From the NCBI RefSeq assembly GCF_014207595.1, contig NZ_JACHGY010000001.1:1550001-1614000 (forward strand): a stretch of DNA of 64,000 nt, written 5' to 3'. Made by a program: the position numbers and the translations under genes. A model generated the notes under the pieces. The model made no database searches. It was given only the letters and a program-made list of their open reading frames with translations, and was not told the origin of the DNA. The DNA is from Algisphaera agarilytica. GTDB lineage: Bacteria > Planctomycetota > Phycisphaerae > Phycisphaerales > Phycisphaeraceae. Of this stretch, positions 1-64,000 are shown one piece after another. Each line of letters starts with the position of its first letter. Positions within the stretch are counted from its first letter, which is position 1.

Positions 1-71
1 AGACGGATGCCGAAAACCAGTTCCCGGTCTTCGACAAACACCGCGATGATCTGCTCGGGATTGCTCATCAT
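1..71 (-). CDS. Start of a gene cut by the window edge, probable type II secretion component
   Basis: Only the first ~23 codons are visible, beginning MMSNPEQIIAVF and running off the left edge. The start overlaps the stop of the GspC-like gene in an ATGA arrangement, so it belongs to the same operon. By position it could be a GspL/PilM-like or GspM/GspN-like inner-membrane component, but the visible residues are too few to decide. A second ATG three bases in is equally possible as the start. Confidence 0.4.
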   Translation of the reverse strand, partial: MMSNPEQIIAVFVEDRELVFGIR

Positions 72-571
72 CGCCCCCCCGACTGCGCTTCGATGCGCTT
101 GCGTTCGGTCTGGAGCTTGATCGAGCGGCCGTTCACGGAGAGGGTGGCTTGGCCGTCGCTCACGGATTCGACCCGTGCACCGCCGGGCAACTCTTCGCCG
201 GGCTTGGCCACGACCAAGCGGTCACGGCCATCGATAAACAGCCCTTCCGGCTCGCCCTGCGACGGGATCAAGGTGCCCAGCAATTTGATCGAGCGGACTT
301 CGATCGGCGGCAACGACACCGGGGTCGGCGGCGGCGCGGGGGCCTGCCCGCCTTGAAGACGCAGCGTGTCGAGACGCTCGAGCTGCTCCGCGGACAACGC
401 CGTGGAGGTTGGCGTCACCACCACCGGCGACGTGCTTCCGCCCGTTACGGACCCGGGTTGTGCGGCCTCGCTCTGCGCACCACGCCACACCGTCCAGCCC
501 CCGAAGCCCCCGGCGACGAGAATCACCAGCGCCAGGCCGCGGGCGAGAAGTTGTTGCAGGGATGGGGTCAT
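68..571 (-). CDS. GspC/PilP-like inner-membrane secretion protein
   Basis: 167 residues. A cytoplasmic stub of about 11 residues is followed by one hydrophobic segment (about 12-30, LALVILVAGGFGGW), a Pro/Thr-rich linker and a C-terminal beta-rich domain (about 90-160). That domain contains 'IKLLGTLI', 'EGLFIDG' and 'RLVVAKPGEEL', which fits the homology region of GspC and PilP, the part that binds the secretin in the periplasm. It sits 53 bp after gspK in the same direction, and its stop overlaps the next start. The family call rests on topology, motif rhythm and context rather than on a diagnostic residue. Its place after gspK instead of before gspD differs from the usual proteobacterial order. 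Confidence 0.6.
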   Translation of the reverse strand: MTPSLQQLLARGLALVILVAGGFGGWTVWRGAQSEAAQPGSVTGGSTSPVVVTPTSTALSAEQLERLDTLRLQGGQAPAPPPTPVSLPPIEVRSIKLLGTLIPSQGEPEGLFIDGRDRLVVAKPGEELPGGARVESVSDGQATLSVNGRSIKLQTERKRIEAQSGGR

Positions 572-624
572 GAATGAATCGTTCCGTGGATATCCAACCT
601 ATCGGCCGAGCGGGCCGAAAAAAC

Positions 625-1509
625 TTACCAACGCAGTTCGTAGTCGCCGCCCCGCCGGTTGCCCTGCGGGTTCTGCACACGCAGCACCACGTCCGTCCGC
701 CGGCCGTCGTCGATCACGATGCGCAGGCTGGTGGTTTGCGCCGCACTCGTGAGGAGTGTTTCAAGACCTTCGATCATCTGCGGATTGTCCCAGCCTTCGA
801 GCAGCTCGGCCAGCGCTTCTTGCAACGATTCGCGGCTCGACACCGCCTGACCCGACAACACCAGAGCCACTTCGTCGGCCTCGCGCGGCGGCAGGTGCGC
901 TCGGAATGCCAAACCCAACGCCAACGGGTCGGCGTGACGCGGGTTGATCTTGCCCGAACCCCAGAGCGTCAGCCGATCAAACGGCCCCAGCGTCGGCGGG
1001 CTCTCGCGCATCACACGCTGCACCTCCTCGCGTTCCGACAATTGATCAAACGAGGCAAACGCCGGCCACCGGGCCTGCGCCCCCGAAGCGGTCAGCCCAA
1101 AGTCCTTGTACGCCCCGTCCGCGTCGAGGCTCAGCCCCTCGGCACCACCCGCCTCGGCGAAGCGATCCAGCTCGCGTGCAAATACCTCTTCACTCAACAC
1201 CTTCTGCAGGCTGTTGAGGTTCGCTTTGGCGTCTTCGTTGGCCCAGCGCAGCTGCACCAGCTGATCCCCAAGCAACGCACGCCCCGCCACCACACCCGCG
1301 GGTCCCGCCGCCAAGCGGTCGCGCTGGGCAAGGATCGCTTCGTCGGCACTGCGCACCGCCAAGTCACGCTGCAGGCGATGCAGATCCAACGCCGCGGCCT
1401 GCTGCTGCGTGTGCACACGCAACGCCAAGCTCGCCAACGCCGTGCCGAGCACCGCCAAGACGGCCAGCACCAACAACAACACAAAGCCTTGGTCCCGCGT
1501 CTGTCTCAT
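625..1509 (-). CDS. gspK: Type II secretion minor pseudopilin GspK
   Basis: 294 residues from MRQTRDQGFVLLLVLAVLAV. The short basic leader ends in G before a hydrophobic helix, as in class III prepilins, and GspK characteristically lacks Glu at +5 (here FVLLLV). The long body, with repeated 'ANLNSLQKVL' and 'GSGKINPRHADPLAL', matches the helical-domain insertion of GspK, where 'NLN' and 'KIN' elements are typical. It would cap the pseudopilus tip with GspI and GspJ. I chose the ATG at 1509 because it overlaps the gspJ stop (TGATG) and places the leader correctly; the frame stays open further upstream but reads through gspJ. Confidence 0.85.
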   Translation of the reverse strand: MRQTRDQGFVLLLVLAVLAVLGTALASLALRVHTQQQAAALDLHRLQRDLAVRSADEAILAQRDRLAAGPAGVVAGRALLGDQLVQLRWANEDAKANLNSLQKVLSEEVFARELDRFAEAGGAEGLSLDADGAYKDFGLTASGAQARWPAFASFDQLSEREEVQRVMRESPPTLGPFDRLTLWGSGKINPRHADPLALGLAFRAHLPPREADEVALVLSGQAVSSRESLQEALAELLEGWDNPQMIEGLETLLTSAAQTTSLRIVIDDGRRTDVVLRVQNPQGNRRGGDYELRW

Positions 1510-2024
1510 CAGCCCGCCCCCCCGCGTTGCCGGTCGGCCAGATTGAATCGCAGCGGCCGCACCCCGGGGTCCGCAAAACGCAGCACCACCCAACCCTGTC
1601 GATCCATCTCAAAGTCTGCAACACACGCCGCGACGAGTTCGCGCTGAGTCGGGGCGAGTTGGACTTGGCCGAGGCGCTGCTGTTCGCGGAACAACAACTG
1701 TGTGTCGGCGTCGATGCGATAGGTGACGCGCACCGCGTTGTGATCCGTGGTGCCGAGTTCGACATCTCGACCGCTCCAGCCCTCGATGCTCAGCTCCTGG
1801 TCGTCGTACACCGCCCAGAGCGCCTGGTCGAGGTCCGCCTTGATCTGTCCTTGAACGATATCGCGCCACGGCGTCGCTTCTTCGATCGGCGCATCATCCG
1901 CCAACCGACGCTCGCTGCGCACCACGCCGCCGAGCGCTTGGAACAACGCCGCCAGCAGCATGCCGGTTAATGCCAGCACGGCGAGCATCTCAATCAACGT
2001 GATCCCGTGTTCTCGCTTATTCAC
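1509..2024 (-). CDS. gspJ: Type II secretion minor pseudopilin GspJ
   Basis: About 171 residues from a GTG codon, reading VNKREHGITLIEMLAVLAL. The prepilin peptidase site is G^ITLIE with the conserved Glu at +5, followed by a hydrophobic helix. The order (I, then J, then K) and length fit GspJ, which joins the tip complex of the pseudopilus. An upstream ATG at 2066 gives a basic extension with no reason to exist; the GTG places the leader at seven residues and overlaps gspI by 8 bp, as in the neighbouring junctions. The C-terminal domain ends in VLRFADPGVRPLRFNL, a beta-rich stretch. Confidence 0.83.
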   Translation of the reverse strand: MNKREHGITLIEMLAVLALTGMLLAALFQALGGVVRSERRLADDAPIEEATPWRDIVQGQIKADLDQALWAVYDDQELSIEGWSGRDVELGTTDHNAVRVTYRIDADTQLLFREQQRLGQVQLAPTQRELVAACVADFEMDRQGWVVLRFADPGVRPLRFNLADRQRGGAG

Positions 2025-2412
2025 GGCCGCCCCCTTCCAACGCCAACGGCGTCGGCCGAACCACAAAACGCTCGACGGCCGCCAATTCCGGAGCCTGCTC
2101 GTCCGCCGCGGGATACACGCTCACCCGCCGCACCATCAGGCCCAGCGCATCCAGCGACGGCGGCTGCCGATCCTGCACCACCACGAAGAACTCGTCGGAG
2201 TAAAACGATCCCGGGCCGAGGACTTGCTCAGCCGCGTCATCACTCAACACCTCGAGCAACGCCACCGCTTCCTGGCGAAGTTCCGCACGCTGCGCCTGCT
2301 CGACCAGCCGCGACCGCGCCACCAGCGCCGCGGTCAACACGCCCGCCATCAACGCCAGCGCCGCGACCACTTCGATCAGCGTCAGTCCTCGTTGGCGAGA
2401 GCGATCAACCAT
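2017..2412 (-). CDS. gspI: Type II secretion minor pseudopilin GspI
   Basis: 131 residues. The N terminus MVDRSRQRGLTLIEVVAALA has a basic leader, the G^LTLIEV cleavage site with Glu at +5 and a long hydrophobic helix. The short C-terminal domain with 'YPAADEQAPELAAVERFVV' is the size expected for GspI, which nucleates the pseudopilus tip. It overlaps gspH by 8 bp at its start and gspJ by 8 bp at its end, so translation of the three is probably coupled. Confidence 0.82.
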   Translation of the reverse strand: MVDRSRQRGLTLIEVVAALALMAGVLTAALVARSRLVEQAQRAELRQEAVALLEVLSDDAAEQVLGPGSFYSDEFFVVVQDRQPPSLDALGLMVRRVSVYPAADEQAPELAAVERFVVRPTPLALEGGGRE

Positions 2413-2956
2413 CGCCCACCACCCTCAGCGCATCGAGCACCGCTTCACCCCGTCGGCCGTCGGTATCCAACGGCGTCCACTGCCCGCTCACCCCCGCGAT
2501 CAGCCACCGCTCATCTCCGCTGGCCGCGGAGAGTTCCAACGCATACGTCGGCATCACCGCGTCGCCCGAGCATCGCCAAGTCACCTCGCCGCGGCGCACC
2601 CAACCCGTTGACGGCGTCCACACCGCGACGACCCGCGCGTGCTGCTCGCTGGTGGACCAACGCAGCGGACTCGTTTTCGCCTCGCCCTCCGCTTGTTCGC
2701 GCAAAGTGCCGCCGCCCAGGTCCAGCGTGACTTCACGGATGTCTCCGGCGAGTCGGGCGCGTTGGCGCACGCGCTGGTCGAAGTCCACCAGCTGTTGCTT
2801 GAGCAGCGCGTTGTCGAACACGCTCTTCGTACCCCGCAGCGACGCCGCCGCGAGGGCCGAGGTCAGTCCGAGCAACAGCAACACCACGATCAACTCGATC
2901 ATGCTGAACCCGCCGGGCCGGGCCCGGGGTGCGCATTGGACCGGGCTTGGTTTCAC
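2405..2956 (-). CDS. gspH: Type II secretion minor pseudopilin GspH
   Basis: 183 residues. The leader MKPSPVQCAPRARPGG is followed by FSMIELIVVLLLLGL, giving a G^FSMIE prepilin cleavage site and the transmembrane/packing helix. Downstream are two beta-rich stretches ('VTLDLGGGTLREQ', 'ALELSAASGDERWLI') as in GspH/FimT proteins. The start overlaps the gspG stop by 4 bp (ATGA). Assigned by operon position between the major pseudopilin and GspI, because minor pseudopilins are hard to tell apart by sequence alone. Confidence 0.78.
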   Translation of the reverse strand: MKPSPVQCAPRARPGGFSMIELIVVLLLLGLTSALAAASLRGTKSVFDNALLKQQLVDFDQRVRQRARLAGDIREVTLDLGGGTLREQAEGEAKTSPLRWSTSEQHARVVAVWTPSTGWVRRGEVTWRCSGDAVMPTYALELSAASGDERWLIAGVSGQWTPLDTDGRRGEAVLDALRVVGDG

Positions 2957-3399
2957 TGGCCGACCTCGGCGTCGTTGTCGTCGCTGCTGATGTCGGCGTC
3001 CGCGTTCTCGCCGCCCTGCATGCCGTCTGCACCGAGGCTGATCACTTCGTACGGACCGTTGGGCCCTGGCTGGTTGTAGAGGTACTCGCGGTTCCAGGCG
3101 TCGAGCAGATCCCCGTTGGCGATGATCGGCTCGGGCAGCTTGTCCGTGGCGCGGAACAAGATCTCCAGCCCTTCCTGGTTGGTGGGGTATCGGCCGTAGA
3201 CGGTGTAGAAATCCGTCAGCGCATCTTCAAGCGTCTTGATCTCGACCTGCGTCGCGGTGACTTTGGCGCGGACGAGGTGGCCGCGCACGTTCAACCCGAC
3301 CAGACCCGCCAGCAGGCCGATGATGACCAGCACGACCATGATCTCGATAAGCGAAAAGCCGCCCGGTTGGCGATGTCTGTTTTTCCGATCAAATCCCAT
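2953..3399 (-). CDS. gspG: Type II secretion major pseudopilin GspG
   Basis: 148 residues. The prepilin signal PGG^FSLIEIMVVLVIIGLL is canonical. The C-terminal domain shows the GspG signature: 'ALTDFYTVYGRYPTNQEGL', 'DAWNREYLYNQPGPNG' and 'YEVISLGADG', the calcium-binding loop region of the major pseudopilin. The tail is unusually acidic (DADISSDDNDAEVGQ). This is the best anchored gene for naming the operon a type II secretion system rather than a type IV pilus system. The start overlaps gspF by 11 bp. Confidence 0.93.
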   Translation of the reverse strand: MGFDRKNRHRQPGGFSLIEIMVVLVIIGLLAGLVGLNVRGHLVRAKVTATQVEIKTLEDALTDFYTVYGRYPTNQEGLEILFRATDKLPEPIIANGDLLDAWNREYLYNQPGPNGPYEVISLGADGMQGGENADADISSDDNDAEVGQ

Positions 3400-4636
3400 T
3401 GCCGATCTCCAAAATGGGCAGCAGCGTGGCGAACGCGATCAGGCCCACCAACAACGCCAACAACACAATCAACACCGGCTCGACCAACGCGGTCAGCCGG
3501 GTGGTCAACGACACGACCTGGCGGTCGTAGCTCGCCGCCAGGCGCTCGAGCAGTTCCGCCAATCGCCCGCTCTCCTGGCCCAGGCCAAACACCTTGACCA
3601 TGGCGGGGGGAAACGCCCGTGTTTGTTCGAGCGCAGGCCCCAGGTCTCGGCCTTCGTGGACCGCTTCCTCGCAACGCTCCAACGCATCGCCGAGTTCTCG
3701 GTTACGCACCGCCCGCCGCGCGATGCCCAGACCTCGCTCAAAACTCACGCCGCTGCGCAGCAAGGTCGACAACACAAACGCCAACCGCACCACCGACTGT
3801 TTTCGTTCGATTTCGCCCAGGATCGGAAGCGCCAGCAAGCTGCGATCAAACCACCGCCGCCCTTTGGGCTGCCGCAAAACCGCCGCGACAACAATCACCA
3901 CGAGCAACGCGACGAGGCCAATCCACAGGCCATGATTGATCAGCGCATCGCTGAATCCCTTCACAATCCGCGTCGGCCCAGGCAGCGGTCGGCCGGTATC
4001 GGATAACGCCTCCAATATGTCCGGCACCACATACGTCATCAGGAACAAGCACACGCCCAGCCCGAACACTCCCACGACCACCGGATACGTCAACGCGCCC
4101 AGTAGGCGGTTCTTCATCGTGGACCGCCGTTCCTGATAGTCGGCGACGCGTTCGAGCACGACGTTGAGCCGGCCGGTCTCCTGCCCGACGCGGACCATCG
4201 CCACGGTCGCGTCGTCGAACACCTTGCGACCGGTCGACAGGCGGGCCGATTCCATCGCGTCGGCCAACGATCCGCCGGACGCGACACGGTCGCGCACGCC
4301 CTGCAGCACCGCTTTGAACCGCGACGCCCGCGCGGGCTGCTGCTGGATCAGCACATCCAGCGCCTCCAACACCGACACGCCGACCTCGATCAGCGTCGCC
4401 AGCTCTTGCAAGAACCCCGCGATGTCCGGCTTGCGCAGCGTGGGCAAGCGCCACGACGACAACCGCGACTCTTTCGCCTCGGCGTCGTCCCGCTGCTTCT
4501 TCTGATACGCCTCGAGCGAACGCAGGTCCAACCCGCGGTCACGCAGCTGATCCCGTGCATCCCGCGCGGTGTCGGCCACGAGGGTTCCCGTCTCCCGCGC
4601 CCTGCCCTTGAACGCGATGTAGGAATACACCGGCAT
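3389..4636 (-). CDS. gspF: Type II secretion inner-membrane platform protein GspF
   Basis: About 415 residues from MPVYSYIAFKGRARETGTL. It has the two T2SF repeats, each a helical bundle beginning with 'FLQELATLIEVGVSVLEAL' or 'FVLSTLLRSGVSFERGL', and three membrane segments ('LTYPVVVGVFGLGVCLFLMTY', 'GLWIGLVALLVVIVVAAVL' and near the C-terminal 'PVLIVLLALLVGLIAFATLL'). GspF couples the ATPase to the pseudopilus. I used the ATG at 4636: it lies 1 bp from the gspE stop and gives the standard PxYxYxA N terminus; the frame extends upstream only into gspE. Confidence 0.93.
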   Translation of the reverse strand: MPVYSYIAFKGRARETGTLVADTARDARDQLRDRGLDLRSLEAYQKKQRDDAEAKESRLSSWRLPTLRKPDIAGFLQELATLIEVGVSVLEALDVLIQQQPARASRFKAVLQGVRDRVASGGSLADAMESARLSTGRKVFDDATVAMVRVGQETGRLNVVLERVADYQERRSTMKNRLLGALTYPVVVGVFGLGVCLFLMTYVVPDILEALSDTGRPLPGPTRIVKGFSDALINHGLWIGLVALLVVIVVAAVLRQPKGRRWFDRSLLALPILGEIERKQSVVRLAFVLSTLLRSGVSFERGLGIARRAVRNRELGDALERCEEAVHEGRDLGPALEQTRAFPPAMVKVFGLGQESGRLAELLERLAASYDRQVVSLTTRLTALVEPVLIVLLALLVGLIAFATLLPILEIGNGI

Positions 4637-4637
4637 G

Positions 4638-6248
<1,611 letters not shown>

Positions 6249-6322
6249 GGCGGAAGTCGGCAGGGACAGACAAGGCGGGCCGAATCAGGGGGCGAAGTTT
6301 TCGGGGTCCGTTCAGCGGAGAC

Positions 6323-8542
6323 TCACCAGACCCAACGCGGCTCGCTGACCGGGTGGCCGCTGGCGTCCAGCGGTTCGTCGAGCGCCAGGCCCGCGAGTTC
6401 TCGGCTTTCACGCGAATAGAACCGCAGGTCGGAGAAGTCGTCCTGCCGCAGGATCACCGGCCGCATGAACACAAACAGCGTGTTCTGCGATTCCATGATC
6501 GTTCGGCTGCTGAAGAGGTATTCGAGCACCGGGATCTCGCCGAGCAGCGGCACGCGCTGGATGGTTTCGGAGTAGCTGTCGAAGTTGATGCCGCCGACGA
6601 CGATGGTCGAGCCGTCGGGCAGGGTGACGTGGCTCTCGACGGTGTTGCTCTGCCGCGGCGGGGGCAGGTTGGTCGAGGCGGCGTCGCCGGAGAAGCTTTC
6701 GAGCGCGACACTGAACTCCAGCCGGAGGTGGTCGCCCTCAGCGATGTGCGGGGTCATCTCGATGCTGGTGCCCGCTTCGACAAAGCCTTCGAAGGTGACG
6801 GTGTCGGAGTTCTGGCCCTGGTTGATGCTGGCGACGGGCTGGCCGAGCACGCTGGCGATCGAGCCGGTCTCGTTGTCGTTGACCAGGATGCGCGGTGCCG
6901 AGGCGACGCGGGTGTTGCCGTCGGACTTGAGCGCCTGCACGATGACGTCGGCGATGTCGGCCGAGAGCACCACGCCGTTGAAGCCGAGCGCCGGAGCCAG
7001 ATCGAGTCGGCCGTCGGCGCCGATCTCGTTGAGCCCGAAGCGGTTGAACACGAACGATTGGTTCTCGCCGTTCTGATCCCCCGCGAGGATGTCGACGCCC
7101 AGCGAGAAGTTGTCGGTGGTGTCGAGGGTGATCATGGTCACCTCGATCATGACCTGGGCGCGACGGCGGTCGAGCTCTTCGATGAGCTTGGCGTAGATCG
7201 CCTGGGTCGCGGGCGCGGCGACGACGATGATGCTGTTGGTGTTCTCGTCGGCGGTGAGCGTGGCGTTGGGGGTACGCACAGCCTTGGGGCGTTGGCTGCC
7301 CTCGCCGTCTGCGCCTTCGCCACGCAGGCCAACAACCTCGCGGTTGATCTCTGAGTTTCCTGGAGGAACGTCGCCCAGCTCTCGGCCCAGCGGCAGGATC
7401 GCTCCCACCGCGCCCTCGGCCCCCTCGATCAGGAGGCGGTCCGCGGCGGAGCCGTCGTCTTCCAGACCGCGGATGGTCTCGAGGATGTCGGCCGCGTTGG
7501 CGTTTTTCACCTTGTAAAAACGAACGGGGCTGGCCTGGTCGTCGGTGGCCACGTCGAGCTGTTCGCGGAGCGATTCCACCCGACGGTGTACCGAATCGGG
7601 GGCGGTGAGGATCATGACGCCCGAGGCTGTGTCGACGCTGGACTCGTAGCTCGGGCTCGACACCGACGCGTCGAGCATGCGGCGCATCTGCGTCTCGAAA
7701 CGGTCGGCCGACGTATAGCGGAAACGATACACCCGGGGCATCAGGCCCGAATCGACATCGATGCTTTCAGCAAGCGCCAGCGCGGCCCGCACCTGCGCCT
7801 CGCCGCCGAGCAGCAACACGCGGTTGGCCGGCTCGTCGACGACCACGCCGACGGTGGGTGCGGCCTCGATATCGTCGCCCGCGCCGAGCGCTTGCAAGAG
7901 CATGAGCGACAGGTCTTCCGCCGCCAAATGCTGAACGTTGTAGTACTCGCGCACCTGCGGGCCCGCGGCACCGCGGATCGCTTCGAGCAGGGACTCGATC
8001 CGGCGGACGTTCGCGGCGTAGTCGGTGACGAGCAGGAGCCCGGTCGACGCGTTGGCCGAGACTTTCCCGGCCGAGGGCGTGAGGAACGGCGTCACCAACT
8101 CGCTGGCGGCCTGGGCCGAGAGCCCGTCGAGCAGGAACACCTGCGTGAGCACCCCGCCGCGCTGTTCGTTATCGCCGTCGGCGATGCGCGCTGCCTGCGC
8201 GAGCTCATCGATGCTCACCACACGGTACCAGCCCGCGCGGTCGTCCTCGGCCAGTACCAGGCCCCGGCTACGCAGCACCTCGTCGATCAGGTCACGCAGC
8301 GTATCGGCGGGCACCTGAGCGGGCGACTTGATCGACACCTGCTGGCCACGCACCTTCTCGGGGTCGTAGATGATGTTGAGGTCCAGCCGTTGGCTGGCGA
8401 AATCGAGCAACCGTTCCAGCGGCACCGGGTCGGGCAGATCGAGCTGGATGGTGGTGTCGGGATTGGGCTGGGCCGTGATCGGCGAGACCACGCCCACGGC
8501 GACCAAAACCAACGCCCCAACACATAGCCAGGCACCGCGCAC
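6323..8542 (-). CDS. gspD: Type II secretion secretin GspD
   Basis: Outer-membrane secretin of about 740 residues. After a signal sequence (VRGAWLCVGALVLVAVGVVSPITAQ) come N-domains ('DPEKVRGQQVSIKS', 'VFLLDGLSAQAASELVTPFL', 'YYNVQHLAAEDLSLML', 'RFYKVKNANAADILETI') and the C-terminal secretin domain ('RVASAPRILVNDNETGSIAS', 'GSTIVVGGI', 'VPLLGEIPVLEYLF', 'LFVFMRPVIL'). The frame is open to an ATG at 8713, but that 57-residue extension is AT-rich, not signal-like, and overlaps a promoter-like element; I prefer the GTG at 8542, with TTG codons near 8585 as alternatives. A long N3-type insertion (Gly/Glu/Arg-rich, around EINREVVGLRGEGAD) is present. First gene of the operon. Confidence 0.9.
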   Translation of the reverse strand: MRGAWLCVGALVLVAVGVVSPITAQPNPDTTIQLDLPDPVPLERLLDFASQRLDLNIIYDPEKVRGQQVSIKSPAQVPADTLRDLIDEVLRSRGLVLAEDDRAGWYRVVSIDELAQAARIADGDNEQRGGVLTQVFLLDGLSAQAASELVTPFLTPSAGKVSANASTGLLLVTDYAANVRRIESLLEAIRGAAGPQVREYYNVQHLAAEDLSLMLLQALGAGDDIEAAPTVGVVVDEPANRVLLLGGEAQVRAALALAESIDVDSGLMPRVYRFRYTSADRFETQMRRMLDASVSSPSYESSVDTASGVMILTAPDSVHRRVESLREQLDVATDDQASPVRFYKVKNANAADILETIRGLEDDGSAADRLLIEGAEGAVGAILPLGRELGDVPPGNSEINREVVGLRGEGADGEGSQRPKAVRTPNATLTADENTNSIIVVAAPATQAIYAKLIEELDRRRAQVMIEVTMITLDTTDNFSLGVDILAGDQNGENQSFVFNRFGLNEIGADGRLDLAPALGFNGVVLSADIADVIVQALKSDGNTRVASAPRILVNDNETGSIASVLGQPVASINQGQNSDTVTFEGFVEAGTSIEMTPHIAEGDHLRLEFSVALESFSGDAASTNLPPPRQSNTVESHVTLPDGSTIVVGGINFDSYSETIQRVPLLGEIPVLEYLFSSRTIMESQNTLFVFMRPVILRQDDFSDLRFYSRESRELAGLALDEPLDASGHPVSEPRWVW

Positions 8543-8635
8543 AGTGCCCCGCCAGGAGGTTGGATTGAAACTGGAAATACTCAACAAATAGACGGCTCGG
8601 GCCAAGCGGGAAATACTCCGTTCGGGAACCCAATA

Positions 8636-8663
8636 AGTATATCTCACATTTGCTTTAACCCAA
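8636..8663 (-). promoter_or_regulatory. Candidate sigma-70 type promoter of the secretion operon
   Basis: Read on the minus strand, TTGGGT (8663-8658) and TATACT (8641-8636) are separated by 16 bp. Initiation would fall near 8630, about 90 bp upstream of the preferred gspD start. The flank is clearly richer in A/T than the coding DNA around it. Predicted from sequence only. Confidence 0.4.
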
Positions 8664-8841
8664 ACGTAACTGCAATTTAAATTTGGATTTGCAGCCGAAA
8701 ACCGCGTTTTCATTCTGGCGACTCAGATTTCCCTGAGCGGCCTCACCCAGGAGGCCCGCCAAGGCTCGTCAGCCCGCCAGAATCCGCCGAAGAAACTCGC
8801 CCGGGATACGGGGCGCAAGCCAACGAACCGGGGCCCAGATT

Positions 8842-8877
8842 GGCCCCGTCTCTCCCCCCCAAGGAGAGAGACGGGCC
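8842..8877. repeat. Bulged GC-rich hairpin downstream of the first DUF1501 gene
   Basis: A near-palindrome of the form CCCCGTCTCTCC / GGAGAGAGACGGG separated by a short C/A loop. It lies 35 bp past the DUF1501 stop, so it could end that transcript, but no T-run follows on the minus strand. The remaining sequence from 8714 to 8911 shows no gene. Confidence 0.4.
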
Positions 8878-8911
8878 ATCCGGTAAGGAAACATCGTGAG
8901 CTTGCGGTGGC

Positions 8912-10366
8912 TCAGTTGTTCATGAACCCGAGGTGGGTGCTGGGGGTGTTCACGTCCAGGAACCGGCCGAGGTTCGGGAACATCGTGCCCATCTCCGAGT
9001 TCGGCACGCCCATCCAGCGGGCGAACTCAAACGCGTACTCGTCCACCGAGGTCGTCGGGATGAATCGGCCGCGGGCGGTGTCGTCCGGGCCGTCGATCTC
9101 GATGTTGTTGAACTCGCCGTACATCTTGCCGCCATCGACCTGATTGCCGCCCATCACGAAGTGGTGGCCGCCCCAGCCGTGGTCCGAGCCCTGGCCATTG
9201 GAGTGGTAGGTCCGGCCGAAGTCGGACGCCGTGAACGTCGTCACCGCGTCGCGCTTGTTGATCTCGCCCAGCGCATCCCAGAAGAACTTCAACGCTTCGT
9301 TGACTTCCTGGAGCCGGTTGTCGTGGGGGCCGATCAGCCCGCCGTGGTTGTCGAACCCACCGCGAGAGACGAAGAAGACCTGACGGTTCTGGCCCAGGTG
9401 GGACTGGCCGAACTCGATCATCCGGGCCACGGCGGCGAGCTGCTCGGAAAGGCTGCCGTTGGGCACCGGGGTGGTGATCGCGGAGGGCTGGCCGAAGATA
9501 TTGTTGATGATTTCCCCGTTGTTCAGCGACCGCTCCGCGATGTCGGCGTACACCTTGCCCAGCGCGTTTCGAGCTGAATAGTTGGGGTTGTCTTTCAGGG
9601 CGATGAGGTCGGCGTGGGCCGTGGCGATATCGGCGCGCTGGGTCCCATTCGAGCCCAGCTTGTTGGAGATCGTCAGCCCGGTCGCCCCGGTCCGCCCGAT
9701 CGTGTACGGCGTGACGTCTTTGCCGCTCAAGAAGTAGTTGATGCCGGCGATCGAGATGTTCATCGACACGCCCGAATCGTTCTGCGCCCCGAGCGCTTGC
9801 AGCGAATCAGCGATGCGCCCGCCCCACCCGATGTTCTCCGTCGCGTCGGCGGTCGAGATCTGCCACAGGTCTTGCTGGCTGCTGTGGGAAAACAGCTGGG
9901 GCGGGCGTTCACCGGTTTTATTCTTGAACTGATCTTTCGTGAGCGGCTCGACCAGAGGGCCCATGTTTGCGACGACCGCCAGGTTGCCCTGGTTGAACAG
10001 ATCGGTCATGTCTGTCATCTCCGGGTGGAACGCGAACCGCCGCGTGCCCCCCGCGGGGGTGATGATCGTGTCGTTTAACGAAGACAACGGGATCGCCAGG
10101 TTCGTGCGGTTCGTCACGTAGTCGGCGTGGTACTGATTGCCGCCGTCGATCGGGATCACCGTGTTGCCCGAGTCATTGCCCCCGAACAGGAACATACAGA
10201 CCAAGGCTTTGTAGTCGTTGAAGCCCGAGCCGGTCTGGGCCAACGCCGCACTGGTCGTGCGGAGCGTGAAGAGTTGAGACATCAGGCCGCCCATGCCAAG
10301 CGCTGCACATGAACCACGGCGCAGAAACGAACGGCGGGAGATCAGTCGGTCGAGATTGTCATCCAT
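8912..10366 (-). CDS. DUF1501 family protein with Tat signal (cassette copy A)
   Basis: 484 residues. The N terminus has a twin-arginine signal (SRRSFLRRGSCAALGMGG, cut near ALAQ). The body is a DUF1501/sulfatase-like fold protein of the alkaline phosphatase superfamily: 'FLFGGNDSGNTVIP', 'VVANMGPLVEP', 'DFGRTYHSNGQGSDHGWGGH' and 'GGFDNHGGLIGPHD'. DUF1501 genes regularly follow DUF1800 genes in planctomycetes; the biochemical activity is not known to me. It is the last gene of cassette A, 72 bp after the DUF1800 gene, and a clear paralogue of the gene at 14470-15942. Confidence 0.88.
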   Translation of the reverse strand: MDDNLDRLISRRSFLRRGSCAALGMGGLMSQLFTLRTTSAALAQTGSGFNDYKALVCMFLFGGNDSGNTVIPIDGGNQYHADYVTNRTNLAIPLSSLNDTIITPAGGTRRFAFHPEMTDMTDLFNQGNLAVVANMGPLVEPLTKDQFKNKTGERPPQLFSHSSQQDLWQISTADATENIGWGGRIADSLQALGAQNDSGVSMNISIAGINYFLSGKDVTPYTIGRTGATGLTISNKLGSNGTQRADIATAHADLIALKDNPNYSARNALGKVYADIAERSLNNGEIINNIFGQPSAITTPVPNGSLSEQLAAVARMIEFGQSHLGQNRQVFFVSRGGFDNHGGLIGPHDNRLQEVNEALKFFWDALGEINKRDAVTTFTASDFGRTYHSNGQGSDHGWGGHHFVMGGNQVDGGKMYGEFNNIEIDGPDDTARGRFIPTTSVDEYAFEFARWMGVPNSEMGTMFPNLGRFLDVNTPSTHLGFMNN

Positions 10367-10438
10367 TATGAAACTCCTGAGACACCAGTCTCTATTGGTT
10401 GGTTATTCGATCATTTGAGTGATGTGAAAAACAGCCGA

Positions 10439-11953
10439 TTAATTGATCACCTGGAATTCAGGCGTGGTAATCGTGAGCCAGATCGCGGTCCGGACCCGGT
10501 TGAGGTTGTTGGATTCGGTGCTGATCGTGTTGACGATGATGGCCTTTGCTTCCGGGCTCAACGTGCCGTACATCAGCAGATCGCTGACCTCATCGACCAA
10601 GGCGGACGGGTCGTCCGCGACGGCCTGAAGCGGGGCGTACACGCTGGCTTCCTTATCGCCGGTTTCATCGATGTGGCTGGAAAGCAGGTTGTTGATTACC
10701 GAGAAAATCGAGATGTCTTCGATAATCTGCGCTTCGGGGATGTCGAGCCCGCGCTTATCGAGTCCGGAGTTCACGACCGTGAAGTCCGGCAGGTAGAAGT
10801 TAAAAACCGTGGGCGAGGTCAGATAAGACTGCTTGTAGTCGTTAAAGACACTGTTCTGGTTTTGATCGACGCGCAGGCCGATCTGCTCGCTCGGCTTGTC
10901 CCTCCGGTCCAACACGCGGTAGAGCGCCCACTTGACCAGATAGGGCTCGACGATCTTTCCGAAATAGGGGTTGCTGCTGTACGTGCGGTCTCGAGCTTCG
11001 GGGTCCAGCAGGATCGCCTTTACCACCGCGCCCAAGTCGCCCCGCACCCCGCTGCCGTTGTCCGCAAAGACGTTCGACACACGCTCCACATAAGCCGGCG
11101 TCGGGTTGCTCGTCACCATCCGCTGGATCAGCTGACGGCTGATGAACGGGGGGACGTTCGGGTGGTTGAAAACGTTGTCGATCGCGAAGTTCACGTCGGC
11201 CAAGCCGTTTGCTTCGGTTTCTTCTTCCACCGGACGTGCCGGGATGAAACCGTTGTTCGCCGCGCCGGGGTAGTCCAGCAGCTGCTTGGAGCCGAACTCG
11301 TGACGCCCCACGTCCATGCGCATCGGGTTCGATTCGCGGATCAGGTTTGTTTCACCGATGCTGGATCGGCGTAGCCCGGTGAACACCCGCGCGAACTGCT
11401 GGATCTCGTCGTTGGTGTAGGTCGGGATCGGATCGCCGTTGCTGTCGAGCTTCTGCGTGCCGTCCATGTTCAGTTCAAACAGGCCGATCGAGAACAGCTG
11501 CATGATCTCGCGCGCGTAGTTCTCGTCCGGGCTGGTACCCGCCACCTCGTCTGCCTTGCGGTTGTCGATGTAGGTCAGGTACTTGCCCATCGGGTGGGAG
11601 AAGGTGACATCCGCCAGCAGGTCGCGGTAGTTGCCGAACGCGCGGTCGATCATGAAGTTGTAGTAGCCGCGGCTGGCGGTGATCCCGCTGCCGTCTTCCG
11701 AGTCGTTAATCACCAGGGTCTGGATCAGCGCCCAAGCCATGCGCTGGCGCAGCTGGTCGTTGGCGTCCACCGCGATGTTCGCCCAGGCGTAGCGGTGCAG
11801 TTGCACGGCGCCGTTCTCGGCCGTGTCTGCCAGGTCGATGCGCTCCTGGGTAATCGTCGTGGGCGACCGCGTGATCTGCCAATCGATCCAGCCCTCGTAC
11901 CCGCGGTTGCGGACCTGGTTGATGTCCGCTTGCGAAGGCCCGAACGCGGCCTG
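10439..11953 (-). pseudogene. DUF1800 domain, downstream part of the interrupted copy-A gene
   Basis: This stretch encodes the DUF1800 domain from QAAFGPSQADINQVRNRG to the C-terminal TTPEFQVIN, in the same frame as the 11954-13183 gene and separated from it only by the TGA at 11954-11956. The copy-B protein has Trp-414 at that point (SRFLWQAAFGPSEGD). No frameshift or other stop follows and all landmarks are intact: 'GYEGWIDWQI', 'NYRDLLADVTFSHPMGKYLTY', 'NYAREIMQLFSIGLFELN', 'VFTGLRRSSIG', 'GRHEFGSKQLL' and 'FAIDNVFNHPNVPPFISRQL'. If reinitiated, the first ATG is at 11806, which would lose about 50 conserved residues. Either a young nonsense mutation, a sequencing error or readthrough. Confidence 0.8.
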
Positions 11954-13183
11954 TCAAAGGAACCGGCTCGCGTCGCTCTCCGACGGCGTGGCGTTGATGT
12001 CGAAGCTGCCGTCCGACACCGTGATCGTCAGCGGGATGCTATGGGTTGCCCCGCCCCCGTCCGTTACCTCGAGCGTCGCCTCGTACGTCCCCGCCGACGC
12101 GTACGTGTGGCTCACTTCCGGCCCCGCCGTCGACGTGCTCCCGTCCCCGAAATTCCACGAATACGACGCGATATCCCCTTCATCATCCGACGATCGCGAA
12201 CCATCGAACCCCACCGTCAGCGGCGCGGCGCCCACAAAATTGTCTGCTTCCGCCAACGCCTCCGGCAGCGTGTTCGTCCCCACCGTCAACACGAACGTCT
12301 GCGTCGACGACAACGAGCCGTCCGACACCGTCACGCTCACCGTGGCCGAGCCCGTCTGGCCCGACACCGGCGTCGCCGTGATGTCACGGCTCGACCCAAC
12401 ACCCGAGAAGCCGATGTTCGCCTGCGGGAGTAATGTTGTGTTGTTGCTGGTCGCGCTCACCGTCAACCCGCTCGCTGGCGTGGTGAAGTCGTCGACCACA
12501 AACGCCTGCGTCGCGGCCACGCCTTCCGTCGTGCTCTGGTCCGCCAGGCCCGTCAGCGTCGGAGCGGTGTTGGGCAGGCTTTGGCCGTTACGCGTGGCCG
12601 TGAAGCGGATGTCCGACACGTTGATTGCTTGATTGATGATCAGGTCCTGAACGAAGTTGTTACCCGTGCCCACGTCCTGACCCGAGAACGTCGCCACTTT
12701 ACGGATGTCCGACACGTTCACCACGCGGTTGAGCGTCACGTCGCCCATCAAGAAGCCCAGGGTCCCCTCGACACTCGCCTGCGTCTCGCCTCCGGGCGAC
12801 ACCACATCCGTCAGCGAAATCGTCACCCACTCGCCGTCGGGGATGCCTTCAAGGTGGATCTCAACCGTATCCGCAGACGCGCCGCTCACCCCCGATGCGG
12901 CGCCGATGGTGCCGTGCGTGCTTGACATCCCCCCCACCGACGCCACCGCCTGGTCGAACACAAACAACACCACGCTCTTGCCGTCGCGCGGCCTGCGTGG
13001 CTCCACCCCCCGCGGGCCAGCCAACGGCATGTCGATCGAGTAGACAGCGGTGCTGCCCGAAGCCTGGTGCTCCATCGACGATTGCATCGACGTCGCAACC
13101 GGGGGCGATCCGTGAGCGGTAGAAAACGAAACACAAACCAGCGATGCGCTTAGCCAAACAGTGACGGAACGTGACAAAGCCAT
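11954..13183 (-). CDS. Secreted dockerin-like/PKD protein, N-terminal part of interrupted DUF1800 gene (copy A)
   Basis: 409 residues from MALSRSVTVWLSASLVCVSF (Sec signal, cleavage near THGS). Order of parts: an N-terminal beta domain ('VVLFVFDQAVASVGG' to 'GEWVTISLTDVVSPGG'); a pair of dockerin-like loops, GDVTLNRVVNVSDI and 'QDLIINQAINVSDI', each keeping D1, N5/N6, N9 and D12 of the calcium loop; an Ig/cadherin-like domain ('PTLTGLADQSTTEG'); and a PKD domain ('SYSWNFGDGSTST'). It stops at SRFL-TGA, exactly where DUF1800 should begin. 178 bp downstream of the PEP-CTERM gene of the same cassette. Matches copy B (16036-18810) along the whole length. Confidence 0.85.
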   Translation of the reverse strand: MALSRSVTVWLSASLVCVSFSTAHGSPPVATSMQSSMEHQASGSTAVYSIDMPLAGPRGVEPRRPRDGKSVVLFVFDQAVASVGGMSSTHGTIGAASGVSGASADTVEIHLEGIPDGEWVTISLTDVVSPGGETQASVEGTLGFLMGDVTLNRVVNVSDIRKVATFSGQDVGTGNNFVQDLIINQAINVSDIRFTATRNGQSLPNTAPTLTGLADQSTTEGVAATQAFVVDDFTTPASGLTVSATSNNTTLLPQANIGFSGVGSSRDITATPVSGQTGSATVSVTVSDGSLSSTQTFVLTVGTNTLPEALAEADNFVGAAPLTVGFDGSRSSDDEGDIASYSWNFGDGSTSTAGPEVSHTYASAGTYEATLEVTDGGGATHSIPLTITVSDGSFDINATPSESDASRFL

Positions 13184-13361
13184 GGCATAGATTCCTTATG
13201 TAGAAACAGAGAATTCGGAAGAATCAAGACGGCAGGGGGTGCCGGGGCAGGAGTCCGGTTTCACATAAACTCAACACGGACTTGGATTGCAAAGGGATAC
13301 GCGCGGCGCATAAGACCGCCCGACAGCCTCCCCACACCGGAGAGGCCGACTGCGGATTCAT

Positions 13362-14009
13362 TCAATCGAGACGTTTTCGCCGGAGGATTGCCGCCATCGC
13401 CGGAAGCGCCAGCAAAGCTGCGGTGGTCGGCTCGGGCACTTCGACGACCTGGAAGCGGTAGGACGAGTCGCCCAAGGCGACATCGTCAAAGGATTCATCG
13501 GCGACGATGCCGGGCGTGTTCCCGCCCACCGCGATTTCATACTCACCCGGCTCCAGCAAGCCCACCTCGAAGGTGTAAGCCGAGAGGAAGATCCGCCCCG
13601 CCGAGGCGTTGCTCAACCCCAAAGTCGCTTGCCCCAGATCGGTTCCCGTATCGCTAAAAAACGAAACGGGGCCAAAGGCATTGTCGAAATTATTAAATGT
13701 CTCGAGAACACTGGCACCTTTGTCACGACCAACCAGCGTCAGCTGAGCCGCCGCGGAAGGCGCAAGCCCCGCCCGGCGGAACTCCAGATCAAAGCCGACA
13801 CCGCCGGTATCGAACGGGGCATCCAAGACAAAAGAGCTGTTCTGCTCATACACCCCCGGCACCGCGTTGCCTGAATCGTCGAAGACCAGGACCGGCTGAG
13901 CAAAGGCGGGGCAGGCCGCAAAACCGGCAATAATCAACAGAGACTTACAACCCGAACGCCAAGTGAATGTGGTGTGTTTATTACGAAAAAGGGCTGAATG
14001 GTGATACAA
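13362..14009 (-). CDS. PEP-CTERM protein with cohesin-like body (copy A)
   Basis: 215 residues starting at a TTG. A consensus AGGAG (14022-14018) lies 8 bp upstream, the same layout as the copy-B gene, which starts with GTG. Signal peptide: SLLIIAGFAACPAFAQ. The body of about 150 residues is beta-rich, with 'GGVGFDLEFRRAG', 'LSAYTFEVGLLEPGEYEIAV' and 'GNTPGIVADESF'; the pattern of a 'GVGFDLEF' strand followed later by a 'LATYVFEV' strand resembles cohesin modules. The C terminus is a PEP-CTERM sorting signal: VPEPTTAALLALPAMA followed by a short hydrophobic helix and RRKR. Exosortase would process it and hold it at the cell surface. Cohesin assignment is inference; the sorting signal is seen directly. 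Confidence 0.82.
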   Translation of the reverse strand: MYHHSALFRNKHTTFTWRSGCKSLLIIAGFAACPAFAQPVLVFDDSGNAVPGVYEQNSSFVLDAPFDTGGVGFDLEFRRAGLAPSAAAQLTLVGRDKGASVLETFNNFDNAFGPVSFFSDTGTDLGQATLGLSNASAGRIFLSAYTFEVGLLEPGEYEIAVGGNTPGIVADESFDDVALGDSSYRFQVVEVPEPTTAALLALPAMAAILRRKRLD

Positions 14010-14369
14010 ACCTTACTCTCCTGATACGACGTCAACCCCGACGTAAAACTAGAAACCTTGACCAAACTGCATGACCGAACAACACAAGCACGCATGTACT
14101 GAAGTCAAATTAATTGAATGACCCGATCGCTTAATCCCTTAGTGAAATGCATTGAATCAAGTTTTAATGCAAACACAATTAGGAGATACCATAGAAGCAG
14201 GGAATGCTCTAATTTAAAGCCCAACCTCAAGGCCACTGCCAACATAATTGCTGCGATGGCAAAGCGATAAACCGTAAGCGAAACAAATCGTTACGGTCTA
14301 GATTAAAAGTAAAAACCAGAGCTCACTGACGCAAGATAATTACCTTTAAAACTTACTGTACTCATTGCA

Positions 14370-14405
14370 ATAACAAAAGGCTCACCCAAAATCAGGTGTA
14401 GCCTT
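14370..14405 (-). terminator. Hairpin terminator after cassette B
   Basis: On the minus strand AAGGCTACACC (14405-14395) pairs with GGTGAGCCTT (14386-14377) across a short loop, followed by TTTTGTTATT. It lies 65 bp past the stop of the second DUF1501 gene. The remaining 14010-14369 stretch is AT-rich with no gene; the promoter of copy-A PEP-CTERM must lie there. Confidence 0.6.
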
Positions 14406-14469
14406 AGGTGTTATCGTTAATGTGTAAGCTTTGCTCCTTAGCGGGGCACCAAATGGCTTGCGACGATGA

Positions 14470-15942
14470 TCAGATGTTCATGAAGCCGAGGTGGGTGCTC
14501 GGGTTGTTCACGTCCAGGAACCGGCCAAGGTTCGGGAACATCGTGCCCATCTCCGAGGTCGGGACACCGATCCAACGGGCAAACTCAAAGGCGTATTCAT
14601 CGACCGAAGTGGTCGGGATGAATCGGCCATTGCCGGTGTCTTCTGGTCCGCCGATGGCGATGTTGCCGTAGTCGCCGTACATCTTGCCGCCGTCGACCTG
14701 GGTTCCGCCCATGACAAAGTGGTGGCCGCCCCAGCCGTGGTCCGAGCCGTTGCCGTTGGAGCGGTAGGTCCGGCCGAAGTCGGAGGCGGTGAAGGTGGTC
14801 ACGTCGTCACGGCGGTTGAGCAAGCCCAGAGCGTCCCAGAAATACTTCAGGGCGTCGTTCACCCGGGCGAGGTTGTCGTCGTGCGGGCCGATGAGGCCGT
14901 TGTGGTTATCGAAGCCGCCAAGAGACACGAAGAAGACCTGGCGGTTTTGGCCGAGGATGCTGGGGCCCGATTCGATCAGGCGGGCGACGGCACCGAGCTG
15001 GGCGGCAAGCGAGTTGCCGTCGGGCACGGCAAGGTTACGCAGCACCGAGTCGCCGGTGTTGGGGTCTTGGCGGGCGTCGATGCTCGAGATGATGTCTTCG
15101 TTCCGGAGAGCCCGTCCGGCGACGTCGGCATAAGCCTTGCTCAGTTCGTTACGGGCGGAATAATTCGGGTTACCTTGAAGGGCGATCAGGTCGGCGTAGG
15201 CATTGGCGATGATCTCCCGGTCCGAGGTGGAACCCAACGCGGTGGTGTCCAGTCCGATCGCGCCGTTGGGCGAGACGGCATAAGGCGTGACCTGGTTTCC
15301 GGTAAGGAAATAGTTCGAACCGGCGATCGAGATGTTCATCGACACACCCGAGTCGTTCTGCGCCCCCAGCGCCTGCAGCGAGTCGGCGATGCGCCCACCC
15401 CAACCGATCCGCCCGATGGCGTCGGCGGTCGAGATCTGCCACAGCTCCTGCTGAGTGTTGTGGGCGAAGAGCTGCGGAGGCAGGGCCACGCTCCGGTTCT
15501 GGTACTGAGTCAGCGTGGTCGGTTCGACGAGAGAACCGGCGTTGGCCACGACCGCCATGTTGCCCTGGTTGAACAGGTTGTGCACGTCGGTGAGTTGCGG
15601 GTGGAAAGCGAACTGGCGTGTGCTGCCTGCGGGGGTGAACGTGGTCGCGTTCAGGCTGTTTAGCGGGATCGCCAAACCGGTCCGCCCCGCGGCGTAGTCG
15701 GAGTAGTTCTGATTGCCGCCGCTGATCGGGATAATCGTGTTGCCGGCATCGTTACCGCCGAACAGAAAGACGCAGACCAACGCCTTGTAATCGCTGAACC
15801 CGCCGCCGCTCTGGGCCAAGGCCGCGCTGGTCATCCGCAGGTTAAACAGCTGCGACATCAAACCACCAATACCCAAAGCCGCACAAGAGCCACGACGCAA
15901 CAGTGAGCGGCGCGAGATCAGGTTGTCGAGATTGTCATCCAT
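14470..15942 (-). CDS. DUF1501 family protein with Tat signal (cassette copy B)
   Basis: 490 residues and collinear with 8912-10366 over its full length (MDDNLDNLISRRSLLRRGSCA against MDDNLDRLISRRSFLRRGSCA). Tat signal, then 'VCVFLFGGNDAGNTIIP', 'GGFDNHNGLIGPHDDN' and 'DFGRTYRSNGNGSDHGWGGH'. An extra segment near residue 290 (DARQDPNTGDSVLRN) distinguishes it from copy A. Exported folded through Tat and probably retained at the envelope with the DUF1800 product. It starts 93 bp after the DUF1800 gene. Confidence 0.88.
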   Translation of the reverse strand: MDDNLDNLISRRSLLRRGSCAALGIGGLMSQLFNLRMTSAALAQSGGGFSDYKALVCVFLFGGNDAGNTIIPISGGNQNYSDYAAGRTGLAIPLNSLNATTFTPAGSTRQFAFHPQLTDVHNLFNQGNMAVVANAGSLVEPTTLTQYQNRSVALPPQLFAHNTQQELWQISTADAIGRIGWGGRIADSLQALGAQNDSGVSMNISIAGSNYFLTGNQVTPYAVSPNGAIGLDTTALGSTSDREIIANAYADLIALQGNPNYSARNELSKAYADVAGRALRNEDIISSIDARQDPNTGDSVLRNLAVPDGNSLAAQLGAVARLIESGPSILGQNRQVFFVSLGGFDNHNGLIGPHDDNLARVNDALKYFWDALGLLNRRDDVTTFTASDFGRTYRSNGNGSDHGWGGHHFVMGGTQVDGGKMYGDYGNIAIGGPEDTGNGRFIPTTSVDEYAFEFARWIGVPTSEMGTMFPNLGRFLDVNNPSTHLGFMNI

Positions 15943-16035
15943 CGCTTCGAAACTCCTTTAGAGCTTTGCACAAATACGGTTTGGGATAGGGTCCACCAGA
16001 TCGGTCGGTGGATCTGCTGCGGCTGAAGAATCAGA

Positions 16036-18810
16036 TCAATTCACCAACTGGAATTCCGGAGAAGAAACGACCATGTAAACCATCGCCCGGACCCGTTCGG
16101 TCTGGTTGGCCACCCGTGGGGCGACGGTCAAAAGGATCTGCTTCATCTCAGGACTCATCGTGCCGTACATCAACAGATCATCGATCGCCTCGATCAGGGC
16201 GGTGTTGTTGGTCACATTGTTCGAGGGGATCAGCGCCCGAAGATCGTCGTAAACGTTGGCCTCGTCATCCCCACTCTCCGCAATGCTGTTGCGGCGGTGG
16301 TCGTTGAGGCTGGAGAACACGGTGATCTCGTTGGTGATCTGGAGCTCGGGAATATCAAGCGTTCTGCGGTCCAACTCGCTGTTGGCCACGGTGTAATCCG
16401 GGAGGTAGAAGTTGAAAACCGAGGGCGAGGTCATGTAGGCCTGGCCGAATTTGTCTGTTTCGCCAAACTGCAATTCATCCACACGGAGGCCAAACGGCTG
16501 GCCGGGCCGGTCGTAGCGGTCCAACACGCGGTACAACGACCACTTCAACAGGAAGGGCTCGATGATCTTGCCGAAATACGGGCTGCTGCTGTAGGTGCGG
16601 TCGCGGGCCTCGGGGTCGAGGAGGATCGCTTTGACCACTGCACCCAGGTTGCCCCGCGTGCCGGTGCCGTCATCGACAAAGACCGAAGCGACACGCTCGA
16701 CGTAGGCGGGCGTCGGGTTGCTGGTCACCAACCGCTGGATCAGCAGGTGGCTGATGAACGGCGGCGTATTGGGGTGATTGAAAACATTGTCGATCGCAAA
16801 GTTGACGTCGGCGATGCCGTTGGCGTCGGTCTGCTGGCCGCTGCCGCGAGCGGGGATGTACCCGCCGTTAACCGCACCCGGGTAGTTCAACAACTGCTTA
16901 TCGCCGAACTCGTGCCAGCTGGACTGCATCCGCATGGGATTGGCGGTCCGTTGTTCAAAGTTTGAGCCGATGTTCGATGTTCGAAGACCCGTAAACACCC
17001 GGGCAAATTGAACGATGTCTTCATTGGTGTAGGTGGGGATCGGGTTGCCTTGAGCGTCTTTCTTCTGGGTGCCGTCGAGGTTCAGCTCAAAAAGTCCGAT
17101 CGAAAACAGCTGCTTGATCTCACGCGCGTAGTTTTCGTCCGGGACGGTCCCCGCAGCAGGGTCCGCTTTCCGGTTGTCACGGTAGGTGAGGTAGTTCCCC
17201 ATGGGGTAGGAAAAGGTCACATCGCTGAGCAGGTCGCGGTAGTTCCCAAACGCATTCTCGAGCATGAAGTTGTAGTACCCACGACTGGCGCTGGGCCCAG
17301 CGCTGTCCTGGTCGTTGTTCATGACAAAGATCTGGATCAGCGCCCACGCCACGCGTTGACGCAGTTGATCCTGCGCATCGACCGCGAGGTTCGCAAAGGC
17401 AAACCGCTGCTGGAAGACCTGGCCCGCCCCGTTGCGCGTGGCCGCCTGGTCAAACATCTGCTGCGTGAGCAGCGTCGGCGAAAGCGCCATCTGTTGATCG
17501 ATCCAGCCCTCATAGCCAAGGGCCTGAACATCGGCGACATCGCCTTCGCTCGGGCCGAAGGCCGCCTGCCACAGGAACCGGCTGGCGTCGTTGGCCGAGG
17601 GCGTTGCGTTGACGTTGAATGTGCCGTCGGAGACGGTGATGACGTACTCGATTTCATCTGTATCCCCGGTGAAATCATCGACGGTGAGCTTCGCGGTGTA
17701 GGTCCCGGGCTGGGTATAGGTGTGGGTTAGTTTTGAGCCGGGGAAACCAGCTCCGTCGCCGAAATCCCATGCATACGACAAGATCCCATCGTCTGGATCG
17801 AACGACCGCGTTCCGTCCAACTCTACCGTCAACGGCGCAGGGCCCAGGAAATTCTTGACATACGCAAGGGCTTGAGGAGGCTGGTTGCTTGCTTCCTCGG
17901 TAACCGAAACGATATAGGACGCGGTGGAGCTCATCGAGCCATCCGACACCGTCAGCGTGATGATTGCCGATCCGACCTCGCCGGGCTCGGGGGTCACGAC
18001 CACACTACGGTTCGACCCGGAACCTGTCACCACGATGTTCGCATCGGTCACGACGCCAGGGTTATCCGACACCGCGGTGACCGCCAGCGAATCTGCGGGC
18101 GTGGCGAAGTCATCCACAACAAACGACAACGCCGCGGTGGGGGTATTGATAACAGTGGATTGATTGGTGAGCCCAACGATGGTCGGCGCGGTGTTGGGAA
18201 GGCTCCGGCCGTTCCGTGACGCGGCGAAACGGATATCCGAAACATTGATGGCGTTGTTGATGGTCAGGTCTTGAACAAAGTTGCCGCCCACGCTGGGGTC
18301 CTGGCCGGAGAAGGTGGCCACCTTGCGGATGTCCGAAACGTTCACCACACGGTTGAACGTGACATCGCCCAGCAGGTAGCCGACGGTGCCCGCGGCACTC
18401 GGCAGGGTCTCGCCGCCCTGGGAGACGATGTCGGTCAACGAAACCGTGACCCATTCCGCATCCGGGACGCCATTGAGGTGAACCGCGATGGTGTCGGGGA
18501 ACTGGGTGCGGACACCGGAAATGGCCGAGTTGATCGTGCCGTGGGATGTCGCGATGTTCCCGACCGACTGGAGGGCTTGATCGAATACAAAGATCACAAC
18601 GGTCTCGCCGTCGCGGTGCATTCGGGGCTCGATCGCTCGTGGCCCGGAGAGGGGCATGTCGATCGCGCGGTAGATGCTCGAACCATTGGAAGCCAGGTGC
18701 CTCAACTCCGAACGGGTCGAGGTGTTAACCGGCGGGGCAGCGATCGCGGGGAGCGAAACGCAGATCAGCAATACGCTTAGCCAAGCAAAATACCGACGAG
18801 ACAGGGGCAT
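16036..18810 (-). CDS. Secreted dockerin-like/PKD/DUF1800 protein (copy B, intact)
   Basis: 924 residues from MPLSRRYFAWLSVLLICVSL; the frame is open upstream, but the signal peptide and the parallel with copy A (MALSRSVTVW) fix this start. Order: N-terminal beta domain (about 50-150), dockerin-like pair (GDVTFNRVVNVSDI and 'QDLTINNAINVSDI', aligning base for base with the type I loop GDVNGDGKVNSTDL), Ig/cadherin-like domain, PKD ('LSYAWDFGDGAGFPG'), then DUF1800 from about 410 to the end (Trp-414 in SRFLWQAAFG, 'DENYAREIKQLFSIGLFELN'). The dockerin-like part suggests it docks on a cohesin-like partner, plausibly the PEP-CTERM protein encoded 191 bp upstream. The role of DUF1800 is unknown. 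Confidence 0.88.
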   Translation of the reverse strand: MPLSRRYFAWLSVLLICVSLPAIAAPPVNTSTRSELRHLASNGSSIYRAIDMPLSGPRAIEPRMHRDGETVVIFVFDQALQSVGNIATSHGTINSAISGVRTQFPDTIAVHLNGVPDAEWVTVSLTDIVSQGGETLPSAAGTVGYLLGDVTFNRVVNVSDIRKVATFSGQDPSVGGNFVQDLTINNAINVSDIRFAASRNGRSLPNTAPTIVGLTNQSTVINTPTAALSFVVDDFATPADSLAVTAVSDNPGVVTDANIVVTGSGSNRSVVVTPEPGEVGSAIITLTVSDGSMSSTASYIVSVTEEASNQPPQALAYVKNFLGPAPLTVELDGTRSFDPDDGILSYAWDFGDGAGFPGSKLTHTYTQPGTYTAKLTVDDFTGDTDEIEYVITVSDGTFNVNATPSANDASRFLWQAAFGPSEGDVADVQALGYEGWIDQQMALSPTLLTQQMFDQAATRNGAGQVFQQRFAFANLAVDAQDQLRQRVAWALIQIFVMNNDQDSAGPSASRGYYNFMLENAFGNYRDLLSDVTFSYPMGNYLTYRDNRKADPAAGTVPDENYAREIKQLFSIGLFELNLDGTQKKDAQGNPIPTYTNEDIVQFARVFTGLRTSNIGSNFEQRTANPMRMQSSWHEFGDKQLLNYPGAVNGGYIPARGSGQQTDANGIADVNFAIDNVFNHPNTPPFISHLLIQRLVTSNPTPAYVERVASVFVDDGTGTRGNLGAVVKAILLDPEARDRTYSSSPYFGKIIEPFLLKWSLYRVLDRYDRPGQPFGLRVDELQFGETDKFGQAYMTSPSVFNFYLPDYTVANSELDRRTLDIPELQITNEITVFSSLNDHRRNSIAESGDDEANVYDDLRALIPSNNVTNNTALIEAIDDLLMYGTMSPEMKQILLTVAPRVANQTERVRAMVYMVVSSPEFQLVN

Positions 18811-19001
18811 GGCACAGGTCCTTATGTTGTCAAGAAACCGAAAGCACGTGTCACAAAAAAGTGGCGGAGGGCACCGAGGCGGGAGTCCGAGGTCGCGGTC
18901 GAACCAAAACGGACTTGGGGAGCAGAAATAAAGCGTGGAAACGACGTCTGCATCTAAACGCTGGCCGCGGGCGGTCACCCGCGGCCAGCAGCATTTCAAT
19001 T

Positions 19002-19649
19002 TCAACCGATCCGCTTACGGCGGAGCAAGACCGCACCGGCGGAAACCATCAGCAGGCCCGCGGTGGTCGGCTCGGGCACCAACACCGTGAAGGTGTAGGA
19101 CGAATCACCGAGGTTCACATCCTCGAAGAATTCATCCGTCACGATCCCGGGGGTGTTGCCGCCGATGGCGATTTCGTATTCGCCCGGGGCCAGGGCACCC
19201 ACTTCGAAGACATAAGTCGCCAAGAAGCTGTTGCCTGCTGGGGCAAGCGCTGCGAAGCTGAATTGCCCGAGGTCCGTTCCCGTCGTACCCGAGAAGGCAC
19301 CCATCCCCAGATTGGCGTCAAAGTTGTTGTAGCTACTCAGAACGCTTCCCGCGTTGTTGCGGCTGACCAGGGTGATCTGATCCGCCCCGGGGGCCGAGCC
19401 CGCCTTGCTGAACTCGAGATCGAAACCAACACCCCCGGCATCGAAGGCGGCGTTCAAGAGCAGGTCGAGGGAGAACGAGCTGCCCTGGGCGTAAGCACCC
19501 GGGCTCGCGTTCGCCGAGTCGTCAAACGCGATGACCGGCTGAGCCACCGCCGGGCTCACCAGCAGGCCCGCCACAGCGAGCAACGCACCGCCAGCCACAC
19601 GACGGGCAAGCGCAGATTCCTTGCGGAAAGGGTTAACAAATTGAATCAC
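19002..19649 (-). CDS. PEP-CTERM protein with cohesin-like body (copy B)
   Basis: 215 residues. I used the GTG at 19649, which has AGGAG 8 bp upstream, rather than the longer open frame to 19724. Signal peptide about 12-36 (AGGALLAVAGLLVSPAVAQ). The body shows 'FSLDLLLNAAFDAGGVGFDLEF', 'TLVSRNNAGSVLSSYNNF', 'FLATYVFEVGALAPGEYEI', reminiscent of cohesin (a sequence-level resemblance to be tested). The C terminus is the PEP-CTERM signal VPEPTTAGLLMVSAGAVLL plus RRKR. First gene of cassette B; homologous throughout to 13362-14009. Confidence 0.82.
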   Translation of the reverse strand: MIQFVNPFRKESALARRVAGGALLAVAGLLVSPAVAQPVIAFDDSANASPGAYAQGSSFSLDLLLNAAFDAGGVGFDLEFSKAGSAPGADQITLVSRNNAGSVLSSYNNFDANLGMGAFSGTTGTDLGQFSFAALAPAGNSFLATYVFEVGALAPGEYEIAIGGNTPGIVTDEFFEDVNLGDSSYTFTVLVPEPTTAGLLMVSAGAVLLRRKRIG

Positions 19650-20020
19650 GTCTTCTTCTCCTGAAATGATGCCGAGGCATCGGAACGAACGGGGTAAATC
19701 TTGAATCACTGACTGAAGCGGCACAAAGACTTAAGCCGCGGGGTTATCAAAGGGAACGTCGGAAGGATCGGGACGTCGGAGTTAACAAACCTCCAAGATG
19801 AAGTTGACTCAAACGACGTGAAGCCGGGTGCCGGCGTTAAATCCGAAGGGGCCAAAACCCTGTACTCACCAGATGACGATCAAAAAAGAGGAAAAAGGCA
19901 CAAACAAGGAGGGAAGCCGCAGGAGATGAATAATATTTATATCTGCATGCTTATGTAGTTTAATTTAATCACACCACCAATAAGAAGCAAGAAAAATCTC
20001 CAAAACGGTGCGATTTAGCG
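19650..20020. other. Intergenic stretch, no gene seen
   Basis: About 370 bp between the cassette-B PEP-CTERM gene and the next PEP-CTERM gene. It becomes AT-rich toward 19,920-19,990 and presumably holds the promoter for cassette B. No hairpin with a T-run and no convincing open frame. Confidence 0.5.
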
Positions 20021-20695
20021 TCAACGGCCTCGGGTGGAGGATCGCACCAAGCCGAAGGCAGCCCCTAAAGCAAGGATCAACATCGTGTTAGGCTCGGGCA
20101 CCGCCGAAGTAAAAAACGCTACTTCGTAGGTAATGAGGAACGGGCCGGTGTCTTGGAACACAAAGGCGTACGACCCGGCTCCCAAGGGCTGGTTAGGGTC
20201 GAAACGGCGGTTCATCGCCAGCTGCAGGTCCGGCGGATCGTTGACGCGATCGATGGTCACATCGCCGTCCGCCAGGTTTCTCATCAAGTTGCTACCCAGC
20301 AATTCCTCGCCCACCAGGGCGTAACCGAGGGTATCCGTCGCAAACTGCAGCTGGCTTGCGGTACCCGCAGACGGGTCGGCGGTAAGCGTAGCGCCCGCAC
20401 CAAATCCAATAAGCGATACCGCCGGGCCTTCGTATCGGGTGAGTTCGATCCGGTCGATCTGCAGCCCCGGGTTGACCACAACCGTGAAAAAGTCCACGTC
20501 GGCACCGGGATCATTCGATCCGCTGGATTGGACCGTGTTCTCGTATGCCTGGATCCCCTCACCCAAAACAAACTGAGTCGGATTCAGATAGTCATCCGAA
20601 AAATCAACCTGTGCGTGAGCACCCAACGGTGCTGCAAACACCAACAACGCACACCAACCGGAACGCGAAAAACGCTTCGCAGGCCAAATACTCAT
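20021..20695 (-). CDS. PEP-CTERM sorted secreted protein
   Basis: 224 residues from ATG at 20695, with AGGAG 5 bp upstream. Signal peptide to about residue 29 (CALLVFAAPLGAHAQ). The body resembles a discoidin-free pre-peptidase-like beta domain ('DVDFFTVVVNPGLQIDRIEL', 'GAGSYAFVFQDTGPFLITYE'), which is common in planctomycete surface proteins, but I do not assign a function. The C terminus carries VPEPNTMLILALGAAFGL and a basic tail, i.e. a PEP-CTERM signal. It is not homologous to the two cassette PEP-CTERM proteins. Confidence 0.8.
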   Translation of the reverse strand: MSIWPAKRFSRSGWCALLVFAAPLGAHAQVDFSDDYLNPTQFVLGEGIQAYENTVQSSGSNDPGADVDFFTVVVNPGLQIDRIELTRYEGPAVSLIGFGAGATLTADPSAGTASQLQFATDTLGYALVGEELLGSNLMRNLADGDVTIDRVNDPPDLQLAMNRRFDPNQPLGAGSYAFVFQDTGPFLITYEVAFFTSAVPEPNTMLILALGAAFGLVRSSTRGR

Positions 20696-20925
20696 CAAAA
20701 CTCCTACCCTTCAATTTGATTCAAGAAACGTTGCGCAGCGCCAACGAAACGCGACACGGGGAGTCACTCGGCTGCGAGGGGACCTTTAAGATTAATGCCT
20801 TAACTCGAAAATTCAAAGAAAATTGTCAACCGTTCATAAACCGCCCCACCGGAAAGGGAGATCCGTCTTTATATAAGAACCGAACGCAAAAGCAGCCCGA
20901 TGTTGTGAATTGTTAACAAGTTAAC

Positions 20926-21405
20926 TCAGCCCGGTGCCGCACCATTGGTTTCAACCGAAGCTTTGCCCGCCTTCTTCTCCACCAGCAGCAGGTGGTCGCA
21001 GACCATGACCGTTTCGCCGCGCTGGTTCGTGACTTCCAGGTGTTCGGTGACGATGCCGAACTGCGGCCGCTTGTGGTCCTTCTTGTCGGTGATGGTGACG
21101 GTGGTCCGCAGCGTGTCGCCGATGTGGACGGGCTTGATGAAGCGCAAACGCTCGTAGCCGTAGGTCATCGCGACGGGGTTGATGACGCTGGCGGTCAGGC
21201 CCACGCCGACAGAGAAAGTGAGCGTGCCGTGGACCAGCCGTTTCTTGAAGTCCTGGGTCTTGCACCACTCTTCATCCATGTGGTGGGGGAAGAAGTCGCC
21301 GGTCTGGCCCGCGTGGACGATGATGTCGCCCTCGGTCATGGTTCGGCCAAACGTCTTGCGTTCGTGGTTCAGCTCGTAGTCTTCGTAGTACGTGGTTTCG
21401 AACAT
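20926..21405 (-). CDS. MaoC-like (R)-specific enoyl-CoA hydratase/dehydratase
   Basis: 159 residues of one hotdog fold. The hydratase motif is present as [12 protein letters not shown], with Asp-37 and His-42 five residues apart as in the Asp/His dyad of R-specific enoyl-CoA hydratases. '[15 protein letters not shown]' and '[11 protein letters not shown]' are the other family landmarks. It would hydrate an enoyl-CoA or dehydrate a hydroxyacyl-CoA in the cytoplasm. It follows the IclR gene after only 2 bp, so the two are co-transcribed, divergent from the CoA-transferase cluster. Substrate unknown. Confidence 0.82.
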
Positions 21406-21407
21406 GT

Positions 21408-22193
21408 TCAGATTCCTTTGGATTGGTTAAAGACCGCTGCGATGCGTTCCGCCGCGTCTTGCACCGCGGGCAACAGCACGTCCTGCTGCTCACGCTTGCT
21501 CCACTTCTGCAGGCAGGGCACCATCAGCGCCACACGCCCGCCCAGCAGATCGCAAGCCAGCAGCACCCCCACATCCAGAACGCCCGGCGTGATCGGGCTG
21601 GGCGCGATGGAGTAACGCTTTTTCCCCAGCCGTTGGACGTCGGCCAGGAACTCACTTCGTTGTTTCTTCGAGAAATCTTTCGCCAGCACACGGCTGTCAA
21701 GAATGGCCTCGGCCCGCTGCCGGGGCATGTCGGCCAACATCAACCGCCCCGCCGAGGTGCGGTGCAGGGGATAGACCGAGCCGGGCGCCACCGCCAACGA
21801 GTGGGCGTGCGGGCTGGGCTGGTGGCTCATGACCCGGACCTGCCCGTCGTCGAGGACCGAGAGGTGGCACGACTCGCCGATGGTTTCGCTGAGCGCCCGC
21901 ATCGGTGCCTGCGCGATGTCGTGGAACCGGCGGTAGGCGGGGTGGGGCTGGGCCAACCCGTAGAGCCGCAGGGTTGGGCGATAGGTCGACAGCTCGGCGT
22001 CGCGCTGCACGTAGCCCCGCTCTTCCAGGCAGTTAAGCATGCGGAAGACCGTACTCACCGGCTTGCCCGTCGCCGCGGCGACCTGCTTCTGGGTGAGGTC
22101 TTCGCCCGAGGCGATCAGCAGTTCCAGCACATCCAGGCCGTGCTCGAGGGCGGGGACGCTGTAGGCGGGTTTATCGTTGGAATTCGCAGACAT
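21408..22193 (-). CDS. IclR family transcriptional regulator
   Basis: 261 residues. An N-terminal winged helix (about 10-75: [33 protein letters not shown]) is followed by a C-terminal IclR effector domain with '[11 protein letters not shown]', '[15 protein letters not shown]'. Such regulators sense small acids or aromatic compounds. Facing away from the solute-binding/CoA-transferase cluster, it shares a 79-bp intergenic region with it, so it most likely controls that cluster and itself. Some of the effector domain is short compared with typical IclR proteins. Confidence 0.85.
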
Positions 22194-22248
22194 CGGGATT
22201 AGGGCTTGCAGACATGGGGGGCGTCGGATACTTTACTATACCAAATTT

Positions 22249-22268
22249 TATTTCCACATGTGAAATTA
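22249..22268. promoter_or_regulatory. Candidate IclR operator
   Basis: The palindrome core CACATGTG with A/T flanks (TTTCCACATGTGAAATT) lies 5 bp before the start of the first plus-strand gene and 56 bp before the IclR start. A TATA-like stretch (ACTTTACTATACC) is just upstream. Assigned by position and symmetry only. Confidence 0.4.
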
Positions 22269-22272
22269 TCTC

Positions 22273-23445
22273 ATGCCTGCCGCAAAAAACCCTATCGTCC
22301 TTAACGGGATCACCTGGGACCACACCCGTGGCCTGATTCCCATCGCCGCCGCCGCCCAACGGTACCACGAGCTCAACCCGCACGTGACCATCCACTGGCA
22401 CCTGCGCACGCTCCAGGAGTTTGCCGACCAGTCGCTCGATGAACTGACCGCGAAGTACGACCTCCTGGTCATCGACCACCCCTGGGCGGGCCACGCGGCG
22501 AAGACCGGCGTGCTCGTCGGGCTCGACACCATCCTCCCGCTCGAGTTCCTCGCCGACCAGGCCGAGCACACCGTCGGCCCGTCGCACGAGAGCTACCGCT
22601 ACAACGACCAGCAGTGGGGCCTGGCCCTCGACGCCGCGACGCCCGTCGCGAGTTGGCGGCCCGACCTGCTCGAAGCCCACGACACCGAAGCGCCCAAGAC
22701 CTGGGACGACCTGCTCGCGCTGGCCAAGAAGAAGCTCGTGGTGATGCCCGGCATCGCGCAAGACACGCTGATGAACTTCTACATGCTCTGCACCCTGCCG
22801 GGCAACGACCTGTTCGCCAGCAAAGAGATCGTCGTCAACGAAGAGATGGGCCTGTGGGCGCTCGAGACGCTACGCGAACTCGCCAGCTACCAGGACCCCG
22901 CCATCTTCGAGATGAACCCGATCCACGTATACGAGAAGCTGGTCAACACCGACGACGTGGCCTACTGCCCGTTCGCCTACGGCTACTCCAACTACTCCCG
23001 CCGGGGCTACTCGCGCAAGCCGCTGAAGTTCGGCGACATCGTGACCTGCAAGGGTTCGCCGATGAGCACCACGCTCGGCGGCACGGGCCTCGCGGTCTCC
23101 AGCAAGTGCCAACACCTCGACGTGGCTGCGGAATACGCACAACTCGCCGTGGGCTCCGAGTACCAGCGCACGCAGTACGTCGAGAACGGCGGACAGCCCG
23201 GCCACCGCAAGGCGTGGCTGGACGAAGAAAACAACCGCCGGACCATGGACTACTTCAAGGACACGCTGCCCTGCCTCGACCGGGCCTACCTGCGTCCGCG
23301 TTACCCCGGCAGCCTGGCGTTCCAGGACCGTGACGGCGGCGGCGTGCCGATCCGCGAGTTCATGATGAACGGCGGCGACGCCAAGGCCACGCTCGACAAG
23401 CTCAACCAGATGTACCGCGACTCGCAAGAAGGCGGTGAAGCATGA
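22273..23445 (+). CDS. Solute-binding-protein homologue without signal peptide (1)
   Basis: 390 residues with the shape of a family 1 ABC solute-binding protein: '[14 protein letters not shown]', '[15 protein letters not shown]', '[23 protein letters not shown]', '[23 protein letters not shown]'. The N terminus [13 protein letters not shown] has no signal peptide or lipobox, so the protein should stay in the cytoplasm, which is unusual for this fold. No permease or ATPase gene is present. Its stop overlaps the CoA-transferase start by 4 bp (ATGA). It could be a sensor or cofactor binder serving the CoA-transferases; that is inference. Confidence 0.75.
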
Positions 23446-24590
23446 AACGACCGCTCGACGGCCTGATCGTTTTGGAGTTTTGTCAGTACATGGCCGGCCC
23501 CTGGGCGGGGCTCCGCCTGTCGGACCTAGGCGCGCGTGTCATTAAGGTCGAGCGCCCGGTCAAGGGCGAGGCCTGCCGGCAACTCGCGACCAAGAACATG
23601 ATCGTCGACGGCGACAGCCTCGTGTTCCACACCGCCAACCGCGGCAAGGAGTCCTACGCCGCCAACCTCAAAGACCCCGGCGACCTGGCCGAGGTCAAGC
23701 AGCTCATCGCCAAGGCCGATGTGCTCACCCACAACTTCCGCCCCGGCGTCATGGAGAAGCTCGGCCTCGACTACGACGCCGCCAAGGCGCTCAACCCCAA
23801 ACTCATCTACGCCTCGGTCACCGGCTACGGCACCGAGGGCCCTTGGCGGGCCAAGCCCGGCCAGGACCTGCTCGCCCAGTCGATGAGCGGCGTGCTTTAC
23901 GTCAGCGGCAAGAACGACGCGCCGCCCACGCCCCTGGGCCTCGCGGTGGCCGACGGCATCTGCGGCGTGCACCTCACGCAAGGCATCCTCGCGGCGCTGG
24001 TCCGCCGTGGACGCACCGGCCAAGGCGCACTGGTCGAAGTCAGCTTGCTGCAGTCGCTGATCGACCTGCAGTTCGAAGCACTCACGACCTACCTCAACGA
24101 CGGCGGCCGTGCCCCGCAGCGCAGCGCCGTCTCGGCGGGCCACCCCTACCAGGGCGCACCCTACGGCATCTACGCCACAAGCGACGGCTTTCTCGCGCTG
24201 GCGATGGGCAGCCTCGAAAAACTCGGCGAGGTGCTGCAGCTCGACGCGCTCCAGAACTACGACGGCTCGACCGACGCCTTCACCAAGGCCGACGAGATCC
24301 GCCGTGTGCTCGCCGACCACCTGCAATCCCAACCGACCGCCGACGTGCTCGAACAGCTCGAAGCCGCCGACGTGTGGTGCGGCCGGGTGATGGGCTACGA
24401 CGAGCTGCGTGCCCACCCGGGCTACCAGGCGCTCGACGTCGAACAGACCGTCACCCGCGACGGCGCTCCGCCCGTGAAGACCCTGCGCAGCCCGATCCGT
24501 TTCAACGGCGAGCGCCTGTTCGACCCCAAGGCGGCGCCGCGCGTTGGCGCCCACAACGACGCGGTCCGCAAGGAGATCCTCGATGCCTGA
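23442..24590 (+). CDS. Class III CoA-transferase (CaiB/BaiF family) 1
   Basis: 382 residues. '[21 protein letters not shown]' and '[12 protein letters not shown]' are the N-terminal family signature, and [13 protein letters not shown] places the catalytic Asp at residue 142, in the position used by formyl-CoA transferase for the acyl-aspartyl anhydride. '[15 protein letters not shown]' and '[24 protein letters not shown]' confirm it. It would move CoA between an acyl-CoA donor and a carboxylic acid. Roughly collinear with the 25110-26264 gene and likely an ancient duplicate. Confidence 0.88.
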
Positions 24591-25113
24591 GAGCACCCCC
24601 CCGTCGACCCACGCCGATATCCCCGCGTACAACGTCGAAGACTGGCTGTACGAAGACTTCGAGATCGGCCTGAAGCACCGCTCCATCCGGCGGACCATCG
24701 CCGAGGGCGAGGCGATGCTCTTCAACTCGCTCGTCCTGGACATGCACCCCTACGTCGGCGACCAACACTTCGCCACCACCCAAGGCGCGTTCAACCGACG
24801 CCTCGTCGCAGGGGCCCAGGTGTTCAGCTACGGGCTGGGGCTGATGGCCAACAACAACGTCAACACCTTCAGCTACGGCTACGACAAGCTCCGCTTTATC
24901 AAGCCCGTCTTCATCGGCGACACGATCTACACCGTCCGCACCCACCTCGCCAAGCGGCCCAAGTACGCGGAGATGGGGCTTATCACCGTGAGCTACGAGA
25001 TCTTCAAGCTCGATGAAAACGGCGAGGGCGAACTCGCGCTGTATGCCGAGCACCTCCAGACCGTGCGCTACCGCAACCCCGAAGCCTTCGCCGACCAAGT
25101 GGAGAAGAAATGA
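24583..25113 (+). CDS. MaoC-like hotdog protein lacking the usual catalytic His
   Basis: 176 residues from [18 protein letters not shown]; an ATG at 24544 exists but lies inside the upstream gene, and 24583 overlaps that gene's stop by 8 bp. The hotdog helix motif reads [12 protein letters not shown] where a hydratase has DxNPxHxDxxFA: Asp-53 and Pro-56 remain but the His position is Val-58. '[16 protein letters not shown]' and '[18 protein letters not shown]' match the family. It may act on another substrate with a different base, act as a thioesterase-like binder, or be non-catalytic. Confidence 0.75.
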
Positions 25114-26264
25114 ACGCTCACGACAAACCCCTCGACGGCGTCCTCGTGGTGGACCTCAGCCAGTTCCTCTCGGGCCCCTCGGCGTCGCTGCGCCTCGCGG
25201 ACCTGGGCGCGACCGTCATCAAGATCGAACGCCCCGACACCGGCGACATCTGCCGGCAGCTCTACGTCTCGGACATCGACATCGACGGCGACTCGACGAT
25301 CTTCCACGCGATCAACCGCAACAAGCTCGGCTACGCCGCCGACCTGAAGAACCCCGATGATCTGGCCAAGGTCAAGAGCCTGGTCGCCCAGGCCGACATC
25401 GTCATGCACAACTTCCGCCCCGGCGTGATCGACCGCCTGGGCCTGGACTACGACGCCGTGCGCAAGCTCAACCCCGGCGTGGTGTACGGCGAGATCAGCG
25501 GTTACGGCAAAGACGGTCCTTGGGCCGGCAAGCCCGGCCAAGACCTCTTGCTGCAAGCCATGTCGGGCATCACCGGCCTCAGCGGCAACGCCGACGACGG
25601 GCCCGTGCCCATGGGTTTGGCGGTCGTCGATCTCTGGGCCGGCGGACTGCTCGTGCAGGGCCTGCTCGCCGGGCTCGTGCAGCGCGGCGTCACCGGCGAA
25701 GGCGTGCTGGTCGAAGTCAACATGATGGAAGCCGCGCTCGACTTCCAGTTCGAGCCCGTCACCATCCACCTGCAGGACGGCTCGCTGCCCGAACGCACCG
25801 CATCCAACAACGCCCACTCGCTCGTCGGTGCGCCCTACGGCGTGTACGAAACCGCCTCGGGCTACCTCGCCCTGGCGATGGGCAGCATCCTGCAGCTCGG
25901 CGAGCTCCTCGAATGCATGCCGCTGATGCGCTTCACCGACCCCGCCTCGTGGTTCAGCGAGCGGGACGAGATCAAGGCGATCCTCGCCGATCACCTGCGC
26001 ACCAAGCCGACGCAGGACTGGTTGGACGTGCTCGAGCCGGCCGACATCTGGTGCGCCGGCGTCATGGACTGGGACACCCTGCTCGCCCACGAGGGCTTCG
26101 AGGTGCTCGACATGCTGCAGACCGTTCAGCGCGGCACCGGCACGAGCTACCGCACCACCGCCTGCCCGATCCGCATCGACGGCGAGGCGTTCAAGTCGCC
26201 CGCCGGCTCCTGCGGCCTGGGCGAACACAACGAGCAGGTCGATCAGACCTATTCCACGATCTGA
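25110..26264 (+). CDS. Class III CoA-transferase (CaiB/BaiF family) 2
   Basis: 384 residues. '[17 protein letters not shown]', '[16 protein letters not shown]', and [13 protein letters not shown] with the catalytic Asp at about residue 145. It overlaps the MaoC-like gene by 4 bp (ATGA). Long stretches run parallel to transferase 1 (e.g. [18 protein letters not shown]). Two transferases in one operon could make a heteromer or act on donor and acceptor acids of successive steps. Substrate unknown. Confidence 0.88.
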
Positions 26265-26291
26265 AACGCTCCCTCACTCGAGGCTTGAATC

Positions 26292-27518
26292 ATGCGCGAA
26301 GACACGCTCCGTTTTGCGATCCGCCAGTTCGAACCCTTCGAGCGCAGCATGCAGGAAATCTGGGACGCGTTCTGCGCTCAGACCGGCTGCACGCTGAAGT
26401 TCGATCCCGTGCCGATGGACCTGCACCCGCTCTACGACGCGCTCATCGGTGACAGCGGCATGAAGAACGGCGACTGGGACGTCGCCCACCTCAACACCGA
26501 CTTTATCGCCGAGGCCCACCACCAAGGGGCGCTGCTGAACCTCAAGCCGTTCATCGAACAGAACCCGCCGCACGATTTCCCCTCGGGTTGGACCGACTCG
26601 ATGCTCGGGTTCCAGGACTTCGGCGATGCGATCGTCGGCCTGCCCTTCCACGACGGGCCCGAGTGCCTGATCTACCGCACCGATCTGTTCAACGACCCGA
26701 AAGAACAGGCCGACTTCAAAGCCAAGACCAGCAAAGACCTCGCCCCGCCCAAGACCTGGGACGATTTCGTCGAGGTCGCCCGCTTCTTCCAACGCCCAGA
26801 GCAAGGCCTCTACGGCACCGCGTTCGCCGCCTATCCAGATGGGCACAACACCGTCTTCGACCTGGCAATTCAGATCTGGACCCGCGGCGGTGAACTCGTG
26901 AACGAGCAGGGCCGAGTGGTCGTCGATTCCCCCGAAGCACTCGAAGGCCTGACGTTCTACCGCGAGATCCTGCGCGACACGACCGTGGTCCACCCCAAGT
27001 GCGCCGAGATGGACTCGGTGCAGTCGGGCCTGGCGTTTGCCCAGGGCGAGATCGCCATGATGGTCAACTGGTTCGGCTTCGCGGGCATGGGCGAGGTCGC
27101 CCCCGACTCCAAGGTCAAGGGCAAGCTCGACATCACCGACATCCCCGCCGCGCCCGGGCACACCAGCGCGTCGCTCAACTGCTACTGGATGTACGTCGTC
27201 GGTGCCGGCTCGCCCCACGCCCAGGTCGCTTACGACTTCATCCGCTTCGCCACCTCGGCCGAGAACGACAAACGCCTCACGCTCAACGGCGGCACCGGTT
27301 GCCGCATCAGCAGTTGGCACGACACCGAGATCAACCAAGAGGTGCCGTTCTACCACCGCCTCGAGCCGCTGCACGCCACCGCCCGCACGCTGCCCCGCCT
27401 GGCCGACTGGGCCTCGCTCGCCGGCGCGATCGATGAGCTGGTCGTCGAAACCATCAACACCGACAAGCCGATCAAGGCGCTGCTCGAAGCGGCGCAGGCC
27501 AAGATCGACGCGAGCTGA
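26292..27518 (+). CDS. Solute-binding-protein homologue without signal peptide (2)
   Basis: 408 residues of a family 1 solute-binding protein: 'DWDVAHLNTDFIAEAHHQGALLNL', 'PKTWDDFVEVARFFQRPEQ', 'WTRGGELVNEQGRVVVDSPEAL', 'FAQGEIAMMVNWFGFAGM' and 'YDFIRFATSAENDKR'. It begins MREDTLRFAIRQFEPF, with no signal peptide. Relatives normally deliver sugars to ABC permeases; this one has none nearby. It closes the symmetrical core (binding protein, transferase, MaoC-like, transferase, binding protein). Starts 27 bp after transferase 2. Confidence 0.78.
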   Translation: MREDTLRFAIRQFEPFERSMQEIWDAFCAQTGCTLKFDPVPMDLHPLYDALIGDSGMKNGDWDVAHLNTDFIAEAHHQGALLNLKPFIEQNPPHDFPSGWTDSMLGFQDFGDAIVGLPFHDGPECLIYRTDLFNDPKEQADFKAKTSKDLAPPKTWDDFVEVARFFQRPEQGLYGTAFAAYPDGHNTVFDLAIQIWTRGGELVNEQGRVVVDSPEALEGLTFYREILRDTTVVHPKCAEMDSVQSGLAFAQGEIAMMVNWFGFAGMGEVAPDSKVKGKLDITDIPAAPGHTSASLNCYWMYVVGAGSPHAQVAYDFIRFATSAENDKRLTLNGGTGCRISSWHDTEINQEVPFYHRLEPLHATARTLPRLADWASLAGAIDELVVETINTDKPIKALLEAAQAKIDAS

Positions 27519-27584
27519 TTGGCCGTGATTCAACACGCCTCGCATTAACCCACTGTCTCCCCACGCTCTCCGCGGAGCCCCGCC

Positions 27585-28679
27585 ATGGACATCACCTACA
27601 AACCCACCCTGCCCAACAACCCCGTGCCCATCGTCATCTTCGGTGCCGGCGGCATCGTTAAAGACGCGCACCTGCCCGCTTACAAACAAGCTGGTTTCCA
27701 GGTCCACGGCATCTACAACCGCACCGTCGCCAAGGCCGAGAAACTCGCCGAGCAGTACAGCATCCCCAACGCCTACGCCACCGTCGAAGAGGCCATCGCC
27801 GACGCGCCGGAGAACGCCGTGTTCGACCTCGCCGTGATGCCACCGCAGTTCGTCGGCATCCTCGACAAGCTGCCCAAGAACTCGCACGTGCTCCTGCAAA
27901 AACCCATGGGCGACGACTGGGACACCACGCTCGCCATCCGCGACGCCTGCTGGCGCAACGGCCACCAGGCCGCCATCAACTGCCAGCTCCGCTTCGCCCC
28001 GTTCACCATGGCCGCCCGCGACCTGATCGAACGCGGCCTCATCGGCGACCTGCACCACATGGAGGTCCACGTCGAGGTCTACACGCCCTGGCACCTGTTC
28101 CCGCACATCCACGGCCTGCCCCGCGTCGAGATCCAGCAACACTCCATCCACCACCTCGACATCGTCCGTTCGTTCCTCGGCGACCCCGGCTCGATGTACG
28201 CCCGCACCCTCAAGCACCCCAAGCAGGCCGAGCTCGCCTCGACCCGCACCACGATGATCCTCGACTACGGCGACGACATCCAGGCCACCATCCTCGTCAA
28301 CCACGGCCACGAGTTCGGGGCCAAACACCAGCAGTCCTACATCAAGTGGGAAGGCACCGAGGGCGCGATCAAAGCCACGATGGGCCTGCTCAAAAACTAC
28401 CCCGACGGCGTGCCCGACGAGTTCGAGTACTGCCTGCTCCCCCCGGAAGGTTCCGACCAAGCCCCGGAATGGCACCGCGTCGACCTCGAAGGCTCGTGGT
28501 TCCCCGAAGCGTTCGTCGGCAGCATGGCCCAGGTCATGCGTCACAAAGAAGGCAGCCTCGACGCGATGCCCACCCGCCTCGAAGACGTCATGCGCACCAT
28601 GGCCTGCGTCGAAGCGGCCTACGCCTCCGACGCCGCCGGCGGTACCCCCGTCGATTACTCGTTCGCCGTCGAAGGCTAA
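27585..28679 (+). CDS. Gfo/Idh/MocA family oxidoreductase
   Basis: 364 residues. N-terminal Rossmann fold with GAGGIVKDAHLP and 'HGIYNRTVAKAEKLAEQY'. The family EKP motif reads LLQKPMG, with the Lys kept and Glu replaced by Gln. The C-terminal domain has 'INCQLRFAPFTMAARDLI' and 'IQQHSIHHLDIVRSFLGDP', the latter supplying the catalytic His/Asp region. It likely oxidises or reduces a sugar or polyol derivative with NAD(P). It is 66 bp after the second binding protein and links the cluster to carbohydrate metabolism. Confidence 0.83.
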   Translation: MDITYKPTLPNNPVPIVIFGAGGIVKDAHLPAYKQAGFQVHGIYNRTVAKAEKLAEQYSIPNAYATVEEAIADAPENAVFDLAVMPPQFVGILDKLPKNSHVLLQKPMGDDWDTTLAIRDACWRNGHQAAINCQLRFAPFTMAARDLIERGLIGDLHHMEVHVEVYTPWHLFPHIHGLPRVEIQQHSIHHLDIVRSFLGDPGSMYARTLKHPKQAELASTRTTMILDYGDDIQATILVNHGHEFGAKHQQSYIKWEGTEGAIKATMGLLKNYPDGVPDEFEYCLLPPEGSDQAPEWHRVDLEGSWFPEAFVGSMAQVMRHKEGSLDAMPTRLEDVMRTMACVEAAYASDAAGGTPVDYSFAVEG

Positions 28680-28713
28680 ACGCCTACGTACCGCCCGCGC
28701 ACCAAACGCGGAA

Positions 28714-31020
28714 TCAATCCATCTCGACCGGCGTGTACGACCAGCCCTCGGGCAGCTCGACCTCGTGGGTCTGTCCGTCTTCGGTATAGACGTGGGCTTG
28801 CATGGCCTGCGTGGTCCACGCCACGAGGGTGCGCTTGCCGCTCTTGGCCCGGTATACACGCGACATCGGCGCATCCGACCAGACCGAGTCGTCCTCACGG
28901 CCTAGCGAAAGACGCGCGATCGCGTCGGCCTCGACGAGCTTGATGCCGTTGTGGTTGGCCATCGCGTGATCGGACCGGCGGAGCTTGTCGATCTGCCTGA
29001 TCACCGACTTGGGGTCCGCCAACGCTTCGTAGCCCAACACCAGTTTGCCCAGGTCGGTGCCCATCGCTTCAAGGGTCGCTGAGCCTTCCTTGGCCTTGCG
29101 GTCGATGCGCAGGGTCCTGAGTTGTTGCTTGATGAAGTCGGGGTCGGTGGCGAGGTAAGACATGCCCGGCATCATGGGGATCCACTGGATCGCATGGACC
29201 CAGGCCGGGTCGGCGGTGAAGTAGGTGGCGTACTGCTGGCCGCCGCTCCAGAGGATGCCGACGACTTCGTGGGGGTAGTCCTTGGACCAGTTGGTGCCGT
29301 ATTGGTCGAACCAGTATTCGATCGTCGCGCGGGTCTCCATCGCGTAGCCCAGCGCACCGGTGGCGGCGAGGTGTTCGTCTTCGAGCGCGACGCCCAGGAG
29401 GTACAACCCGATCCAGCTCATGACCGCTTCGGACGTCGATTCCTGGTTGCTCCCGCCGGGGCTGCTGGTGCCGCTGGCCCAGGAGTGGCCGGCCCACGGG
29501 TCGAGGTTGCGCAGCTTCGGCAGCGTGGGGTCGCCGTGCTGGGCGCCGGGGTTCGCGTAGTCGTGGGCGACGAGCTTGGCCATCGGGCCGAAGTCTTCGA
29601 GGAACTCGGGGTCGAGCATGCCCAGCACCGCCGCGGCGTAGGCGTAATAGCCGTAGTGGAAGTGGTGGTCGTTGAACATATCCGAGCCGTAGCTGGGCGC
29701 GATGCCGACGATGCCGCCCGTGTCGGGGTAGCGCACGAAGTAGTGCTTGGGCTCGCCGGGCGTGTAGGTGAACCAGTCGGTCAGTTCGTAGCGCAGCCGC
29801 TTACCCAGCGCCTCGGCCTCGGGGTGTTCGAGGTTCTTGGCCAGCCACAAGAACCGCGTGAGGTCGAGCAGCGCCTTGCCCGCCCAGTAGGTGTCGGGCG
29901 GGAGCTCACCGTCGGGCATCGCGGTGTCGAGCAGACGCTCGGCGGTGTCCGGGGTGATCCGCTTCGGCATCGGATACGCCGGGAGCAGCCCGCGGAACGG
30001 CCAATCGATCTGAAACGTTTCGCCGACCGCCACCTTCATCGTGCCGCGCGGCGTGAGGTACTCCATCGGCTGGGTCTCGAAGTCCACCGTGGTGTCGCGC
30101 AGGTGGTGTGGCAGCCAGCCCTGCAACACCTCGGTCGCCGCGAGCGGTTTCAGCTTGCGGGTGGTGACCGACCAGGTGCTGCGGACCACCCCCGCGGCGC
30201 GGTCCAGCGACCAGGTCAGTTCGCTATCGGTGGGCAACGCGTAGGCGTGCTCGGCAACGAGATCAAAGTCGCGCAGCCGGCTCATCGCGCCGAACACGAG
30301 GTATCCGCTATCGCCTTCGAACTTCACCGCCAGGTGTTCGCCGATGCCCGTGGGCTCGAAGCGGGTGCCCTTCGGCGCGACAACCGCGATCATCCGGTCG
30401 CCGTCCTTGAGCATGAACGACTCGGCGGTAAAGCCTTCGACAATCTTGCCCTGACCCTGGATGCGGACCTGGGTGAGGCCGGGGAGCTTCAGCTCGGGGC
30501 TGACGTTTTCGAACTCCATCCAGACGTAGGGCATGCCCCGGCCGATCGTGGTGCGGATACGGCCCTCCGCGCCGTCTGCCGACGGACCCGCCTGCACGAA
30601 AGTCACCGTCCAGTCGCCCCACGCCTCGGCCCGGGTGTCGACGGGCGTGAACCCCTCGCCCACGATGTCGATCGGCCGATCGCTGACCAGCTGCCCCCCA
30701 TCCTCAGCCCACTGCGTGGGTAGGAAGACCGACAGCCCCCGCTCGCTGGTGTCCACCCGGAACGGGTAGGCCCAGAGCATCTGGCCGTACTGCGAAAATA
30801 GAACATCACTCCACCAATCGTTCGTGGGGAGGATTTTGCCCTCTTTCACGTTCCAATAAATCGGCTTATTCTGGAACATCGTTCCATCGGGCGCGACGCC
30901 CTCGGGCAGGGTTGCCGCGATCGATCCCGCCCCGATCGGCTCGACCGCCTGGCCGATCGCCCCGATCTGAATCTGAAAAATAGCGAAAAAAACAAGGACA
31001 AAAAATGAAACCCGCCTCAT
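28714..31020 (-). CDS. Secreted endo-beta-1,3-glucanase, GH81 family
   Basis: 768 residues from MRRVSFFVLVFFAIFQIQI (signal to about GQA); an upstream ATG at 31104 would add a non-signal extension crossing the promoter. GH81 landmarks: PTNDWWSDVLFSQYGQ near the N terminus, 'FNDHHFHYGYYAYAAAVLG' and 'AGHSWASGTSSPGGSNQESTSEA', where the Glu pair of NQESTSE is the family catalytic region, then 'DQYGTNWSKDYPHEVVGILW'. It would cleave laminarin-type beta-1,3-glucan outside the cell. It is divergent from the LacI gene and probably controlled by it. Confidence 0.88.
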   Translation of the reverse strand: MRRVSFFVLVFFAIFQIQIGAIGQAVEPIGAGSIAATLPEGVAPDGTMFQNKPIYWNVKEGKILPTNDWWSDVLFSQYGQMLWAYPFRVDTSERGLSVFLPTQWAEDGGQLVSDRPIDIVGEGFTPVDTRAEAWGDWTVTFVQAGPSADGAEGRIRTTIGRGMPYVWMEFENVSPELKLPGLTQVRIQGQGKIVEGFTAESFMLKDGDRMIAVVAPKGTRFEPTGIGEHLAVKFEGDSGYLVFGAMSRLRDFDLVAEHAYALPTDSELTWSLDRAAGVVRSTWSVTTRKLKPLAATEVLQGWLPHHLRDTTVDFETQPMEYLTPRGTMKVAVGETFQIDWPFRGLLPAYPMPKRITPDTAERLLDTAMPDGELPPDTYWAGKALLDLTRFLWLAKNLEHPEAEALGKRLRYELTDWFTYTPGEPKHYFVRYPDTGGIVGIAPSYGSDMFNDHHFHYGYYAYAAAVLGMLDPEFLEDFGPMAKLVAHDYANPGAQHGDPTLPKLRNLDPWAGHSWASGTSSPGGSNQESTSEAVMSWIGLYLLGVALEDEHLAATGALGYAMETRATIEYWFDQYGTNWSKDYPHEVVGILWSGGQQYATYFTADPAWVHAIQWIPMMPGMSYLATDPDFIKQQLRTLRIDRKAKEGSATLEAMGTDLGKLVLGYEALADPKSVIRQIDKLRRSDHAMANHNGIKLVEADAIARLSLGREDDSVWSDAPMSRVYRAKSGKRTLVAWTTQAMQAHVYTEDGQTHEVELPEGWSYTPVEMD

Positions 31021-31036
31021 CGAAGACTCTTTTCCG

Positions 31037-31136
31037 TAAAAGTGACGAAAACCGTTGACATGAAGCCCGATCAGTGGCATTATACCTGAACACTTTTGAA
31101 ACAATGAATCAATTCTTGTTTATCTGAGTCACTTTT
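31037..31136. promoter_or_regulatory. Promoter and mirrored half-sites between GH81 and LacI genes
   Basis: TTGACA at 31055-31060 with CATTAT 17 bp later (31078-31083) forms a plus-strand promoter for the regulator. TAAAAGTGAC (31037-31046) and its exact inverse GTCACTTTTA (31128-31137) flank the region, one near each start codon, and a third partial copy (CACTTTT) is at 31090-31096. These may be operator half-sites for LacI or another regulator. Confidence 0.45.
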
Positions 31137-32138
31137 ATGCCAAGCGTCCGCGAGATTGCCAAATCAGCCGGAGTTTCGATCGGCACCGTTTCCCGTGTTC
31201 TGAACAACAAGCCCCACGTCAGTGCCGCGGCACGGGCGAAGGTCTTGCAGGCCGCTAACCGGATGCCGGCGTCTCGGCCCGTGGGAGGGCGGGCCGGGAC
31301 CACTTCGATCGCTCTCGTCTACGGGGGGCGGTCCACGCTCAACACCACCTTCGACTCCGCGATCCTCCACGGCATCGCCGAAGCCCTGGCCACCACCACC
31401 CACGACCTGATGATCGTCAGCGCCTCCCGCGGCCGCGGGCCCGACGAATCGCTCGGCCAGATGCTCATGCGACGCGGCGTGGTCGGCGCCCTGCTCCGTA
31501 CCACCACCGAGACCCACGGCATCTGTGACGAGCTCGCCGAGGACGGCTTCGCCGCCGTCGCCCTGGCCGACCGCATCGATCACGACCGCATCGGCAGCGT
31601 CTGGGCCGACGCCACCCCCTCCATCGAACGGGGCCTCGAGCACCTGCTGCACCTGGGCCACCGCAAGATCGCCATCGCCCTGAACGTCATCGACGACTTC
31701 GACCACGCCCACCGCCTGGACACCTACCGCCGGTTCGTCCAGACGCACGGCCTGGAGTTCGACGAACGCTGGGTCGTCCGCAGCCCCGCCAACCACGACG
31801 GCGGCGGCGCCTCGCTCCGCCAACTGATGGCATTGCCCGAACGCCCCACCGCCGTCTTCGCCGCCGACCCCGCGCTGGGTGCCGGCATCTGCAACGAGGC
31901 CCTGCGCTTGGGCATCAAGCTCCCCGACGAGCTCTCGCTCATCGGCTTCGACGACACCAACGAACGCTTCGGCACCTTCCCCCGCATGTCCAGCATCTGC
32001 CAGGACGCCGTGGCCCTGGGTGTCGAGGGTTTGCAACAACTTCTCACCCTGGTCGAGCGACGCGAGCCCGCCGAGCGGCACGTGACCGTGCCCAGCTGGT
32101 TCGAGCCGCTGGATTCCACCGCCCCGCCGTCCGCCTAA
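31137..32138 (+). CDS. LacI family transcriptional regulator
   Basis: 333 residues. The DNA-binding head is SVREIAKSAGVSIGTVSRVL with the hinge region 'VSAAARAKVLQAANRM'. The ligand domain follows ('ALVYGGRSTLNTTFDSAIL', 'GHRKIAIALNVIDDF', 'FAADPALGAGICNEALRLG', 'LIGFDDTNERFGTFPRMSSI'). It probably responds to a beta-glucan breakdown product and controls the GH81 gene and the downstream GH gene (32252). There is no clear Shine-Dalgarno; the ATG directly follows an inverted-repeat arm. Confidence 0.9.
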   Translation: MPSVREIAKSAGVSIGTVSRVLNNKPHVSAAARAKVLQAANRMPASRPVGGRAGTTSIALVYGGRSTLNTTFDSAILHGIAEALATTTHDLMIVSASRGRGPDESLGQMLMRRGVVGALLRTTTETHGICDELAEDGFAAVALADRIDHDRIGSVWADATPSIERGLEHLLHLGHRKIAIALNVIDDFDHAHRLDTYRRFVQTHGLEFDERWVVRSPANHDGGGASLRQLMALPERPTAVFAADPALGAGICNEALRLGIKLPDELSLIGFDDTNERFGTFPRMSSICQDAVALGVEGLQQLLTLVERREPAERHVTVPSWFEPLDSTAPPSA

Positions 32139-32251
32139 AGTCATCCAACAACGGATCACGCCTCGAAGCATCACCGCGAATCACGAACTGACATCCCATC
32201 CCCCGCCCTTGCCAGCATCGCTGCTGCAACAGCCCACCGACAAGGACCCCC

Positions 32252-34069
32252 ATGAAACGCTTCGCCCCACTCCTCGCGCTAACGTTCCTCTTCGCTTTCA
32301 CCGCCACCACCACCCGGGCCGCCACCGTCACCGTTGAAAAAGACGGCGAGGGCTATCAGCTGTTCGTCGATGGTCAGCCCTACGACATCAAGGGCGGCGG
32401 CGGCGACTCGTCCAAGCCCGCGCTCGTCACGGCCGGCGGCAACACCACCCGCACCTGGGGGGCCGGCGACGACCTCATGGGCAAGCTCGACGAAGCCGAG
32501 AAGCTCGGCCTCAAGGTCCTGGTCGGCATCTGGCTCGGCCACGAACGCCACGGCTTCGACTACAACGACCCCGCTCAGGTCCAGGAGCAGTTCGACATGG
32601 CCAAGGCGGCCGTGCTCAAACACAAGGACCACCCGGCCGTGCTCGCCTGGGGCGTGGGCAACGAGATGGAAGGCTACAAAGACGGCGGCAACCCCAAGAT
32701 CTGGAAGGCCGTCGACGACATCGCCAAGATGATCAAGGAAATCGATCCGAACCACCCGACCTACACCGTCACCGCAGAGATCGGCGGCGAGCGCGTCCGG
32801 GCCATGCACGAACTCACCCCGCACATCGACATGGTGGGTATCAACACCTACGGCGGCGTGCACTCCATCCCCGAGCGCTACAAAGCCGCGGGCGGCACCA
32901 AGCCCTACCTCGTCGCGGAGTTCGGCCCGCCCGGCACGTGGGAACAGCCCAACAACGACTGGGGCGTGCCCATGGAGAAGACCAGCACCGAGAAGGCCGG
33001 CATCTACAAGACCGCTTACGAAGCGCTCGACGCCGACCCGCTCTGCGTCGGCTCGGTTGCCTTCACCTGGGGCTTCAAGCAGGAAGCCACCGCGACCTGG
33101 TTCGGCATGTTCCTGCCCGACGGCAGCAAGCTCGGCGCGGTTGACGCCATGACCGAAGCCTGGACCGGCCAAGCGCCCGACGACCTCTGCCCGGTCATCG
33201 ACTCGCTCACCATCACCAGCGACAACATCGTCATCCCCGAAGGCAAAGTCGTCGCCAAGCTCGCGGCCTACGACCCCGAAGGCAAGGACATCGAAGTCGA
33301 GTGGATCCTCAAGAAGGAAGACAAGGACTACTTCACCGGCGGCGACTACCGCCCCGACATGCCGACCTATCCCAAAGCCATCGTGTCGGCGAGCAGCGAC
33401 CGCGTCGAGCTGAAGATGCCCAAGAAGCCCGGCGAATACCGCCTGTTCGCCTTCGTGCGTGACGGCAGCGGCGGCGCCGCCACCGCCAACGTGCCGCTCA
33501 AGGTCGCCGGCGACATGAAGTCCGACTACGTGGGTATGGACGCCGAGCTGCCCCTCGCGGTGCACACCGACGACATGCCCAACGGCCAGCCGTGGATCCC
33601 CTCGGGCTACATGGGCGAAGCCGGCTCGATCAGCATGGATGAAAAATCCAACGACAACCCCAAGGCCGGCAACACCTGCATCAAGGTGACCTACAGCAAC
33701 CCCGGCGGCTGGGGCGGCGTGGTCTGGCAGAACCCCGTCAACGACTGGGGCGACAAGCCCGGCGGCTTCGAACTCACCGGCGCCACCCGCCTGAGCTTCT
33801 GGGCCCGCGGTGCCAAGGGCGGCGAAAAGGTCAAGGTCGGCTTCGGCATCCTCGACCGCACCAAGAAGTTCTACGACACCGCCAAGGGTGAACAGGAAAT
33901 CACCCTCACCCAGGAATGGAACCAGTACCACTTCGACCTGGCCGACAAGAACCTGTCCTGCATCAAGACCGGGTTCTACTGGGTCGTCGCCGGCCAAGGC
34001 TCGCCGTTGACCTTCTACTTCGACGATATCATTTACGAAGCCGAAGCCGCCACCGCCGAGCCCGATTGA
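32252..34069 (+). CDS. Secreted clan GH-A glycoside hydrolase with C-terminal carbohydrate-binding-like domain
   Basis: 605 residues. Signal peptide to about 24 (LLALTFLFAFTATTTRAA). A TIM-barrel domain (about 30-310) has AWGVGNEMEG, with Asn-137/Glu-138 as acid/base, and YLVAEFGPPG, with Glu-223 as nucleophile; the pattern fits clan GH-A, but I cannot fix the family (GH2/GH5-like; GH158-type is possible). A middle Ig-like domain (about 320-430) and a C-terminal jelly-roll-like domain (about 440-600, 'GATRLSFWARGAKGGEKVKVGFG') follow, the latter like a carbohydrate-binding module. Context with GH81 and GH16 suggests beta-1,3-glucan as substrate. Confidence 0.8.
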   Translation: MKRFAPLLALTFLFAFTATTTRAATVTVEKDGEGYQLFVDGQPYDIKGGGGDSSKPALVTAGGNTTRTWGAGDDLMGKLDEAEKLGLKVLVGIWLGHERHGFDYNDPAQVQEQFDMAKAAVLKHKDHPAVLAWGVGNEMEGYKDGGNPKIWKAVDDIAKMIKEIDPNHPTYTVTAEIGGERVRAMHELTPHIDMVGINTYGGVHSIPERYKAAGGTKPYLVAEFGPPGTWEQPNNDWGVPMEKTSTEKAGIYKTAYEALDADPLCVGSVAFTWGFKQEATATWFGMFLPDGSKLGAVDAMTEAWTGQAPDDLCPVIDSLTITSDNIVIPEGKVVAKLAAYDPEGKDIEVEWILKKEDKDYFTGGDYRPDMPTYPKAIVSASSDRVELKMPKKPGEYRLFAFVRDGSGGAATANVPLKVAGDMKSDYVGMDAELPLAVHTDDMPNGQPWIPSGYMGEAGSISMDEKSNDNPKAGNTCIKVTYSNPGGWGGVVWQNPVNDWGDKPGGFELTGATRLSFWARGAKGGEKVKVGFGILDRTKKFYDTAKGEQEITLTQEWNQYHFDLADKNLSCIKTGFYWVVAGQGSPLTFYFDDIIYEAEAATAEPD

Positions 34070-34078
34070 TTACCCCAA

Positions 34079-34124
34079 CCCCACGGCGGGTAAGGAGGTG
34101 GGGAGGCCCGCCGTGGGGCCTTTT
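34079..34124 (+). terminator. Rho-independent terminator after the GH-A gene
   Basis: CCCCACGGCGGG (34079-34090) pairs with CCCGCCGTGGGG (34107-34118), followed by CCTTTTCG. The stem is 12 bp and perfect. It lies 9 bp after the stop. Confidence 0.75.
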
Positions 34125-34195
34125 CGTTTGTTGTCACCGACCGGTTTCACGCTCACGTCTACAACCCGAAGTCCGTCACCTTTCAGAAGGGATCA

Positions 34196-34259
34196 GGGGA
34201 GGGTGTCGGCCGTGATGGACGCGTGTACCTGTGTACCGCGGTGGTCCGACACCCTCCCC
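34196..34259. repeat. Long-loop inverted repeat
   Basis: GGGGAGGGTGTCGG (34196-34209) and CCGACACCCTCCCC (34246-34259) form a 14-bp perfect stem around a 36-base loop. A second short palindrome, CCCTCTCCC/GGGAGAGGG, follows at 34308-34328. The rest of 34125-34453 shows no gene. These look like intergenic mobile-type palindromes rather than terminators. Confidence 0.6.
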
Positions 34260-34453
34260 CGGCCCCCGCTGAACCCTAAACGTTATCCGCACAACCCGCG
34301 TCTTTCCCCCTCTCCCCCCGGGAGAGGGTTGGGTGAGGGCACCTAGAGTGCACCCGATTCTTTCTATAGCGGTCCTGAATCTGAATGGGAGCAAAGCTTC
34401 GACAACACCCAGCTCGGCAGGAGCCTCGCCCTCCCATTCAACCGCTGAACTTT

Positions 34454-34475
34454 AAAGGTGTCAGACCCCTTTTTC
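34454..34475. repeat. REP-like palindrome, left flank
   Basis: AAAGGTGTCAGACCCCTTT with a T-run. Palindromic around GTCAGAC and the same kind as the motif on the far side of the unknown gene. Such sequences commonly border REP-associated transposase units. Confidence 0.5.
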
Positions 34476-34478
34476 TTT

Positions 34479-35171
34479 CTAAGGCATTTGTCGCTTTGCA
34501 AAAGCATTCAGTGTTTCCTTGCGGAAGTCCCATTGCACAGGGTGCTGGCCAGAACCCTCTATTTCATAATGATCGTCTTTGATTGATTTGTCAGCGTTTC
34601 GCTTCTTGAACGATTCGTCTAGTTTCGCCAAAGCCTCCGTCGTCGATTCAGACTTCGACATCTTTTCGATTAAGTCCAAGTAAATCGCCCAATAGCTCTC
34701 AAGATCCTTGCACTGCATCGGGCCCGATTTCGAGTAAGGCGACGACTTCGCCAATTTATTCATCGCAGCGGAATACTCACACCAAAATGGCGTGCTTATT
34801 TCCCTAACCCCGGCGCGATTTGCGACCTGTATTAGCTTGTCTGCAGCGTCAAACCGATCTATTGCCCAGGCAAGGTGCGCAAAAACCAAATGGTGGTAGT
34901 TGCCTCCAAGCACTGACTCAGGCGTCCCGCCATTTTCAACGCCGGACAAAACACTTGTTAACGCAACCAGGTAACGAGACAGAACGCCATCTACATTTTG
35001 CTCCAACAGCCATTGTCGACCCGCTTCAAAATCCGAACATTCATCCACAGCAACCGAAAGATAGTTCATCAGTGCAGATGAAAGACATTTACAAACCCAA
35101 CCCGGTTGCCCTTTTCGCTCCCAACTGTCCGCGTTAGCGATGCTCGATTCAATTACTTTAAACTTCGACAT
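34479..35171 (-). CDS. Hypothetical protein, likely acquired
   Basis: 230 residues, not recognised. Composition is visibly lower in G+C than its neighbours and codon use is more even (many AAA, TTT, AAT codons). The protein is soluble, mostly helical, with scattered Cys and Trp (e.g. WVCKCLSSALMNYLSVAVDE) and a repeat-like hydrophobic rhythm consistent with a helical-repeat fold; no signal peptide. Both ends abut the REP-like motif GGGGTCAGACCCC-type sequences, 17 bp from the start and 4 bp from the stop, which suggests arrival as a mobile piece. Confidence 0.65.
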   Translation of the reverse strand: MSKFKVIESSIANADSWERKGQPGWVCKCLSSALMNYLSVAVDECSDFEAGRQWLLEQNVDGVLSRYLVALTSVLSGVENGGTPESVLGGNYHHLVFAHLAWAIDRFDAADKLIQVANRAGVREISTPFWCEYSAAMNKLAKSSPYSKSGPMQCKDLESYWAIYLDLIEKMSKSESTTEALAKLDESFKKRNADKSIKDDHYEIEGSGQHPVQWDFRKETLNAFAKRQMP

Positions 35172-35187
35172 AAGTATCTCGAGAGGG

Positions 35188-35210
35188 ATAGGGGTCAGAC
35201 CCCTTTAAAT
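35188..35210. repeat. REP-like palindrome, right flank
   Basis: ATAGGGGTCAGACCCCTTT; the GGGGTC/GACCCC arms pair around one base. Shares the GTCAGACCCCTTT core with 34454-34475 in the same orientation, so the gene between sits in a direct-repeat frame. The remaining 35211-35405 shows no gene. Confidence 0.55.
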
Positions 35211-35405
35211 CAAACGGGCGTAGCGAGAGCCGGCCACGCCGATGCTTGGCGTCGCAGGCGGCGCTTCGCTTGACCAGGCACCCAACGTTAACCTCTACCG
35301 TTCATCCCGCATTGCTCGAACCCCATTCAGCGGTTGCTATACTAATCGTTTACACCCGCCGAAACCCGGCGGCCCCACCCCGACCCGCTCTGAGGATGAC
35401 CCCCG

Positions 35406-36230
35406 ATGGCGACCAGCTTCGGTGCCCTGTGCACTGACTTCTACATCAACCACAAACTCGCCCTGAAAATGGACTTACCGTCCGAACGCGAGACGATCCT
35501 GCACTTCTTCGACCGCATGCGCAAGAGCCTGCCGTCGATGAATCGGTTCAAGCGTTACGAAGGCGAGCTGGCCCTGGAGTCGGCCCGCAAGGACGCCCGC
35601 TACACCTGGCTGGCCCTGCGCCGCAATTCCATCCGCACCGGCACGGTCAACCCCGAATCCATGGACGCCGCGGTCGACTACCACAAGCTCGTCCTCGAGC
35701 TCGCCCCCTACCACCTGACCATCAGCCCGCTCGACGTCGACTACGTCGAGCTCATGTACGGCTTCGACCTCGAGTGCAAGCAAAACCACGACGCGGTCGT
35801 CTACGAAGCGCTGTATGCCGACACCCCGCTCGGCGGCCTGCTCAACGCCTCGATCCCCAGCGAAGACGGCCCCGCTGAAGACGAAGACGGCGATGGCGAA
35901 GAAGGCTCCGAAGAACGCAGCGCGTCGATGGCCGGCAGCATCCTCGACGTCCAGCCGATCTTCGGCCAATCGCTCAACGCCTCGGGCGACCTCCAGGCGT
36001 ACTACGAAGTCAAGACCCGCCCCAAGTCCCGCCGCGGCTCGTCCAAGCGCTACTCGGGCGAACCCATCAGCCTCTTCCTGACCATCCGCAAGTACGGCCC
36101 CGTCGACGATCTGGGCGATATGGCCAAGACCGTGCAGCTCCTCAACGCCTACGCCGAGGAACTCGCCACCGCCAAACTCATCCCCGACCTGCTAACACCC
36201 ATCACCCAGCAGATCGGCAGCAGCGCGTAA
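35406..36230 (+). CDS. Conserved-looking hypothetical protein with acidic linker
   Basis: 274 residues, not recognised. A first part (about 1-150) is rich in helix and aromatic residues ('HFFDRMRKSLPSMNRFKRYE', 'DVDYVELMYGFDLECKQNHD'); a strongly acidic linker follows (about 153-175, EDEDGDGEEGSEER); the last part has 'LQAYYEVKTRPKSRRGSS' and 'PISLFLTIRKYG', which looks like a beta domain. No signal peptide or membrane segment. Not part of an operon: flanked by REP-type palindromes on both sides. Typical high GC, so probably native. Confidence 0.7.
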   Translation: MATSFGALCTDFYINHKLALKMDLPSERETILHFFDRMRKSLPSMNRFKRYEGELALESARKDARYTWLALRRNSIRTGTVNPESMDAAVDYHKLVLELAPYHLTISPLDVDYVELMYGFDLECKQNHDAVVYEALYADTPLGGLLNASIPSEDGPAEDEDGDGEEGSEERSASMAGSILDVQPIFGQSLNASGDLQAYYEVKTRPKSRRGSSKRYSGEPISLFLTIRKYGPVDDLGDMAKTVQLLNAYAEELATAKLIPDLLTPITQQIGSSA

Positions 36231-36246
36231 AACGCGCTGCTGCATT

Positions 36247-36345
36247 AGCCCCGGGTCAATGACCCGGGGTGCCGCGGCTCAACCAGCAGATCCAAACGCT
36301 TCGGCGCGGATCAAACGCGGGACGCGTCGCGTCGCCTGCTAAACA
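36247..36345. repeat. Two dispersed palindromes after the hypothetical gene
   Basis: AGCCCCGGGTCAATGACCC is a near-perfect palindrome (36247-36270) also found near 40981 and 41100. A second unit (36315-36345, GCGGGACGCGTCGCGTCGC type) belongs to the GCGGGCGACGC family seen near 38300 and 51050. Confidence 0.6.
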
Positions 36346-36349
36346 AAAA

Positions 36350-37240
36350 TCACTTATCAAACGGGTTTTCGTACCCGCCGCGTTTCTGCCAGACGCGGAG
36401 GTATTTGATGCGGAACTCGCCGTCGAGGCGGTTGTCATCCGGCAACGCGCCGAACCATTTGTTCGACTCGTTGTTGATGTTGATCTCCAGCGGCTGGTGC
36501 CAGTGGGTGTTTTCGACTTCACGGAAGAGCACGCCGTCGATGTAGAAGCGGATGTGTTCGGGGTCCCACTCCAGGCCCCAGACGTGGTAGTCGTCCTGCA
36601 GGCGGAACGGCACCTTGTAACGCTTGCTGCTGTCGAAGTGTTCGGTGACGTCGCCCTTGTCCGGCGGGGCGCGGAAGACGTGCATGTTTGAGTTCAGGTC
36701 GTTCTCGCGCCCTTCCGAGCCAGGACAGTTCTCGCAGATGTCGATCTCGGTCCACCAGTCCGACTGCACGTTGGTGACCCAGAAGCCCGAGACCCAGGGG
36801 GCGTCCATGAGTTTCATCTCGGCCTCGAGGTAGCCGTAGGTCAGGCGATCACGGCTCTTGATGAAGCCGGCGGTGTGGGTGAAGCCCTTGGGCAGCTCGG
36901 CGTCGCCGTGCTTGTTGACGCGGAGGACGAGCTCGCCGTTTTCGAGGCTGACGTTCGAGCCGTGGAAGAACGTCGGGGGTCGGCCCTTCCACTTGGGGTT
37001 GTTGGGGTACCAGCGGGTGGTGTTGAGCTGTTTGCCGCCGAACTCATCGGAGAGTTCGCGGATGGGTTTCCACTTGCCTTCGTTGTTCTGGTCGGAGAGG
37101 GGGAACTTGCGGTTGGTGCGTTCGGGGGCGTCTTCGAAGGAGACTTCGTTGGTGACTTTCGCGCCGGGCCGGGTCTGGGCGGAGGCGAAGGGTGCAGCGA
37201 TGAACAGCAAGCCGACGATAACCAGAAGCGGTCGAATCAT
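36350..37240 (-). CDS. Secreted GH16 glycosidase (laminarinase/agarase type)
   Basis: 296 residues from MIRPLLVIVGLLFIAAPFAS; upstream in-frame ATG would add a non-signal extension. The catalytic motif is WWTEIDICEN: Glu-165, Asp-167 and Glu-170, the ExDxxE bulged strand used by laminarinase- and agarase-like subfamilies. 'YGYLEAEMKLMDAPWVSGFWV' and 'HVWGLEWDPEHIRFYIDG' are further GH16 landmarks, and 'GEFRIKYLRVWQK' ends the fold. Substrate could be beta-1,3-glucan or agar/porphyran; the neighbouring genes support either. Confidence 0.87.
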   Translation of the reverse strand: MIRPLLVIVGLLFIAAPFASAQTRPGAKVTNEVSFEDAPERTNRKFPLSDQNNEGKWKPIRELSDEFGGKQLNTTRWYPNNPKWKGRPPTFFHGSNVSLENGELVLRVNKHGDAELPKGFTHTAGFIKSRDRLTYGYLEAEMKLMDAPWVSGFWVTNVQSDWWTEIDICENCPGSEGRENDLNSNMHVFRAPPDKGDVTEHFDSSKRYKVPFRLQDDYHVWGLEWDPEHIRFYIDGVLFREVENTHWHQPLEININNESNKWFGALPDDNRLDGEFRIKYLRVWQKRGGYENPFDK

Positions 37241-37352
37241 GGAGAGGCACTCGGGAGTATGGTGGGAAGCGAGCCCGGCGGTCGCGGGCTGATACAGAGG
37301 TACTACGACCGCGATTATATAGTTTAAGTAAGGCAAAGCGAAGGAAAATCGG

Positions 37353-38273
37353 ATGAAAGTCATGGTGCTCGCCGGCGGGCCGGACCGGGAACGGGAAGTC
37401 TCGCTGATGTCGGGAGAGCAGGTGTCCGCCGCGTTGCGGGAGGCGGGGCACGAGGTGATCCAGCGCGATCTTTCGCCGGATGACACGGCAGCGCTGGAGG
37501 AGTTTGCGATGTGGTGCACCGAGTCGCCGGGGCCGGGCGTGGTGTTTCCGATCTTCCACGGCAAGTGGGGCGAAGGCGGCGGCGCCCAACAACTGCTCGA
37601 CCAACGCGGTCTGCCCTACGTCGGCTGCCGAGAAGCCGCGGCCCGTCTGTGCACCGACAAGACCAAGACGAAACAGACCCTGCTCGACGCCGGGCTACCC
37701 ACGCCGGCGTTTGAACTCGTCAACGCGGACGACCAGCCGACGCTCGACCCGCCGGTGGTGGTCAAGCCCAACGACGACGGCTCGAGCATCGACCTGGCGA
37801 TCTGCCACGACGCCGAGTCGCTCGATGCGGCGTGGGCGGACCTGTCGTCACGTAACGACGTGCTGCTCGTCGAGCGATTCGTGCGCGGCAAGGAGATCAC
37901 CGTCGGCGTGATCGAAGACGAAACGGGCTCGCCCGTCGCGCTGCCGTCGATCCACATCGTCCCCGCGACCGAGTTCTACGACTACGAAGCCAAGTACATC
38001 CGTGACGACACGCAGTACCACTTCGACACGTTCGCCCCCGAGCTCGAGGCCAAGCTCGGCGAGATCGCGGTCGCGGCTTTTAAGACCTTGGGCTGCCGCC
38101 ACCTCTCGCGCATCGACATGTTTGTCGACGAAGACGATCAGCCGTGGGTGATCGAGGTCAACACCCTGCCGGGCTTCACGACGCACTCGCTGTTGCCGAT
38201 GGGCGCGGCGAAACAAGGCACCGACATGCCGGGGCTGGTCGATCGCTTGGTGAATCTGGCGGTGAACGGTTGA
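37353..38273 (+). CDS. ddl: D-alanine--D-alanine ligase
   Basis: 306 residues. N-terminal 'VMVLAGGPDREREVSLMSG' and 'VVFPIFHGKWGEGGGAQQLL' are the substrate-binding half; the ATP-grasp half has 'PPVVVKPNDDGSSIDL' (serine loop), 'KEITVGVIEDE', 'HLSRIDMFVDEDDQPWVIEVNTLPG'. It makes the D-Ala-D-Ala dipeptide for peptidoglycan. The ftsQ-like gene follows on the same strand after a gene on the opposite strand, a loosened form of the usual ddl-ftsQ link. The planctomycete form seems slightly short at the N terminus. Confidence 0.93.
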   Translation: MKVMVLAGGPDREREVSLMSGEQVSAALREAGHEVIQRDLSPDDTAALEEFAMWCTESPGPGVVFPIFHGKWGEGGGAQQLLDQRGLPYVGCREAAARLCTDKTKTKQTLLDAGLPTPAFELVNADDQPTLDPPVVVKPNDDGSSIDLAICHDAESLDAAWADLSSRNDVLLVERFVRGKEITVGVIEDETGSPVALPSIHIVPATEFYDYEAKYIRDDTQYHFDTFAPELEAKLGEIAVAAFKTLGCRHLSRIDMFVDEDDQPWVIEVNTLPGFTTHSLLPMGAAKQGTDMPGLVDRLVNLAVNG

Positions 38274-38285
38274 GAAATACATCAC

Positions 38286-38395
38286 CTCAACGTTAAGCGG
38301 ACGGCACGAAGTGCCCCGCTTTGTTTGCGTTTGTATTTGTCGTAGAAATCAAAGCCAAAAGCCGGACGATGCGCGTCGCCCGCTAAACCGGCAGC
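38286..38395. repeat. REP-like palindromes after ddl
   Basis: GCGGACGGCACGAAGTGCC folds into a hairpin (38292-38316); GCGTCGCCCGCTAAAC near 38376-38391 is a related part in the same family. The same units recur at 36315 and 51050-51150. Confidence 0.55.
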
Positions 38396-38409
38396 TGAAA
38401 TCCGTACGT

Positions 38410-39147
38410 TTATTCCGCGTCGTCGCGACGCCGACGGGTGGCGATGCCGATCATGAGCAGCGCCCCGGCCGCGGCGGCGGTGGGGGTCGGGATCGCTTGG
38501 GGTCCCTGTCCCTCATCACGCCCCGAACCGCCCTGCGGCTGATCCGGCACGGACACGACAGCCAGTTGCGCCTCGAGCACGAACAAGTCCCGCCCCGTCG
38601 ATTCATCGAACGCGATGCCGCCCAGCGATTCCATGTCGCCCGGAAGGTCCTGCAGTCGGTTGGTGAAGAACGCCTCGACCAGGTCGGGGGTCACAAACGT
38701 CGTATCGATCAGCGTGCCGATGGGTGACTCACCCGCGGGCAACGGCCCCTCGTCCACACCCGCAAACAAGAACGTCTCGCTGCTGTCGAAGCCCGTGAGC
38801 TCGCCGGTCAGTTCCGCGAAGCCCACCGCGTCCGGGTGCGTGCCGGGGTTGTACTCGGCCACGATCGTGCTGCCGCGGAAGTACGCCAGCGACCAGGTGT
38901 CCGCGAGGTACGTCAGCGTCGGCGTCGAGAGGCTCGATCGATCCGGGTCAAACCGGGTCGGCTCGTCGAACGCCAGCCAGAGCTCGAACGTGCTGTTGTC
39001 CAGCCCGTTGGCCAGGCCGTTGGTGGACGCGCTGCTGAGCTGGCCTGTCACCAGCAGATTCGTCGTGCCCGCCACGGCGGACGACCAGCCCATCGCCAAC
39101 ACCAGCAAAACCATCGTCAGGCAACGCATCGGGGAGTTCGCAAACAT
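38410..39147 (-). CDS. Secreted protein with VPTP-type PEP-CTERM variant
   Basis: 245 residues. Signal peptide about 1-26 (CLTMVLLVLAMGWSSAVAG). The body is beta-rich with 'FELWLAFDEPTRFDPDRSS' and 'GSTIVAEYNPGTHPDAVGF'. The C terminus reads IPTPTAAAAGALLMIGIAT and RRRRDDAE: a PEP-CTERM-like sorting tail with PTPT in place of PEP, as seen for planctomycete variants. Its role is unknown. It lies on the opposite strand between ddl and the ftsQ-like gene. From 39148 to 39435 no further gene is seen. Confidence 0.75.
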   Translation of the reverse strand: MFANSPMRCLTMVLLVLAMGWSSAVAGTTNLLVTGQLSSASTNGLANGLDNSTFELWLAFDEPTRFDPDRSSLSTPTLTYLADTWSLAYFRGSTIVAEYNPGTHPDAVGFAELTGELTGFDSSETFLFAGVDEGPLPAGESPIGTLIDTTFVTPDLVEAFFTNRLQDLPGDMESLGGIAFDESTGRDLFVLEAQLAVVSVPDQPQGGSGRDEGQGPQAIPTPTAAAAGALLMIGIATRRRRDDAE

Positions 39148-39435
39148 GTCGGGCCTCGCGGGGGTGACTCGAAGGAAACAGAATCCACCGTCGAAAACGG
39201 TTCACCCGGAATTATCGACCAACCCCGCGGCTCCCAAACACCTGCGCAACGCCCGTCCGCCGGGGTTATCCGCACGCCACGGCGTAAGTGTTTGAGGGCC
39301 AAGCGATTCGGTGTCCGCCCCCACCCCCGGGAATCCGCCTGGCCCCGAGTCGGTTATCGCCCCTGAATCGGTTTCATTCACCCGATTCTGCTCCCCCGGC
39401 CGATGGTTAACGGACACGACAGGAGGCTCGGTTTC

Positions 39436-40413
39436 ATGGGTTGGTTTTTGAGCAGTAACAACAAGGGGAAGAAGAAACGCAAGACCTCGCGGGGCGCGAA
39501 ATCCCAGGGATGGGACCCGCAGCGCACGCTGATGGGGCTGAAGCTCCTGGGTGTCGCGGCGCTGGGTGTCGCGGCGGTCGTGGGCTGGACGTCCACCGAA
39601 AAGATCCTGGGCAACTACGCCGCCAACGCGCGGGCCGTGGAAGTCACGCCCGAGACGGTGGTGCTGGTCGATGCGCCGTCGTGGATGGACGATGCCCTGC
39701 ACGAAGAGCTGCGCACCAAGGTCGCCCACAGCGTCACCGACAACCCGCTCGACCCGCGTGGCCTGCGCGACGCGGCCGACATGCTCAACCACGACAACGA
39801 TTGCCCGTTCGTCGCCCAGGTCGACCAGGTGCGTCGCGGGCCCAACGGCATCGTTAAAGTCACCGCGACGTATCGCCAACCCGCGGCACTGGTTGAAGAC
39901 CAGGACCGCCGGCACGCTCACGTGGTCGATGCCGAGGGTGTTTGGCTGGAAGGGCCGATCAACCGCGCGACCTCGCGTTGGAGTCACCTGCCGTTGATCA
40001 CCGGCGTCACCGCCGCCCCGCCCAACGACGGCTACGGCAAGAAGTGGCCCGGCTCGGACATCACCGCGGCGCTCGCGCTCGAAGACGTGCTGCACGACGA
40101 AGTCTTTGCCGACCAGATCACCGCATACGACGTGTCGCACCGCGACCTCAAGGGCCGGCTCTGGCTGGTGCTCTACACCGACGGCCCGGCGATCGTCTGG
40201 GGCCTGCCGCCGGGCGAAGAACGCAGCGTCGAACCCGAGTCGCCGATCAAGCTCGCGGCGCTTCGGGACTGGGCCTACAAGCACCGCGGCCGGATCAACG
40301 TGAAGGGCCAGGCCGACACGGTTTGGGTTTACACCGGCACCGCCCAGATCGACGCCCGCCCCAGCACCTCCGGCGACCCGGACTTCCAGACGGGCACCGC
40401 GTCACGGCGCTAA
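39436..40413 (+). CDS. ftsQ: FtsQ-like cell-division protein
   Basis: 325 residues from MGWFLSSNNKGKKKRKTSRG; AGGAGG lies 9 bp upstream, so I prefer this over the ATG at 39403. A basic cytoplasmic tail, one membrane segment (LLGVAALGVAAVVGWT) and a POTRA/FtsQ periplasmic part ('VTPETVVLVDAP', 'PFVAQVDQVRRGPNGIVKVTATYRQPAALVE', 'HVVDAEGVWLEGPI') are visible. FtsQ/DivIB proteins link early and late divisome proteins. The proximity of ddl supports the call. Many Planctomycetes lack ftsZ-based division, so the presence of an FtsQ-like gene is notable for the class Phycisphaerae. Confidence 0.72.
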   Translation: MGWFLSSNNKGKKKRKTSRGAKSQGWDPQRTLMGLKLLGVAALGVAAVVGWTSTEKILGNYAANARAVEVTPETVVLVDAPSWMDDALHEELRTKVAHSVTDNPLDPRGLRDAADMLNHDNDCPFVAQVDQVRRGPNGIVKVTATYRQPAALVEDQDRRHAHVVDAEGVWLEGPINRATSRWSHLPLITGVTAAPPNDGYGKKWPGSDITAALALEDVLHDEVFADQITAYDVSHRDLKGRLWLVLYTDGPAIVWGLPPGEERSVEPESPIKLAALRDWAYKHRGRINVKGQADTVWVYTGTAQIDARPSTSGDPDFQTGTASRR

Positions 40414-40442
40414 GCCGAACCCCACCACGATTACTCCTTGAG

Positions 40443-40472
40443 GCCCACGGATGTTGTCCGTGGGCTTTTTTT
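40443..40472 (+). terminator. Rho-independent terminator after the ftsQ-like gene
   Basis: GCCCACGGA (40443-40451) pairs with TCCGTGGGC (40457-40465) around TGTTG, followed by seven T. About 30 bp after the stop. Confidence 0.85.
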
Positions 40473-40555
40473 GCGGGTTAAGTTTTCAAAGAGCGAACCC
40501 GTGTCCCCCGCCACACCCGCTGCCGTGGCTGGCGTGGGGTGGGCGAGTGGGATTC

Positions 40556-40656
40556 GGTTGAACCGCGAAGGCGCGAAGAGCGCGAAGGCAAACCATTGGT
40601 TTGAATTCAATCTCATCTGCCTTGCTTCGCGCTCTTCGCGCCTTCGCGGTTCAACC
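40556..40656. repeat. 32-bp perfect inverted repeat
   Basis: The arms 40556-40587 and 40625-40656 are exact inverses (GGTTGAACCGCGAAGGCGCG... against ...CGCCTTCGCGGTTCAACC) separated by 37 bases that contain TTTGAATTC. Internally the arm repeats GCGCGAAG units. The 40473-41156 stretch has no convincing gene apart from these palindromes. Confidence 0.8.
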
Positions 40657-40980
40657 TTTCCCCGAACACGGACCCTCGACCAACGACGACGGGTTCCGAC
40701 CTTGAGCGATCCCGGCAAGGTGGTGAGCTCAAGCGTCGCCACGCACCCGTCGTGTGCGTCAGCCCGGTTCCACGGGTATGGGCGTGCTTGGTGCCTTGCC
40801 TGTGCGACCTTCACGCCTGGAATGCCACCGTGGTCCGACATTAGGGGGTGAGACGGATCAGACGTGCGCACGGAAACGTCGGCCGTTTCACGGAAGCGAG
40901 TACTAACAAGAAGTAAGCAATTTTCTGCGTTGTTGATTTTCTGCATTCGGGCGCGCCCCATTGTGCGCACGGATCCGACT

Positions 40981-41134
40981 TTAGCCCGGGGTCAATGACC
41001 CCGGGCCGCCGCGGCATGGACAATGGCATGATCGTGGCATCCGCTCAAACCGATCGACACGGATTCATTGGCTCGGACCACGCAACCCCATGGCGTTCCC
41101 CGCGGCCGCCCCGGGTCATTGACCCGGGGCTAAA
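40981..41134. repeat. Facing pair of GGGTCAATGACCC palindromes
   Basis: TTAGCCCGGGGTCAATGACC... (40981-41014) and its reverse (41100-41134, ...GGGTCATTGACCCGGGGCTAA) are each self-complementary and face one another, both followed or preceded by GCCGCCGCGG. They match the unit at 36247-36270. The second ends 23 bp before the next gene. Confidence 0.75.
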
Positions 41135-41156
41135 GGAGTGGTTTACTCTGTGGGCG

Positions 41157-41918
41157 ATGGACGAAGTGGTTGTGAAAGCATCGAAGAAGCCGCGCGGGGT
41201 GGGGCTGCGCGGGTTGGTGTTGGGGTGGAGCTTATGGCTGCTGGGGTCCTGGGTGGTGTTGTGGGCGGTCGGCGGTTGGACGGTTCCGGCACTGCGGGTG
41301 ATGGTGCTGTCGGGCTTGGTGGGGATGATGGGGGTTTGGCCGGCGGTGCGGCTGAGCCAGCCGACGCGGACGCGGAGGGTGGCGTCGGCGGGGCACGAGG
41401 TCTTGGGGGGCGACTGGGCGCGGGCGTGCGGATGGATCGCGGCGGATTGGTTGGCGTTGAACCTGGTGTTTCAGGCGGTGATCTGGCCGTTGCAGTTGGC
41501 GGCGCGCTGGTCGACGCCGCAGGCGGTGTGGCTGGTCGTGGCGGTGGCGGGCTGGTCGCTGCTGACGGGTCTGGTGATCGCGTGGGGGCGGGGGACGAAT
41601 CACCCGGCGGCGCGGACGTGGGCGATGGTGGTGTGCGTGGCGGTGGTGGTGCTCGAGCCGATCCTGTGGTGGATGGGGCTGATGGCCGCGGGCCCGGAGG
41701 TCGGCGTGCCGGAGATGCGGTTCAGCCCGTTGCAGGCGGTGTGGGGCGTGTCGGCGGCGGGGACCGAGGCGCAGGCCCAGGCGGCGGTCGCGGTGCACGG
41801 GTTTCAGATCGTGACGGTGGCGGCGTCGGCGATGGTGGGCTGGGTCGTGCTGTGGGGGTTGTTGGCGCTGGTGATGCTGCGGGAACGCGCGACGTCGCGG
41901 GGAGCCGCCGCTTCGTAA
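41157..41918 (+). CDS. Multi-pass membrane protein of unknown function
   Basis: 253 residues from MDEVVVKASKKPRGVGLRG. Five or six hydrophobic helices are visible ('LVLGWSLWLLGSWVVLWAV', 'LRVMVLSGLVGMMGVWPAV', 'VWLVVAVAGWSLLTGLVIA', 'WAMVVCVAVVVLEPILWWM', 'VGWVVLWGLLALVMLRERA'). I do not recognise the family. The open frame reaches back through the REP-like palindromes to 40995; the basic N terminus and the palindrome favour the later ATG. Strong G bias on this strand, unlike its neighbours. Confidence 0.6.
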   Translation: MDEVVVKASKKPRGVGLRGLVLGWSLWLLGSWVVLWAVGGWTVPALRVMVLSGLVGMMGVWPAVRLSQPTRTRRVASAGHEVLGGDWARACGWIAADWLALNLVFQAVIWPLQLAARWSTPQAVWLVVAVAGWSLLTGLVIAWGRGTNHPAARTWAMVVCVAVVVLEPILWWMGLMAAGPEVGVPEMRFSPLQAVWGVSAAGTEAQAQAAVAVHGFQIVTVAASAMVGWVVLWGLLALVMLRERATSRGAAAS

Positions 41919-41982
41919 ATAGCGGTGGTGTGCTAGGATGTAACGTTCGATTAACGCCCCGCTCATACGAAGGAGCCGAACC

Positions 41983-42447
41983 GTGGAATTTATCACGCAG
42001 GAAGAAAAAGAACGGATCGAAGCCAAGCTGCAAGAGCTGATCGACCGTCGGCCCGAAGTCACCGCCCGGATCGCCGAAGCCCGCTCCCACGGCGACCTCA
42101 AGGAAAACGCCGAGTACCACGCGGCCCGTGACGACCAGGGCATGGACGAAGCGGAGATCCGCCGGCTGACCGAGCGCCTGCAAAACGCCCAGGTTGCTGA
42201 CGACATGGAGCTCCCCGAGAACATGGTCTTCCTCGGCTCGATCGTCAAACTCAAAGACCTCGACGACGGCGACGAGGACCTGTACAAGCTCGTCGGCGAG
42301 GCGTCGGGCAACTTCGACGCGGACGAGATCGAAGTCACCGTGAGCAGCCCGCTGGGCGAGGCGTTGATGAAGGCCAGCGTGGGCGACACGATCAAGGCCG
42401 AGCTGCCCCGCGGGACCAAGCGGTTCGAGATCCTGGAACTGGTGTAA
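41983..42447 (+). CDS. greA: Transcription elongation factor GreA
   Basis: 154 residues from GTG with AGGAG 8 bp upstream. The coiled-coil N domain has '[24 protein letters not shown]', the GreA tip region with the acidic Asp/Glu pair, and the C-terminal FKBP-like domain ('[17 protein letters not shown]', '[23 protein letters not shown]'). It rescues backtracked RNA polymerase by stimulating transcript cleavage. Family length is about 158, in agreement. Confidence 0.95.
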
Positions 42448-42630
42448 CCGCCGCCCCGCCCGGAGATCGCCGGGGCAAGCGTATTCGCGTTTCTGCAACC
42501 TCGTTATGGGAATCAACGCCCGCCGCGGCGGGTTGGTTCTTGGATGGGTGTGGGGTGTCCCGATAGAATAGAAAGCGTTCGCGCGGCGCGGCTGCGCGAG
42601 AAGACCTTGGCTGTTAGCTGGAGAACCGCG

Positions 42631-44460
42631 ATGTTGCCGATGCCCCGATGGAACCGCAGTGTGTGGAGCGCGATGGCTGTTGCGGGTTTGATGGCGGTGC
42701 CCGCCACGGCCCAGACCCGGGCGAACCAGGGCGGCGGCCGGGCGCTCGACGCCAACAACCAGGTCGGCTCGGGCGGGACCAACCGCCTCGAGAACCAGGT
42801 CGACTACTCGGCCCGCAACGACCTGATCACCGGCAACGTCGCCGGCGGCTTCGGCTTCCAGGACGACGTGGGCTACTCGGCCCCCGGCGCGTTCCTCGAC
42901 GACCTGGGCAGCGAAGAGCTGTTCAGCTTCCGCGCGGCCAGCCTCGGCAGCTCCCCGGTCATCGCCAACCTGCCCAACGCCGGGACGATCCGCGGCGGCA
43001 ACATCGTCGTCTACAACAACTTCACCACCATCCCGACCAGTCGGCAGATCAACACGCCCACGCGCTTCGCGCCGACCGGCGGCGCGTTCCGCGTGAACCG
43101 TGAGTTCAGCGGAACCAACCTGCTCGAGCTCACCCTCGACCGCAGCTCAACGCAGACGTACAACCGTCGGTTCGACACCACGCCCGGCACGAACACGCTA
43201 GGCGTGCTGCAGGTCCAGGACGGCACGGCTTTGGCGATCACCGCCGACCCCCTCGCGGGTGTGCGCCAACGTGCGTTGCCCAACCTCCCCGAGCAGCCGA
43301 CGATCCAGCCGCTGCCCCTGGGCACGCCGGGCCTGGATGAAGAGACGCAGCTGCCGGGCATCGGCGACGAGGCGCAGAACAACCTGATCTCCATCAGCCC
43401 GGTCAACAGCAACAACATCTTCACCCAGGGCTCGGCGGACAACCCCGGGGCCGGGCTCCGGGCCGACGGCGGTTTCGCCGACTCGACCGGGCTGGTCAAA
43501 CCCAGCCTGCAACTCGGCCAGCTCTCGGTGAACCTGGCCAACGCCAGCCCCGCGCAGCTCGAGCTACGCGTCAAGCAGTTGCAGGAATCGATCTTCGGCC
43601 CGGAAACCTCGAGCACGCCCGTGCCCGACGAGAACGCCGAGCCCGAAAACGCCTACACCCAGCTGCTCGAAGAGATCCGCGAGCAGGCCGCGCAGTCGGC
43701 CGAGGAACGCGCCGCCTCGCTGAGCAGCGACGGCTACGACCCGCGTCCGGAATGGATGAAGGCCCTGGACGAACCCACGCAGGAAGAAGTCGAGGCCGCC
43801 GAGGGCACGCTCCAGGCAACCATGGACCGCATCCGCAGCCAGACCGCAGCGCGTCGCGGCGACGACACCGAGTCGGCCGCCGGCGAAAGCGATGCGGGCA
43901 CCGAAGCGCTCAACGAATTGATGGACGACCTGTCGTACAACGTCCGCCTCGAAACGCTCGTCGCGGCCCGCGAGGGCCGGGTGAACGACCTGTTCGCCGA
44001 GGCCGAGCAGCAGATGGCGGCCGGCCAGTTCCTGAATGCCGAACGCACCTACCGCCAGATCCGCATCGAGGCGGCGAACAACCCGCTCGGCCTGGCGGGG
44101 CTGATCCACGCCCAACTCGGCGCGGGCATGGTCCGCTCCGCGGCGTTCAACCTCCGCACGCTTTTCGAAGACCACCCCGAGCTCATCGCCACCCGCTACG
44201 GCCAAAACCTCCTGCCCCCGCAGGAGCGCCTCGAGTGGCTCCAGAAAGAGCTCCAGCGCATGATCAACACCCAGAGCGGCGCGATCGACCCCGGCCTGAT
44301 GATGGCCTACCTGGGCTACCAAATCGAGTCGCGGCCGTTGGTCCGTCAGGGTTTGGCGATCGCGCAAAACGCCGCGCCCATCGACCCGCTGCTGCCGGTG
44401 CTGCGCACCATTTGGCTCGACCAGAACCCCGGCGAAGCCGCCGAGGCGCCCGCGAAATAA
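42631..44460 (+). CDS. Exported repeat-containing protein, unknown function
   Basis: 609 residues from MLPMPRWNRSVWSAMAVAG, with GGAG 9 bp upstream. Signal peptide to about PATAQ. The first half (about 30-270) is Gly/Asn/Thr-rich and looks disordered or beta-rich ('SGGTNRLENQVDYSARNDLI', 'TIRGGNIVVYNNFTT'). The second half is helical with TPR-like repeats ('FAEAEQQMAAGQFLNAERTY', 'LGAGMVRSAAFNLRTLFED', 'YLGYQIESRPLVRQGLAIAQ'). Probably periplasmic or surface-linked. Recognised only at the fold level. Alone between greA and the phosphatase gene. Confidence 0.7.
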   Translation: MLPMPRWNRSVWSAMAVAGLMAVPATAQTRANQGGGRALDANNQVGSGGTNRLENQVDYSARNDLITGNVAGGFGFQDDVGYSAPGAFLDDLGSEELFSFRAASLGSSPVIANLPNAGTIRGGNIVVYNNFTTIPTSRQINTPTRFAPTGGAFRVNREFSGTNLLELTLDRSSTQTYNRRFDTTPGTNTLGVLQVQDGTALAITADPLAGVRQRALPNLPEQPTIQPLPLGTPGLDEETQLPGIGDEAQNNLISISPVNSNNIFTQGSADNPGAGLRADGGFADSTGLVKPSLQLGQLSVNLANASPAQLELRVKQLQESIFGPETSSTPVPDENAEPENAYTQLLEEIREQAAQSAEERAASLSSDGYDPRPEWMKALDEPTQEEVEAAEGTLQATMDRIRSQTAARRGDDTESAAGESDAGTEALNELMDDLSYNVRLETLVAAREGRVNDLFAEAEQQMAAGQFLNAERTYRQIRIEAANNPLGLAGLIHAQLGAGMVRSAAFNLRTLFEDHPELIATRYGQNLLPPQERLEWLQKELQRMINTQSGAIDPGLMMAYLGYQIESRPLVRQGLAIAQNAAPIDPLLPVLRTIWLDQNPGEAAEAPAK

Positions 44461-44590
44461 ACCTTCGATTCGCTCCACACGCTCGGACTCAAGGCCACCC
44501 CATACGTTGTCCACAGGTTGCCCTGCACACGCGCAACCGGGGTCGTCCGTGACTATCCTGTGAAACACCCCAGGCACGGACCGCCGCCCC

Positions 44591-46384
44591 ATGGATCACT
44601 CCACCCCCCCACCCCCGAAACGTGACACCGCCGCGCCGCCGCCCTCGGCCCCGCGGCTGTCGCTGACCGACTTCGTGGACCTGGGCACCCTGCAAGAGAT
44701 CCAGGACGCCTTCGCCTCGGTCACCCGGCTGTCGACCACCATCCTCGACGCCGACGGCCAGCCCGCGACCCTGCCCACCGACGCCGCCAAACGCCACCAG
44801 TCCGACCTGGTCTTCGAGCAGCTCATCGACATCGACGACCCCGCGACCGAAGGCACCGTTTCGGAGACCGGAGCCAAGCAGTTCCAGGCGCCCATCACCG
44901 TCGAGGGCCAGACGCTGGGCTCGATCATCATCGAGCCGGCCGGCCCGTCGACCGATGAGCTCGCGCCCGACCTGCACGAACTCGAAGGCCTCGCCGATGC
45001 GCTGAACCTGGACGAGGTGCAGCGGCAGGAGCTGATCGACTCGGCCGAGCTCGCCTTCGGCACCAACCGCGGCGCGGCGATCCAGTTCCTCTACCTCATG
45101 GCCAACGCCATCGCCCGGCTGTGCTTCGAGCAGTACCACGCCCAGCAGCGCCTCGAAGAACTCAGCGTGCTGTACCGCGTGTCTACTGTGCTCGCCGGAC
45201 GCGAAGACCTGCAGCAGACCCTCGACACCGCCGCCCGCGCCGTGGCCGACCTGGTCAAGGTCCGGGCCGTGGTCATCCGCATCCTCAAGGACACCGAAGA
45301 CGGGCCGATCCTCGAACGCCGGGCCAACACCGGCTTGTCGGACGACTACATCAACAAGGGTAAGCTCCTGGTCAACCGCAGCGAGATGCTCGCCGCGGCG
45401 CTGCGGGGCGAGACGATCTATATCCGCGACATGGCCACCGACCCCCGGGTCTATTTCCCCGAGCAGGCCCGCGAGGAAAACCTTGCGTCGATGCTCTGCG
45501 TGGGCATCATCTACCAGGGCCAGGCCATCGGCACGCTGCAGCTCTTCACCGACGAGGTCCGTCAGTTCACGCAGTTCGACATCGACCTGGTCCGCGCAAT
45601 CGCCCAGCTCCTCGCCGCGGCGATCGAGAACACCCGCCTCGACGAGGCACGTTCTGAAAACCAGAAGATGCTGCGCCAGCTCCACCTCGCCGCGGACGTG
45701 CAGCGCCGGATGCTGCCACGCAAGATGCCCGACGTGCCCGGCTACGACATCGCGGCGCGGTACGTGCCGTCGTTCGAGCTGTCGGGCGACTTCTACGACT
45801 TCATCAACCTCGACCACTCGCTGGGCATCGGCGTGGGCGACGTGGTCGGCAAAGGCGTCGCGGCATCACTCCTCATGGCCAGCGTCCGCTCGTCGCTGCG
45901 CGCCTACGCGCAGGACCTCTACGACCTGGACGAGGTGATCTCGCGGGTGAACAAGCACATGTGCCGCGACACGCTCGAGTCCGAGTTCGTCACGCTGTGG
46001 TACGGCACGCTCGACCGCGACTCGGGCCGACTCACCTACTGCAACGCCGGGCACGAAGCGCCGCTTATCGTCCGCAACGGCGAACTGATCCCGCTCGACA
46101 TCGGCGGCATGATCGTCGGGGTCGACCGCGACCAGGCCTACGACAAGGGCGTCTGGGACTTCCAGCCCGGCGACATGCTGCTGCTCTACACCGACGGCCT
46201 GCCTGACGCGATGAACGCCCAGGGCGAACGCTTCGGACGACAACGCACCGAAGAGCTCCTGCTCAGCGTGGCCGACAAGCCCGCCAACGATGCGCTCAAC
46301 GACATCCTCTGGACCGTCCGCCAGTTCACCGGCCCCCGCCGCGCCACCGACGATACGACGCTGATCGTCATCAAGGCCGAGTGA
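44591..46384 (+). CDS. GAF/PP2C SpoIIE-type serine phosphatase with N-terminal sensor domain
   Basis: 597 residues. The N-terminal part (about 20-160, LTDFVDLGTLQEIQDAFA) resembles a PocR-type ligand-sensing domain. A GAF domain follows (about 190-360, 'VLAGREDLQQTLDTAARAV', 'ETIYIRDMATDP'). The SpoIIE phosphatase domain (about 375-597) shows 'MLPRKMPDVPGYDIAARYVPSFELSGDFYDFI', the metal-binding GDF and 'GVGDVVGKGVAASLLMA', plus 'LLYTDGLPDAM' and 'DDTTLIVIKA'. Such proteins dephosphorylate anti-anti-sigma factors in response to a signal; no partner gene is adjacent. Confidence 0.86.
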   Translation: MDHSTPPPPKRDTAAPPPSAPRLSLTDFVDLGTLQEIQDAFASVTRLSTTILDADGQPATLPTDAAKRHQSDLVFEQLIDIDDPATEGTVSETGAKQFQAPITVEGQTLGSIIIEPAGPSTDELAPDLHELEGLADALNLDEVQRQELIDSAELAFGTNRGAAIQFLYLMANAIARLCFEQYHAQQRLEELSVLYRVSTVLAGREDLQQTLDTAARAVADLVKVRAVVIRILKDTEDGPILERRANTGLSDDYINKGKLLVNRSEMLAAALRGETIYIRDMATDPRVYFPEQAREENLASMLCVGIIYQGQAIGTLQLFTDEVRQFTQFDIDLVRAIAQLLAAAIENTRLDEARSENQKMLRQLHLAADVQRRMLPRKMPDVPGYDIAARYVPSFELSGDFYDFINLDHSLGIGVGDVVGKGVAASLLMASVRSSLRAYAQDLYDLDEVISRVNKHMCRDTLESEFVTLWYGTLDRDSGRLTYCNAGHEAPLIVRNGELIPLDIGGMIVGVDRDQAYDKGVWDFQPGDMLLLYTDGLPDAMNAQGERFGRQRTEELLLSVADKPANDALNDILWTVRQFTGPRRATDDTTLIVIKAE

Positions 46385-46420
46385 CGCCGCGATTGCGGTA
46401 TCGCTCAAGCAACATCGGAT

Positions 46421-48256
46421 TCAACGAGAAGACTCGACTTCGGTGGTCAGGACCAGCGTGCTGACCCGGCCGCCGGTATCGGGAAAGACGATCCGCACGG
46501 TCGTGTTGGGTTCGAGGTGTTCCATCGGCACGGGGATCGGGATGGCCCCGAAATAATCTTCCCGGTTGGCCTGGTCGTAACCCGGCCAATCGTTAGGGAC
46601 CGTGACTTCCTGGCCGTTGACCTGAACCCTGGGGGCTTTGCTGCGGTCGTGCTTGCGGCTGATCGACATCCGCAGCGTGGCCCGGCCCTCGCCAACGTTG
46701 ACGTCTCGGAAGCGGAACACGATGGGCTTGTTGGCTTCGATCTTCTCGAGGTGGGTGTTGCTGTAGTGCGGCGTCGAGCGGACCGTCTTGGTGGGTTCCA
46801 TCTTCTCGGGGGTTTGATAGATCAGAATGACCGCCTCGTGGGCCTCGAGCCGAAGCTCAGTCGCCAGATCAACGAGGGTTTCATCAGTGTATTTCGCCGC
46901 CTGTTTCTCGGGCACATGCAACCGTCGGATGCGGGCGGTGGTGCCTTCGGGCAGCGGCGTGAGATGATCCAGGCGGACCTCGCGGGGCTGGGTTTCCAGG
47001 TTATTCAGGCAGACATAGACCCGATCGCCATCCACGAAGACATGCGAGTAGATGTCCGGGTCGTCGGCGTAGCTGACGGCGCGGTCGCCGCGGACGTCTT
47101 TCCACAGCTCGTAGAAAAAGATCTTCGGAGTCTTCAGAAAGCCCTGGACCTTGCCGTTGCTGATCTTGCTGGGGTCGGGCCGGAAGATGTCGACGCCGTA
47201 GGGCTGGAAGTTGTTGCTGGGATTGTTGTAGAACCAGGGGCTGCGGGTGGTGATGAACGGGATCGAGGTGAGGATGCGGTCCTGGCGGTCGATGAAGCCA
47301 AACATCAGGTGGTTGATGCTGTTGAGGTGGGCCGAGGCCGAGGCGTCGCTGTACTCGGGGCCGAAGCCTTTGGGGATATCGCCGTACTCGGTGAGAGCGT
47401 GGGGCTTGACCTCGCCGAACTTGATCATGCTGTAGGTTTCGATGAGGTCGAGGATGGCATCAGCGTTGCTGCCCGAACGGCGGTTGTCCTGGCCGGTGAC
47501 GTTGGTGCCGTCGTAGAGGTGAACCGAAAAGCCGTCCATGTACCGCCCGGCGGTGTCCATGAACATCTTCATCCGGCTCTCCCAATGCCCGAAGTCCCAC
47601 AACTCCATCGACGGCCAAGCGCTCGAGTAACCGACAACCTTCACCGGGAGCTTGCGCCGATCGAATTCCTTGCCGATCGCGCCGTAGACCTGGGCCATGC
47701 GTTTGCGCACGCGCTCCTGGTCCTTGTGGAAATCACCCGCGTGAACGAACGGCTCGTTCATCGGCTCATAAAACATCGGCATGGTCTGCTCGTCGAAGAA
47801 CAACTCGAAGTAGTCGGCGGCGTACTTCGCAGCACGAGTGGGACTCAAATCCTTGACCATGACCTCCCGGGGGTGCTCGGTCATGACCTGCCGGCGGGTC
47901 CGGAACCGGTAGGCTTCGTCCCGCTTGGTGTTATCGATGGCTTGACGCCCCGGGCCCGCCAGTTGTTTGCGGTTGGCGTAAGGCGGCTTGCCATGATCGG
48001 AGGCGAAGGGGCTGTAGAAGAACCGGCCGAACCCCACGTCGTATTGCTCAACCAGAATCCGCGTGTCTTCCGCGGCGGCGCTGTAGCGCGAGTGCACGTT
48101 GATGAACTTGCTGCGGTCGAAAGCGCTCTCCTCGCCGAGGTAGCGCTGCGCGGCGAGGTCGATCGTCACCGTGGCGGGCGCCTGCGCCGCCGATCGCTCC
48201 GTCTCGAGGGCGAACCAGCCAAGGCTAAGCAAGAGGCAGATGCTGAATCGACACAT
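46421..48256 (-). CDS. Secreted GH86-type beta-agarase/porphyranase
   Basis: 611 residues, signal peptide to about SAAQ. TIM barrel typical of GH86: MFYEPMNEPFVHAGDFHKD gives Glu-168 as acid/base, and PHALTEYGDIP gives Glu-290 as nucleophile. 'DGFSVHLYDG', 'FGRFFYSPFASDHGKPPY' and 'INHLMFGFIDRQDRILTSIPF' agree with characterised porphyranases. The C-terminal beta domain ('FRFRDVNVGEGRATLRMSI') is a jelly-roll addition. It would release oligosaccharides from agar or porphyran. The sulfatase, propeller glycosidase and GH16 nearby fit a red-algal galactan locus. Confidence 0.85.
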   Translation of the reverse strand: MCRFSICLLLSLGWFALETERSAAQAPATVTIDLAAQRYLGEESAFDRSKFINVHSRYSAAAEDTRILVEQYDVGFGRFFYSPFASDHGKPPYANRKQLAGPGRQAIDNTKRDEAYRFRTRRQVMTEHPREVMVKDLSPTRAAKYAADYFELFFDEQTMPMFYEPMNEPFVHAGDFHKDQERVRKRMAQVYGAIGKEFDRRKLPVKVVGYSSAWPSMELWDFGHWESRMKMFMDTAGRYMDGFSVHLYDGTNVTGQDNRRSGSNADAILDLIETYSMIKFGEVKPHALTEYGDIPKGFGPEYSDASASAHLNSINHLMFGFIDRQDRILTSIPFITTRSPWFYNNPSNNFQPYGVDIFRPDPSKISNGKVQGFLKTPKIFFYELWKDVRGDRAVSYADDPDIYSHVFVDGDRVYVCLNNLETQPREVRLDHLTPLPEGTTARIRRLHVPEKQAAKYTDETLVDLATELRLEAHEAVILIYQTPEKMEPTKTVRSTPHYSNTHLEKIEANKPIVFRFRDVNVGEGRATLRMSISRKHDRSKAPRVQVNGQEVTVPNDWPGYDQANREDYFGAIPIPVPMEHLEPNTTVRIVFPDTGGRVSTLVLTTEVESSR

Positions 48257-48500
48257 GGCTTAGTTCTCCGGCCGAAAGTCTGCGGGGGCTCTCTCTGGGA
48301 TCGCGGGGCGATCGGGGCGGCTGGCCACGAACCGCCGCCAGACAAGACGCCTCACTCCCTCGTGGGCGAGCTTATTTTAGCTAAGTAAAGTACTTTAACA
48401 CAGCTATTCAACGATGTTTATTCCAGACACACCCGCATGCTCACCGAACCACTTGGCGGCGGTGAAAGAGCTCGGGCTCCCGGAATCACTTGCGGATGCT

Positions 48501-48794
48501 TTAGAGGATCACCCGGAACGCGCGGGGGTCGCCGGGCGTGCCGAACTCGCCGGTGCCCAACGATCGGTTGGACTCGACGTCGGTGATGTTACCGCTCATC
48601 GCTTCCTGCACCGCATCGATCAGCCCCGCCACCTGCTGGGCGTCGCCCTCGGCGACAAGCTTCACCCGGCCATCGGGCAGGTTCTTCACCGTCCCGGCCA
48701 CCTCGAAATCTTTGGCCAGGCTCGCGGTGGTGTAGCGGAACCCCACGCCCTGGACGCGGCCGGTGTAGTGCACGGTTTCGCGGATCATCGCCAT
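48501..48794 (-). CDS. acyP: Acylphosphatase
   Basis: 97 residues. The signature GRVQGVGFRYTTA contains the catalytic Arg of the phosphate-binding loop, and 'GTVKNLPDGRVKLVAEGD' contains the Asn. It hydrolyses acyl phosphates in the cytoplasm. Length is the family norm. It stands alone between the GH86 gene and the LolA-like gene; from 48257 to 48500 no other gene is seen. Confidence 0.9.
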   Translation of the reverse strand: MAMIRETVHYTGRVQGVGFRYTTASLAKDFEVAGTVKNLPDGRVKLVAEGDAQQVAGLIDAVQEAMSGNITDVESNRSLGTGEFGTPGDPRAFRVIL

Positions 48795-48876
48795 GCCCGA
48801 TCATAGCGGCCGCGCACCGAAAAACCCGCGCCTCGTGGCGCGGGTTGATCGTGGGTCGGCCAGAACCCGACGGGGA

Positions 48877-49692
48877 TTACTCCGCCAACTGGTCGATCGT
48901 CGCGTCGGCGGGGACACGATATATGTTGGCGTTGGGTCGTTGCGTGCGGAAGTCGAGCTCGCTGACTTCGGTCACCGCGCCTTGGCCCGGGTCGTCGGGG
49001 TTCCAGCCGGCGTAGAACGTTAGCCGGGCGGGGGCGAACAGGCCGTCCTGTTCCTGCCAATCGTTGAACACCCAGGTCACTCGTTCGACGCCGGTCTCGG
49101 TCACCGAGTGGTGGATGGCAAACAGACGGTCGGACTCGGGGTCGATCAGGAGTACGTAGTCGTCCTCGGCGGTCGAGCCGATGCCCTGCTCGTAGCCGAC
49201 ACCCACACTCCGGTAGGTTTGGCCTTCAAACTCGACGTCGACGCGCTCGGTGATGACGGTGCCCGGGTCGGCGAAGACGAAGGGCATGCCCAGGAAGTAG
49301 AACGAGCCGAGCGTCACGAATCGGCTGGGTAGGCCGGAGCTGTTGGGCTCGCCGGTCGACCACGCTTGTTCGCCGTTCCAGCCGACGGTAAAGCCTTGGC
49401 CGTCGATCCGGTTGGCTCGGCTGCGGAGATCGATGGTGGAGGTGTTGGGCTGGCTCATGGGTCCGGACAACGGGAAGCCGGTGAGGACGTAAGTCAGGGT
49501 GCCCTGCTGTTGCCAGGTGTCGAGCCCGCCGTGGGCGTCGAGGGTCGCTCGGATCGGTGCGAGTCGGTCGGGCTCTTCTGCCATAACGGGTGAGCCGGGG
49601 AAGCTCGCAACGGCCGCCATGGCGAGGCCGGCGGCGAAACGGGAGGTAACGGACGAAAGTGTGTGGGAAAGGTTCAAGACGGGTCTCCTCAT
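48877..49692 (-). CDS. LolA/MucB-like periplasmic protein
   Basis: 271 residues from MRRPVLNLSHTLSSVTSRF; signal peptide to about VMAEE. The rest is a continuous beta sheet pattern ('LTYVLTGFPLSGPM', 'STIDLRSRANRIDGQGFTVGWNGEQAWS', 'YVLLIDPESDRLFAIHHSVT', 'TWVFNDWQEQDGLFAPARLTFY') as in LolA-type half-barrel proteins that carry hydrophobic ligands in the periplasm. Divergent from the TetR gene, with matching operators between; hence it is likely the repressed target. Exact substrate unknown. No clear Shine-Dalgarno precedes the chosen ATG. Confidence 0.6.
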   Translation of the reverse strand: MRRPVLNLSHTLSSVTSRFAAGLAMAAVASFPGSPVMAEEPDRLAPIRATLDAHGGLDTWQQQGTLTYVLTGFPLSGPMSQPNTSTIDLRSRANRIDGQGFTVGWNGEQAWSTGEPNSSGLPSRFVTLGSFYFLGMPFVFADPGTVITERVDVEFEGQTYRSVGVGYEQGIGSTAEDDYVLLIDPESDRLFAIHHSVTETGVERVTWVFNDWQEQDGLFAPARLTFYAGWNPDDPGQGAVTEVSELDFRTQRPNANIYRVPADATIDQLAE

Positions 49693-49742
49693 ATAAGGGG
49701 GTTTAGTTTTGCCGAGACGTACCCGGCGACGAGAGGAGAACA

Positions 49743-49837
49743 AATAGACTGTTTAGTCTATTTCAATTATATTGAAAAAGTCCCAATTTACATTTAAAAG
49801 TGGGGTTTGTTTGAATTAATAGACTTATTTGTCTATT
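49743..49837. promoter_or_regulatory. Two matching TetR-type operators in the divergent promoter region
   Basis: AATAGACT-GTTT-AGTCTATT (49743-49762) is a perfect 8-4-8 palindrome. AATAGACT-TATT-TGTCTATT (49818-49837) is the same sequence with one mismatched base pair. They lie 75 bp apart, the second ending 8 bp before the TetR start and the first 50 bp before the LolA-like start. The stretch between is AT-rich, as in promoters. Strong evidence for autoregulation and control of both genes. Confidence 0.75.
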
Positions 49838-49845
49838 CTATTTAC

Positions 49846-50406
49846 ATGTCTTCTGCCCGCCAACGCATCCTCGATACCGCCTGGGAGCTGTTCACCGCCC
49901 GCGGGGTGCACGCCACGTCCATGGACGATGTCATCGCCGAGGCGGGCGTGGCCAAGCAGACGCTCTACAACCACTTCCCGACCAAGCCCGAGCTGGTCCA
50001 GGCCGCCTTGGCTCAGGGCGATCTGGAACTGCGGCGGGCGGTGGTTGAGCAGACCCACGCCGGGGCCGACGCACCCGCCGAGCGATTGATCGAGGTGTTC
50101 GCGGTGGTGTCGCGCCTGCTTGCGCCACTGAAATTCTCCGGGTGTACTTTCCTGGGCGCCGCGGCCGAGGACCGCGGGCACCGCAGCGGGGTCACGGCCG
50201 TGTCGGTCATGCACAAGCGGGCGTTCGAGGCCACGCTGGAAGCGTGGGCGGCCGAGGCGGGTGTTGAGGATCCTGCGCGGCTGGCCAGTCAGTTGATGGT
50301 GCTGCTCAACGGGGCGCTCATGTCTTCGCTGCTCGAGGCCAACGGGCAGGCTTTTGATCGCGCCCGGGAGGTTGCGGCGGTGATGGTTGATGCTTCCACG
50401 ACCTAA
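49846..50406 (+). CDS. TetR family transcriptional regulator
   Basis: 186 residues from MSSARQRILDTAWELFTARG; an in-frame ATG at 49807 would place the operator inside the gene. The helix-turn-helix reads MDDVIAEAGVAKQTLYNHF. The C-terminal domain has 'GCTFLGAAAEDRGHRS' and 'QLMVLLNGALMSSLLEA', similar to regulators of fatty acid or xenobiotic stress. It likely represses itself and the divergent LolA-like gene. Confidence 0.9.
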   Translation: MSSARQRILDTAWELFTARGVHATSMDDVIAEAGVAKQTLYNHFPTKPELVQAALAQGDLELRRAVVEQTHAGADAPAERLIEVFAVVSRLLAPLKFSGCTFLGAAAEDRGHRSGVTAVSVMHKRAFEATLEAWAAEAGVEDPARLASQLMVLLNGALMSSLLEANGQAFDRAREVAAVMVDASTT

Positions 50407-50471
50407 TCAACTATCATGGTTGGGCTTCTCGACCCGTATTGACATCTGTACCATCTCCCGGAGTTCCCCTC

Positions 50472-51035
50472 ATGACATTCGAGTCCCTTGTCCGGATCGC
50501 AACCTGTGCTGTTTCGCTCGTCCTGTTGGCGTGCTTGATCATCGCTCCGAGTGTGGCGGATGACCACGAGAACAATGAAGCCGAGAGTGACGGCTTGAGC
50601 TACGTCGGGATCAAAGACTTCACCGATCTCAAGGCCGGCGAGGCGCCGTACTACATCGACAAGTGGCGTGATGTCCTGGCGATCAACGCCGGCAACGTGA
50701 AGTTCCGCGACAAATGGGCCCGCGCCACGGCCGAATTCACCGGGGCAGATGGCACCTACGACGTGGTCATCACCACCATCGGCGAGTACGACGGCGAGTG
50801 CACCTACCGCCTGTACGTGGACGGTGAGCTGATCGGCGAACTCCAGAACGACGCCGTCGACAAGTCCGGCGACATGAAGCCGCAGACCCACGTCTGGGAA
50901 GGCGTCTCGGTCAAGCAGGGCCAAACCATCGGCGTCGAGTCCAACCTGCACACCAACGGCAAGATCCCCGAAGGCGACGGCACCGCATGGGCCCGCGGCC
51001 GCTGGGAGAAGGTGGATTTCAAAGCGGCGGAGTGA
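50472..51035 (+). CDS. Secreted beta-sandwich protein, possible carbohydrate-binding module
   Basis: 187 residues from MTFESLVRIATCAVSLVLLA; GGAG lies 10 bp upstream. Signal peptide to about PSVADD, then a short acidic linker. The remainder, about 130 residues, has 'GTYDVVITTIGEYDGECTYR', 'LYVDGELIGELQND', 'VSVKQGQTIGVESNLHTNG', a jelly-roll pattern seen in glycan-binding modules. No catalytic residues identified. It sits between the TetR gene and the propeller glycosidase and may be part of the galactan locus. Confidence 0.6.
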   Translation: MTFESLVRIATCAVSLVLLACLIIAPSVADDHENNEAESDGLSYVGIKDFTDLKAGEAPYYIDKWRDVLAINAGNVKFRDKWARATAEFTGADGTYDVVITTIGEYDGECTYRLYVDGELIGELQNDAVDKSGDMKPQTHVWEGVSVKQGQTIGVESNLHTNGKIPEGDGTAWARGRWEKVDFKAAE

Positions 51036-51048
51036 TTACACATCCGCG

Positions 51049-51150
51049 CACCGTTTAGCGGGCGACGCGCAGCGTCCCGCGTGTTGGGGGGTGTATGCCG
51101 AACATCCACGCACTGACACGGGGCACTTCGTGCCGCCCGCTAAACGGTAG
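51049..51150. repeat. Pair of REP-like palindromes
   Basis: CCGTTTAGCGGGCGACGCGC (51053-51082 region) and GGCACTTCGTGCCGCCCGC (51119-51150 region) each fold into a hairpin and face each other with TTTAGCGGGC/GCCCGCTAAA ends. The same units appear at 36315 and near 38300-38391. Confidence 0.65.
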
Positions 51151-51172
51151 TTTGAATGGGGGATAAACTAAC

Positions 51173-52276
51173 TCAGGCCGAGCCGTTGCGGTTGACCTTG
51201 AGCACGACGCCCGACGAGGTCTTGTACTTGCCGCCGCGGTAGGCGCAGAACAGGTAGTCGGGCACGCCGTTTTTCATCAGCATCTGCGGGCGTTCGAAGC
51301 GGCCCTCGCGGTCGAGGCCGGGCATGGCTTCGTCGAAGTAGGACGGCGCATCGAGGAACGCGACTTCCGGGTCGCCCCAGCTCACGCCGTCGACGGAGGT
51401 GAACTTCAGGCCGTACTCGTGGTTGTAGAAGCCCATGTCACGCAGCACCGCGTGGTACCGGCCCTCTTCGTGCCAGATGTAGGCGTCCTCGCACTGCATG
51501 TCTTCGTGGATGTGACTGAAGTCGATGACGGGGTTGTTCTCGTGCTTGATGTACGGGCCGGTGAGGTTCTCGGCCTCGGCGTAGCCGTACTTGCGGTTGG
51601 AGTGGCCGCGTCGTTCGTCGCCGCCGTTCCACCCCTTGTAGTACAGGCGGAACTTGCCGTCGGGGGTGACGCAGAAGGCGGGGTTCGACACGACGTAGTC
51701 GTCCCAGGCGCCGTCTTCGCCGACGTGGAGGATCTGGCCATCGGTGCCGACGCGTTCCCAGGGCCCGTCGAGGCTGTCGGCCATCGCCATGCCGACGCGT
51801 TTGGTGCCGACGGTGCGGTGGAAGTAGGGCTTCACTTCTTCCCGGCTCATGCCCACGAGCATGTCGCGGTCGCAGCCGGCGGGCTTGCAGGTCGCGCCCA
51901 TGTAGAACAGCACGAACTTGTCGCCGACACGGTAGACCGTGGGGTTGTGGATCGAGTCGGCGTCCCAAGCGTCTTCGTTGCCCAGCCCGCCTTCGGACAC
52001 GGGGTTGCCCGCGGGGACCAGCGCCGGCTCAAGAATCTCGTATGGCCCGCCGGGCTGGTTGGGCTCTTTCGACACCGCGTGGCCGACCTCGCAGGCGGTG
52101 ACCCAGCCTTCGTGGTGGTAGACGTTTTTCCAACGGGCGTAGAAGACGTGTACCCGGCCGTCGTCGCCGTAGATCGGCGAGCAGCCCCAGACGTTGTAAT
52201 CGGGGTCCTCCAGGATCCGGCCGACGGGCGACAGGCTCTGGGCGAACTGGGACATCGGGGCTTCGGTTTCGGGCAT
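51173..52276 (-). CDS. Beta-propeller glycosidase (GH43/GH117-like)
   Basis: 367 residues from MPETEAPMSQFAQSL; M at 52255 is an alternative start. The sequence follows a five-blade propeller pattern: 'VWGCSPIYGDDGRVHVFYARW', 'WDADSIHNPTVYRVGDKFVLFYMG', 'DYVVSNPAFCVTPDGKFRLYYKGW', 'QCEDAYIWHEEGRYHAVLRDMG', 'FERPQMLMKNG'. Blades with an Asp-Asn-Pro or Glu-Asp motif are as in GH43, GH32 and GH117. No signal peptide, so it would act on imported oligosaccharides; GH117 enzymes release anhydrogalactose, which would suit the context. Family not certain. Confidence 0.72.
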   Translation of the reverse strand: MPETEAPMSQFAQSLSPVGRILEDPDYNVWGCSPIYGDDGRVHVFYARWKNVYHHEGWVTACEVGHAVSKEPNQPGGPYEILEPALVPAGNPVSEGGLGNEDAWDADSIHNPTVYRVGDKFVLFYMGATCKPAGCDRDMLVGMSREEVKPYFHRTVGTKRVGMAMADSLDGPWERVGTDGQILHVGEDGAWDDYVVSNPAFCVTPDGKFRLYYKGWNGGDERRGHSNRKYGYAEAENLTGPYIKHENNPVIDFSHIHEDMQCEDAYIWHEEGRYHAVLRDMGFYNHEYGLKFTSVDGVSWGDPEVAFLDAPSYFDEAMPGLDREGRFERPQMLMKNGVPDYLFCAYRGGKYKTSSGVVLKVNRNGSA

Positions 52277-52428
52277 AACGGTCGGGGCCTTCGGGAAACT
52301 AGGTGGCCGGATACCTACTGCTACTCGAACAGGCCGAGGTATCGACAAGCGCACACTATGGCCGGAAACCGCTTGCGTGTCGACTCCGAACCGCCTTAGT
52401 GAAGTACTTATTGTGGTGAAAACAACCC

Positions 52429-54051
52429 TTACTGAGCGTTCGGAGCGTTGCGTTCGGTGGCGTGCAGATCGAACCGCGGCAGGATCGCCAGCAACTCGTC
52501 ACGCTCGGCCCGGTGGGCTTCGGACACCTTGCTCCAGTCGGTGATCTTGGGGAAGTCGTCCAGGTCGTCTGGGGTTTGCGAGACGTCGTACCAGTCGCCC
52601 GCGCCGTCAATCAGCACCAGCTCGCCGCGGAGGATCTGGCCCTCGCGCTGCCAGGCGTAGACCCAGTCGCGGTGGGCTTCCTGATCGGTGAAGAGGAACG
52701 GCACGAGGCTGGTGCCGTCGATCTCGTAGCCCTCGGGAAACTCGAACCCGCCGAGCTCGGCGATCGTGGGCAGGATGTCGGAGATGTTCACCAGCACATC
52801 CTGCTCGCCCTGCTTGGTCATGCCCGGGGCGTAGATGATGAACGGCACGTGCGGGCCGACCTGGCGGAACCAGCGCGACTTGCCGTAGCCGTGCGTGCCG
52901 TTGTCGGCGGTGAAAATCACGATGGTGTTGTCGGCGATGCCCAACTCCTCGAGCTTCTCACGGTACAGCCACATCTGGTAATCGAGGTATTCGACGTGGG
53001 AGTGCATGCCCGGCTCGGTGACGGTGCCGTGGGTGTCGTACACGCCGTTGTCGCCGGTGATTTTCGGTTCGGTGCGGGTGTACCGGCTGCCGTCCCATTC
53101 GATGATCGGGGTGCCGGGGTATTTGATGTTGCTCTCGGGGTGGAACCAGTCGAACTGGGCGTGGCCGAGGTGCGAGGTGTGGTACACGAAAAACGGCTTG
53201 TTCTCAGCGGTTTTGCGTTCCATGAAATCGAAGATGTAGTCGAGCTCGACATCCGGGGCGTAGGTCGTCAGGCCGTACTCGGCTTTCTGCTGCTCGGTGT
53301 AGGGCCACCACACGATCTCGCCGGGCGCATCGGGGTGGTTCATCATGGTCGCGCCGGGCTGCCAGAAGTAGCCGCTGACCTGGTAGAGCCCGCCGGGCTT
53401 GCCGGTGTCCTGGTTGATGAGGATGCGCTCGCCGTCGACTTTCTTGGTGAGGATGCTGAAGTCGGTGTACGGGCTGTAGCCGTCGAGGCCGGCGCCGGGG
53501 GTGAACAGCCCCTCGTCGAAGCCGAACTCACGGATGTCGCCGGCCATCTGGGTCTTGCCCGCCCACATGGTGGCGTAGCCGGATTGCTGCGCGACCGTAC
53601 CCATCTCCAGCGGCGAGCTGGCGTAGAGCGGCCAAATCTCTTTCTTGCCCTTGGCGTTGACGTACTTTCCCTTGTCTTTGTTGTGCCACCACTTGTGCTG
53701 GTGGGCATATCGGCCGGTCATCATCATCGCCCGGCTGGGGCCGCAGACCGTCGCCGCCCACGCGTTCTTGATCCACACACCCTCGGTGGCCATCTGATCC
53801 ATCACCGGCGTCTTGGCGAGGAAGGCGGGGTCGCTGGTCTCGTGGTCGTCCACCACACGCCCGGGCCGGGTCCAGACCGAAGAGCCGTAGATCGGCAGCT
53901 CGCGGGCACTGATGTCGTCGGCATACACCACGATGATGTTGGGCTTGGTCCCCGGGCCGATCGGCTCGCCGGCCACCACGTTCGGCGCGAAATAAACACC
54001 CAAGCCCAGCCCCAGCAGGGCGACCGACAGAACCGCAAGCAGGTGACGCAT
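52429..54051 (-). CDS. Secreted S1 family sulfatase
   Basis: 540 residues; signal sequence MRHLLAVLSVALLGLGLGVY. The formylglycine motif is CGPSR with Cys-103, and metal ligands are provided by 'PNIIVVYADDISARELPIYG' (Asp-45/Asp-46) and 'IFTADNGTHGYGK'. It should remove sulfate from a polysaccharide or oligosaccharide after maturation by a separate enzyme not present here. Placed 150 bp from the propeller glycosidase and on the same strand, it belongs to the red-algal galactan locus. Confidence 0.9.
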   Translation of the reverse strand: MRHLLAVLSVALLGLGLGVYFAPNVVAGEPIGPGTKPNIIVVYADDISARELPIYGSSVWTRPGRVVDDHETSDPAFLAKTPVMDQMATEGVWIKNAWAATVCGPSRAMMMTGRYAHQHKWWHNKDKGKYVNAKGKKEIWPLYASSPLEMGTVAQQSGYATMWAGKTQMAGDIREFGFDEGLFTPGAGLDGYSPYTDFSILTKKVDGERILINQDTGKPGGLYQVSGYFWQPGATMMNHPDAPGEIVWWPYTEQQKAEYGLTTYAPDVELDYIFDFMERKTAENKPFFVYHTSHLGHAQFDWFHPESNIKYPGTPIIEWDGSRYTRTEPKITGDNGVYDTHGTVTEPGMHSHVEYLDYQMWLYREKLEELGIADNTIVIFTADNGTHGYGKSRWFRQVGPHVPFIIYAPGMTKQGEQDVLVNISDILPTIAELGGFEFPEGYEIDGTSLVPFLFTDQEAHRDWVYAWQREGQILRGELVLIDGAGDWYDVSQTPDDLDDFPKITDWSKVSEAHRAERDELLAILPRFDLHATERNAPNAQ

Positions 54052-54165
54052 GAGAGAATCCTGGGGAAAAGAGACGATAGATCAAGTACTTAAGCGGCTA
54101 ATCTTAACCTTGAATATCCAAAAACACAAGTATTATTTCGTATTTTAGACAAATCATTCATCAAT

Positions 54166-55335
54166 TTAGATCGGTTGCAGGAGGTCAAAGGCGGCTTTGG
54201 ACGGCGTGATTCCCAGGCCGGGGCCCGTGGGCAAGCGGTAGAGGCCGCGGTCGCAGGCCATGTCGCTGTCGATCATCTCGCGGTTGGACCGGAAGACCGC
54301 GTGCTGAAACTCGTGGCCGGCCACGGCATCGAGCGCCGCGCTCGCATGCAGGCTCGCCGCGAGGAAGACGCCCGCGCCGATCGTCGCGTGCGGCAGCATC
54401 TTCAGGTCGTGTTCTGCCGCGAGCTGGCCGATGCGGAGGAAGTTCGTGATGCCGGTGTGGCCCATCTCCGGCTGCACGATCGCGATGGGGCATCGGCCGA
54501 GGCGCAAACGCAGGTCGTGGTCGGTCCGCCACTCCTCCCCCACCGCGACGGGGGCGTCCACCGTCTCCGCGACCGCGGCGAGGCCGTCGATGTCTTCGGT
54601 CAGCACCGGGGCCTCGGCGAACCACAGGCCGTGGGGCTCCATCGCGCGGATCAACTCGATCGCATGCTCGGCGGTGTGGTTCCACTGCAGGTCACACGCG
54701 ATCTGCGCATCGGGCCCCAACAGTTCCCGCAGATATTCGAGCTCGGTCGCCACGCCTTGGTCCGACGCGGGCGATGCAAACTTAAACGCATCGAACCCCT
54801 TGCCCTGCCATTCGACCGCCAGCTCGCCGCGCTCCTGCAGCGTTCGCCGAGGCAAACCCGATACGTAGGCGGGGATTGTGTTGCGGTGCGTTTCACTGAT
54901 GAGCGCCGCCACCGTGCAGCCCGCCTGCTTGGCCGCGATGTCCCACAGCGCGATGTCGATCGCCGCCAGCGCATCCACGTAGAACCCGCCGCTGTAGCCG
55001 CGCACACGCATGAGGTCGTAGAGGTCGTCGTAGACCGCTGCGGGATCGGACGGGTCGCGCCCGATGGTGAAGCCGGCCAGGAGGTCGTTGATGATCGCGC
55101 CCACCGCGCCGGGGGCGACGATGCCGTAGGTCTCGCCCCAGCCCACGAGGCCTTGCTGCGTGGTGCAGCGGACCAGCACCGAGCGTTGAAACGTCGGGTA
55201 AACCGTGCGATTCGCGGTGCGCACGACGTAGCCCTGGGCGTTGGGCGGCGCGTCGAACTCGTCGCTGCCGAGATACGGGCGGTCCGGCTGGCGGGTCAGC
55301 GTGAAGACTTCGACGGACGCGACGGGGTCGACCAT
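54166..55335 (-). CDS. Enolase-superfamily dehydratase or cycloisomerase (MR/MLE type)
   Basis: 389 residues from ATG at 55335. N-terminal capping domain ('CTTQQGLVGWGETYG', 'GFYVDALAAIDIALWDIAAKQ'), then the barrel with a Lys in DAFKFASPAS, metal ligands Asp ('IACDLQWNH'), Glu ('WFAEAPVL') and Glu ('AVGEEWRTD') and His in LPHATIGAG. The family includes sugar-acid dehydratases and the 3,6-anhydro-L-galactonate cycloisomerase of agar catabolism; given the GH86/sulfatase neighbours the latter is an attractive guess. It follows the DapA-like gene by 33 bp. Confidence 0.8.
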   Translation of the reverse strand: MVDPVASVEVFTLTRQPDRPYLGSDEFDAPPNAQGYVVRTANRTVYPTFQRSVLVRCTTQQGLVGWGETYGIVAPGAVGAIINDLLAGFTIGRDPSDPAAVYDDLYDLMRVRGYSGGFYVDALAAIDIALWDIAAKQAGCTVAALISETHRNTIPAYVSGLPRRTLQERGELAVEWQGKGFDAFKFASPASDQGVATELEYLRELLGPDAQIACDLQWNHTAEHAIELIRAMEPHGLWFAEAPVLTEDIDGLAAVAETVDAPVAVGEEWRTDHDLRLRLGRCPIAIVQPEMGHTGITNFLRIGQLAAEHDLKMLPHATIGAGVFLAASLHASAALDAVAGHEFQHAVFRSNREMIDSDMACDRGLYRLPTGPGLGITPSKAAFDLLQPI

Positions 55336-55368
55336 GGGGACTCTCAACAGCGTGAAGGGCCGGGTGGG

Positions 55369-56277
55369 TTAAGCGGGCGCGGCGGGGACGAGGCCGAGCT
55401 CGGCAAGATTCGCATCGACGTCGGCCACGGCCGCGGCGTCCATCTCCGGCGTGGGGGCGCGGACGGTCGTGTGCTCCAACACACCGCGGCGCACCAGCGT
55501 GTGCTTGGTCAGTCGCATCCGGTACACGGCCTGCAGCACGAGCAGGGGCAGCGTACGCACATAGATACTCCGGGCCGTCGCCCGATCCCCCGAGCGCCAC
55601 GCCCGGTCGAGCGCGACGTGTTCGTCGGCCAACTCCAGCGCTGGCATCACGGCGCAGGCCCCGCGCTGGTATTCGTCGAGGATGTACCGCGCCCCGCCTC
55701 CGCCAATCACCCCGCGCAGCGATACGGGCGGCTCATCGAGCAGCGCCGAGATCGACGGGCCCGAGGGCAGCGTTTCTTCCTTGATATAGGCGATCTGCGG
55801 TACAGCGGCGGCGAGTTCGCGCAGCGTCGCAGCGGACAGGTCCGAGCCGCGCGGGGCCGGAGCGTTCTGCAACACGAAACGCGAATCGGTCAAGCCGTCG
55901 GCGACTTCCGTCATGAAGCGGACGACTTCTGCCGCTTCCGAACCGATTGATTTCGGCGGCTGGATCATCAACCACGGGATGCCCAGCTCGGCGGCCGCTC
56001 GACCATGCTCCACCACCGACTCAACGTCCGGCCCGCTCGCCCCTGCCACGATCGGCACCGCCCCGCCGACCGCATCGACCACGCTCTTCAGCAGCGCCAG
56101 CCGTTCGTCTGCCGTGAGGTGTTCGACCTCGCTGGCGAACCCGGGGAACACCACGCCGTGCACGCCCGCGTCCAACGCAAACCGCACCAGCCTCGGCATC
56201 GCCGGCAGGTCGATCCCGCCGTCCGCATCGAACGGCGTCGGCAGCACCGGCAAGATGCCCTGGAGGGTCTCAGCCAT
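55369..56277 (-). CDS. DapA-family lyase/aldolase with altered active site
   Basis: 302 residues from MAETLQGILPVLPTPF. The Schiff-base Lys-166 is in QIAYIKEET. The usual GTTGE loop reads GFASE (46-50) and the catalytic Tyr of the YNxP motif is replaced by Gln (LQNAPAP, Gln-137). Family members include dihydrodipicolinate synthase and 2-keto-3-deoxy sugar-acid aldolases or dehydratases. Together with the downstream enolase-type gene it could form a 2-keto-3-deoxy acid route. Its start overlaps the yebC stop by 8 bp. Confidence 0.78.
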   Translation of the reverse strand: MAETLQGILPVLPTPFDADGGIDLPAMPRLVRFALDAGVHGVVFPGFASEVEHLTADERLALLKSVVDAVGGAVPIVAGASGPDVESVVEHGRAAAELGIPWLMIQPPKSIGSEAAEVVRFMTEVADGLTDSRFVLQNAPAPRGSDLSAATLRELAAAVPQIAYIKEETLPSGPSISALLDEPPVSLRGVIGGGGARYILDEYQRGACAVMPALELADEHVALDRAWRSGDRATARSIYVRTLPLLVLQAVYRMRLTKHTLVRRGVLEHTTVRAPTPEMDAAAVADVDANLAELGLVPAAPA

Positions 56278-57019
56278 CGAGCGCCGCCATCGCCTCGTCA
56301 TCGATCTCGGCGTTGTGGTGCAGCTTCTGCACGTCGTCGTGGTCTTCGATCATCTCGATGAAGGTCAGCACCTTCTGCACGTCGTTGCCCTCGACCGCGA
56401 CGTGGTTGTCGGGCACCATCGCCAGCGTGGCCGAGTCGATCTCCAGGTCCGCGGCCTCGAGCGCATCACGCACGGCGGTGTAGTCGCTGGGCGCGGTGGT
56501 GATGTGCCAGGCCTCGCCCTCGTCGGCGATGTCCTCGGCCCCGGCTTCCAAGGCCAAGTCCATCAACGCTTCTTCGTCGATCTTGGATTTCTCCAGGAAG
56601 ATCTCGCCCTTCTGCTCGAACATGTACGACACGCAGCCGGTCGCGCCGAGGTTGCCGTTGTACTTCTCGAAGAGGTAGCGGACTTCGCTGGCGGTGCGGT
56701 TGCGGTTGTCGGTCAGCAGGTCGAGCATGACCGCGACACCCGCGGGGCCGTAGCCCTCGTAGCGGATCTCTTCGTAGCTCGCGCCTTCGCCGTCGCCGCT
56801 GCCCTTGTCGATCGCCTTCTGGATCGTGTCCTTGGGCATGTTGGCGGCTTTGGCTTCGTCGATGGCGTAGCGGAGCGTGAGGTTCATGGCCGGGTCGCCG
56901 CCGCCGTTCTTCGCCGCGACGATGATCGCCCGGCTGCACTTGGACCAGATCTTCGAACGCTTGGCGTCCTGACGGCCCTTGCGGTGACGGATGTTGGCCC
57001 ATTTGCTGTGTCCGGCCAT
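56270..57019 (-). CDS. yebC: YebC/PmpR family protein
   Basis: 249 residues from MAGHSKWANIRHRKGRQD, the standard start of the family; an upstream frame extension is not supported. 'AAKNGGGDPAMNLTLRYAID', 'DTIQKAIDKGSGDGEGASYEEIRYEGYGP' and 'LTDNRNRTASEVRYLFEKYNGNLG' are conserved. YebC-type proteins affect translation of proline-rich stretches or transcription. It is the first gene of a three-gene minus-strand run with the DapA-like and enolase-like genes. Confidence 0.93.
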   Translation of the reverse strand: MAGHSKWANIRHRKGRQDAKRSKIWSKCSRAIIVAAKNGGGDPAMNLTLRYAIDEAKAANMPKDTIQKAIDKGSGDGEGASYEEIRYEGYGPAGVAVMLDLLTDNRNRTASEVRYLFEKYNGNLGATGCVSYMFEQKGEIFLEKSKIDEEALMDLALEAGAEDIADEGEAWHITTAPSDYTAVRDALEAADLEIDSATLAMVPDNHVAVEGNDVQKVLTFIEMIEDHDDVQKLHHNAEIDDEAMAALDG

Positions 57020-57261
57020 GTCGTTGGCTCCGATGCTGCGGGAAAGACAAACCTTATCCGAGTGCGACGCCTGGTTCGCGTGAACCATTTGCCGTCTCGG
57101 GTCGTCTATTTTAGGAAATGCGGCCCACTAATGCCCGGACGCGGGAAACCAAGGAATACGCCGCTTCCCGCCGAGGGTTGGCGGGGGTATAAACCAAGGG
57201 TGTTTGGCCCTGCGAGACGGCCGGGGCTAGTTGTTATCGATGTCTGACACGGGTCCCACGT

Positions 57262-58521
57262 TTGCAACCTGATTCCCAAGAAAACCCGACCGAACCACCG
57301 GCCAAGCGCTCGGGCGCGTGGTGGGCCGCGGTCGTTTTGACGCTCGCCGCGCTCGGCCTCACCGGGTTCATCACGCTCCAGACCGTGACCGGGGACGGCG
57401 CGTTGCCGGGCTGCGGCGTCGCGACCGAGATCCTCGCCGAGGAACTGGCCGCCGCCTCCGATGCGGAATCTCACAGCATGGAGGCCTCGGACCTGCCGGG
57501 CTGTGGCGCGGTACTGGTGACCAAGTGGTCGGACTTCCTGGGCCTGCCGGTCAGCGCGTTGGCCGCAGGGCTGTACCTCGTGATGCTGGTCACCCTGCTC
57601 AAACAAAAAAGCCTGGGCGGCCTGGTGCTCGGCACCGGTGCGGTGTTGGTCATCGGCGCGGGGCTGTGGTTTACCTACGTGCAGGTGTTTGAGCTCCGGG
57701 CGATGTGTCCGTACTGCATCGCCTCCCACGCGGTGGGTCTGGTGCTGGCGATCGTGTTGCTGACCCACACCGCCAAGCGGCTGCTGCCGCCCTGCCTCGC
57801 CATAGGCATGGTGGGCACCGCGGTGTTGGCGGCGGTCCAGCTCAACAGCACCGACCCGGTGATCATCATCGAAAGCGGCGGCGGCACCCGCGACGGCCAC
57901 ACGCTGTCGCTGCTCGAAGACCGCCTCACCCTCGACCTCCGCGAAGAGATGGTCGTCGGCGACGTGTCCCAGCTCGACCGCCCCGACGGCTGGCTGGTCG
58001 TGAAGATGTTCGACTACAACTGCCCCCACTGCCGACACGCCCACGAGGTCGTCTCACAGATGAACAACCTCGCGGTGGTGCTCGTGCCCGTGCCGCTGGA
58101 CCCGCGCTACAACCCCTACCAGCGCGAGTTCCCCAACGACAACTTCAAACACAGCCACGAACTCGCCCGGATCGCGCTGGCGATCCACCGCATCGACCCG
58201 GAAAAACTCCAGGCCTACGAAGACTGGGTCTACGGCGAAGGCTGGCCCCAGACCACCGAAGCCGCCCAGGCCTTCGCCGGGTCCCTGGTCGGCCGGCTCC
58301 CGCTCGACATGCACCTCAACAACCCGGAGATCAACGCGATCCTCGAGCGCAACGTCGACGCGTGGGGCAAGGCGGGCGTCGCGGGTCTGGTCGGCGGGCT
58401 GCCCATCCACCTGGTGCCCGACGGCGGGCTGACCTACGGCGGCGTCGGCGACGGCACCGGCATCGTCCAGCTGCTCAACGGCACCCACCGCTCTCAGCAA
58501 ACAGAAGAAGTCGACGAATGA
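57262..58521 (+). CDS. VKOR-DsbA fusion protein
   Basis: 419 residues starting at TTG (MQPDSQENPTEPPAKRSG after initiation); no ATG or GTG is available in frame, and CTG at 57244 is an alternative. The VKOR domain has four helices with 'LPGCGVATEI', 'LPGCGAVLVTKWSDFLGLPVS' and 'MCPYCIASHAVGL'. The C-terminal DsbA-like thioredoxin domain (about 215-400) has the FDYNCPHCRHAHEV active site. The enzyme re-oxidises quinone-linked periplasmic disulfides, a route common in planctomycetes. It would aid folding of the secreted Cys proteins nearby. Confidence 0.85.
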   Translation: MQPDSQENPTEPPAKRSGAWWAAVVLTLAALGLTGFITLQTVTGDGALPGCGVATEILAEELAAASDAESHSMEASDLPGCGAVLVTKWSDFLGLPVSALAAGLYLVMLVTLLKQKSLGGLVLGTGAVLVIGAGLWFTYVQVFELRAMCPYCIASHAVGLVLAIVLLTHTAKRLLPPCLAIGMVGTAVLAAVQLNSTDPVIIIESGGGTRDGHTLSLLEDRLTLDLREEMVVGDVSQLDRPDGWLVVKMFDYNCPHCRHAHEVVSQMNNLAVVLVPVPLDPRYNPYQREFPNDNFKHSHELARIALAIHRIDPEKLQAYEDWVYGEGWPQTTEAAQAFAGSLVGRLPLDMHLNNPEINAILERNVDAWGKAGVAGLVGGLPIHLVPDGGLTYGGVGDGTGIVQLLNGTHRSQQTEEVDE

Positions 58522-58559
58522 ACAATGTTGACTCACATTTCGTTGATGGTGCCTGGTTT

Positions 58560-58700
58560 GCCCCCTCCCCCACCGGGGGAGGGCTGGGGTGGGGGAAGCA
58601 GAAAGCCCCTGTGCATGATCTGAACGCAAGCCACTTCGGACTCACCCGCCCCCTCCGACCCGCTACGCGGGCCACCTCCCCCGGTGGGGGAGGGGTCGAA
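58560..58700. repeat. GC-rich inverted repeat between VKOR-DsbA and MoxR genes
   Basis: Two self-complementary units (CCCCCTCCCCCACCGGGGG and, reversed, CTCCCCCGGTGGGGGAG) lie at 58560-58595 and 58652-58695 and can also pair with each other. Not a T-run terminator. No gene in 58522-58739. Confidence 0.6.
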
Positions 58701-58739
58701 GCGCGCAATCATTGATCTGTTACCCATTGGACTTCGACC

Positions 58740-59774
<1,035 letters not shown>

Positions 59775-59777
59775 ATT

Positions 59778-59879
59778 GATTTCGGATTGGGGATTTCGGA
59801 TTTCGGAAGCCCTGAACCCGCACCGCTGATCGCCGTCGCTTGCGTCCGCTCCGAAATCCGAAATCAAAATTCCGAAATC
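59778..59879. repeat. Inverted repeat between MoxR and DUF58 genes
   Basis: GATTTCGGATTGGGGATTTC (59778-59807 region) and TCCGAAATCCGAAATCAAAA (59850-59879 region) are near-perfect inverses. The loop holds GAAGCC and GC-rich sequence. It ends 6 bp before the DUF58 start. Confidence 0.75.
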
Positions 59880-59884
59880 GTTGA

Positions 59885-60868
59885 ATGCCATCGACCGCCA
59901 CTCCATCCCGCTACCTCAACCCCGCCGAGCTCGCGCCGCTGCGTCACCTGGTGTTTGCCTCCCGCCGCGCGGTCGTTGGGCACTACGCGGGTAAGCACGC
60001 CTCGCCGCAGCGCGGGCACTCGGTGGAGTTCCAGGACTACCGCGACTACTCCCCCGGCGACCCGCTCGGCGAAATCGACTGGAAGGTCTACGGCCGATCC
60101 GACAAGCTGTTCATCAAGCTCTTCGAGCACCAGTCGGACATGACGGTGAACCTGCTGGTCGATGGTTCTGCGTCGATGGGGTATCGGGGACTTGGGGGCT
60201 TGGGCGCTGAGGGCTTAGGCCAAGACAAGCGCAAGCGACGGCGGTTCTTCCCAAGCCCCCAAACCCCTAAGCCCCCAACCTCCAAATACGACCACGCCTG
60301 CGCAACGGCCTCCGCCATCGCCTACCTCGTCACGCAGCAGCAGGACAAAGTCGGGCTCGGCATTGCCCAGCAGGGCCTGCAGCATTCGGTCCGTGCCGCG
60401 GGCACCTACCCGCACCTGCACCGGCTGGTCGGCATCATGGAATCGGTCGCCCCCCAAGGCCCCGCCAACCTCGCCGCCGCGATCCACGCCGCGGCGCGGC
60501 AGGCCAAGCGCAAAGGGATGCTGCTGATCTTCAGCGACCTCCAAGAAAACCAGGGCGCCGTGCTCAAGGCGCTCTCCCATTTCCTGCACCGCGGGCACGA
60601 GGTGATCGTGTTCCACACGCTCCACGCTGATGAATTGAAACTCCCCGATCTGTCGGAGGCCGTGTTCGTCGACAGCGAGTCGGGCCGGGAGGTGCGGGTG
60701 AATGTCGAAGACATCCGTGCGGATTACGAGGCCAAAATGCACGCCCGCGTGGACCAGTGGCGGCGCGTGCTCATGGCCCGCGGCGTGGATTACAACCTCG
60801 TGTCCACCGCGACGCCGTACCACGAGACGTTGCGGCAGTACCTGTTTAGTCGAGCGAGTTTGATGTGA
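59885..60868 (+). CDS. DUF58 domain protein with repeat-derived insertion
   Basis: 327 residues. 'FQDYRDYSPGDPLGEIDWKVYGRSDKLFIKLFE' is the DUF58 signature and 'MTVNLLVDGSASMGY' the VWA-like metal site. The insert between GY and KYDHACATASAIAYL (about residues 101-133) is basic and Pro-rich and is encoded by a GC-rich palindrome. The remainder ('LLIFSDLQENQGAVLKAL') is normal. DUF58 proteins work with MoxR in envelope protein assembly or resistance. Normal family members pass through this point with no such insert. Confidence 0.85.
   Translation: MPSTATPSRYLNPAELAPLRHLVFASRRAVVGHYAGKHASPQRGHSVEFQDYRDYSPGDPLGEIDWKVYGRSDKLFIKLFEHQSDMTVNLLVDGSASMGYRGLGGLGAEGLGQDKRKRRRFFPSPQTPKPPTSKYDHACATASAIAYLVTQQQDKVGLGIAQQGLQHSVRAAGTYPHLHRLVGIMESVAPQGPANLAAAIHAAARQAKRKGMLLIFSDLQENQGAVLKALSHFLHRGHEVIVFHTLHADELKLPDLSEAVFVDSESGREVRVNVEDIRADYEAKMHARVDQWRRVLMARGVDYNLVSTATPYHETLRQYLFSRASLM
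60188..60283. repeat. Palindrome inserted in frame inside the DUF58 gene
   Basis: ACTTGGGGGCTTGGG (60190-60204) and CCCAAGCCCCCAA (60250-60262) pair, and GGGCTTAGG (60211-60219) pairs with CCTAAGCCC (60266-60274). The element is nearly in phase with the reading frame and adds about 32 residues. It resembles the intergenic repeats at 58560 and 59778 in kind. Confidence 0.7.
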
Positions 60869-60878
60869 ATACCCAGTC

Positions 60879-62993
60879 ATGAACACCCTCGCCATCATCT
60901 CGCTGACCACGCCCGCGATGCTCCTCGGAGCGGCGCTGGTCGCGCTGCCGATCGTGGCGCACCTACTCAATCGGCGGACACGCCGAAGGATCGTGTTCCC
61001 CTCGGTGGCCCTGCTTTCGGCCGCGGCGGCGAGCCAGTCTTCCGTGTTCAAGATTCGGCGGCTGTTGTTGCTGCTCCTGCGTTGTGCGGCGGTGGTGCTG
61101 GCGGTGTTGGCCTTTGCCCGGCCAGTGTGGCTCGGTGGGGCGAACGCGTCGTCCACGGACCGCGGCGCGATCGGTGACAGCGCCGCGGTGGTCGTGGTCT
61201 TGGACACCAGCGCCTCAACCCGCCAACTGGTAAGCAATGGGCAGACCGCCGCATCGCTGCTGCGAGGCCAGGCCAACCGTGCGATCGGCGGGCTGCGGTC
61301 GGGAGTTGACGCGGGCAACGTGATCTTCGCCGACGCTGCGCCGACGCCGGTGTTCGACACGATGACCCGCAACCTCGCGGCGCTGAAGCAAGCGGTGGAT
61401 GGATCCCAGCCCACCGACCACCACGCCGACTTCGCCGGGGCGTTGACGCTCGCCGCCGAGCTGCTGCGCAACCACGAAAGCGACGCCTCGGCCAAGCGCG
61501 TGCTCGTCCTCACCGATGGGCAGCGCAGCAACTGGCAAGAACTCGGCGACATCGACCTGCCCGAGGATATCGAGCTGATCGTGCAGACCCTCAGAGACGA
61601 CCCCGCCGCCGAATCGCAGCACAACAACGGCCTGGCCACGCCCGAAGTACGGCCCGCCCGGCCCGGTGTCGGCGCGCCGACCGAGCTCAGCGTCGAGGTC
61701 GCCCGGTTCGCACCCGGGCAAGAACGGCTGCGCGTCGACCTGCTGGTCAACGGCCAGGAAGTCCAGTCGCAGTGGGTCCGCCTCGGGGCCAACCAGCGGC
61801 AACGCGTCGGCTTCACCCACCGCTTCGACACGCCCGGCCAACACCGCATCGCGTACCGGCTCGACGCCGATGACGCGCTGGCCCTCGACAACACCGTGTG
61901 GCAAATCGTGACCTGCGCCGGTCGGCTCCCGGTGGTCGTCGTCGGCGACGCCAACCCCGACGAGCCCGGCACCGCGGGGTACTACACCACCCGCGCCCTG
62001 GCCCCGCACAACAACGCGCGCGACCGGTTCATCGTGACCCACCTCGCCCCGACCGCGGTGCGCGGCACCGCGCTGCGTCGCGCAGCATTGGTCATCGTCG
62101 GCGATGTCGAGGGCCTGGACCGTGTCGCCGAGGCGACCCTGCTGGACTACATCCAGAACGGCGGAGCGTGCTTCGTCTTCGCCGGATCGAAACCCGTGCT
62201 CAACGCGTCGCTGCTGCCGTGGCAGCTCGTCAGCCGATTCGGCGGGGCACGCATCGCGGAGGGTGAGTGGCAGACCCCCGAGCTGCGCGGGTTCGACCTC
62301 GAAACGCAGGACGCGCTCGCCCGCGCTGCGGTCGGACGCGGCTGGCGCACCATGGCTGTGCGGGACGATGCGCGGGTATTGCTGCGCTACCGCAACGGTC
62401 AACCAGCGCTCGCGTCGCGCCCCGTCGGCGAAGGGCGACTCCTCGCCGCGACGTTCTCGCCCGCAAGCGACAGCGGCGACCTGGGCAAATACGCGGTGTT
62501 CGTCGTGCTCATGCAGAGCCTGGCCGAGCAGCTCACCGCGGCGACCGACAGCGCGGGGCAAGCGCTGGCCGGCCGGCCGGTCACACTCGTCGCCGATGCC
62601 GAGGTTGATCCGCAAGGTCCCGCGCCGCGCATCGAGACGCCCACCGGCGCAACCGACAACAACGCGGTCTTCACCCTCGCCACCGACACGCCGATCGCCA
62701 CACTCCCGCTTGCCGACCACGCCGGCTTCTACGCCTGGCGTCAGGGCCCGGCAACCCTCGGCCGGGCCGCGGTCAACCTCGACCCGCGCGAAAGCGATCT
62801 GCGGACTATGCCGGGTGACGCGCTGGCTTCGGTGCTCAGCGAACGCGGGGCGGGGAACACGGCGTTGGTTTCGGGCGGTGATTCATCCGCGGCGTTGAAC
62901 ACCGGCGGGACCGGGATCTGGGGCTGGATGCTCTTGGCTGCACTTGGGATGCTCTGCCTGGAGATGGGCCTGCTCGGGGGGTGGCGGCGATGA
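60879..62993 (+). CDS. BatA-like double-transmembrane/VWA protein
   Basis: 704 residues. The BatA N-terminal domain is clear: 'PAMLLGAALVALPIVAHLLNRRTRRRIVFPSVALL' and 'RRLLLLLLRCAAVVLAVLAFARPVW', two helices with an Arg-rich loop. A VWA-like part starts at 'AAVVVVLDTSASTRQLVSNG' with the MIDAS DxSxS. Then beta domains ('GVGAPTELSVEVARFAPGQE') and a class I glutamine-amidotransferase-like part ('LPVVVVGDANPDEPGTAGYY', 'IQNGGACFVFAGSKPVL') end in a last helix. Part of the MoxR system. Starts 10 bp after DUF58; its stop overlaps the next gene. Confidence 0.83.
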   Translation: MNTLAIISLTTPAMLLGAALVALPIVAHLLNRRTRRRIVFPSVALLSAAAASQSSVFKIRRLLLLLLRCAAVVLAVLAFARPVWLGGANASSTDRGAIGDSAAVVVVLDTSASTRQLVSNGQTAASLLRGQANRAIGGLRSGVDAGNVIFADAAPTPVFDTMTRNLAALKQAVDGSQPTDHHADFAGALTLAAELLRNHESDASAKRVLVLTDGQRSNWQELGDIDLPEDIELIVQTLRDDPAAESQHNNGLATPEVRPARPGVGAPTELSVEVARFAPGQERLRVDLLVNGQEVQSQWVRLGANQRQRVGFTHRFDTPGQHRIAYRLDADDALALDNTVWQIVTCAGRLPVVVVGDANPDEPGTAGYYTTRALAPHNNARDRFIVTHLAPTAVRGTALRRAALVIVGDVEGLDRVAEATLLDYIQNGGACFVFAGSKPVLNASLLPWQLVSRFGGARIAEGEWQTPELRGFDLETQDALARAAVGRGWRTMAVRDDARVLLRYRNGQPALASRPVGEGRLLAATFSPASDSGDLGKYAVFVVLMQSLAEQLTAATDSAGQALAGRPVTLVADAEVDPQGPAPRIETPTGATDNNAVFTLATDTPIATLPLADHAGFYAWRQGPATLGRAAVNLDPRESDLRTMPGDALASVLSERGAGNTALVSGGDSSAALNTGGTGIWGWMLLAALGMLCLEMGLLGGWRR

Positions 62994-64000
62994 ACGGATG
63001 CGCGAGCGTGCTGGCGATGATGTTCAGGCCGTACTTCCCCGTCGTGGTGATCGCGCTAGCGGTCGCGGGGGCGATGGGGTTGGCTGTGTGGGCGTGGCGG
63101 CGGAGCGAAACCGACAACACGCGCACCGCGGCGGTGGGTATGGTCATGCGTCTCGTCGGCATCGCAATCCTCGGCGTCCTGCTACTCGGGCCGAGCAACC
63201 TGCCCGAAAGCCAGCAAGACGAAACACGCTCACCCGTGAACCTGCTCATCGACGCGTCGGGCTCGATGCAAACGCAAGACCTGCACCTCGAACCCGGGCA
63301 GGACGCGGTGTCGCGCTACCGCTTCGCGCTCGAGCGCTGGCTCGACCCACAATTCCTCGCCACGCTCGAAGCAAAGCACGACGTCCGCGTCTACAGCTTC
63401 GGCGACCGCGTCCGCGCAACGCTGCCCGATGCCCAGGACGCAACGCATCGCAAGTCGAACCTGGTTGAGAGCACTTACGACTTGCTCTCGACCATGAACG
63501 CGATGGGCTCGGGCACCGCCGACTCGACCGGCGGCGCGGTGGTTGTGCTCAGCGATGGACGTGACAACCGTGGTGCCGATACCACCGCCACGGCCCAGCT
63601 CGCCCAGGCCCGGCGGGTGAAGCTGCACACGGTCACGCTCGGCGGGCCAACGCTTAGCCGCGACGTGTCGCTGACCGCGATGCCGCGCCAGCCCTACCTC
63701 ATGGTCAACGAGCCGGGCCTGATCGATGTCCGGCTCGACCACATCAACGCTTCGGGCGCCAGCGCGACCCTGCGTATCCGCCAAGGCGAAGAGGAAACGA
63801 CCCGCCCGGTCACGCTCCCCGAGCAATCCGAGCTGCGGGTTGAGTTGCCCGTCGAGTACACCGAGCCCGGGTTGCACATGATCGAGCTGTCGGTCGACCA
63901 ACTGCCCGGCGAGCCCGAGCCAAGCAACAACACGCAGGTGGTGTTCGTCGAAGTCACCGGCGAACGGATGCGTGTGCTGCTGCTGGAGGGCCAGCCGTTC
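62990..64000 (+). CDS. VWA/membrane protein of the MoxR operon, cut by the window edge
   Basis: At least 337 residues, beginning MNGCASVLAMMFRPYFPVVV in an ATGA overlap with the previous gene and open to the end. Two membrane segments (VVVIALAVAGAMGLAVWAW, MRLVGIAILGVLLLGPSN) precede a VWA domain with the MIDAS motif NLLIDASGSMQTQD, then 'VVVLSDGRDNRGADT'. A beta domain follows (about 225-320). The end 'RMRVLLLEGQPF' suggests a further Rossmann-like domain beyond the edge. It acts with MoxR, DUF58 and BatA-like proteins. Confidence 0.82.
   Translation, partial: MNGCASVLAMMFRPYFPVVVIALAVAGAMGLAVWAWRRSETDNTRTAAVGMVMRLVGIAILGVLLLGPSNLPESQQDETRSPVNLLIDASGSMQTQDLHLEPGQDAVSRYRFALERWLDPQFLATLEAKHDVRVYSFGDRVRATLPDAQDATHRKSNLVESTYDLLSTMNAMGSGTADSTGGAVVVLSDGRDNRGADTTATAQLAQARRVKLHTVTLGGPTLSRDVSLTAMPRQPYLMVNEPGLIDVRLDHINASGASATLRIRQGEEETTRPVTLPEQSELRVELPVEYTEPGLHMIELSVDQLPGEPEPSNNTQVVFVEVTGERMRVLLLEGQPF

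Follow-up and report, generated by a model that had tools for sequence, protein, structure and literature searches.

Introduction

The closest described counterpart of the gene analysed here is a tandem duplicate that has become a young nonsense pseudogene, in which one in-frame stop interrupts an otherwise open frame and an intact paralogue adjoins. Belinky et al. (2021, PMC7918605) describe a widespread occurrence of in-frame stops in bacterial genes whose dN/dS is below 1; TGA is among the classes treated and the focus is on stops common to orthologous genes of at least two species, in order to limit artefacts. In Escherichia coli, readthrough of UGA mostly inserts tryptophan (PMC11126739); basal readthrough of this kind is also covered in PMC5373646.

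We have analysed a window of 64,000 nucleotides from Algisphaera agarilytica (class Phycisphaerae, contig NZ_JACHGY010000001.1, positions 1,550,001 to 1,614,000), in which a gene designated copy A is interrupted by an in-frame TGA. Copy A shares with young nonsense pseudogenes the lone stop, the open frame and the adjoining intact paralogue, but differs from them in the absence of clear decay, and is strictly a candidate for that class. It is like the stops described by Belinky et al. (PMC7918605) in having constrained flanks within a bacterial gene; unlike their shared stops, its stop is found in one genome only. Basal readthrough in E. coli, as described in the papers cited above, concerns the same codon, and the residue usually misincorporated there is the one lost in copy A, whereas the copy A context has no element shown to raise the rate and the gene is known here from sequence alone. 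Searches of the literature on A. agarilytica, and on tRNA arrays with RtcB and HNH genes, yielded nothing on the copy A gene.

An in-frame TGA in one of two tandem PKD-DUF1800 genes

Copy A is a 915-codon frame on the minus strand (13183-10439). The plus strand reads TCA at window positions 11954-11956, giving TGA on the minus strand within the sequence AGC CGG TTC CTT TGA CAG GCC, and the whole-genome searches flag the gene as containing '1 TGA'. As the open reading frame 13183-11954 encodes 409 amino acids, the stop is codon 410. The window letters and the list of open reading frames thus bear out the original prediction on this point. They also agree with its description of the frame as otherwise intact: the only further stop is codon 915 (TAA at 10439-10441), and copy A aligns with the neighbouring copy B free of frameshifts.

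The part before the stop (11957-13183, minus strand, 409 amino acids) contains a PKD domain together with an Ig-like match that falls just short of its cut-off, and its hydrophobic N-terminus looks like a signal peptide. A dockerin domain had also been proposed for this part, and was listed in copy A neither by the Pfam search (E up to 10) nor by the NCBIfam search (E up to 1). Past the stop, an open frame of 504 codons plus TAA (10439-11953, minus strand) by itself matches Pfam DUF1800 (PF08811) over profile positions 5-419 of 419, with an E value of 2e-74 and a score of 251.7 bits against a curated cut-off of 26.1. A frame of this length with such a family match rules out chance.

Downstream of copy A, separated from it by 72 bases, lies a DUF1501 gene that is intact (8912-10366, minus strand, 484 amino acids). 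A second pair of the same kind lies upstream of copy A, and consists of copy B (16036-18810, minus strand), a PKD-DUF1800 gene that has no interruption, and its own intact DUF1501 gene (14470-15942, minus strand, 490 amino acids). Copies A and B have 57.6% identity in the pre-stop part and 64.2% in the post-stop part; the two DUF1501 genes agree at 354 of 482 positions (73.4% identity). At the codon homologous to the stop, the letters of copy B read CTG TGG CAG, which confirms the predicted Trp-414 (numbered from the copy B ATG). A PEP-CTERM-type gene (13362-14009) is situated between the two pairs. On the other side of the copy A pair is a secretin gene (6323-8713, minus strand), whose best match, type II GspD, reaches 285.8 bits where the curated cut-off is 351.35. 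A third PKD-DUF1800/DUF1501 pair is present elsewhere in the genome (L003:4-3477), its DUF1501-like member being known by alignment only.

The residue at the stop position in relatives

The position of codon 410 was compared across 79 loci, nine of which did not cover it. Duplicates among the 70 covering loci were merged by hand (copy A, copy B and the third own-genome paralogue from three entries each to one, and a metagenome-assembled genome (MAG) of Algisphaera from two to one), leaving 63 distinct loci including copy A. All 62 others have a sense codon at this position. The nearest relatives, namely copy B, the third paralogue and the Algisphaera MAG (L012), do carry the tryptophan that had been called conserved, within RFLWQAAFG. 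Across the family the term does not hold, as tryptophan occurs in only five of the 62 loci and the remaining 57 have asparagine (28), glutamate (10), threonine (9), glutamine, histidine, alanine or serine (2 each), isoleucine (1) or aspartate (1). The tryptophan is a local rather than a family-wide feature, and the position is tolerant.

A survey of the class found DUF1800 matches in 139 of 298 genomes. None of the 150 matches listed from these 298 genomes contained an internal stop; those listed are the stronger matches, and weaker ones, including that of copy A itself, lie outside the set. Copy A therefore has a stop where its relatives have a sense codon, which is what defines a nonsense-mutated gene, and an orthologous stop, which would mark conserved readthrough, was seen neither at the 62 loci nor among the 150 matches listed.

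Constraint beyond the stop and age of the lesion

Comparison of copies A and B gave dN/dS ratios of 0.311 before the stop and 0.274 after it. As synonymous distances are about 1 for this pair and larger in several others, all such ratios are rough. GC content at third positions is likewise similar on the two sides (0.83 before the stop, 0.85 after it). Replacements unique to one copy in the post-stop part were not significantly more frequent in copy A, whether the outgroup was the Algisphaera MAG (47 in A, 38 in B, chi-square 0.95) or the third own-genome paralogue (31 and 27, chi-square 0.28). Sites at which the remaining three sequences agree show eight departures in copy A and nine in copy B. 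The post-stop ratios to the two outgroups are slightly higher for copy A than for copy B (0.224 versus 0.175, and 0.757 versus 0.545), which could reflect mild relaxation or noise. The DUF1501 partner of copy A has no acceleration (20 versus 18). Judged from these comparisons, the post-stop part appears to be as constrained as the pre-stop part, with no clear decay.

About 2.7-2.9% of random substitutions in the post-stop part would create a stop. That these 504 codons contain no second stop therefore limits neutral divergence to about 0.07 substitutions per site or less (95%) under simple substitution models, and to 0.02-0.03 if frameshift indels are included at assumed rates; synonymous divergence between copies A and B is about 0.52 per lineage. 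A far side that is constrained and has no second lesion means that the lesion is recent, that the far side is in use, or that the base is wrong, and the data fit all three.

We consider it likely that copy A carries a very recent, possibly leaky nonsense mutation in one member of a tandem duplicate, with the intact copy B adjoining. A single change in a tryptophan codon at the start of DUF1800 would have created UGA very recently, by a G to A transition if the ancestor had TGG, as copy B has. The suggestion that the mutation is recent follows, within this single genome, from the absence of further lesions. Most ribosomes reaching the UGA would be expected to terminate via RF2, releasing a 409-residue PKD protein that lacks DUF1800. 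A trace of full-length protein, with the original residue restored, might still arise if tRNA-Trp misreads UGA in the ordinary way; low basal readthrough of this kind is possible. Loss of the copy A product would probably be tolerable thanks to the intact copy B next door. Two observations count against a recent mutation: an undecayed far side is also expected of a readthrough product that is used, and the stop lies within the first residues of DUF1800, near its junction with PKD, as it would in a switch separating the two domains.

Possible artefact or functional truncation

The gene may instead be intact in nature, the TGA being a wrong base from sequencing or assembly, or a variant fixed in culture. 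We regard such an artefact as rather unlikely. It agrees with a frame that is open and constrained everywhere else, and with the standing of this stop as the sole interruption in the own-genome families checked, where internal stops were found in one of five DUF1800 matches (copy A alone) and in none of 55 matches to ABC_tran, counted over that domain only. Internal stops are, however, not in excess among those matches, and the assembly looks good, with 4,170,210 bases in six contigs (main contig 4,101,647 bases), completeness of 99.75% and contamination of 1.07%. Moreover, there is nothing unusual about a real mutation that consists of a single transition. One in-frame nonsense codon in a genome of 4.17 Mb is unsurprising by itself.

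It is improbable that the truncation is in use, with copy A working as the 409-residue PKD protein and copy B supplying the DUF1800 domain that copy A has shed. The site of the stop near the domain junction leaves the upstream domains complete, and the pre-stop part is under constraint (0.31 between A and B). The far side is equally constrained (0.27), though, so any such change would be too recent to have left a mark. Nor was this position the only one available, as copy A has nine other tryptophan codons and 48 of its 915 codons are one transition away from a stop.

Readthrough and UGA decoding

The original prediction had also raised readthrough that sets a ratio between a free form and the full protein. 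Selected readthrough at this stop is unlikely, and we think it very improbable that UGA is read as tryptophan often enough for a free PKD form and a full PKD-DUF1800 form both to be maintained by selection. Maintained readthrough would be favoured by the constraint past the stop and by two features of the sequence: TGAC counts as a weak terminator in E. coli, and the RF2 frameshift site has CTT TGA C as its core. On the other side, TGAC closes 15 of 104 TGA-ended long open reading frames sampled in this genome, and the homologues listed above contain no stop at this position. In published work, UGA is the leakiest E. coli stop and mostly read as tryptophan, accuracy is lowered by a following G, not C (PMC11126739), and stops with dN/dS below 1 have precedent in bacterial genes (PMC7918605). 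Folding of the RNA past the stop gave z scores of -0.5 to -2.2 against simple base shuffles, compared with -0.6 to -1.8 for copy B, and thus no convincing stimulatory structure.

Dedicated decoding machinery did not emerge from the searches of the genome. Seven matches to SelB were all below cut-off (best 182 bits versus 242.25). The search for tRNA-Sec gave 11 matches, one of them barely above the gathering score (47.8 versus 47 bits) in a search that also exceeded its cut-off in 5 of 14 controls, and ARAGORN typed this match as tRNA-Ser(tga). A selenoprotein reading of copy A was rejected on these grounds. Anticodon TCA is absent from the 73 tRNA genes typed, two of which are tRNA-Trp(CCA), and RF2 (prfB) is present (400.9 bits, cut-off 370, no internal stop in the match). 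In a sample of 464 kb, made up of the 64 kb window and 400 kb from elsewhere, TGA is the commonest stop of 208 long open reading frames (104, against 66 TAA and 38 TAG). Reassignment of UGA to tryptophan (codes 4/25) was rejected accordingly.

Two other routes to DUF1800 were considered and discarded. An RF2-like +1 frameshift has its core motif in copy A in common with the programmed site of prfB, but the homology sits in frame 0; the +1 frame, which bears no relation to DUF1800, stops after about 80 codons. Copy A also lacks, unlike prfB, a purine-rich element immediately preceding CTT; by eye, a GGAGAG can be made out about 16 bases before it. Re-initiation would have to use, as the first in-frame start, a GTG at 11806, 50 codons past the stop and with no Shine-Dalgarno sequence obvious by eye. 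A codon-usage scan for interrupted genes over the 464 kb lacked discrimination, with copy A in 81st place among 1363 scored stops; at several of the highest-ranked stops a start codon follows directly, as in ordinary neighbouring genes. The scan contributes here only the stop-codon counts given above.

A tRNA array with a second tRNA-Trp

In about 8.6 kb of the genome (G000:C1:2039855-2048440, locus L138), 28 tRNA genes form an array that is interspersed with genes for an HNH endonuclease, an RtcB RNA ligase and a porphyranase-like protein. The count is that of ARAGORN; the RF00005 search gave 27, counted by hand. In outline the array resembles the 26-gene trn operon of Anabaena, which is reported to be induced by translational stress (PMC10272220). 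Its tRNA-Trp(CCA) gene, the second in the genome (L138:7864-7938), has a C28-C42 mismatch in the anticodon stem as well as an acceptor-stem mismatch, whereas five good pairs make up the anticodon stem of the main copy. Such anticodon-stem mismatches are common in this genome, occurring in 6 of the 25 array tRNAs and 6 of the 44 other tRNAs with a parsed stem (4 of the 73 tRNAs had none). In PMC13092985 (2026), unpinning the top pair (position 27) of overexpressed E. coli tRNA-Trp raised UGA readthrough about 2.5-fold; the same text cites an in vitro study in which a change at position 27 alone did not raise it, and the mismatch in the array tRNA-Trp is at position 28 instead. That the array tRNA-Trp is induced by stress and misreads UGA as tryptophan, and that copy A would then yield its DUF1800 domain under such conditions only, is speculation to which we attach very little probability.

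Implications

Among the three options originally offered, a young nonsense mutation agrees with all the tests carried out and an error is compatible with them, while readthrough setting a ratio of two forms gained no positive support. If copy A is a young nonsense allele, its history would be one of routine gene loss, buffered by the tandem copy. Full-length copy A protein, if made, would matter more, because the stop separates two domains and the residue most commonly inserted at UGA is the original one.
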